DNA from: a virus
Length of the DNA: 29,018 bases
Direction: 5' to 3' (one strand)
Virus record (IMG/VR): IMGVR_UViG_3300008266_000399
Location: 1-29,018 of that record
Part shown: in pieces, positions 1 through 29,018 of the stretch
How the letters are laid out: every line of letters starts with the position of its first letter
Position numbering within the stretch: the first letter of the stretch is position 1
Notes under the pieces: model-generated
What the model was told of the DNA's origin: nothing
The model's input: the letters and a program-made list of their open reading frames with translations, nothing else
The model's database searches: none
Translations under genes and position numbers: made by a program

Positions 1-295
1 AGCTGTAGCCGTTGCCGTCGCCGTAGCCGTTGCCGTGGCCGTAGCCGTTGCCGTAGCCGTTGCCGTAGCCGCAGCCGTAGCCGTCGCCGTAGCCGTTGCC
101 GTGGCCGTTGCCGCTGCCGCTGCCGTAGCCGTAGCCGCAGCCGTTGCCGATGCCGTCGCCGTTGCCGTTGCCGTTGCCACTGCCGTCGCCGTCGCCGTCG
201 CCGTCGCCGTTGCAGTAGCCATAGCCGATGCCATAGCCGTTGCCGAAGCCATAGCCGTTGCCGATGCCGATGCAGTCGCCGACGGGTTTAAACAT
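1..295 (-). CDS. Gly-X dipeptide-repeat protein, paralogue 2 (partial, runs off left edge)
   Basis: About 98 codons are visible before the window edge. The product begins MFKPVGD and then alternates Gly with Tyr, Asn, Asp, Cys, His, Ser or Ile. The start is well supported: AAGGAG lies just upstream on the minus strand, inside the end of the preceding gene, which it overlaps by 8 nt. It repeats the first seven residues of the upstream neighbour, and the two genes share a 38-nt block (about 208-244 and 464-500), so they are tandem paralogues. Repeat codons are mostly GGC alternating with NNC, which makes the DNA a hexanucleotide-like repeat. No family is recognised. A structural, adhesive or condensate-forming role would be guesswork. 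The opposite strand is also open (Ala-Val repeats), but it has no start signal or operon context. Confidence 0.7.
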   Translation of the reverse strand, partial: MFKPVGDCIGIGNGYGFGNGYGIGYGYCNGDGDGDGDGSGNGNGNGDGIGNGCGYGYGSGSGNGHGNGYGDGYGCGYGNGYGNGYGHGNGYGDGNGYS

Positions 296-549
296 CACGT
301 CTCCTTAGGTTGTTACTGACCGTGCCGTCGCCGCATCCTCGGCTTTCGCCCCAGCCGTAGCCGTTGCCGTGGCCGTATGCGCCGCCGTGACCGGCGCCGT
401 AGCCGTCGCCGTCAGGGGTGCCGTAGTTGCCGCTGCAGCCGTAGCCGTAGCCGTCGCCGTAACCGTTGCAGTAGCCATAGCCGATGCCATAGCCGTTGCC
501 GCAGCTGTGGCCGTAGCCGTAGCCGCAGCCGTTGCCGTAGCCGTCGCCG
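1..549. repeat. Degenerate GCCGTN hexanucleotide repeat tract
   Basis: On the plus strand most of 1-280 and 355-549 consists of GCC followed by GTA, GTT, GTC, GTG, GAT or CAT, an imperfect 6-bp periodicity. A less repetitive stretch (about 285-354) separates two copies that begin at near-identical junctions. The periodicity is the DNA form of the Gly-X proteins coded on the minus strand. Such tracts are prone to slippage and assembly error, so copy number here should not be trusted. Confidence 0.85.
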
Positions 550-563
550 ACGGGTTTAAACAT
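288..563 (-). CDS. Gly-X dipeptide-repeat protein, paralogue 1
   Basis: This 91-residue product opens with MFKPVGDGYGNG and continues as Gly-X dipeptides rich in Tyr, Asn, Cys and Asp. It ends in a short charged non-repetitive tail (about residues 74-91, including Arg-Arg-Arg). The ATG overlaps the previous stop as TGATG, which suggests translational coupling, and the 3' end carries the ribosome binding site of the second copy. No signal peptide or membrane segment is visible. Several Cys are spaced through the repeat, so metal binding or disulfide cross-linking is conceivable but unproven. The coding strand is chosen from operon direction, start coupling and the repeated MFKPVGD start. Function is unknown. 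Confidence 0.7.
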   Translation of the reverse strand: MFKPVGDGYGNGCGYGYGHSCGNGYGIGYGYCNGYGDGYGYGCSGNYGTPDGDGYGAGHGGAYGHGNGYGWGESRGCGDGTVSNNLRRRDV

Positions 564-808
564 CACAGGCCCCAGCCGTCCGCCACGGGCACGCAGAACA
601 CTTCGGCCCCTGCGGGGATGTCCACACCGTTGGGCATGGGTTTGATTTTGGCCCACGGACTCTTTGGGTCAGCAATCACGCCGTCAAACCCGATGCGCTC
701 CCAGGAAAAGACCCAGACAGCGTTGGTCAACCTGATGCGACCATCCTCGCGGGTTACGTCGCCTGCGAAAATCCATCCACGATCTACTACGATAATTGCT
801 CTGTTCAT
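563..808 (-). CDS. Conserved small phage protein, function unknown (81 aa)
   Basis: The product (MNRAIIVVDRGWIFAGDV...) is a compact mixed alpha/beta-looking protein. It has a beta-rich N-terminal half (RAIIVVDRGWIFAGDV) and a Pro-rich C-terminal half (PKSPWAKIKPMPNGVDIPAG). An AAGGAG box lies 7 nt before the ATG, at the very end of the upstream gene. Its stop overlaps the start of the Gly-X gene (TGATG), so the genes are probably translated from one message. No catalytic motif or membrane segment is seen. I have an impression of similar sequences in phages of Burkholderiales but cannot name a family. Confidence 0.7.
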   Translation of the reverse strand: MNRAIIVVDRGWIFAGDVTREDGRIRLTNAVWVFSWERIGFDGVIADPKSPWAKIKPMPNGVDIPAGAEVFCVPVADGWGL

Positions 809-1204
809 TTAATTCTCCTTGCGTGTAATTGAAAATGATGGCCGTGAGGCCGTTGTGGTGATTGCATCCAGCAGAGAGCCAGTGATTGATTCATGTGCAG
901 CTTTCCAGGCAGACATGTTGATTTCTGGCTTCCATCTAAACAAACTTGAGAGGTGTTCGGTCAGACCGGCTTCCTCTGCTAGAGACTGCAGTTTAACACT
1001 GTCAATTTTGTGGTCAAGCCTTCCAGCCACTTTTATTTCATATAGGGGCGTTATTTCTTTGACAGTTCCCTCCAGGTTCTTTGCAAGCTTCAGCGCCTCG
1101 GCCAGCTTGTCTTCTGCCTCACGGCGCATTGCTGTAGCCCGGCGCTCCTCGTTCTTAGCGTCTTCCCATTCCGCTGCAAGTGACTCAATTGTTATCTTGT
1201 CCAT
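809..1204 (-). CDS. Coiled-coil phage protein, function unknown (131 aa)
   Basis: The start is placed at the ATG (MDKITIES) one base after the stop of the 27-codon gene; a TTG three codons upstream is possible but unnecessary. Residues about 8-45 are highly charged and helical (EWEDAKNEERRATAMRREAE), a likely coiled coil. The second half (LEGTVKE...AGRLDHKID...LFRWKPEINMSAWK) resembles a recurring phage module found near recombination genes. That resemblance is from memory and not tested. It lies in the same overlapping operon as the Sak4-like ATPase, so a DNA-metabolism accessory role is plausible. Confidence 0.7.
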   Translation of the reverse strand: MDKITIESLAAEWEDAKNEERRATAMRREAEDKLAEALKLAKNLEGTVKEITPLYEIKVAGRLDHKIDSVKLQSLAEEAGLTEHLSSLFRWKPEINMSAWKAAHESITGSLLDAITTTASRPSFSITRKEN

Positions 1205-1205
1205 C

Positions 1206-1289
1206 TCAGTCAATCGCCCACCAAATGTAGAGAATCACCAGCAGATAGACCGCAAAGATCGTTCCCATCACCCAAAGTACGTCGCTCAT
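1206..1289 (-). CDS. Single-pass membrane micro-protein (27 aa)
   Basis: The peptide starts MSDVLWVMGTIFAVYLL and ends WWAID. It is almost entirely one hydrophobic helix (residues 4-26), so a single transmembrane segment is expected. GGAGGAGAAG lies just before the ATG. The ATG overlaps the stop of the 48-residue gene upstream (ATGA), and the stop sits one base before the next ATG, so the frame is locked into the operon on both sides. Function is unknown; small membrane peptides in phage early operons are often host-modifying, but nothing here proves it. Confidence 0.6.
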   Translation of the reverse strand: MSDVLWVMGTIFAVYLLVILYIWWAID

Positions 1290-1432
1290 TTCTTCTCCTC
1301 CAGCTTTGTTTCAATGTACTCACGAAGCTCCTCGATCTCGTCATGCAGCCGATCCATGATCATCTGATGAGTGATGATTCCCGTCTGCGAATCGCATCGC
1401 GCTGCGTAATTCTTGATGTCTTCGTATTTCAT
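1286..1432 (-). CDS. Small helical acidic protein (48 aa)
   Basis: The product runs from MKYEDIKNYAARCD to ETKLEEKK. The C-terminal half (about residues 24-48) is a charged amphipathic helix with heptad-like spacing (MDRLHDEIEELREYIETKLEE), suggesting a coiled-coil or dimerisation segment. Both ends overlap neighbours by four bases: its ATG uses the stop of the 127-residue gene, and its TGA uses the start of the membrane peptide. The ribosome binding site of the next gene (GGAGGAG) lies in its last codons. No family is recognised. Confidence 0.6.
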   Translation of the reverse strand: MKYEDIKNYAARCDSQTGIITHQMIMDRLHDEIEELREYIETKLEEKK

Positions 1433-1812
1433 TTCTCACCCCTTGCTCTGATGGCTTTGGCTGCGCGTGTGCCGTAAATGTTTACGCCCGTAGGTGTGTG
1501 CGTGTCGCAGATTGTTTTCTCGGCCAGTTCGGCGCAGGCTTCGCGCTCGGCAAGCACCGCATCATTGATACGCTTATTCCAAAGTTCGGCTTTGGCAAAC
1601 CCAAGCTCACGCTCAATGGCTCGGGCGAAATCTGGTACAGATTGCGGAGCAATGCTGGCGCTGCCCCATGTAGCCGTCATCAGTTTTTCTATCTCCGCAT
1701 CCGTCAGAGGCTCTTGGCGCTTGCACATCTTGCCGTTGATCTCAACGAGCCCCTCGCGCTCCTCGGGAAGCAGCGGGTAGCCGCAGGTGTCGCACTCAAT
1801 TAGTCGCTCCAT
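1429..1812 (-). CDS. Phage protein with N-terminal Cys pair and EREACAE motif (127 aa)
   Basis: The N-terminus has CDTCGYPLL (Cys7, Cys10) and a further Cys near residue 30, hinting at a small zinc-binding element. It is followed by LTDAEIEKL, FARAIERE and EREACAELAEK. The last motif is also present as ERNACAEI in the next gene upstream, so these small proteins share modules. AGGAG stands before the ATG within the preceding reading frame, which it overlaps by 13 nt. This kind of modular protein is frequent in early regions of betaproteobacterial phages; the biochemical role is unknown. Confidence 0.7.
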   Translation of the reverse strand: MERLIECDTCGYPLLPEEREGLVEINGKMCKRQEPLTDAEIEKLMTATWGSASIAPQSVPDFARAIERELGFAKAELWNKRINDAVLAEREACAELAEKTICDTHTPTGVNIYGTRAAKAIRARGEK

Positions 1813-2006
1813 TTTTTTCTCCTCAGGGCTATGGCCACGCCCACGTCGATGCTCGTCGATAACATAAGACTGGAGACTATCTCCGCGCAGGCGTTACGCT
1901 CTGCTCTTGCTACTAGGGCGGCGAATCGTTTCAACTGCTTGCTCTCTACAAAAGGCTCGGGAAGCCCCGCATTGCGTGCCATGCTGATAATTTCTTTGTC
2001 TGTCAT
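1800..2006 (-). CDS. Small phage protein, ERNACAE module (68 aa)
   Basis: The product begins MTDKEIISMARNAGLPEPF and carries LKRFAALVARAERNACAEI, a helical segment resembling part of the neighbouring 127-residue protein. A good GGAGA box lies 8 nt before the ATG. The ATG overlaps the upstream stop (ATGA). It is predicted soluble and helical with a basic C-terminal tail (RRKKWSD). It is likely a shuffled or duplicated module of the same family as its neighbours. Function is unknown. Confidence 0.65.
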   Translation of the reverse strand: MTDKEIISMARNAGLPEPFVESKQLKRFAALVARAERNACAEIVSSLMLSTSIDVGVAIALRRKKWSD

Positions 2007-2341
2007 GTGTTCTTCTCCTTCAACTTTGCTGCCGTCACTCGTATATAACCAAGCGCTCTATTGGCTGAACCTTTAATCCACTCAATTTCTTCATTTGTCA
2101 GCTCTACCCATTCGCGCTGGGGTGGGGCGGTGTAGAGAGGTGTGTGCGGTGGTGCCCAGTTTTTGATTTCGGGCATCTTGTACACCTCCCCGTCTCGATC
2201 CATCCACGCCACCGGCTCTGCTTTACTTTCTTTGGCTAGTGCGGCTCGGAGAACCGCAATTTCTTCATCTACGAGTACGGTTGTCTTCAGATGGTTAAGC
2301 GCCTCCAACACCATCTCTGCGGCTTCTCGTAGTATGGTCAT
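2003..2341 (-). CDS. Modular phage protein with EPVAWM and PLYTAPP motifs (112 aa)
   Basis: The start chosen is the ATG of MTILREAAEM because it overlaps the stop of the preceding broken gene as ATGA; the frame is open further upstream only from a TTG. The N-terminal helix (residues 1-40) is followed by EPVAWMDRDG, PLYTAPP and then WVELTNEEIEWI. The PVAW...PLYTAPP...LT-EEI arrangement recurs in many phage early proteins that I recall, usually of unknown function. The C-terminus is basic and helical. It is translated in the same operon as the ERNACAE proteins. Confidence 0.7.
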   Translation of the reverse strand: MTILREAAEMVLEALNHLKTTVLVDEEIAVLRAALAKESKAEPVAWMDRDGEVYKMPEIKNWAPPHTPLYTAPPQREWVELTNEEIEWIKGSANRALGYIRVTAAKLKEKNT

Positions 2342-2551
2342 AGTGTCCAATCTCTGACGCACCGACGGGGCGCATAAAAAGTTGCGATGATGGGCCACGG
2401 CGCGTTGTGCGCCTGGAGCTCTCGGTTCCAATGCTGCACGGTTAGCACGTCTGTCTTTTTGTCGTACTCCGTGTGGTACTCGTTGTCTTCGTCTTCGCAG
2501 TAGTCAAAGCGCTCGCCGGCGCTCGCCGTTCCGATCGTAGATGCTATGCAT
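2338..2551 (-). pseudogene. Small acidic protein gene broken by a 10-bp tandem duplication
   Basis: From the ATG at 2551, preceded by AGGAG, the frame reads MHSIYDRNGERR and stops after 15 codons. The rest of a good coding frame (FDYCEDEDNEYHTEYDKKTD...APRRCVRDWTL) continues in another frame to a TGA that overlaps the next start. The shift occurs exactly at a perfect 10-bp tandem repeat. Removing one copy gives one continuous 67-residue frame with correct coupling at both ends. It is therefore either a recent frameshift, a phase-variable gene or an assembly/sequencing error. The intact protein would be acidic and Trp-rich near its C-terminus; no family is recognised. Confidence 0.75.
2509..2528. 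repeat. Perfect 10-bp tandem duplication (GCGCTCGCCG x2)
   Basis: Two adjacent identical 10-mers lie inside the small gene described at 2338-2551. Since ten is not a multiple of three, the duplication shifts the frame; deletion of one unit restores a 68-codon gene (stop included). Confidence 0.9.
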
Positions 2552-2556
2552 GATGT

Positions 2557-3234
2557 TCACTCCTTGTTTCCAATCTTTGAAATGATTGCCCCCAGGTCAG
2601 GCCCTTCCCAAGTGCCCAGCTTGCCGGATCGATCCTTTGCCAGCCACAGCCCGTCCGAATCGCACATCAGGGCGCGCTGGGTATTGCCTTCGCCATCTTT
2701 TTCAACACGTAGGGCCAAAACTTCATCAAAAAAATAAGGGAGCGCCTGGCCAGTCTTGTTACCCGGCATAGATGGGGAATACAGAACCCGGCCCATTTCG
2801 TCCTGGGTCTTCTCAAGTTTGGCGCTCATGTAGACATGACGCCCAGGCAGATCACGGAATGCGCGAATGACATCTGCCATTTGCTCCTGCATGGCACCGT
2901 ATGCTGCGCGTGGATCCTTGTTTGTTTTCTTCTCGTGATTCAGCACGACTTCCGCAATTTCGCTGATTGAATCAATGGCTACAGACTGGAAACCCTTGGC
3001 CTCGTCAGACTTGGTTAGCCATTCGGAGGCCTCCCGAAGGGCCTCCATGGAGCTGATTTCAATGAAGGGTACATCTGCACCAGCGATGGACAACAAGCCG
3101 CCCTCGGCGCTCAGGACTACCGGATTAGGCAGGGTAGGGATAAGACAAGTTTTACCTGCGCCACTTTGGCCGTACACCAGAAGCTTGACACCAGCGGCGG
3201 CCAGTTGGCCAGTTGATTTGAGATTGATTGCCAT
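2557..3234 (-). CDS. Sak4-like AAA-family ATPase, phage recombination protein
   Basis: This 225-residue protein has a clear Walker A (GQSGAGKT, residues 22-29), a Walker B-like strand ending at Asp88 (SVAIDSIS) and a RecA-like core. It fits the AAA_24/Sak4 group of phage ATPases, which act with ssDNA-binding proteins in single-strand annealing or strand exchange during phage recombination. Residues 120-170 (DVIRAFRDLPGRHVYMSAK... PYFFDEVLAL) match the usual downstream strands of that family. Length is typical. It leads into the small-gene operon, and its last bases carry the ribosome binding site for the broken gene. The SD for its own start is weak. No ssDNA-binding protein is seen in the window. 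Confidence 0.8.
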   Translation of the reverse strand: MAINLKSTGQLAAAGVKLLVYGQSGAGKTCLIPTLPNPVVLSAEGGLLSIAGADVPFIEISSMEALREASEWLTKSDEAKGFQSVAIDSISEIAEVVLNHEKKTNKDPRAAYGAMQEQMADVIRAFRDLPGRHVYMSAKLEKTQDEMGRVLYSPSMPGNKTGQALPYFFDEVLALRVEKDGEGNTQRALMCDSDGLWLAKDRSGKLGTWEGPDLGAIISKIGNKE

Positions 3235-3243
3235 TGTGATCTT

Positions 3244-3351
3244 TCAAAAAGGGGCCAAAGGGGCCGGTTGTTGTGGAACTTGCTTAAATGGGGAGGGCTT
3301 AGGCTTAGGAAGCGGCACCCCCTTATAGGTGGGGAATGGCCAGTCTTTCAA
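3244..3351 (-). CDS. Possible Pro-rich mini-protein (35 aa, TTG start)
   Basis: A frame starting at TTG, overlapping the previous stop as TTGA, codes for a Pro/Lys-rich peptide (KDWPFPTYKGVPLPKPKPSPF...). It ends shortly before the ATPase gene and fills an otherwise empty gap. A GGGGTGG stretch upstream could serve as a ribosome binding site. The rare start and extreme composition make it uncertain, but the regular Pro spacing and exact fit between two genes argue that it is real. Confidence 0.35.
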   Translation of the reverse strand: MKDWPFPTYKGVPLPKPKPSPFKQVPQQPAPLAPF

Positions 3352-3533
3352 AACGCCACCCCGTTATTGATGCAATCAGCATACAGTTCGGCGGCTTGCT
3401 TTGCTTCTTCAATAGTGTCGCAAGTTGTGATCATGTTGTTACGGCTTGGATAGTCAGTCTCCCAGACGCACCAGTAATTGCCAACTTGAGCGGCGTAGAC
3501 TTTGACGTAGCCATATTTGCGAATCATTTGCAT
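3348..3533 (-). CDS. Small phage protein (61 aa)
   Basis: The product (MQMIRKYGYVKVYAAQVGNY...) looks like a small beta-hairpin plus helix fold: strands YVKVYAAQ and YWCVWETD are followed by a helix, TIEEAKQAAELYADCI. A GGAGA box lies 7 nt before the ATG. Small proteins of this EEAKQAAE type are frequent in phage early regions and have no known role. It belongs to the same leftward operon. Confidence 0.7.
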   Translation of the reverse strand: MQMIRKYGYVKVYAAQVGNYWCVWETDYPSRNNMITTCDTIEEAKQAAELYADCINNGVAF

Positions 3534-3544
3534 TTGTCTCTCCT

Positions 3545-3730
3545 TCAGTCAAACTTGTTCACAAGGGCGGCCATATGGCGCACACCATCTGGGCTTGAAA
3601 TGAAAGCCGCGCTTTGTTGCTCGAAATGGGCATGGAGTTTTGCTTGCAGCTGATCTGCTTCGGCCATATCGTTACGTTGGTGCGCTGCATTGATAGCCGC
3701 TCTTATTTGGGTGACTTGTGTCTTGGTCAT
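3545..3730 (-). CDS. Small helical phage protein, first gene of leftward operon (61 aa)
   Basis: The product (MTKTQVTQIRAAINAAHQRNDMAEADQLQAKLHAHF...) is predicted almost all alpha-helical, with two helices around residues 3-35. It is the first gene after the leftward promoter, and GGAGAT lies 7 nt before its ATG. First genes of early operons are often regulators or host-takeover proteins, but no motif supports a specific role here. Confidence 0.65.
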   Translation of the reverse strand: MTKTQVTQIRAAINAAHQRNDMAEADQLQAKLHAHFEQQSAAFISSPDGVRHMAALVNKFD

Positions 3731-3774
3731 TTGTCTATCTCCGTTCGCTGCACCGTCTGTGAATCAGTTCGTGC

Positions 3775-3816
3775 AGTGTTGACACTATAACTTGATGGGG
3801 TGTACGATGTCAACAC
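3775..3816. promoter_or_regulatory. Divergent face-to-face promoters with inverted-repeat operator
   Basis: Two 8-bp arms, GTGTTGAC (3776-3783) and GTCAACAC (3809-3816), flank a 25-bp spacer. Each arm holds a -35 TTGACA: rightward 3779-3784 with -10 TACGAT (3803-3808, 18-bp spacing), and leftward 3813-3808 with -10 TATAGT (3789-3784, 18-bp spacing). The two promoters overlap, so polymerases compete and one dimeric regulator on the arms would control both. This is the expected design of an early lysogeny/lysis or copy-control switch. The HTH gene just to the right is the obvious candidate regulator. The decamer AGTGTTGACA recurs at 6143-6152. Confidence 0.65.
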
Positions 3817-3840
3817 CTCAACACAACATTTTTAACAATC

Positions 3841-4035
3841 ATGCTTACACTAGACCAGATCAGGGAACAGCTACAGGACAGGCGTTTGACAGTCATCGCA
3901 GAGCGCACGAAGCTGCACCCGAACACTTTGAGGGACATTCGGAACAATCCTTCGTGTAATCCGTCTCACCGAGTTCTGGCGGCTCTAAGTGACTATTTGA
4001 CAGGCAGCGCCCAAGCGGTTCTGTGCAATGGCTGA
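3841..4035 (+). CDS. Small HTH DNA-binding regulator (64 aa)
   Basis: The start MLTLDQIREQLQDRRLTVIA leads into a helix-turn-helix of Cro/C1 type at about residues 17-36 (TVIAERTKLHPNTLRDIRNN). A further helix follows (HRVLAALSDYL). It would bind DNA as a dimer, probably at the inverted repeat directly upstream. No Shine-Dalgarno sequence is visible before the ATG. The predicted transcript start is about 25 nt upstream, so translation may be weak or leaderless-like. The gene overlaps the primase-helicase start by 8 nt (AATGGCTGA), coupling the regulator to replication. It may be a Cro-like repressor or a replication regulator; no cognate cI-type partner is visible. Confidence 0.75.
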   Translation: MLTLDQIREQLQDRRLTVIAERTKLHPNTLRDIRNNPSCNPSHRVLAALSDYLTGSAQAVLCNG

Positions 4036-6088
4036 TCTATCAAAGATCTTAGGTGGCCCATGGTCACCCCCAGTAAGCCCAGTGCCCCAGGCACCGGAAA
4101 TCCAATTCGCCGAGGCCATTCGGCGCGCGGGCTTGGAAGTGCCCGAGATTATCTTAGACGGAAAGATTCATCGATTCAGATCCACCGAGTCAAAGAAATT
4201 TGATCGTTCTGGCTGGTATGTTGGCCACGCTGACGGCATTCCATGCATCACATTCGGATGCTGGAAGCAAGACATCACACAGACGGTCAAAGCCGACATG
4301 GGCGGCAAGAAGTGGACACCCGCCGAGGAAATGGCCCACATTGCTCGGGTGGCTGCTGCGAAGAAACAACGCGACGCCGAGATAGAGCGGGATCGAAGCG
4401 TGGCCGCCAGCACTGTGGAAACGATATGGGCAGGTGGCGTGCAGGCCAGCCCAGAGCATCCATATCTGAAGCGTAAAGGTGTAGAGCCCCACGGCGCACG
4501 AGTCACGGGTGATGGCCGTCTCATGTTGCCATTATTCAGCCCAGATGGTGAGCTATCGAGCCTCCAATACATTGATGAGGCCGGTGGGAAGCTGTATCAC
4601 TCAGGCGGACAAACTGGCGGGATGTATTGGATGCTTGGCACCCTCGATCAGCCTGGTGTGATGTACATAGCAGAAGGCTTTGCTACAGCAGCGACGATCC
4701 ACCAAGTAACGAACAGGCCTTGCATCGTTGCATACAGTGCAAGCAACTTGGTACCTGTCACTGGCTCCCTTCGTGAACAGATGCCAGTTCAAGAGTTGGT
4801 AATTGTGGCCGATAACGATGAGAGCGGCATTGGCCAGCGGTATGCCGAGCAGGCCAGTGCAAAGTATGGGGCTCGAATGATTGTCATGCCGACCAAGGGA
4901 GACGCGAACGACTATGCACAGGCGGGGAATGATTTAAAAGATTTGCTAGTTCCGCAGCGCGTTGAGGCATTAGCTAATGTGGTGCCGATCAGTGAATTCA
5001 TGTCTGAAGGCGTTGGCGTATCCTACGTTTGGCAGCATATTTTGGCGCGTGGTTGGCTGTACGCCATGACAGCGAACCCCGGCAGCGGAAAGACTTCTGT
5101 GAGTCTTTATATGGCCGTCATGACGGCGCTCGGCAAGCCGCTGATTGGCAAGAAAACGATGCCTTGCAAGGTATTGTTTCTGTGCGGCGAAAACCCTCAG
5201 GACGTGCGTTTGCGCATGGAGGTGATGCTCATAGAAATGGGCTTGAGCGTTGACGCGCTGCATGGCCGCATCTACTTCACGCGCCGCCCATTTGCCATTG
5301 ATGACGGCTTGCAGCTTGCGCGGTTTGCGTCAGAAGCTGTTGCACATGGCCCGTATGACCTGATGTTTATTGATACTGGTCCAGCCCACAGCAATGCAGA
5401 CGATGAAAACGACAATCGGGCCATGCACGCGTTAGCAATTGCCATGCGTGAGCTAATGGCCCCGCTCGGTATGCCATGCACTATCGCCTTAATGCATCCA
5501 TCCAAAGGCGCGACAAAAGAAAGCCTTCTCCCGCGTGGAGGTAGCGCTTTTGTCGGCTCTATTGATGGGTGCCTGTGCTTGTGGCGCGAGTCCGGAGAAA
5601 CAACAACCGAACTATTCGCCCATGGCCAAAAATTCCGTGGCCGGCATTTCGATCCCATGTATTTTGATTTGAAGCCAGTAAATCACCCGACTGCGCTAGA
5701 CAATTTTGGCGACCCAATAGGCACCGTCATCGCTACACCAGGCGACAAACCAGAAGGCGATCAGGAATCATCCGCTGGATTGCCCAAGGGCTTGCCAGAG
5801 GCCATAGCTATGCTTGAAGACGCTATAGAGGCATGCGGCTATAACCGCGCACCGGAAAACTTGCCCTTCGTCTGCGCTGAAACATGGAACGACCATGAAG
5901 AAAAAAATGGCCAGCACGCAACCCCAGCAAACCGCAGGCAAGCACTGTCCCGCGCCAGGAAAAAGCTCAAAGACAACGGAATTATGCGCGAGGTCCAAGG
6001 CGGTTATCAGGTGACAGAACACGCTATGTCTACAGTGTTCGCCGGGTGTTTTATGGGCCTGAAATCTTACGGAAACAGGTCGGCGTGA
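4028..6088 (+). CDS. TOPRIM primase / AAA (RepA-like) helicase fusion, replication protein
   Basis: This 686-residue protein combines a primase and a helicase. Residues about 60-200 fit a phage primase N-terminal region. A TOPRIM domain follows, with IAEGF (214-218) and ADND (261-264), plus the downstream GDANDY (291-296). A RecA-like AAA_25 ATPase comes next: Walker A NPGSGKTS (350-357), Walker B LMFIDT (445-450), then the sensor-like IALMHPSKG (486-494) and RGGSAF (503-508). The C-terminus (635-662) looks like a winged helix for DNA binding. It should prime and unwind phage DNA at the fork. No DNA polymerase is in the window, so host polymerase may be used. Translation is coupled to the HTH gene by an 8-nt overlap. 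The repeat cluster just downstream may be its origin. Confidence 0.85.
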   Translation: MADLSKILGGPWSPPVSPVPQAPEIQFAEAIRRAGLEVPEIILDGKIHRFRSTESKKFDRSGWYVGHADGIPCITFGCWKQDITQTVKADMGGKKWTPAEEMAHIARVAAAKKQRDAEIERDRSVAASTVETIWAGGVQASPEHPYLKRKGVEPHGARVTGDGRLMLPLFSPDGELSSLQYIDEAGGKLYHSGGQTGGMYWMLGTLDQPGVMYIAEGFATAATIHQVTNRPCIVAYSASNLVPVTGSLREQMPVQELVIVADNDESGIGQRYAEQASAKYGARMIVMPTKGDANDYAQAGNDLKDLLVPQRVEALANVVPISEFMSEGVGVSYVWQHILARGWLYAMTANPGSGKTSVSLYMAVMTALGKPLIGKKTMPCKVLFLCGENPQDVRLRMEVMLIEMGLSVDALHGRIYFTRRPFAIDDGLQLARFASEAVAHGPYDLMFIDTGPAHSNADDENDNRAMHALAIAMRELMAPLGMPCTIALMHPSKGATKESLLPRGGSAFVGSIDGCLCLWRESGETTTELFAHGQKFRGRHFDPMYFDLKPVNHPTALDNFGDPIGTVIATPGDKPEGDQESSAGLPKGLPEAIAMLEDAIEACGYNRAPENLPFVCAETWNDHEEKNGQHATPANRRQALSRARKKLKDNGIMREVQGGYQVTEHAMSTVFAGCFMGLKSYGNRSA

Positions 6089-6266
6089 CAGGTGTGACAG
6101 GTGTGACATGGTGTGACATGTCACGCTTGTCACGCAGCTGAAAGTGTTGACAATGCGTGACAGGCTGTTATACTGGCCCCTAAGGGCCAGATAACTCTGT
6201 CACACTTGTCACAGGGGGTTCAGGTCACAGGAAAAAAATGAGGTGTGACAAAAAGAAATGTCACAC
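6084..6266. repeat. Cluster of about eleven TGTGACA-type repeats (iteron or operator array)
   Basis: Direct copies of (T/C)GTGACA lie at 6084, 6093, 6102, 6112, 6156 and 6244. Inverted copies (TGTCACA/G) lie at 6119, 6128, 6198, 6207 and 6259. The first four are spaced 9-10 bp, roughly one helical turn, and GTGACATGTCAC at 6113-6124 is a perfect 12-bp palindrome. The array begins in the last codons of the primase-helicase gene. Such spacing is typical of replication-origin iterons or cooperative repressor sites. One copy lies between the -35 and -10 of the promoter at 6147-6174, which favours at least a regulatory role. Confidence 0.75.
6147..6174 (+). promoter_or_regulatory. Strong sigma70-like promoter, with hairpin at the start site
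   Basis: TTGACA (6147-6152), a 16-bp spacer and TATACT (6169-6174) give a near-consensus promoter reading right. A GTGACA repeat lies in the spacer. A perfect stem-loop, CTGGCCC-CTAA-GGGCCAG (6173-6190), starts inside the -10 box and covers the expected start site. It has no U-tract, so it is more likely an operator or 5'-end structure than a terminator. The promoter would drive the RNA element at 6294-6375 and the small terminase genes. Confidence 0.6.
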
Positions 6267-6293
6267 AAGCCGCTTGGTGGCGGTTCTTAGAGT

Positions 6294-6375
6294 AAGCCCT
6301 TGAGGGCAGTCTGCACCTACTCGGTGTCCGCCAACAGGCCCAAAGCCTGAGACTGTCCCCAAGGGCTTTTGTTTT
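6294..6375 (+). ncRNA. Structured RNA element ending in a U-tract (terminator, attenuator or small RNA)
   Basis: A long outer helix pairs 6294-6302 with 6360-6368 (AAGCCCTTG/CAAGGGCTT). It continues, after a bulged A and a bulged U, as GGG/CCC (6304-6306 with 6357-6359) and CAGTCT/AGACTG (6307-6312 with 6350-6355). Inside are two hairpins, CACC/GGTG (6314-6317 with 6323-6326) and CAGGC/GCCTG (6335-6339 with 6345-6349), giving a three-way junction. TTTTGTTTT follows. An alternative local stem AAAGCC/GGCTTT (6342-6347 with 6364-6369) is mutually exclusive with the long helix, so switching is possible. No known RNA family is recognised. It sits just upstream of the ATG at 6385, which lacks a strong SD. 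Confidence 0.5.
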
Positions 6376-6384
6376 GGACTAAAC

Positions 6385-6699
6385 ATGAGCAAGAGCATTA
6401 AGGAATACATGGTCATCTGGACAGGTGACGGTCGAGTTGGCTCGCAGAAGTGGCCAGCACAAGGCCAGAGGTTGTTCAAAGGAATTCATGAATCTTCATG
6501 GGGCGCTTGCAATATGGAAGTTCGAAAAGCCACCTTTGAAAAATGCAAGACCATGGTTTTCATTCAAGCCATGCACATGATCGTGCGGGACAAATGCGAT
6601 CCAGCAGTAGTGCATCGCGTGCTGTCCGAGCTCGATGAGTACCAGGATGGTTGCTCAGACGATATGCCAGATATCGCCAAGATTCGGCGCAGTCTTTAA
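6385..6699 (+). CDS. Hypothetical phage protein (104 aa)
   Basis: The product (MSKSIKEYMVIWTGDGRVGS...) has an N-terminal beta-like stretch. A helical, Cys- and Met-containing middle follows (KCKTMVFIQAMHMIVRDKC), then an acidic C-terminus (SELDEYQDGCSDDMPD). No transmembrane segment or catalytic motif is seen. The ribosome binding site is weak. It lies between the origin-like region and the probable small terminase, and is probably co-transcribed with it. I do not recognise the family. Confidence 0.65.
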   Translation: MSKSIKEYMVIWTGDGRVGSQKWPAQGQRLFKGIHESSWGACNMEVRKATFEKCKTMVFIQAMHMIVRDKCDPAVVHRVLSELDEYQDGCSDDMPDIAKIRRSL

Positions 6700-6719
6700 A
6701 CAAGTTAGGGAGCACTAAC

Positions 6720-7199
6720 ATGGATGAAGAGATTGAAAAGTCCAGACAAGAAATTTCTAGTAGGGGTGGTGCGAGGGAGGGAGCTGGTAAGCCTCCTTTC
6801 GTTCCGACCGAGGAGGAGCGAGCTTACGTTGAGAAGCTATCGGGGATCGGCCTGGTGCAAGAGCAAATCGCCGCGTTGATCCGGGATGGTATTCACAGCG
6901 ATACGCTGCGGGATCACTTTGGGAAGGAGTTATTAGCCGGTAAAGCAAAAGCAAATGCGGCGATCGGTGGGACTCTGTATCAGAAGGCTATTAAAGGCGA
7001 TACTGGCTCACTTATCTGGTGGACTAAAACCCAAATGAGATGGGCAGAAACTCAGAAACACGAGATAGTCCATACTGGTATTAGTATTAATGACGCGCTC
7101 GAGGCGGCGAAGGCTCGGCTCATTGCTGGCGAGATCATCGACGCGAAGATCGTGGAGCCCCGGCAGATCGAGGATGGGTCAGGGCAGGGGGAGACGTAA
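6720..7199 (+). CDS. terS: Probable terminase small subunit
   Basis: The 159-residue product opens MDEEIEKSRQEISSRGGAREGAGKPPF. The GGAREGAG-P motif is typical of phage small terminases and related DNA-binding proteins. An HTH (about residues 44-67: GLVQEQIAALIRDGIHSDTLRDHF) is followed by GKAKANAAIGGTLYQKA and a WWTKTQMRW stretch, which I associate with this TerS-like family. It would recognise the packaging site and load the large subunit. AGGGAG lies 9 nt before the ATG; a longer frame reaches upstream but overlaps the previous gene. TerS and TerL are normally adjacent, but here 2.6 kb of mostly leftward genes separate them. The identity is inferred from motif and position. Confidence 0.65.
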   Translation: MDEEIEKSRQEISSRGGAREGAGKPPFVPTEEERAYVEKLSGIGLVQEQIAALIRDGIHSDTLRDHFGKELLAGKAKANAAIGGTLYQKAIKGDTGSLIWWTKTQMRWAETQKHEIVHTGISINDALEAAKARLIAGEIIDAKIVEPRQIEDGSGQGET

Positions 7200-7222
7200 A
7201 AAAAGGCCCCTGGGGGCCTTTT
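7199..7222. terminator. Bidirectional intrinsic terminator
   Basis: A GC-rich stem (AAGGCCCC/GGGGCCTT at 7203-7210 and 7213-7220) is flanked by seven A on the left and four T on the right. It gives a U-tract on both strands. It lies between the rightward terS and the leftward small-gene operon, exactly where convergent transcription must stop. Confidence 0.9.
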
Positions 7223-7236
7223 GGTGTGTTTGTGGG

Positions 7237-7323
7237 CTATTCGTCGTCGTCGGTGCTGGAGACAAGAAAGGACAAGAAAACGAGTAGGCTACAAATCAAG
7301 TTGGTGTCAAAGTCAAAAGTCAT
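7237..7323 (-). CDS. Membrane micro-protein, last gene of the leftward island (28 aa)
   Basis: The peptide starts MTFDFDTNLICSLLVFLSFL and ends in an acidic STDDDE tail. Residues 9-22 are strongly hydrophobic, consistent with one membrane helix. A GGAGG box precedes the ATG by 5-6 nt. It is the last gene before the bidirectional terminator. Function is unknown; short size alone gives some risk that it is spurious. Confidence 0.55.
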   Translation of the reverse strand: MTFDFDTNLICSLLVFLSFLVSSTDDDE

Positions 7324-7382
7324 GGGTGCCTCCGTTTGGTGCATTGTTCCGATACGGCCCCCCTATGTCTGTAAGACTTTTT

Positions 7383-7520
7383 CTATTTCTTGTAAGCGTC
7401 ACCGATCAGCGTGAAGCGGAAGAGGCAGACTGTGCATCGAAGTCGGCGGCGCTTGACACCTGAGGGCTTGCTGATACGGGTCTCAAGCACTCGGCCGGGT
7501 GATTTGCATAGTGGGCACAT
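7383..7520 (-). CDS. Zinc-ribbon micro-protein, NrdR-N-terminus-like (45 aa)
   Basis: MCPLC (Cys2, Cys5) and CTVC (Cys29, Cys32) form a four-Cys zinc ribbon. Between and after them, ETRISKPSGVKRRRLRC and FRFTL match the layout of the NrdR zinc ribbon (a basic run before the second Cys pair, then RRFTT). The NrdR ATP-cone is absent, so this is a free-standing nucleic-acid-binding ribbon, also reminiscent of Ogr-type activators. The start overlaps the previous stop (TAATG) with GAGGTG upstream. Likely roles are transcription regulation or host interference; this is inference. Confidence 0.65.
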   Translation of the reverse strand: MCPLCKSPGRVLETRISKPSGVKRRRLRCTVCLFRFTLIGDAYKK

Positions 7521-7660
7521 TACACACCTCTATAGAAAAGTTGCTCGACGTAAGCCTGGGTCACGCTGAACTGGCGCGCTGTCAGAAGCGTGGCCACTTT
7601 GAAGGGGGCTTGGTGGGTGTTCATCAGGCTCAGAAGATGGCTAAGGATCGTTTGGGGCAT
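7520..7660 (-). CDS. Small helical protein, possible HTH (46 aa)
   Basis: The product runs MPQTILSHLLSLMNTHQAPF and then KVATLLTARQFSVTQAYVEQLFYRG. The second part has the helix-turn-helix look of a short winged-helix start (residues about 21-42). GAGGTG lies at a good distance before the ATG, overlapping the previous stop region. It is coupled to the zinc-ribbon gene by a TAATG overlap, so the two are probably made together. It may bind DNA, but no family is recognised. Confidence 0.6.
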   Translation of the reverse strand: MPQTILSHLLSLMNTHQAPFKVATLLTARQFSVTQAYVEQLFYRGV

Positions 7661-7669
7661 GGTTGCACC

Positions 7670-7759
7670 TCAGAAGTAAATTGCTAGGACGTAACCGGCA
7701 AGTGAGCCTAGGATAAGAGCAAAGGCGACCTCTTGCCAAAATTCGTTAGGGTTCTTCAT
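7670..7759 (-). CDS. Single-pass membrane micro-protein (29 aa)
   Basis: The peptide begins MKNPNEFWQE, and the rest (VAFALILGSLAGYVLAIYF) is one transmembrane helix at the C-terminus. AAAGGA lies 6 nt upstream. It is directly preceded by a copy of the intergenic hairpin repeat. Longer in-frame starts would include that hairpin and part of another gene, so the short start is preferred. Function is unknown. Confidence 0.55.
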   Translation of the reverse strand: MKNPNEFWQEVAFALILGSLAGYVLAIYF

Positions 7760-7773
7760 GTGAGTCCTTTGCT

Positions 7774-7796
7774 GGGGCCGGAGCCGATGGGTGTTA
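7774..7796 (-). repeat. Intergenic hairpin repeat, copy 1 (degenerate)
   Basis: Read on the minus strand it starts at the TAA stop of the 73-residue gene (TAACACCCA) and continues CGGCTCCGGCCCC before AAAGGA and the next ATG. The stem is shortened by mismatches relative to the other two copies. Confidence 0.7.
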
Positions 7797-8015
7797 TCTG
7801 CCAATTGTCTCAATGAGCTCTCGCTCAATTCCCAAGTACCCGGCTTTTTTTGGTGCATCCCTGAACACTTCGGCCATTCTCCATCCTTCGGCGATTGCCA
7901 GAGCCGCAGCCTTTTTTGCGGCCCCCATCGTCAAGTAAGAGTCATAGAATTTTGGGAAAGGGTGCCCAGGCAAGCCGTAGAGTTTGATAGCGTAATATCG
8001 GCGAGTTGCATGCAT
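7794..8015 (-). CDS. Small phage protein (73 aa)
   Basis: The product opens MHATRRYYAIKLYGLPGHPF. The N-terminal half looks like a beta-hairpin; a helix follows (AAKKAAALAIAEGWRMAEVF). This strand-strand-helix plan is similar to the 61-residue gene at 3348-3533, suggesting a shared small fold. AAAGGAAAC precedes the ATG. It is flanked on both sides by intergenic hairpin repeats. No functional motif is seen. Confidence 0.65.
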   Translation of the reverse strand: MHATRRYYAIKLYGLPGHPFPKFYDSYLTMGAAKKAAALAIAEGWRMAEVFRDAPKKAGYLGIERELIETIGR

Positions 8016-8030
8016 GATGTTTCCTTTGAT

Positions 8031-8055
8031 GGGGCCGGAGCCCCTGGGTTGGTTA
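8031..8055 (-). repeat. Intergenic hairpin repeat, copy 2
   Basis: On the minus strand the stop TAA is followed by CCAACCCA and a perfect stem-loop GGGGC-TCCG-GCCCC. The loop belongs to the very stable UNCG class closed by C-G. AAAGGA and the next ATG follow. Confidence 0.8.
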
Positions 8056-8247
8056 GGGTTTGTAGTACGAAATCAATTGATCCTTGGCTTCAGCCCAAGT
8101 TTTTGCATCAATCACGCAAGGGAACACGCCCTTTGCATTCTTTTTGTTGAAGTCGTGCGCAACGATTTCAGGGGAGCCTTTCGTGGGCTTCATCAAAGCC
8201 AAGCCCTTGATCCTGCAAGACTCGACGACGTATTCTTTGGCGCTCAT
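8053..8247 (-). CDS. Small phage protein (64 aa)
   Basis: The product (MSAKEYVVESCRIKGLALMK...) has strands around residues 5-18 and 36-42 (VFPCVID) and a helix near the C-terminus (AKTWAEAKDQLISYY). AGGAGA lies 7 nt before this ATG, so the longer upstream frame, which runs through a hairpin repeat, is not used. It is flanked on both sides by the intergenic repeats. Function is unknown. Confidence 0.65.
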   Translation of the reverse strand: MSAKEYVVESCRIKGLALMKPTKGSPEIVAHDFNKKNAKGVFPCVIDAKTWAEAKDQLISYYKP

Positions 8248-8270
8248 GTGTCTATCTCCTGTTGGTTGCT

Positions 8271-8293
8271 GGGGCCTGAGCCCCTGGGTGTTA
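8271..8293 (-). repeat. Intergenic hairpin repeat, copy 3
   Basis: On the minus strand it begins with the stop TAA of the upstream gene, then CACCCA and the stem-loop GGGGC-TCAG-GCCCC. AGCAACC and an AGGAGA ribosome binding site follow. It is nearly identical to copy 2 in the stem. Confidence 0.8.
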
Positions 8294-8611
8294 GGCTTCG
8301 TAAGCTTGCTCGGCACATGCTCTCTCGGCTGAATATGAAAGGCCTTCAAGTCCTATGCGTGCATGTGTGATTGAGTCCAATGCGCTCATGTAGCGAACTC
8401 GACCGTTTTCGGCACGCCATGCGGTTACCGCAAAGTAGCCTTGCTTTGGATTGGCAACCACAAACGCAATTGGGCGCTCTTGCATATCAAGCAACAGCCA
8501 ACCATTCTCACGTTTTTTGTAGAACCCGTTAGGTGTTGTTGGTCCAGTGAACAGAGACTCCATCATTTCGTTGGAGTTTTTCGCGTATGTGCGGTTGGCG
8601 TAGTGCAGCAT
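8291..8611 (-). CDS. Hypothetical phage protein (106 aa)
   Basis: The start MLHYANRTYAK is preferred because AAAGGA is 8 nt upstream; the ATG six bases earlier would be too close to it. The protein is beta-rich in the middle (NGWLLLDMQERPIAFVVANPKQGYFAVTAWR...VRYMSALD), suggesting a small beta-sheet domain. A helical C-terminus follows (SAERACAEQAYEA). No catalytic motif is seen. It is the first small gene downstream of the methyltransferase in this island and lies after a 300-nt non-coding stretch. Confidence 0.6.
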   Translation of the reverse strand: MLHYANRTYAKNSNEMMESLFTGPTTPNGFYKKRENGWLLLDMQERPIAFVVANPKQGYFAVTAWRAENGRVRYMSALDSITHARIGLEGLSYSAERACAEQAYEA

Positions 8612-8915
8612 GATCATTTCCTTTAGGTTGCTGCGCGGTTCGGATGTCGTGTTGCGCAGTGACTCCAATGTAAACGATCCTTTTGCAAAAGAACACTAGG
8701 GGAAACACTAGGTGTGCACTTGACAAAGCAAAAGTACCCACGATTGCCCTCCATACAGCTAGCCTCCCTACCTCATGCACGCCACGCATAGACCCATGCC
8801 TGCTGTGCCTATGCTTGTTTGAGAATCGAGAGGGGGGGGTAGGGCCCTGCACATCGGGCCTTGTGGAGGCCATCCCCCACACAAAATTTTATTTTTATCC
8901 TGCGTTTTATCTTTT
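8612..8915. other. Non-coding stretch between methyltransferase and small genes
   Basis: No convincing gene is seen in these 304 bases. It contains a perfect palindrome TTTTGCAAAA (8681-8690) and two direct AACACTAGG repeats 12 bp apart (8692-8700 and 8704-8712), which look like operator sites. A run of nine G on the plus strand is followed by possible stem sequences on the minus strand (GGCCC/GGGCC near 8843-8860). It probably carries the 3' end of the methyltransferase transcript and a promoter for the small genes, but no clear -35/-10 pair was found. Confidence 0.5.
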
Positions 8916-9785
8916 TTATCCTGCTCCTACCCCCTCAATCCGAGCCTTAGCGATTTCCAGGTACTCAGCTTCACGCTCGATGCCTATGAACTGAAAGCCT
9001 TCAAGCTTGGCTGCTTTACCGGTGCTGCCACTTCCCATGAATGGGTCTAGGACAACCCCCCTTGGTGGAGTGACTAGGCGACAGAGGTAGCGCATTAGGT
9101 CGGTGGGTTTGACGGTGGGGTGGATGTTGCCCTCATCCCGATCCTTCTTGCTGGCTTTGGCGCAGTAGAAGAAGCGGGCTTGTTCGCCTAGGAACTCACC
9201 GCCATCGTGGATCAGGTTGGCGGGCCAGCGGCCGGAAACCTCGCCAAGTGCCGCCCTATTTGGTCCGCCGCCATAGGTGCCCCATGTGGCCGCTTGGTTA
9301 TTGATTCGGCCCAGCTTTTCATCCGTCCCCACCCTGCACCCATCCACATTAATCGCCCCAGTCCCATGCGCCAGCACGTTTGCGGCCACGGTTCCGGTGA
9401 ATGGCTTGCGGGCCACGGTGATTGGTTCTAGGGCGGGCTTTAGGGCTGTGCCCCAGCCTTGCCATTCATCTTTCAGGTTGTGCGACTTCGGAAACCCCGA
9501 CCCGTACACCCAAGCGATCATGTCGCGGATCTCAAACCCGGCGTCTTCGATGCGCACTGCCATGCGGTGCTGGGTGCGGGTTCCGGCAAACGCCAGCAGG
9601 TGGCCGCCGGGTTTGAGGACTCGCATGCACTCGGCCCATACTTCGGAGGCGGGCACGTCGTAGTCCCATTTCTTGCCCATGAAGCTGAGGCCATAGGGTG
9701 GGTCGGTGACTACTGAGTCCACGCTATTGTCGGGAAGGGTACGCAAGACTTCCAGGCAGTCGCCTAGCATCAATGTTGGTTCCAT
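8916..9785 (-). CDS. Beta-class DNA (N6-adenine) methyltransferase, orphan
   Basis: The 289-residue protein has catalytic motif IV DPPYG (residues 28-32) near the N-terminus. The SAM-binding motif I is near the C-terminus (DPFMGSGS, 247-254), preceded by HPTVKP (222-227). This order (IV before I) defines the beta class, and DPPY points to N6-adenine rather than N4-cytosine. It transfers a methyl group from SAM to a specific DNA sequence. No restriction enzyme is nearby, so it likely protects phage DNA from host restriction or alters regulation. Residues about 100-210 hold the target recognition region. AAGGAAAC precedes the ATG. It is the first gene of the leftward island, divergent from terL. 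Confidence 0.9.
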   Translation of the reverse strand: MEPTLMLGDCLEVLRTLPDNSVDSVVTDPPYGLSFMGKKWDYDVPASEVWAECMRVLKPGGHLLAFAGTRTQHRMAVRIEDAGFEIRDMIAWVYGSGFPKSHNLKDEWQGWGTALKPALEPITVARKPFTGTVAANVLAHGTGAINVDGCRVGTDEKLGRINNQAATWGTYGGGPNRAALGEVSGRWPANLIHDGGEFLGEQARFFYCAKASKKDRDEGNIHPTVKPTDLMRYLCRLVTPPRGVVLDPFMGSGSTGKAAKLEGFQFIGIEREAEYLEIAKARIEGVGAG

Positions 9786-9832
9786 GAGTTTCCTTAGTTA
9801 AACTGTTTACATTCCACACCATCTTATCAATT

Positions 9833-11398
9833 ATGCAAACCCCCATCTACAAGCCAAAAGAAGAGCAGGAGCTGATGTCACTTATCTGGAGCCCCCAGAT
9901 CAAGGACAACCCATTGGCGTTTGTGATGTATGCGTTTCCATGGGGAGAGAAGGGCACGCCGCTGGAGCGGTTTAAGGGGCCTAGGAAGTGGCAAAGGGAG
10001 GTGCTTAGTGATATGGCGGAGCACATCAAGGCGAACAAGGCGCTGACGGATGCCAAGCAGCCTCACGAGAGTGAGGACGACATTGCGTACAAGGTGTTGA
10101 GGCAGGCGATCAGCTCGGGTCGGGGGATTGGCAAGTCGGCGTTGGTGTCGTGGATTGTGATTTGGATGTTGTCGACGCGGATAGGGTCCACGACGATCAT
10201 TTCGGCCAATAGTGAGCCGCAGCTTAGGTCGGTGACATGGGCTGAGATTACGAAGTGGTTAGCGATGGGGTTGAATTCGCATTGGTTTGAGATTAGTGCG
10301 ACGCGGGTTTTGCCTGCGAAGTGGTTAACGGAGCTGGTTGAGAAGGATTTGAAGAAGGGGACGAGGTATTGGGGTATTGAGGGTCGGTTGTGGAGTGCTG
10401 AGAACCCGGACGCGTACGCTGGGGTCCACAACTTTGATGGTGTGATGGTGATTTTTGATGAGGCGTCGGGTATTGATGATGCTATTTGGTCTGTGGCGAC
10501 GGGTTTTTTCACGGAAAACACGCCTAATCGGTTTTGGTTGGCGTTTTCGAATCCTCGGCGTAATGTGGGGTACTTTTTTGAGTGTTTTGGGGCGAAGAGG
10601 GACTTTTGGCGCACGAAGGTTATTGATGCGCGGTCGGTGGAGGGGACTGACAAGGCGGTTTATGAGCAGATCATTGAGGAATATGGTGAGGACTCGATTC
10701 AGGCGCGGGTGGAGGTGTATGGGGAGTTCCCTGCGGCTGGTGAGGATCAGTTCATTTCGCCTGTGGTGATTGATGAGGCTGCGAATAGGCCTAGGTACAA
10801 GGATCAGAGTGCGCCGATAGTGATTGGTGTGGATCCGGCGCGTGGGGGGATGGATTCAACTGTCATTGTGGTGAGGCAGGGTCGGGACATTGTGGAGATT
10901 CGTCGCTATAAGGGGGACGATACGATGGTGACGGTGGGGCATGTGATTGAGGTGATTGAGGAGTACAAGCCCACGATGGTGGTGATAGATGAGGGTGGGT
11001 TGGGGTATGGGGTGTTGGATAGGCTGACGGAGCAGAGGTACAAGGTCAGGGGCGTGAACTTTGGTTGGAAGGCTAAGAATCCGGTAATGTTTGGTAACAA
11101 ACGGGCGGAAATGTGGGGTGCAATGCGGGATTGGTTAAAAACGGCTTCAATACCGGTAGATAGGGCGTTGAGGTCTGATTTGCTGGGGCCGATGAAGAAG
11201 CCGGACTCGTCTGGGACGATATTTTTGGAAGGGAAGAAGGAGATGAAGGCCCGGGGATTGGCTTCTCCTGATGCGGCGGATGCTTTGGCGGTAACTTTTG
11301 CTTATCCTGTGGCAAGTAGGGAGTACAATCCTAAAAACGTGCGTCGAGTGAGTAGTTCTGGCCGTGGCGGCGTTACTAACTCTTGGATGGGATCTTAA
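9833..11398 (+). CDS. terL: Terminase large subunit (packaging ATPase/nuclease)
   Basis: The 521-residue protein has an adenine-binding-like WQREVL (53-58), Walker A SGRGIGKS (95-102) and Walker B VMVIFDEAS (204-212, catalytic Glu210). Coupling-motif-like FSNPRR is at 238-243. The RNase H-like nuclease domain carries acidic residues Asp334 (VDPARGG), Asp386 (VVIDEGG) and Asp480/Asp483 (SPDAADAL). It drives DNA into the prohead and cuts the concatemer. Both active sites look intact. No SD precedes the ATG at 9833; an ATG at 9875 with AGGAG is possible but would drop a conserved-looking N-terminus. The DNA here is unusually poor in C on the coding strand compared with the flanking genes. Confidence 0.95.
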   Translation: MQTPIYKPKEEQELMSLIWSPQIKDNPLAFVMYAFPWGEKGTPLERFKGPRKWQREVLSDMAEHIKANKALTDAKQPHESEDDIAYKVLRQAISSGRGIGKSALVSWIVIWMLSTRIGSTTIISANSEPQLRSVTWAEITKWLAMGLNSHWFEISATRVLPAKWLTELVEKDLKKGTRYWGIEGRLWSAENPDAYAGVHNFDGVMVIFDEASGIDDAIWSVATGFFTENTPNRFWLAFSNPRRNVGYFFECFGAKRDFWRTKVIDARSVEGTDKAVYEQIIEEYGEDSIQARVEVYGEFPAAGEDQFISPVVIDEAANRPRYKDQSAPIVIGVDPARGGMDSTVIVVRQGRDIVEIRRYKGDDTMVTVGHVIEVIEEYKPTMVVIDEGGLGYGVLDRLTEQRYKVRGVNFGWKAKNPVMFGNKRAEMWGAMRDWLKTASIPVDRALRSDLLGPMKKPDSSGTIFLEGKKEMKARGLASPDAADALAVTFAYPVASREYNPKNVRRVSSSGRGGVTNSWMGS

Positions 11399-11399
11399 A

Positions 11400-11864
11400 A
11401 TGCCTAATACTCTTGCAATTGGTGTTGCGTTTAGCGACCAAGCGATTTCTGGCGGCTCGATTGACGCTACACCTATTGGTGCCGTAACACCTTCAACGGT
11501 TGTTGGTTCCAGCGTATATTCCAATGGTGAGTTGGGCTATACGGCGGCGGCTCAGGGCACTGTGACTCAAGCAACCAGCAAATCAACTGCTGTGACGCTG
11601 AACAAGTCTGCTGGTCGTATCACGCTGAATGCTGCCTCGCTGGCCGCTCAGACTAACGTTTCGTTCACGCTGAATAACAGCTTTATCAGCGCCAATGACA
11701 CGTTGATTGTGACGATCAGTTCTGGTGCGACGATTGAATCGTACAACTGCTGGGTGAACAGCTTGAGTGCTGGTACTGCTTCAATTACGCTGCGTAACAT
11801 TACCGCTGCTACGGCATTGGCTGAAGCTGTGGTAATCAACTTTGCGTTGATTCACTGCGTGTAA
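11400..11864 (+). CDS. Putative virion-associated protein, beta-rich (154 aa)
   Basis: The product begins MPNTLAIGVAFSDQAISGG. A repetitive beta-rich body follows (SKSTAVTLNKSAGRITLN...NNSFISANDTLIVTISSG), ending NFALIHCV. The TSKST-VTLNK...GRIT pattern recurs in phage structural or head-decoration proteins as I recall them, but no function is established. It starts one base after the terminase stop. Its position between terminase and portal fits a structural role. Confidence 0.6.
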   Translation: MPNTLAIGVAFSDQAISGGSIDATPIGAVTPSTVVGSSVYSNGELGYTAAAQGTVTQATSKSTAVTLNKSAGRITLNAASLAAQTNVSFTLNNSFISANDTLIVTISSGATIESYNCWVNSLSAGTASITLRNITAATALAEAVVINFALIHCV

Positions 11865-11866
11865 TC

Positions 11867-11902
11867 ATGGCGACCAAGCCTGCTGCCAAAAAGGGTAAAT
11901 AA
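11867..11902 (+). CDS. Possible leader mini-ORF before portal (11 aa)
   Basis: ATG GCG ACC ... TAA codes for MATKPAAKKGK, a Lys-rich peptide just before the portal gene. Its last codons carry AAGGG, the portal ribosome binding site. It may be a real basic peptide or a translational leader, or chance. Similar Lys-rich mini-ORFs seem common at this place in related phages, from memory only. Confidence 0.3.
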   Translation: MATKPAAKKGK

Positions 11903-11905
11903 CAC

Positions 11906-14080
11906 ATGGGTGAACTGACTGCGGCGGGATCGGTTACCAATGAGAAGAAGACTAGCGGCAAGTCAGATTCTGACATTCTGGCTGCTGCTCGGGCTCGGCT
12001 TAACATGGCGATCTCGGCGTATTCAGAAAGCCGTGAAGACGAGCTGGACGACCTGAGGTTCTTTGCTGGCTCCCCTGATAATCATTGGCAGTGGCCGGCT
12101 GATGTGTTGGCGACTCGTGGGGCGGTGCAAGGTCAGACGATCAATGCTCGGCCTTGCCTGACGATGAACAAGCTGCCTCAGCATGTGCGTCAGGTAACGA
12201 ATGATCAGCGCCAGAATCGGCCATCAATCAAGGTCATTCCGGTGGATGATCAAGCCGATCCTGAGATGGCTGAGATTTATGACGGGCTGGTGCGTCATAT
12301 TGAGTACATCTCTGACGCTGATGTGGCGTATGACACTGCTTGTGAAAACCAGGTTGTGTATGGTGAGGGCTACATCCGGCTGTTGACGGAGTATTGCGAC
12401 GAGAACTCGTTTGACCAGGACATCAAGATTGGCCGGGTGAGGAATGGGTTCTCGGTGTACATGGATCCGACGATTCAGGATCCATGTGGGTCTGATGCCA
12501 AGTGGTGCTTCATTACTGAGGACATCCTCAAGGAAGATTACGAGCGCATGTTCCCGGATGCCAATCCTATCTCCACTTTGCAGACGTTGGGGGTGGGGGA
12601 TCAGTCGTTGTCTCAGTGGGTCAATGAGGACACTGTTCGGATTGCTGAGTACTTCTACATTGAGCATGAGAAGAAGACTCTGAACCTGTACCACGGGAAT
12701 GTGTCAGCATTTGCTGGCGATCCGCAAGATAAAGAGATGAAAGCGATGGGCATGAAGCCTATTCGCACCCGTCAGGTGGATGCACAGCGCGTGAAGTGGT
12801 GCAAGATCAACGGTTACGAGATTTTGGAAGAGCGTGACTGGGCGGGGAAGTACATCCCTGTGGTGCGCGTGGTTGGCAATGAATTTGAGGTGGATGGTCG
12901 GCTGTATGTGTCTGGCTTGGTACGTAACGCCAAGGATGCACAGCGGATGTACAACTACTGGGTGAGCCAAGAGGCCGAGATGTTGGCTTTGGCTCCCAAA
13001 GCTCCGTTTATTGGGTATGGTGGCCAGTTTGAGGGTTATGAGAACCAGTGGAAGACGGCCAACACGCAAAACTGGCCGTACTTGGAAGTCAACCCGGACG
13101 TTACGGACGGTCAGGGAGCGGTCTTGCCCCTTCCTCAACGTGCCCAGCCTCCAATGGCCCAGACAGGCCTTATTCAAGCCAAGATGGGGGCTTCGGAGGA
13201 CATTAAGTCCACAACGGGGCAATATGACGCGAGTTTGGGTGCCACGTCTAACGAGCGATCTGGACGGGCTATTTTGGCCCGTGAGAAGCAAGGCGATACG
13301 GGAACATATCACTTCGTTGACAACTACTCCCGTGCGGTCAGATACATCGGACGGCAGATCATTGATCTTGCACCAAAGATTTATGATACACAGCGAATTG
13401 CTCGGATTATTGGCATCGATGGTGAAACCAAGATGGCAAAGATTGATCCAACGCAGCCGATGCCTGTTAAGAAAATTCAGGACCAAAATGGGATTGTGAT
13501 CGAGAAGATCTACAACCCTGGCGTTGGCAAATATGATGTTTGCGTTACGACTGGTCCGAGTTACATGACCAAGCGCCAAGAGTCTATGGAGGCGATGAGC
13601 CAGATTCTTCAGGGCAATCCTGAGTTGTGGGCTGTGGCTGGCGACTTGTTTGTCAAAAACATGGATTGGCCTGGCGCGAATGAGATGGCCGAGCGATTGA
13701 AGAAGACGATTGATCCCAAACTGCTTTCGGATCAGGACGACCCTGCTTTGCAGGCTGCGAATCAGCAGATGGAGGCAATGGGCAAGGAGATGGAGCAGAT
13801 GCATCAGATGCTTCAGAACGTGTCCAAGTCTATGGAAGCGCGTGATATTGCAATCAAGGAGTTTGATTCTCAGGTGAAGGCGTACCAGGCCGAGACGCAG
13901 CGTATCAGTGCTGTGCAAGCGGGTATGTCACCTGAGCAAATTCAGGATATTGTGATGGGCACGATTGCTGCGGCGATGGACACTGGCGATTTGATTGGCC
14001 AGATGCCAAGCCGTGAGTCTATGGGCGAAGAGATGCCTGAGCAAATGCCACAACAAGGAATGCAAAATGAAGGCATGTGA
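11906..14080 (+). CDS. Portal protein, P22-type
   Basis: The 724-residue product matches P22-family portals in length and layout. The N-terminal half contains the RPCLTMNKLPQHVRQVTNDQ region, followed by the wing and stem domains. GATSNERSGRAILAREKQG is near residue 450, a conserved portal stretch. The C-terminus is a long helical barrel segment (about 615-680, many Met, Gln and Glu) ending in a Met/Gln-rich tail. Twelve copies form the channel vertex through which DNA is packaged and ejected, docking TerL first and tail accessory gp4 later. AAGGG lies 10 nt upstream. It overlaps the next gene by 14 nt. Confidence 0.9.
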   Translation: MGELTAAGSVTNEKKTSGKSDSDILAAARARLNMAISAYSESREDELDDLRFFAGSPDNHWQWPADVLATRGAVQGQTINARPCLTMNKLPQHVRQVTNDQRQNRPSIKVIPVDDQADPEMAEIYDGLVRHIEYISDADVAYDTACENQVVYGEGYIRLLTEYCDENSFDQDIKIGRVRNGFSVYMDPTIQDPCGSDAKWCFITEDILKEDYERMFPDANPISTLQTLGVGDQSLSQWVNEDTVRIAEYFYIEHEKKTLNLYHGNVSAFAGDPQDKEMKAMGMKPIRTRQVDAQRVKWCKINGYEILEERDWAGKYIPVVRVVGNEFEVDGRLYVSGLVRNAKDAQRMYNYWVSQEAEMLALAPKAPFIGYGGQFEGYENQWKTANTQNWPYLEVNPDVTDGQGAVLPLPQRAQPPMAQTGLIQAKMGASEDIKSTTGQYDASLGATSNERSGRAILAREKQGDTGTYHFVDNYSRAVRYIGRQIIDLAPKIYDTQRIARIIGIDGETKMAKIDPTQPMPVKKIQDQNGIVIEKIYNPGVGKYDVCVTTGPSYMTKRQESMEAMSQILQGNPELWAVAGDLFVKNMDWPGANEMAERLKKTIDPKLLSDQDDPALQAANQQMEAMGKEMEQMHQMLQNVSKSMEARDIAIKEFDSQVKAYQAETQRISAVQAGMSPEQIQDIVMGTIAAAMDTGDLIGQMPSRESMGEEMPEQMPQQGMQNEGM

Positions 14081-14429
14081 TTTTGTTGGGATGTTATTCT
14101 TGGGGCGGGATGTGGCCCATTCAATTCATCTGAACACGCGCAGCTTCTCAAAGCACATGGCTCTGCAAGGCTTCTATGAAGAGATTGTTGGGCTGGCTGA
14201 TAGCTTTGCTGAGGCCTACCAGGGCAAGTATGGCTTGATGGGGTCTATCTCGTTGATGTCTGCCAAGAAGACGACCAACATTGTTGAATTCTTGCAGGCT
14301 CAGATGGACGAGATTGAGGCGGAGCGGTATAAAATTGTGGATAAAGACTGTACTCCGTTGCACAATATCATTGATGAAATTATTGCGTTGTACTTGTCTA
14401 CGCTTTATAAACTACGCTTTCTGGCGTGA
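14067..14429 (+). CDS. DUF5856-like helical protein (120 aa)
   Basis: The start MKACDFVGMLFLGRDVAHSI is preceded by AAGGA. The body is helical (FSKHMALQGFYEEIVGLADSFAEAYQGKYG) with His and Glu residues spaced as in ferritin/Dps-like four-helix bundles. I associate H-x-x-H-L-x-T-x-S-x-x-x-H-M-A-L with phage DUF5856 proteins; this is from memory. Metal or ferroxidase activity is not shown. The start overlaps the portal 3' end by 14 nt. Confidence 0.6.
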   Translation: MKACDFVGMLFLGRDVAHSIHLNTRSFSKHMALQGFYEEIVGLADSFAEAYQGKYGLMGSISLMSAKKTTNIVEFLQAQMDEIEAERYKIVDKDCTPLHNIIDEIIALYLSTLYKLRFLA

Positions 14430-14437
14430 GGTAAAAA

Positions 14438-14758
14438 ATGGAACTTCTTCGACCTTGCATGGATGCGTCGTATGGCGCAAAGAGCGTAGCGTATACGGGT
14501 ACGGCTGGAACCACGTTGGAATGGCCTCCTGGCCCCCAGGGGGTTTTAATTTGGTCTACATCGGATGCCTTTATCCGAGTTGGTGAAGGTGTGACGGCCA
14601 CTACGGCTGATACGCCAATCCCCGCCAACACGCCTGTTCCGTTCAATGTGCCTAACCCATCAACTGGCGTTGCGGGCACTGGTGGGCGTTGGGTTGTTAG
14701 TGCGGTTCAAATTTCGGCTGGGGGCACTCTGTACGCCAAGCCGATCAATATTCGATGA
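14438..14758 (+). CDS. Putative virion structural protein (106 aa)
   Basis: The product starts MELLRPCMDASYGAKSVAYT. It is a beta-rich protein with Pro- and Gly-containing loops (WPPGPQGVLIWSTSDAFIRVG) and PIPANTPVPFNVP in the middle. Such small beta proteins are common in the head and fibre regions of these phages. AGGT precedes the ATG, and its stop overlaps the next start (ATGA). No specific role can be assigned. Confidence 0.6.
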   Translation: MELLRPCMDASYGAKSVAYTGTAGTTLEWPPGPQGVLIWSTSDAFIRVGEGVTATTADTPIPANTPVPFNVPNPSTGVAGTGGRWVVSAVQISAGGTLYAKPINIR

Positions 14759-15552
14759 GCTGGGGAATTCCGGTCAGGAACGGATTAGGCATTGGCCTAC
14801 GTTCCTATCCCACTCTTGGGTCAAGAAACCCCAGCGGAGTTTGGACTCCTGCACAGCTCACCACGGCGCTTTGGCTGGATGCTGAAGATACGGCGAGCAT
14901 TACGTTGAATGGCTCAAACGTAAGCCAGTGGAACGATAAGTCGGGCAACAACCGACATGCTACGCAGGCGACGGCGGCAAACCAGCCTTTATACCTTTCG
15001 GATTTCAACGGGAAACCCGCGCTACAATTCAACGGGACCAGCTACACGTTGTCTGCGCCGCTACCGCTATCCGGCAACGATATTTCTTTGATTGCTGTAA
15101 CGCAACGCACCGGCATAACCAACAGCTTATTCCGCTGGCAATCAGGACCAATATATTGTGTCTATCCATACGGACTTCATTCCGCTTTGTCGAATGACGG
15201 TGGAGTAAGCACTATCGACAACCCCGCAAACGGTTTTGTTAACAATACCTACGGCATTGCGTCTTACCATCGGCAACGTGGGGTTAGCAAAACATCATTT
15301 TGGAATGGCGTTCAACAAGGGTCCACTTCCAGTATCGACGTGGCTCTTCCATCAGTTTCGACACTGTTTATTGGAAGTGTGAATGGAACTGCAGAGTTTT
15401 ATAACGGCTATGCTGGTGAATTACTGATTACTACAACCGCTGTTTCCATCGCCGACCGCCAAAAACTCGAAGGCTACCTGGCCTGGAAGTGGGGCTTGGA
15501 AGCTAACCTGCCAGTTGGTCACCCATACAAATCAACCCCACCCACTGTTTAA
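14755..15552 (+). CDS. LamG/concanavalin A-like domain protein, likely tail fibre or surface protein
   Basis: The 265-residue protein contains LWLDAEDTASITLNG...VSQWNDKSGNNRHA (about residues 40-72), the usual opening of a LamG-like jelly-roll in phage and bacterial surface proteins. It ends with DRQKLEGYLAWKWGL and LPVGHPYKS, a conserved C-terminal pattern of that family. Such folds bind carbohydrates, so it may contact the host envelope. It is coupled to the gene before it (ATGA) and lies in a fibre/tailspike cluster placed, unusually, between portal and scaffold genes. Confidence 0.7.
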   Translation: MSWGIPVRNGLGIGLRSYPTLGSRNPSGVWTPAQLTTALWLDAEDTASITLNGSNVSQWNDKSGNNRHATQATAANQPLYLSDFNGKPALQFNGTSYTLSAPLPLSGNDISLIAVTQRTGITNSLFRWQSGPIYCVYPYGLHSALSNDGGVSTIDNPANGFVNNTYGIASYHRQRGVSKTSFWNGVQQGSTSSIDVALPSVSTLFIGSVNGTAEFYNGYAGELLITTTAVSIADRQKLEGYLAWKWGLEANLPVGHPYKSTPPTV

Positions 15553-15554
15553 TC

Positions 15555-15926
15555 ATGGACTACTTAGTGTTTACAACGGAAGCAGTTGCAAAAGAAACGC
15601 TTGAAGTTGTTTACGCCAACATGCTCAAGGCCGTGGGTTCGCCAGATTTGATGGATGTATCAACCGGCCAAGTGGTGGATAAAGCCGCTCTGACGACTGA
15701 AGAGGCTGTGCAGGAAGATGCCAATTTTAGGCACTTCCCGATCTTTGGCACAAATGCCGCAACACAAGATAAAAACTTGAGCACAGGCTACACAACGGCT
15801 TGGGCGGTAGCGCAAGAAACGCTACAAGGTTCTTGGGTGTTTGCAAAGCCTGCTGACAGTCTTTTGGTAGGCGTTACCGGTTACACGGTTGAACCCTATG
15901 ACCCCAACTGGTTTCCTGCTGAATAA
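15555..15926 (+). CDS. Hypothetical protein of the fibre cluster (123 aa)
   Basis: The product opens MDYLVFTTEAVAKETLEVVY, mixed alpha/beta, and has an acidic C-terminus (VEPYDPNWFPAE). It starts two bases after the previous stop without a clear SD, so it is probably translated by coupling. It could be a fibre assembly or chaperone protein, given its position between the LamG-like protein and a tailspike. No motif confirms this. Confidence 0.55.
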   Translation: MDYLVFTTEAVAKETLEVVYANMLKAVGSPDLMDVSTGQVVDKAALTTEEAVQEDANFRHFPIFGTNAATQDKNLSTGYTTAWAVAQETLQGSWVFAKPADSLLVGVTGYTVEPYDPNWFPAE

Positions 15927-15937
15927 CTGGAAAAAAC

Positions 15938-18058
15938 ATGGCTGACAAGAAAATCTCCCAACTTACGTCGGCCACTTTGCCGCTTGCGGGCACCGAGGTG
16001 GTGCCTGTGGTGCAGTCTGGGGCTACCGTTAAGGTCAGTGCTGCCAGCCTGGGGGCTGCTGCTGCCTACACGCCTGCTGGGGTGGGGGCAGTGGTTACTA
16101 CCGTACAGAGCAAGTTGCGGGAGTTTGTTAGCGTCAAGGACTTTGGGGCTGTCGGGGATTTTGACTTTGGCACATTAACTGGCACAAACAACACGTCAGC
16201 TTTCCAAGCTGCTGCTAATGCTTGTGATGCAGAAAATTTGTCAAGTTTGTGCATTCCTAACAGTAGAGAGAATTATCTAATCACTGCGCCAATTGTATTC
16301 ACAAGGGGTGACGTCAGGATTTTCGGATTTTCTGGCTGCCGCGTTGACTATGACAAAAAGGGGCATGTCGTACCAAAAAGCGGCATCTCCAGAGCTTTCG
16401 ATCTTGGAGGGTCTCGTCTAACGCCAGCGGTCGGGTGCTGGACTATTGATGGCATTTCAATTCGACCTGAGACCGCGACAAACGCGATCGATGGGTTTGT
16501 ATTTACATCAAAAGCGGATGGCCCAGATCGTCCTGTTGTCATTAGAAATTGCACAGGCGTTTTTCTAAATTCTGCCGTACGTATTCCATCTCGCGGGGTT
16601 GCTTCTGCGCTTGCAACGCTTGTAATTGAAAACAACCATTTCACCAGTTGCAACTATGCGCTGCTTGCTGATTACGGCAACATTTTTGGTGCACGAATCG
16701 TAGGCAACAACCTAGAGCAAAATTTGCTTGGTGGGATTTGGGGGGCATTCAATGGCCCAGTCTACATTGCTGACAACATGCTTGAGGGCCAGCCAAATGC
16801 GATCCGCATTCAGACCCCGGAGGTAATAGGCGGCAACTTGGCAAATGTTGTGATTGAGCGCAACTATTTTGAAAGCAATGGGGGCTCGTTTGTTGTTCGG
16901 ATGGAGTGTTCATCGGACACTTCGTTAACCGTGCGCGATAACTTCTGGATGTCGCCATTGGCTACTGATGATATCGTTGTGACAGGCGCAGCAAATTGCT
17001 TACTGACTGTTCGCGAAGAGCTGATGCGCCAAGTTCCAGTGACATTTATTGATTACACCGGCGTTATAAGTTACGGCAGCGATTTCCTTAACAATGTCAC
17101 GCCTTATTTTTACGTCAGGACATTTGGGAGCCAGCCGCCATTTATCGTTAACGCCGATTACCAGAACGACGTTCTAAATCCGGCGTACCCAACAAGCCTG
17201 TACCAATCGCAGTCAAAAGAAACGGGATTGGCGCATTACGACACGCCATACGGCTACATGGCCTGCGCCGGATACAGCGAATACGTCGATATCCCGCTTA
17301 CAGTTAACATAGGAAACGCGGTTCAGCTTGATATTTTCTGCCAAATTGAAGAAGGCGCAGATTTCAATTTGTACGTCTTTGACGAAGGCGTGATCACCGC
17401 AACAGTCGCATGGCTTGGTTACAACGCAAACCAGATCACCTGTAATGGCCGATGGGCACTTGTGACAATCCCATTCTTGTCTACTGTGAACACTAGCAAA
17501 TTAAAGATTCGTGTAGATCAGAAGGGTGGCAGCACTGGGCGGTTCTTGATTGCTGGAGCATCTGCGGTAAACAAAGGCGCTCACGTAAACGACGGCTCTG
17601 TGCGAACAAGGTTCGATCCAAAAATGCCGAGCCGGGTCATAAATCAAACGGGCTCTAACTATCAAGTTACGAGCACGTCCGGCACGACCGCAATCGTTAA
17701 CACTGGCATCAACCCAACAAAGAACACGAGCAATCAAACACTGACCGCTTCCGTATATGACGTTGTTGTTAGCGGCATGACCAATGCTTCAACCAACAAC
17801 GATTCGTCCATCTCATACGGCATCGTTACCGTGTTCAATACCGGCACTTCATACACAATCGCTTATTCACAGACCTCGGCTGTTGGTGACAACCCATTCA
17901 CTGTGACCGCAGTGTTCTGGAACGGCACGACAGAATCTGCGACATCCGCAGGTGGGGACGGGATACAAATGCGAATCAAAGTGGCCGGATATTTAAACAC
18001 CGCTGGCTATATGCAGAACTGTCAGATCACCAAACGCATTGAAACGCAGTTTGGATAA
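15938..18058 (+). CDS. Tailspike / tail fibre with pectate-lyase-like beta-helix, 1
   Basis: The 706-residue protein starts MADKKISQLTSATLPLAGTE. This is a short attachment domain seen in many phage fibres, with PVVQSGATVKVS. Residues 54-74 hold the module KLRE-x-VSVKDFGAVGD, which marks the entry to a right-handed beta-helix of the pectate lyase family. The central part has repeated V-I-x-N-N and N-Y-F turns typical of beta-helices (about 215-350). The C-terminal third is a separate beta-rich domain, perhaps for trimerisation or binding. Tailspikes bind and often cut surface polysaccharides; catalytic residues cannot be assigned here. The second tailspike at 24614-26392 shares the linker module. 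Confidence 0.75.
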   Translation: MADKKISQLTSATLPLAGTEVVPVVQSGATVKVSAASLGAAAAYTPAGVGAVVTTVQSKLREFVSVKDFGAVGDFDFGTLTGTNNTSAFQAAANACDAENLSSLCIPNSRENYLITAPIVFTRGDVRIFGFSGCRVDYDKKGHVVPKSGISRAFDLGGSRLTPAVGCWTIDGISIRPETATNAIDGFVFTSKADGPDRPVVIRNCTGVFLNSAVRIPSRGVASALATLVIENNHFTSCNYALLADYGNIFGARIVGNNLEQNLLGGIWGAFNGPVYIADNMLEGQPNAIRIQTPEVIGGNLANVVIERNYFESNGGSFVVRMECSSDTSLTVRDNFWMSPLATDDIVVTGAANCLLTVREELMRQVPVTFIDYTGVISYGSDFLNNVTPYFYVRTFGSQPPFIVNADYQNDVLNPAYPTSLYQSQSKETGLAHYDTPYGYMACAGYSEYVDIPLTVNIGNAVQLDIFCQIEEGADFNLYVFDEGVITATVAWLGYNANQITCNGRWALVTIPFLSTVNTSKLKIRVDQKGGSTGRFLIAGASAVNKGAHVNDGSVRTRFDPKMPSRVINQTGSNYQVTSTSGTTAIVNTGINPTKNTSNQTLTASVYDVVVSGMTNASTNNDSSISYGIVTVFNTGTSYTIAYSQTSAVGDNPFTVTAVFWNGTTESATSAGGDGIQMRIKVAGYLNTAGYMQNCQITKRIETQFG

Positions 18059-18118
18059 AATAAGTAGTAAACTAACCCCGTACTGGTGCGATTCATCAGG
18101 GAATCTAAGGATTCACAA

Positions 18119-18895
18119 ATGACCGAAGAAGTTCAAATCCCAGCGGAAGTGCCCGCGCCAGAACTGGAAGCTACGGCAGCGCCAGAGTCTGAAGTTATTC
18201 AGCCGGAAGAAAAGCCAGCGGAAGCCAGCAAGACCTTCACCCAAGAAGAGCTTGATGCGGCCATTGGTAAGAGGCTTGCTCGTGAGCAACGTAAGTGGGA
18301 AAGGGAACAAGCGCAGCGGGCAGTACAGTCGCAAGCGCCACAAACCCCCGCCAATCTTCCTTCAGCGGATCAGTTTGAATCAGTTGACGCATATGCCGAA
18401 GCACTGGCATTGCGTAAGGCTGAAGAACTGCTTCGTGACCGGGAAGCAAAGCGGCAACAGCAAGAAGTGCTGAGTGCTTATCACGACCGTGAAGAAGAGG
18501 TTCGATCTAAGTATGATGACTTTGAACAAGTCGCATACAACCCGAGTCTTCCAATCACCAACGTGATGGCTGAAGCAATTCAATCCTCTGACATTGGCCC
18601 TGAAGTAGCTTACTTCTTGGGAACCAATCCAAAGGAAGCTGAACGTATTTCCAAACTTACGCCTTATGTGCAAGCTAAGGAAATTGGGAAGATCGAAGCC
18701 AAGTTGGCTGATAATCCTCCCGTCAAGAAAACTTCAAGCGCACCAACGCCGATTACGCCTGTTACTGCCCGTACAACTGGCAGTCCTGCTTACGATACTA
18801 CTGATCCCCGCTCTACTAAAACTATGACGGCCAGCCAGTGGATTGAAGCTGAAAACATGCGTGAACGGAAAAGGTTGGAAGCACGAAACCGTTAA
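18119..18895 (+). CDS. Scaffolding protein
   Basis: The 258-residue product is acidic and Pro/Glu-rich in the first 40 residues (EVPAPELEATAAPESEV). TFTQEELDAAIGKRLAREQRKW follows, a recurrent motif of phage scaffolds. A long charged helix comes next (about 45-135). The C-terminus is basic and helical (SQWIEAENMRERKRLEARNR), as expected for the coat-binding end of a P22-type scaffold. It lies directly before the coat gene, the usual place. It guides procapsid assembly and then leaves. AAGGA is 8 nt before this ATG; a GTG further upstream in frame is not needed. Confidence 0.85.
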   Translation: MTEEVQIPAEVPAPELEATAAPESEVIQPEEKPAEASKTFTQEELDAAIGKRLAREQRKWEREQAQRAVQSQAPQTPANLPSADQFESVDAYAEALALRKAEELLRDREAKRQQQEVLSAYHDREEEVRSKYDDFEQVAYNPSLPITNVMAEAIQSSDIGPEVAYFLGTNPKEAERISKLTPYVQAKEIGKIEAKLADNPPVKKTSSAPTPITPVTARTTGSPAYDTTDPRSTKTMTASQWIEAENMRERKRLEARNR

Positions 18896-18922
18896 TTTAA
18901 CTTCTTCCTAAGGAAATATACC

Positions 18923-19019
18923 GTGTCCAATTCAATCTTAACGATCGACATGATCACCCGGAAAGCTCTCCAAATCCTGGAGAACAATCTGGTTCTTACC
19001 CGTAACGTTAACCGTCAGT
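18923..19019 (+). CDS. Major capsid (coat) protein, exon 1
   Basis: GTG start after AAGGAA (18910-18915). The exon codes for MSNSILTIDMITRKALQILE and then NNLVLTRNVNRQ, plus one base (T) of codon 33. This N-terminus is typical of P22-type coat proteins. Without splicing the next codon is TAA (19019-19021), so no coat protein could be made. The last seven bases (CGTCAGT) pair with the intron guide sequence. Joined to exon 2 it completes Tyr33 in a QYDDSFA context. Confidence 0.9.
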
Positions 19020-19754
19020 AAACATCAAGTCTAGCTGACGCTAAACCCCGTTAATTGCTGGAAACCCCTTAAGCATCATGAACCACAACGTAGCCGGAAA
19101 CAGCAAGCGTGAAGGTCTGAAAATCGTGATGATTGGGCAATCAGCAGCCAAGCGTCTTATCATTAACAGTGATATGATGAAGGTTCAACGACTAGCCGAA
19201 AGGCGTAGCTCCCAAGTGGGAGCGAAATGCGGGGCAAGCATGAAGCGACCAATTAGCGAACGATTTTTTGAAAAAGTAAGCATTAACAAGAACGGGTGTC
19301 ATGAGTGGACTGGGTGCATCATGCCTAATGGCTATGGTCAGTTCCACAAAGACGGAAAGACTGCTTACGCGCACCGCGTAGCCTATGAATTGGCTAATGG
19401 TGTTGCAACAGACTTTGTTTTGCACAAGTGCGATAACCGCAAGTGTGTCAATCCGGGACATTTGTTCTCTGGGACTTTTGACGACAATATGGCCGACATG
19501 GTTGCCAAAAAACGTCAAGCGCATGGCGAAAAAAATAGCCATGCGAAGTTAAACGCTGAAAAAGTAAAAGCGATTCGTAGCGAAGTTGGCCTGCACCGAG
19601 AAATCGGCGCTAAGTACGGCGTAACAGCATCATTGGTTTCAATGATCCGTTCAGGCCGAATTTGGCGGAATGTTTGAAGATATAGTCTGACCCCTAGTGA
19701 AAGCTAGGGCCTCGAGAGAGGGATGTGGAGTAACGATCCGCATCAAACATTGTG
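19020..19754 (+). ncRNA. Group I intron (probably subgroup IA) interrupting the coat gene
   Basis: P1 pairs exon CGTCAGT (19013-19019) with GCTGACG (19034-19040), ending in the U-G wobble at the 5' splice site. P3: CCCCG (19046-19050) with CGGGG (19230-19234). P4/P5 lie near AATTGCTGGAAA (P element) and AATCAGCAGCC (Q). P7: GACTA (19190-19194) with TAGTC (19683-19687) in the R and S elements (AAGATATAGTC). P7.1 is GCC-GAAA-GGC and P7.2 GCTCCC-AAGT-GGGAGC (19208-19223), features of subgroup IA. P9 hairpins lie at 19692-19709, 19710-19721 (GAGA loop) and 19722-19744. The terminal G is 19754. It should self-splice. The HNH gene fills the P8 region. Confidence 0.92.
19240..19677 (+). CDS. HNH homing endonuclease in the intron (145 aa)
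   Basis: The product starts MKRPISERFFEKVSINKNGC. It carries AYAHRVAYE (44-50), VLHKCDNRKC (60-69) and VNPGHLFSG (70-78), which together form an HNH_3-type zinc-supported nuclease core. The C-terminal part (103-145: KLNAEKVKAIRSE...YGVTASLVSMIRSG) is an HTH/NUMOD-like DNA-binding segment. It would cut intronless coat genes and spread the intron. The start is the ATG just after the P3 strand: GGGG, its likely SD, is part of P3, so a folded intron should hide it. An in-frame ATG at 19078 would translate the ribozyme core and is rejected. Confidence 0.9.
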   Translation: MKRPISERFFEKVSINKNGCHEWTGCIMPNGYGQFHKDGKTAYAHRVAYELANGVATDFVLHKCDNRKCVNPGHLFSGTFDDNMADMVAKKRQAHGEKNSHAKLNAEKVKAIRSEVGLHREIGAKYGVTASLVSMIRSGRIWRNV

Positions 19755-20863
19755 ATGACGATAGTTTCGCAGTTGAAGGTGCCAAGATCGGTTCCACCCT
19801 GCGTATTCGCCTGCCTGACCGCGCTTTGGTGACGGACGGTGCCGCTCTGCAAGTTCAGGACGACAACGAGCAATCCACGACCTTGACTGTTGCTTCGCAA
19901 AAGCACATTGGCGTGAACTTCACCTCTGCCGAACTCACCATGCAATTGGATGACTTCGCAGAACGTGTTCTCAAGCCTCGCGTTAGCCAACTGGCTGCTT
20001 CAATTGATGCTGATGTTGCCAATGCTTATCGTGATATCTATTCCTCCGTTGGCACTCCTGGCACGACCCCTGGCGCCTCTTTGGTTTTGCTGCAAGCCCA
20101 GCAAAAGCTGAACGAAAACGCTGCCGGTATGAGCCCCCGTTATGCCACCGTCAACCCAGCCGCCAACGCTAACCTGGTTGAAGGCATGAAGGGTCTGTTC
20201 AATCCTACCGACACCATCAGCAAGCAGTTCAAGAACGGCATGATGGGCACTGGCGTGTTGGGCTTTGACGAGATCAACATGTCTCAGTCTATCAAGGTGT
20301 TTACCACTGGAACACGCACCAACGGCACCACTTCGGCTGCTGTTACTGCGCAAGGCGCGACTTCCATTCCCCTGACCGGCTTGGGGGCCAATGCCACTAT
20401 TGCTCAAGGTGAAGTGTTTACCGTTGCTGGTTGTTTTGCAGTCAACCCACAAACCCGTGAATCAACCGGCTCGCTGCTACAATTTGTGGTAACTGCTCCC
20501 GCGACCGCAACGGCTGGCGGTGCTGCTACCGTGTCGGTTAGCCCCGCCATTTACACGGCCTCCAACGCGCTGGCTACTGTGGATACTTTCCCAGCAAACG
20601 GCGCGACTGTAACCTTCGTTGGGGGTGCCTCCGCTGTTTACCCGCAGAACCTGGTGTATCACAAAGATGCGATCACCTTTGCTACGGCCGATCTGTTGAT
20701 GCCTCAAGGTGTTGACATGGCCTCGCGTCAAGTTCACAACGGCATCTCGATGCGTATTGTTCGTCAATACGACATCAACAATGACCGTATGCCTTGCCGT
20801 ATCGACGTTTTGTACGGCTATAAGGTCATTCGTCCTGCGATGGCTTGCCGTCTCTGGGGCTAA
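19755..20863 (+). CDS. Major capsid (coat) protein, exon 2
   Basis: Begins with AT, completing Tyr33, then DDSFAVEGAKIGSTLRIRLP. The spliced protein is 401 residues (97 + 1109 nt = 402 codons with stop). It contains FTSAELTMQLDDFAERVLKP, an extended body, and a C-terminus with MRIVRQYDINNDRMPCRIDV and GYKVIRP, as in P22-type coats with an HK97-like fold. A Thr/Ala/Gly-rich insertion (about 235-345) may be a surface I-domain. It builds the capsid shell on the scaffold. A terminator-like hairpin follows. An unspliced reading would begin upstream inside the intron and is wrong. Confidence 0.92.
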
Positions 20864-20870
20864 CTTGTTT

Positions 20871-20890
20871 GAGGGGCTTCGGCCCCTTTA
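20871..20890 (+). terminator. Stem-loop after the coat gene
   Basis: AGGGGC-TTCG-GCCCCT (20872-20887) is a perfect 6-bp stem with the very stable UUCG loop, followed by a short T-rich stretch. It may partly terminate transcription or protect the 3' end of the coat mRNA, since genes downstream need expression too. Confidence 0.75.
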
Positions 20891-20914
20891 TGTAACTCTT
20901 TTAAGGAAAATATC

Positions 20915-21316
20915 ATGGCTCTCCCTTCAGTTGGTGGCGGTTATCAAATTGGCGACGGCAACGTCAGTGAAGTCCAAATGTTTGCCCAAACTGCACCACA
21001 AACCGCTACGGCTACCGCTACGCTGACCGCAGTACAAGTAACCGGCGGCATTTTGGTTGGTGGCAATGGCACTACCGCAGCTTCTTACACCTTGCCTTCC
21101 GTTGCTGCTGTTGAAGCAGTTGTTGGCAATGCCAAAGTTGATTCGGCTTTTGAAATTGTTATCATCAACACTGGCACCAGCACTGGCGCTGTAACTGTTG
21201 TTGCCGGTACCGGCTGGACACTGGTCGGAAGTGCTACTGTTGCCGTTACTTCGTCTGCTCGTTATATTGCCCGTAAGACCGGCGACGGTTCTTGGACTTT
21301 GTACCGCGCTGCTTAA
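20915..21316 (+). CDS. Capsid-associated (head decoration-like) protein (133 aa)
   Basis: The product starts MALPSVGGGYQIGDGNVSEV. It is a beta-rich domain (ATATATLTAVQVTGGILVGG, YTLPSVAAVEAVV, VIINTGTSTGAVTVV) ending in GDGSWTLYR. Position right after the coat gene and composition suggest a head decoration or stabilising protein; no experiment or catalytic motif supports more. AAGGAAAATATC precedes the ATG. Confidence 0.6.
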   Translation: MALPSVGGGYQIGDGNVSEVQMFAQTAPQTATATATLTAVQVTGGILVGGNGTTAASYTLPSVAAVEAVVGNAKVDSAFEIVIINTGTSTGAVTVVAGTGWTLVGSATVAVTSSARYIARKTGDGSWTLYRAA

Positions 21317-21325
21317 TGTAGTAAG

Positions 21326-21349
21326 CCCCATGCCAGCAATGGTGTGGGG
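21326..21349 (+). promoter_or_regulatory. GCAA-tetraloop hairpin masking a ribosome binding site
   Basis: CCCCATGCCA-GCAA-TGGTGTGGGG forms a 10-bp stem (two G-U wobbles) with a GNRA loop. The right arm holds GTGGGG, the only SD-like sequence for the ATG at 21359. It may lower or time translation of that gene; it lacks a U-tract for termination. Confidence 0.5.
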
Positions 21350-21358
21350 AATTTAATT

Positions 21359-21559
21359 ATGACAATGATCTTTCTCAGACATCCAATCCACGGCAGTAAG
21401 ATCGCAAGTCTTGATCTTGAAGCGGAACAAGATAAACGAAACGGATGGGTGCGTTATAATATTGACACGCCTTCTTTGTCTGAAGTTGCGGCTCCCGTGA
21501 ATGAACTGGAAGTTAAGCGACGAGGCAGACCCCCGCGAGTGATCGCGCAAGGAGAGTGA
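21359..21559 (+). CDS. Small hypothetical protein between coat and gp4 (66 aa)
   Basis: The product starts MTMIFLRHPIHGSKIASLDL and has a charged middle (LEAEQDKRNGWVRY). The basic C-terminus (VKRRGRPPRV) contains an AT-hook-like GRP core. It could therefore contact DNA, but this motif is short and weak evidence. It lies in the head-completion region, and its SD is hidden in a hairpin. Its 3' end carries AAGGAG for the gp4-like gene. Confidence 0.6.
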   Translation: MTMIFLRHPIHGSKIASLDLEAEQDKRNGWVRYNIDTPSLSEVAAPVNELEVKRRGRPPRVIAQGE

Positions 21560-21562
21560 TGA

Positions 21563-22273
21563 ATGGCAACGGCTGGCGATATTATTGATGGTGCTCTCCG
21601 GCTGATTGGCCAGATCGCAGAAGGAGAAGTACCCTCTGCTGAAACGTCTCAAGACGCACTTCTTGCCATGAATCAAATGATTGATTCGTGGAACACTGAA
21701 AAGCTGATGATCTACAACACCCAGGATCAAGTGTTCACTTGGCCTGCGGATCAGATCTCTAGAACACTCGGCCCAACGGGTGACTTTGTTGGCAACCGTC
21801 CTGTGTTGCTTGAGGACTCTACTTATTTCCGCGATCCAACGACAAACGTGTCGTTCGGCATCAAAATGATCAACCAGCAGCAGTACAACGGTATTGCTGT
21901 GAAGACGGTGACCTCCACTTATCCACAAGTGATGTGGGTAAACATGGAGTATCCAAACATCCAGATGACGATCTATCCGAAGCCCACACGGGATTTGGAA
22001 TGGCACTTTGTCTCTGTGGATGAGATTGTTCAGCCTGTCACGCTGGCCACACAGCTCTACTTGCCGCCTGGCTATTTGAGGGCGTTTAGGTACAACTTGG
22101 CGTGTGAGTTTGCGCCTGAGTTTGGCGTTGAGCCTTCGCCAACAGTGGCCCGGGTTGCCATGACGTCCAAGCGAAATCTGAAGCGGATCAACAACCCTGA
22201 CGACATTATGAGCTTGCCCTATGCGATTGTGGCGACGAGGCAGCGGTACAACGTCTACAGTGGAAATTTTTAA
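21563..22273 (+). CDS. Tail accessory factor gp4-like (packaged DNA stabilisation)
   Basis: The 236-residue product opens MATAGDIIDGALRLIGQIAE. This is the typical N-terminal helix of the P22 gp4 family, followed by ALLAMNQMIDSWNTEKLMIY. It is a head-to-tail connector that binds the portal after packaging and holds DNA in. In P22 itself gp4 is shorter and has muramidase activity; no such activity can be read here. AAGGAG precedes the ATG. gp10 follows with the stop nearly abutting its start. Confidence 0.85.
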   Translation: MATAGDIIDGALRLIGQIAEGEVPSAETSQDALLAMNQMIDSWNTEKLMIYNTQDQVFTWPADQISRTLGPTGDFVGNRPVLLEDSTYFRDPTTNVSFGIKMINQQQYNGIAVKTVTSTYPQVMWVNMEYPNIQMTIYPKPTRDLEWHFVSVDEIVQPVTLATQLYLPPGYLRAFRYNLACEFAPEFGVEPSPTVARVAMTSKRNLKRINNPDDIMSLPYAIVATRQRYNVYSGNF

Positions 22274-23791
22274 GTGAAAACCCCCATCCTTGGATCAGCC
22301 TATGTAGCAAGATCGGTCAATGCGGCAGATAACCGCATGATCAATCTGTACCCGGAGGTCGTCCCAGAAGGTGGCAAAGAAGCTGGATTCTTGCAACGCG
22401 CTCCAGGGTTGCGAACATTGGCTTTTGTAGGTACTGGCCCTATCCGTGGCTTATGGTCTTATGGCGGCAGTTTGTATGCTGTCTCTGGTACGCAGTTGTA
22501 CAAGATCAGTACGTCCTATGTGCCTACATTGATCGGCTCTGTATCGGGCTCTGGCCCTGTGAGCATGGCAGACAATGGGACTCAGCTTTTTATCGCTTGC
22601 AATGGGCCAAGCTACATCTACAACGTCAATACCAACGTCTTCGCACAGATCACCGACCCTGACTTTCCAGGTGCTGTGACGGTTGGATATTTGGATGGGT
22701 ACTTTGTATTCACCCAGCCCAATTCACAGCTTGTATGGGTCACCAGCCTGCTAGATGGCACCGCCGTTGATCCGTTGGACTTTGCCAGTGCTGAGGGGTC
22801 TCCTGACGGCTTGGTGTCCATGATCATTGACCACCGAGAAGTTTGGCTGTTTGGCTCCAACTCGGTTGAGGTCTGGTACAACTCTGGCGGTGCTGATTTT
22901 CCACTGGCGCGTATTCAAGGCGCTTTCAACGAGATTGGCTGTGCTGCCACCTACTCCGTTGCCAAGCTGGACAACGGTTTGTTCTGGCTTGCTGCTGATG
23001 CCCGTGGGCAAGGTATGGTGTACCGGGCCAACGGATACACCGGCCAGCGGATCAGCACTCACGCTGTTGAGTGGCAGATTCAGCAGTACGGCACCATCTC
23101 TGATGCCATTGCCTACACCTACCAACAAGACGGCCATTCCTTTTATGTGCTGACGTTCCCAACGGCAGGCAAGACATGGGTGTATGACGTATCCACGCAA
23201 GCCTGGCATGAGCGGGCCGGGTTTGATAGTGGCTCGTTCACCAGGCACCGTAGCAACTGCCAAGCGGCGTTTAACAATGAGATCATTGTTGGCGACTTTG
23301 AGACTGCCGACATCTATGCGTTTGACATGGAAGTGTTCGCAGACGGCGGCAACGTGCAGAAGTGGCTTCGCTCGTGGCGAGCTATCCCTACTGGACAGAA
23401 CACCCTAAAGCGTACTGTTCACCACAGCTTGCAACTTGATTGCGAGACAGGCGCGTTCTTCGATCCTCAGCTTAACAATGGACTGTTAACGGAGGCGTTT
23501 GAGTTGCTCACCGCTGAAGATGGCTCTTACTTAGTGCAAGAGGTAGACCCTCTATCACTTAGCGGCGAACCCCAAGTGATGCTCCGATGGTCAGACGACG
23601 GCGGCCATACTTGGTCAAATGAGCACTGGACAGGCACGGGTGCTTATGGGGAGTACAAGAAACGTGTGTACTGGCGCCGTCTTGGCATGACTGTGAAGCT
23701 GCGAGACCGGGTGTATGAGATATCAGGCACCGATCCTGTGAAGGTGATGATTATGGGCGCAGAGCTATCAGCGGCAGGCACAAATGCCTAA
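22274..23791 (+). CDS. Tail accessory factor gp10-like (packaged DNA stabilisation)
   Basis: The 505-residue product starts at GTG directly after the gp4 stop. The N-terminus (MKTPILGSAYVARSVNAADN, then RMINLYPEV) and the beta-propeller-like repeats (LYAVSGTQLYKIS, MVYRANGYTGQRIS) match the P22 gp10 family. Homologous gp10 proteins form the tail hub that binds gp4 and the tailspikes. The C-terminus (VMLRWSDDGGHTWSNEHW, then GAYGEYKKRVYWRRLG) is strongly typical. It overlaps the next gene by 8 nt. Confidence 0.88.
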   Translation: MKTPILGSAYVARSVNAADNRMINLYPEVVPEGGKEAGFLQRAPGLRTLAFVGTGPIRGLWSYGGSLYAVSGTQLYKISTSYVPTLIGSVSGSGPVSMADNGTQLFIACNGPSYIYNVNTNVFAQITDPDFPGAVTVGYLDGYFVFTQPNSQLVWVTSLLDGTAVDPLDFASAEGSPDGLVSMIIDHREVWLFGSNSVEVWYNSGGADFPLARIQGAFNEIGCAATYSVAKLDNGLFWLAADARGQGMVYRANGYTGQRISTHAVEWQIQQYGTISDAIAYTYQQDGHSFYVLTFPTAGKTWVYDVSTQAWHERAGFDSGSFTRHRSNCQAAFNNEIIVGDFETADIYAFDMEVFADGGNVQKWLRSWRAIPTGQNTLKRTVHHSLQLDCETGAFFDPQLNNGLLTEAFELLTAEDGSYLVQEVDPLSLSGEPQVMLRWSDDGGHTWSNEHWTGTGAYGEYKKRVYWRRLGMTVKLRDRVYEISGTDPVKVMIMGAELSAAGTNA

Positions 23792-24611
23792 CATCACTAA
23801 CATACCACCACAACGAGTGCCGTTCATTGATGAGCGCACCGGGCTAATCTCGCGTGAGTGGTATCGATTCCTACTGAACCTGTTTCAGATTACCGGTAGC
23901 GGAACGAGTGACACAAGCGTTGTTGACTTGCAATTGGTGCCACAAGCGCAGGTGGATTTTGGCGACCTGAACGACTCCTACTCACAAGCTGCATTGTCCT
24001 ATGTGCCGAATGTTGGGGATCTGAACAATCTGTACGACCAAGCTCAGTTGTCGTATCAGAACGCTGTGATTGGTGAACTTCAATCAGACATTGATGCTTT
24101 AAAGGTTGCACCTGAGCCGTTGGAAATTCATCCGATTCCGTACGGGTCGTTCTTTGATACAACAACACAGACGGGCTCAACCACCACGCCGACATTGATC
24201 ACGTTTGATACGATTGATCAAGCCAAAGGCATATACCGAGGCACCCCCACTTCGCGCATTTATGTAAGTGAAGCTGGGACGTTCAACTTTCAGTTTAGTG
24301 TTCAAGCTAAAACATCCGATGCAAACACGCAGGATATCAACATCTGGTTGCGGGTTAACGGGGTTGATGTAGTCGGATCAAACGGAAGAGTTTCAATTCC
24401 GGCGAAGCATGGTGCAATTGACGGCCACATTATTGCTGGATGGAACTTCTTTCTTACAATGGCGGCTGGTGATTATTTAGAGTTGGTTTGGTTGCCAACC
24501 ACAGTCACGACAACGCTCGCATATTATGCGGCTGTGACTGGTCCTCCTGCCATTCCAGCAACCTATTCAGTCGTTCTGACCGCCATTAAGGTCAACATCA
24601 CAACAGGTTAA
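23784..24611 (+). CDS. Tail protein with C-terminal jelly-roll-like domain (275 aa)
   Basis: The N-terminus (NIPPQRVPFIDERTGLISRE, then WYRFLLNLF) is a recurring tail-attachment segment in phages of this type. A helical linker follows (about 45-110). The C-terminus (RIYVSEAGTFNFQFSVQAKT... YLELVWLP...YSVVLTAIKV) looks like a C1q/TNF-like jelly-roll. It may be the central needle or a receptor-contacting fibre. P22 gp26 (needle) occupies a comparable place, but the sequence does not match a pure coiled-coil needle. Confidence 0.65.
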   Translation: MPNITNIPPQRVPFIDERTGLISREWYRFLLNLFQITGSGTSDTSVVDLQLVPQAQVDFGDLNDSYSQAALSYVPNVGDLNNLYDQAQLSYQNAVIGELQSDIDALKVAPEPLEIHPIPYGSFFDTTTQTGSTTTPTLITFDTIDQAKGIYRGTPTSRIYVSEAGTFNFQFSVQAKTSDANTQDINIWLRVNGVDVVGSNGRVSIPAKHGAIDGHIIAGWNFFLTMAAGDYLELVWLPTTVTTTLAYYAAVTGPPAIPATYSVVLTAIKVNITTG

Positions 24612-24613
24612 AT

Positions 24614-26392
24614 ATGGCCATCCTTAGCCCATCCCCTAAGCTGCAATTCTTCGATGCCAATGGCAATCCGTTGGTCGGTGGCAAGCTGTACAGCTACACG
24701 GCAGGCACCACCTCGCCATTGGCCACCTACACCGATTCCACCAACACCTCGGCCAATACCAACCCTATCATTCTTGATTCGCGTGGTGAGGCTTCTGTAT
24801 GGCTGGCGGCTGATGCTTACTATAAGTTGGCGTTGTATAGCGCAACCGATGTTCTGATCTGGAGTGTGGATAGCATCACAGCGGCATCCTCTGGCACGTC
24901 CTCTAACCCGTTGGCCACCCTGGCGGCATCTGGTGGGGCTGGCTTGATTGGCTACACGCAGGGCGGCACTGGGGCTGTTGCCACGACCGTTCAAGCAAAG
25001 TTGCGGGAAAGTGTTTCAGTTAAAGATTTCGGCGCGGTTGGTGATGGTGTTACCGACGACACGGCGGCCTTTACTGCCGCTGCAACGGCTTCGCAAAGCG
25101 TTCTTATCCCTGCGGGTACATATTTGCTAAACACGGCCCCTACCACTGGGAGCACCATTTTTTATCTTGAAAAAGGTGCAAACGCCACCGGCGCGTTCGG
25201 TTCTACATCTGTATTTTATGAAACAAGCGCAGGCGATAGGTACGTTCAAGCAAACACACAGGTCGATGAGTTTTCAACGGTACATGTCAGAAGACAGGCA
25301 AACCATTCTGGCGGCACTGAAGGATATGTGTCATCGGCGTTGAGAGCGGATACATATATTAGTGCAGGAAATACTAACTACGAATGGGCAATTGTTGGCC
25401 GAGTATATAACCAAGCCTCGGCTGGCAACAATGTTGGTGTTTATGCTCAAGGTATTAAGGCCGCTAGCGGCCCTACGTGGGGTGCCGTGTCAGAAGTGCG
25501 AGACTTAACTAATCTTGCCAACTCTTCTAGCGGGACTGTTGGGCTTGAAGTCAATGTTTTTGCAAACGGAACAGACGCAACAAATAACCGAATCGGCGTT
25601 GATGTCGTCACTGGACAGGGTGTTACGGGGGTCGGCAATGCCGCTTGTGAGGCTTACGCAGGCGTTCGAATAGTCGGTCGAAACATGACGGGGGATGTCG
25701 GCAACTTTAATTTTGGGGTTGTCGTTGATAGTGCAATAATTGGCGGTATTACGCTGCGCAATACTGGAACTTATGGTATTGTGTTTTCTAACGCCTCAAA
25801 TATAGTCGTTGGTATTGATTTTTCTTCTGCAACCTTTGGCGCTACAGCAATTCGACTCGGGCGGGCGCAAAAAATACAGTTAGAAAACACCGGGGTAATA
25901 GAGATACAGTCTTTGGGGGCGGCAGACAACCGGTTAAAGTTTATTAACGGGGGTACTGAACAACTCGGTGTTAATCTTGGAAATGTTAATACAGAAGCAA
26001 GATTAGTAATTACTGGAGAATGCAATTACGGCATTGATTTTAGTACGGCAACTACGGCTACAAACGCAATAAAAGTATCCCGTGGGCAAGGCATTACTTG
26101 GGAAACGTCTAACACCATTACGCAGTCTTTGGATGCAACACTAAACATCCTTCGAGTAAATTTTAGTGGCACGGAAAGAGTTGGGTTTTCCGTTTCTTCA
26201 ACAGCGGCAAGCAACAACATCCGAATCAATAGTACCCAAGTAGTTGGCCCCCGCGCAACAGGCTGGAGTGCTGCCACGGGTACTGCGACTAGAACTACGT
26301 TTGCAACTTCAACGGTGACAACGGCACAGCTTGCTGAACGGGTAAAAGCGCTCATTGACGACTTGACAGCGCACGGCTTGATTGGAACGTAA
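24614..26392 (+). CDS. Tailspike / tail fibre with pectate-lyase-like beta-helix, 2
   Basis: The 592-residue protein has an N-terminal head-binding-like domain (MAILSPSPKLQFFDANGNPL, then VGGKLYSYTAGTTSPLATYT). The linker KLRE-x-VSVKDFGAVGD (residues 124-144) follows, and after it GVTDDTAAF and IPAGTYLL, the standard opening of a pectate-lyase superfamily beta-helix. A Gly/Asn/Val-rich helix body runs to about 460. The C-terminus contains a probable chaperone-free trimer region and LAERVKALIDDLTAHGLIG. It likely recognises host surface glycans. Catalytic acids cannot be assigned with certainty. Confidence 0.78.
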   Translation: MAILSPSPKLQFFDANGNPLVGGKLYSYTAGTTSPLATYTDSTNTSANTNPIILDSRGEASVWLAADAYYKLALYSATDVLIWSVDSITAASSGTSSNPLATLAASGGAGLIGYTQGGTGAVATTVQAKLRESVSVKDFGAVGDGVTDDTAAFTAAATASQSVLIPAGTYLLNTAPTTGSTIFYLEKGANATGAFGSTSVFYETSAGDRYVQANTQVDEFSTVHVRRQANHSGGTEGYVSSALRADTYISAGNTNYEWAIVGRVYNQASAGNNVGVYAQGIKAASGPTWGAVSEVRDLTNLANSSSGTVGLEVNVFANGTDATNNRIGVDVVTGQGVTGVGNAACEAYAGVRIVGRNMTGDVGNFNFGVVVDSAIIGGITLRNTGTYGIVFSNASNIVVGIDFSSATFGATAIRLGRAQKIQLENTGVIEIQSLGAADNRLKFINGGTEQLGVNLGNVNTEARLVITGECNYGIDFSTATTATNAIKVSRGQGITWETSNTITQSLDATLNILRVNFSGTERVGFSVSSTAASNNIRINSTQVVGPRATGWSAATGTATRTTFATSTVTTAQLAERVKALIDDLTAHGLIGT

Positions 26393-26393
26393 C

Positions 26394-26603
26394 ATGAAAG
26401 AATTCACCTTCACATTTACTGAGCAAGACTTAAACACGCTGAATATGGCGCTACTAGAGATGCCTACAAAATACGGTGCGCCTTTAATAGAAAAAATAAA
26501 CCGCCAAATTCAGGAGCAGTTTGATAATAGCGTTGATGCTGCGGATTTGCAGGCACTCCCGGCACGTCTGTCTCAGAAGGCAATCTGTAAAGGAACATCA
26601 TGA
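26394..26603 (+). CDS. Small hypothetical protein (69 aa)
   Basis: MKEFTFTFTEQDLNTLNMAL is a beta-strand then helix opening; LEMPTKYGAPLIEKINRQIQEQF forms the helical middle. Similar short proteins of the type F-T-E-x-x-L...ALLE-P-x-x-x-x-x-P-L occur near phage tail genes, from memory, with no known role. The start is one base after the tailspike stop (TAACATG). It overlaps the next gene by 4 nt (ATGA). Confidence 0.6.
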   Translation: MKEFTFTFTEQDLNTLNMALLEMPTKYGAPLIEKINRQIQEQFDNSVDAADLQALPARLSQKAICKGTS

Positions 26604-26935
26604 CCGTCACCGTAAAAAACCTAGTCCCCGCTGTAATTGCAGCAGCCTCACAGACAACGCAGTACACTGCCACCAACGTCACGACCATCATTGATAAGTT
26701 CACTGCCACCAACTACAGCGCATCGGCGGCAACGATCAGTGTGAACTTGGTGACCAATGGCGATACCGCAGGGAATCAAAACTTGATTGCCAAGACCAAG
26801 ACGCTGCAAGCTGGCGAAACATACACCTTTCCTGAGCTGGTGGGGCAAGTGCTCAACCCTGGCGGATTCATCTCGACCATTGCCGGTACTGCGGCATCGA
26901 TCAATATCCGCGTCAGTGGGCGGGAAGTAACTTAA
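26600..26935 (+). CDS. Putative structural protein (111 aa)
   Basis: The product starts MTVTVKNLVPAVIAAASQTT. It is a small beta-sandwich-like protein (TIIDKFTATNYSASAATISV, LQAGETYTFPELVGQVLNPG). This family commonly lies beside tailspike or ejection genes in podoviruses and may be a virion or tail component. Start and previous stop overlap (ATGA). Confidence 0.6.
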   Translation: MTVTVKNLVPAVIAAASQTTQYTATNVTTIIDKFTATNYSASAATISVNLVTNGDTAGNQNLIAKTKTLQAGETYTFPELVGQVLNPGGFISTIAGTAASINIRVSGREVT

Positions 26936-26947
26936 TAGGGGGTTGAT

Positions 26948-27712
26948 ATGTGGGCAGCACTTGGTGGCGCGCTTTTAGGCGGCCTGATGGGAAAAGACTC
27001 AAGCAGGAAAGCGGCTAACACGCAGGCTGATTCTGCTCGTGAGTCGGCGGCTTTGCAGAAGGAAATGTTTGACAAGAACATTGAGCTACAGGCTCCTTTC
27101 AGGGAGGCTGGACTTTCTGCTCAGAACAAACTGCTTCAATATCTCGGCCTTCAATCCGGTCCTGACTCCGGCAAATACACCCGTGACTTTGGAATGCAAG
27201 ACTTCCAGCAAGACCCCGGCTATGCCTTTCGCATGAGCGAGGGCCTGAAGGCATTGGATCGTCAGGCGGCTGCGCGAGGTGGTTTGATCTCTGGGGCTGC
27301 TTTGAAGGCGGCAACGCGCTATGGCCAAGATAAGGCTTCTGATGAGTACATGAACGCCTTTAACCGCTACCAGACCAATCGAGCTAACCAACTGAACCCG
27401 TTGCAATCGTTGATGGGTGCTGGACAAACATCTGCCAACACGCTTGGCACTGCTGGCCAGAACTACGCTAATCAAGCTGGTGAGGCTTACATGGGCGCTG
27501 GTGCTGCTCGTGCTTCTGGCTATATGGGCGGTGCAAATGCGTTGGCTGGAGCCCTTAACCAAGGCATCAATGCTTATCAATACAATCAAATGATGAGGCC
27601 AGCTATTCCAGGCAGAAACCCATTTGGGGGCATGTTTAGCTCCGGCGCTGGGTCACAAGGGTTCGGCGGTGGCTCTGTGCAAGGAAACGCAGATTATCAA
27701 TACGACCTCTAA
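26948..27712 (+). CDS. Ejection / DNA transfer protein, P22 gp7-like
   Basis: The 254-residue product starts MWAALGGALLGGLMGKDSSR. This Gly-rich hydrophobic N-terminus is usual for injected proteins. FREAGLSAQNKLLQYLGLQS and QQDPGYAFRMSEGLKALDRQ follow, then a Gly/Ala/Asn-rich tail; AARGGLISGAALKA is conserved in this family. Such proteins leave the capsid first and build a path across the envelope. GGGGG precedes the ATG at about the right distance. The next gene follows two bases after its stop. Confidence 0.75.
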   Translation: MWAALGGALLGGLMGKDSSRKAANTQADSARESAALQKEMFDKNIELQAPFREAGLSAQNKLLQYLGLQSGPDSGKYTRDFGMQDFQQDPGYAFRMSEGLKALDRQAAARGGLISGAALKAATRYGQDKASDEYMNAFNRYQTNRANQLNPLQSLMGAGQTSANTLGTAGQNYANQAGEAYMGAGAARASGYMGGANALAGALNQGINAYQYNQMMRPAIPGRNPFGGMFSSGAGSQGFGGGSVQGNADYQYDL

Positions 27713-27714
27713 TC

Positions 27715-29018
27715 ATGCCTATCAATCCAAACATTGCTCTTAGCTTTAAGCCCACCTACGAGTTGGAGCCCCCTCAGAACATTCTTGCGAATGTGATGAG
27801 ACTGAAGGGAGCGGAGCAAGAACAGCAGATGAATGCGCTCCGGATGCAGGAAGCCCAACGTGGAGTTGAGTCTCAAAATGCTCTGAATCGTGCGCTGAGC
27901 GCTGCTTATGATCCGACAACTGGCAGACCTAATGTGTCAAAGGCGACTGCCGAATTGGCCGGGTCTGGCTTCGGCGGACAAATTCCTGGGGTGCTAAAGT
28001 CTGAAGCTGAGAGAGTTGAGGCGGAAAACAAATCACAGGAGTCACGATCCAAGCTGCTTGGTAGCAAACTAGCGCAATCTAAAGACGCTCTTGAGCAATA
28101 TGTCAAGACTCCAGAACAGATGCGACAATATAACGCTGCAAATATTGCTGACCCGGTGATTGGCGAGTACATGCGTAGTCGCGGGATAACTCTGGATCAG
28201 TTAAACCAAGAGGTTGATGCTGTAGAGGCCGCTGGCCCACAAGCATTTAATAGATACCTTCAGAAGCAAGTTCTTGGCGCAAAGGAATTCCTGAAAGCAA
28301 ATGAGGGCAAGCTTTATTTCCCTCATGGCTCAGACAATGCCTATGTTTATAACCCGTATGAAGGGACTGTTGCTCAAGTTCCCGGCTTGAACACTGGGGC
28401 AAGTCAAAGAATTACGCCTTATCAGCAACAAAGTCTTGCCATGCAGGAGCGTCTTGCAGGACAAGGCGTTACGTATCAAACAGATGCCAATGGCAACCTC
28501 ATTGCTTTGCCATCAAAAATGCAAGCTGGTGGCGCTCCTGTTGCCACACCCGTCACTGGTGCTGAAGGTGCTCCAGTCAAAGCAAAACTGTCTCCATTGG
28601 CTGAGAAGACAAAGATACAACGTGCTCAGATGTCTAAAGACATTGATTTGGCGATTACTGAAATTGGTAACGCAATCAAGCCGGGTGGCACATTGGAAAA
28701 AGCGACTGCGAGCGGAGTTGGTCGTTTAGTAGATAAGGCGGCAGCATTTGTCGGTAAAGACACACCTGGATCAATCGCAGCGGATGAATTGAGACCGATT
28801 GCCGATCTTGTTTTGAAAATGGTTCCTCGTTTTGAGGGATCGCAGTCCAATGACGATAGAAAGTCCTATGAACAGGCTTCTGGCCAACTGGCTAATGAGA
28901 GTCTTCCAATTGAACGAAGGAAAGCAGCCGCAGAGGTTGTATTGCGATTGCTTAAAACAAGAAAAAATCAATTCGTCAGTCAATCCATGGCTGCCGAAGG
29001 TGTTGAGCCTTCTGCCCC
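27715..29018 (+). CDS. Ejection / internal virion protein, partial (434 codons visible)
   Basis: The open frame from ATG (MPINPNIALSFKPTYELEPP) runs off the right edge. The N-terminal 150 residues are helical and Gln-rich (RLKGAEQEQQMNALRMQEAQ). A later segment (ADELRPIADLVLKMVPRFEG at about residues 359-378) is a motif seen in internal or ejection proteins of this phage group. Its position right after the gp7-like gene suggests a gp20/gp16-type ejection protein, though the sequence does not prove which. Confidence 0.7.
   Translation, partial: MPINPNIALSFKPTYELEPPQNILANVMRLKGAEQEQQMNALRMQEAQRGVESQNALNRALSAAYDPTTGRPNVSKATAELAGSGFGGQIPGVLKSEAERVEAENKSQESRSKLLGSKLAQSKDALEQYVKTPEQMRQYNAANIADPVIGEYMRSRGITLDQLNQEVDAVEAAGPQAFNRYLQKQVLGAKEFLKANEGKLYFPHGSDNAYVYNPYEGTVAQVPGLNTGASQRITPYQQQSLAMQERLAGQGVTYQTDANGNLIALPSKMQAGGAPVATPVTGAEGAPVKAKLSPLAEKTKIQRAQMSKDIDLAITEIGNAIKPGGTLEKATASGVGRLVDKAAAFVGKDTPGSIAADELRPIADLVLKMVPRFEGSQSNDDRKSYEQASGQLANESLPIERRKAAAEVVLRLLKTRKNQFVSQSMAAEGVEPSA

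Follow-up and report, generated by a model that had tools for sequence, protein, structure and literature searches.

The window, i.e., the whole 29,018-base stretch of DNA analysed here, is an IMG/VR record of an uncultured virus of bacteria. It harbors a P22-type coat protein gene interrupted by a group I intron, which carries in turn a homing endonuclease gene of the HNH type. The features of the interrupted gene and its surroundings are as follows:

9833-11398: terminase gene, upstream of the coat gene
11906-14080: portal gene, upstream of the coat gene
18086-18895: scaffold gene, directly before the coat gene
18923..19019, plus strand: exon 1 of the coat gene, with a GTG start, 32 codons and the first base of codon 33 (from translation and alignment of intronless and intron-bearing relatives)
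19013..19040, plus strand: P1, exon CGUCAGU paired with the guide GCUGACG (19034-19040), with a terminal U-G at the 5' splice site
19020..19754, plus strand: group I intron of 735 nt that begins with A after ...CAGT and ends in G (omega-G) (from Rfam RF00028 and boundaries kept in relatives)
19044..19237, plus strand: 5' part of the catalytic core, comprising the P3 5' strand, P4, P5, P5a/b, P6, P6a, the P7 5' strand, P7.1, P7.2 and the P3 3' strand (GCGGGG) (from Rfam alignment and covariation)
19240..19677, plus strand: homing endonuclease gene of the HNH type (145 aa plus stop), which occupies the P8 loop (PF13392 HNH_3, phrog_1872)
19676..19754, plus strand: 3' part of the core, comprising J8/7, the P7 3' strand (UAGUC), P9, P9.1, P9.2 and the 3' splice site (from sequence, Rfam and covariation)
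19755..20863, plus strand: exon 2, coding for coat residues 33-401 plus stop (PF11651 over spliced residues 3-401)
22274-23791: gene of a P22-type head-closure protein, downstream of the coat gene
26948-27712: gene of a DNA ejection protein, downstream of the coat gene

The neighboring genes fit a P22-type coat locus. The window also contains a DNA methyltransferase gene (8916-9785; phrog_67, E 5.3e-84) on the minus strand, opposite to the structural genes.

As the original prediction had it, exon 1 ends with CGTCAGT at 19019 and an in-frame TAA follows; this stop codon spans the 5' splice site, the exon contributing its last base and the intron its first two. With 19019 joined to 19755, a single frame results, as was also predicted; it contains the Y-D-D-S-F motif, read as NRQYDDSF in a spliced coding sequence of 1206 nt (401 codons plus stop). 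Residues 3-401 of the spliced protein match PF11651 (P22_CoatProtein) in a profile search with E 8.6e-39 and 133.9 bits against a cut-off of 24, and the product also matches phrog_283 (major head protein, E 6.8e-76). In the homolog alignment suggested as a check, 80 intronless IMG/VR loci with 79-86% amino acid identity align without interruption over coat residues 1-401. At the position of the intron, the nearest intronless relatives read ...AACCGTCARTAYGACGAY..., the sequence of the intronless site being CGTCAGTATGACGAT; hence, both intron boundaries are fixed. A 3' splice after 19757, which would keep the frame at the cost of one Asp, was ruled out: since the intronless relatives read RQYDDS, 19754|19755 is the correct 3' site. 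The expectation that a standard gene caller would truncate the starts of both the coat protein and the intron ORF holds only in part; the mechanically called ORF of exon 2 does begin within the intron, at GTG 19697.

The covariance-model search advised for the predicted group I intron returned RF00028 over 18985-19709, a full-length model match of 84.9 bits (gathering score 50; E 1.6e-20); no other RNA family matched anywhere in the window. The core features of a group I intron, i.e., the P3/P7 pseudoknot, P4-P6 and P8, are found in the Rfam alignment together with covariation, and its splice sites display P1 with the terminal U-G and the intron-final G; the perfect CGUCAGU/GCUGACG pairing, noted originally, is plainly seen in the sequence. 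The trait of subgroup IA, P7.1/P7.2 between the P7 5' and P3 3' strands, is present and partly covarying, which supports placement at the level of the subgroup.

Further evidence came from 23 distinct cores, aligned after removal of the endonuclease gene and compared with the structure (P1, P3-P9.2) drawn on the window. Out of 1829 cells, 1583 were paired (shuffle mean 1443, with none of 500 shuffles as high), and two-sided changes occurred at 39 pairs (shuffle mean 23.4). When the partners were slid by 1-3 columns, at most 748 cells were paired, a comparison biased in favor of the drawn structure, since it was drawn on one of the aligned sequences. The bulk of the covariation resides in P9 (138/138 cells paired, 47 two-sided changes), P8 (97/115 cells, 22 two-sided changes), P5a and P7.2. 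P1 and P7 are nearly invariant, so covariation speaks neither for nor against these two helices; P9.2 (69/155 cells) and P7.2 (82/138 cells) are paired less consistently, partly due to length differences. P3, P7, P7.1, P7.2 and the three P9 hairpins of the original drawing, as well as P8, can be drawn as described, and covariation backs the overall structure.

The presence of an HNH gene in the intron agrees with matches to PF13392 HNH_3 (E 1.3e-7; 31.6 bits vs. the curated cut-off of 24.8) and phrog_1872. In most relatives, too, the P8 loop is occupied by an HNH_3 gene. In the window, the start codon of the gene sits in the 5' strand of P8 and its stop codon, TGA, at the P8 3' strand/J8-7; the P8 strands, start codon included, covary (e.g., AGCAT/ATGTT, AGATAT/ATATCT). 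The mechanically called ORF, which reaches back to 19078 (199 aa), is probably over-extended, and the gene probably begins at the conserved ATG/GTG at 19240 (145 aa), judging from two observations: in the relatives inspected, ATG or GTG closely follows the P3 3' strand GCGGGG, and in one of them, L340, the upstream frame is closed, opening only from intron nucleotide 186. A variant of the mobile-intron explanation, in which translation from ATG 19078 runs through the ribozyme core and yields a longer HNH protein of 199 aa, would account for the frame from 19078 being open in most close relatives. It is improbable, given the late opening in L340, the maintenance of an RTG (ATG or GTG) just past P3, the lack of an evident ribosome-binding stretch upstream of 19078, and family matches starting near residue 38-55. 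With the start placed at 19240, the ribosome-binding stretch likely lies in P3. The best relative of the HNH protein found in bacterial genomes was just 44% identical, with no near bacterial copy; a search of solved structures for HNH_3 and endonuclease VII-like proteins gave no informative match for either.

The same coat site is occupied in many other phages. A search with the HNH protein retrieved nine contigs with a coat-gene intron (L083-L091) and a tenth, L092, whose coat is just 42% identical. A pattern comprising the 5' splice site and the guide found 37 contigs, with coat exon 1 preceding in all; with a less strict pattern, the total came to 67 other IMG/VR contigs with an intron at this site (a manual count that includes a few loci stored cut, showing coat exon 1 alone), and their full-length coat identity to the window is 29-81%. 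The insertion invariably follows an Arg-Gln pair, and the readable cases retain both the exon frame and the RQ-Y junction. Among the 80 intronless loci, the 5' site reads CGTCAGT in 28 and CGCCAGT in 36, and a CGTCAAT allele also occurs among intronless relatives. The search pattern requires CGTCAGT, so introns at other codon variants would escape it; introns sought in CGCCAGT alleles gave none in a coat gene among 120 matches listed, a list full of chance matches. Compared with isolate phages, the intron DNA showed core similarity alone to introns elsewhere, none covering 80% of the query among the records listed.

Two hallmarks of a homing intron, empty sites in relatives and an intron more similar than its exons, are found here. 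Between the window and L083, the intron is 97.8% identical, compared with 81% for exon 1, 79% for the coat coding sequence and 82% for the upstream scaffold region. Synonymous divergence (dS) climbs with distance from the insertion site, being 0.13 in the HNH gene, 0.21 in codons 1-50 of exon 2, 0.65 in codons 51-100, 0.69 in codons 101-200 and 1.12 in the rest. Judging from this comparison, the gradient is the pattern expected if sequence next to the intron is copied along with it during repair. Codons 1-50 of exon 2 do code for a conserved part of the protein as well, but the synonymous gradient argues against that as the whole reason. The HNH protein is under purifying selection, since its dN is 0.006 (dN/dS about 0.05). 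The coat tree joins the window to the intronless L003-L005, its nearest rows (88% SH-aLRT), and puts the near-identical introns into a separate group, beside the intronless L082. Overall, intron mobility is well supported by the sequence comparisons.

A ribozyme that is intact but has lost its mobility, with the HNH gene as a passenger and the scatter produced by vertical inheritance and many losses, would be in keeping with the clustering of many intron-bearing coats on the tree: presence of the intron requires at least 7 state changes (4 forced by well-supported branches) vs. 34.8 in shuffles, so inheritance is partly vertical. Still, near-identical introns in coats of 79% identity, the rising synonymous gradient and the strong purifying selection on the HNH protein render loss of mobility very unlikely.

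It can be held with high confidence that a mobile phage intron of the IA type (td-like, with P7.1/P7.2 and P9-P9.2) resides in a P22-type coat gene after conserved Arg-Gln codons; the sequence data support its fold, boundaries and frame restoration, the empty sites, horizontal movement with a co-converted flank and purifying selection on the HNH gene. For the window intron we infer splicing, endonuclease cutting and translational coupling of the following kind. Once the pre-mRNA has folded, guanosine would attack at the U-G pair, after 19019. The freed exon 1 would then attack after omega-G 19754, restoring the coat frame. A ribosome on unspliced exon 1 would halt at the splice-spanning TAA and so be kept out of the ribozyme. 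Since the start codon lies in P8 and the ribosome-binding stretch likely in P3, production of the HNH protein would probably require an unfolded core, translation presumably competing with folding. During co-infection, the protein may cut or nick, near CGTCAG^T, the coat genes of phages that lack the intron; repair would then copy the intron and flanking coat sequence into the cut gene. The opposite notion, an unspliced insert that breaks the coat gene or leaves it made as a fragment from the 388-codon frame open from the intron GTG 19697, is hardly credible in view of compensatory changes keeping the ribozyme in many phages, the exon frame and RQ-Y junction maintained in readable cases, and coat residues 1-33, which are conserved coat sequence.

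Phage group IA introns with endonuclease genes are represented by the T4 td and SPO1 types. The window intron resembles them in the core motifs, P7.1/P7.2, the P9 hairpins and the ORF in a peripheral loop; their hosts are nucleotide-metabolism or replication genes, from which phage introns are usually cited, whereas here the essential gene of a virion protein, the coat protein, is the recurrent target. The coat gene was originally regarded as an unusual host, and it is indeed an uncommon one; it is not a new one, as PMC3706429 describes a group I intron within the capsid gene of mycobacteriophage LittleE, where splicing was confirmed by experiment, and cites one in lactococcal phage Tuc2009. 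LittleE is similar in having a group I intron plus an endonuclease gene in the major capsid gene and close relatives with intronless alleles (PMC3706429). It differs in the phage and the coat, and in the endonuclease gene, which points leftward, opposite to the capsid gene, and is said to be related to I-CreI; the passages on LittleE mention no large same-site family (PMC3706429). A group I intron in the RNA polymerase gene of PhiPA3 contains an interfering HNH endonuclease (PMC11620839), and the shared aspect is that the endonuclease could act on intronless competitors; the host gene is another one, and the interference belongs to PhiPA3 (PMC11620839). A literature search, with most subscription journals outside its range, found no report of a group I intron in a P22-type coat gene and no paper combining P22 coat protein, intron and homing endonuclease; capsid hosts are unmentioned in PMC11878797. 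Thus, the kind of element is known, and the P22-type coat host and the abundance of introns there seem not to have been described previously.

The site also occurs in other states. The introns of L166 (320 nt) and L352 (347 nt) are devoid of an endonuclease gene (Rfam 83.3 and 78.6 bits, respectively). Those of L177, L185, L323, L334, L362 and L384 feature a different, Cys-rich endonuclease; all four scanned of these six matched phrog_2255 and endonuclease VII families, and the gene lies, by reading of the sequence, between the P6 strands (L6). The combination of a window-type core with an endonuclease VII-like gene in L185 suggests endonuclease exchange. A single collection thus holds alleles that are empty, that bear the endonuclease, that have swapped it or that lack it, which makes the homing cycle testable by comparison. 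Tentatively, it is conceivable, if slightly less so than its opposite, that the P22-type coat site has long served as an intron address in very different phages, with one ribozyme lineage loaded in turn with two unrelated endonucleases, HNH_3 (in L8) and an endonuclease VII-like one (in L6), or with none, and with HNH translation and splicing mutually exclusive because the start codon and the ribosome site lie in P8 and P3.

Several minor observations concern compact and multiple introns. L353 (minus strand) has, at the coat site of the window, a very short intron (about 200 nt) that goes undetected by Rfam at E 0.01; therefore, compact members may be widely missed. In the public record MW202674.1 (16569-18096, i.e., L163 3001-4528), the annotation divides a P22-type coat gene into two CDS, with an insert of roughly 200 nt between them. 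This insert, located at a different position, is similar to the L353 intron, which is compact and ORF-less (GATTGACTTGGAA, GAACGACTAAGTGAGAG, GCGATAGTCTGA), but had no Rfam match at E 0.1. Automatic calls split such coat genes or give false N-termini, cf. the two "P22 coat protein" entries of this record. Finally, one P22-type coat gene, L367 2262-4651 (IMGVR_UViG_3300037827_000128), with a frameshift near residue 108 that is perhaps an assembly error, seems to hold three group I introns. The first, ORF-less, is at the coat site of the window (59.7 bits); the second, also ORF-less, follows a 38-nt exon ending in AAGATCGGT (69.3 bits); the third (27.9 bits) lies near the C-terminus, is cut by the contig end and combines a perfect P1 with an endonuclease VII-like gene.
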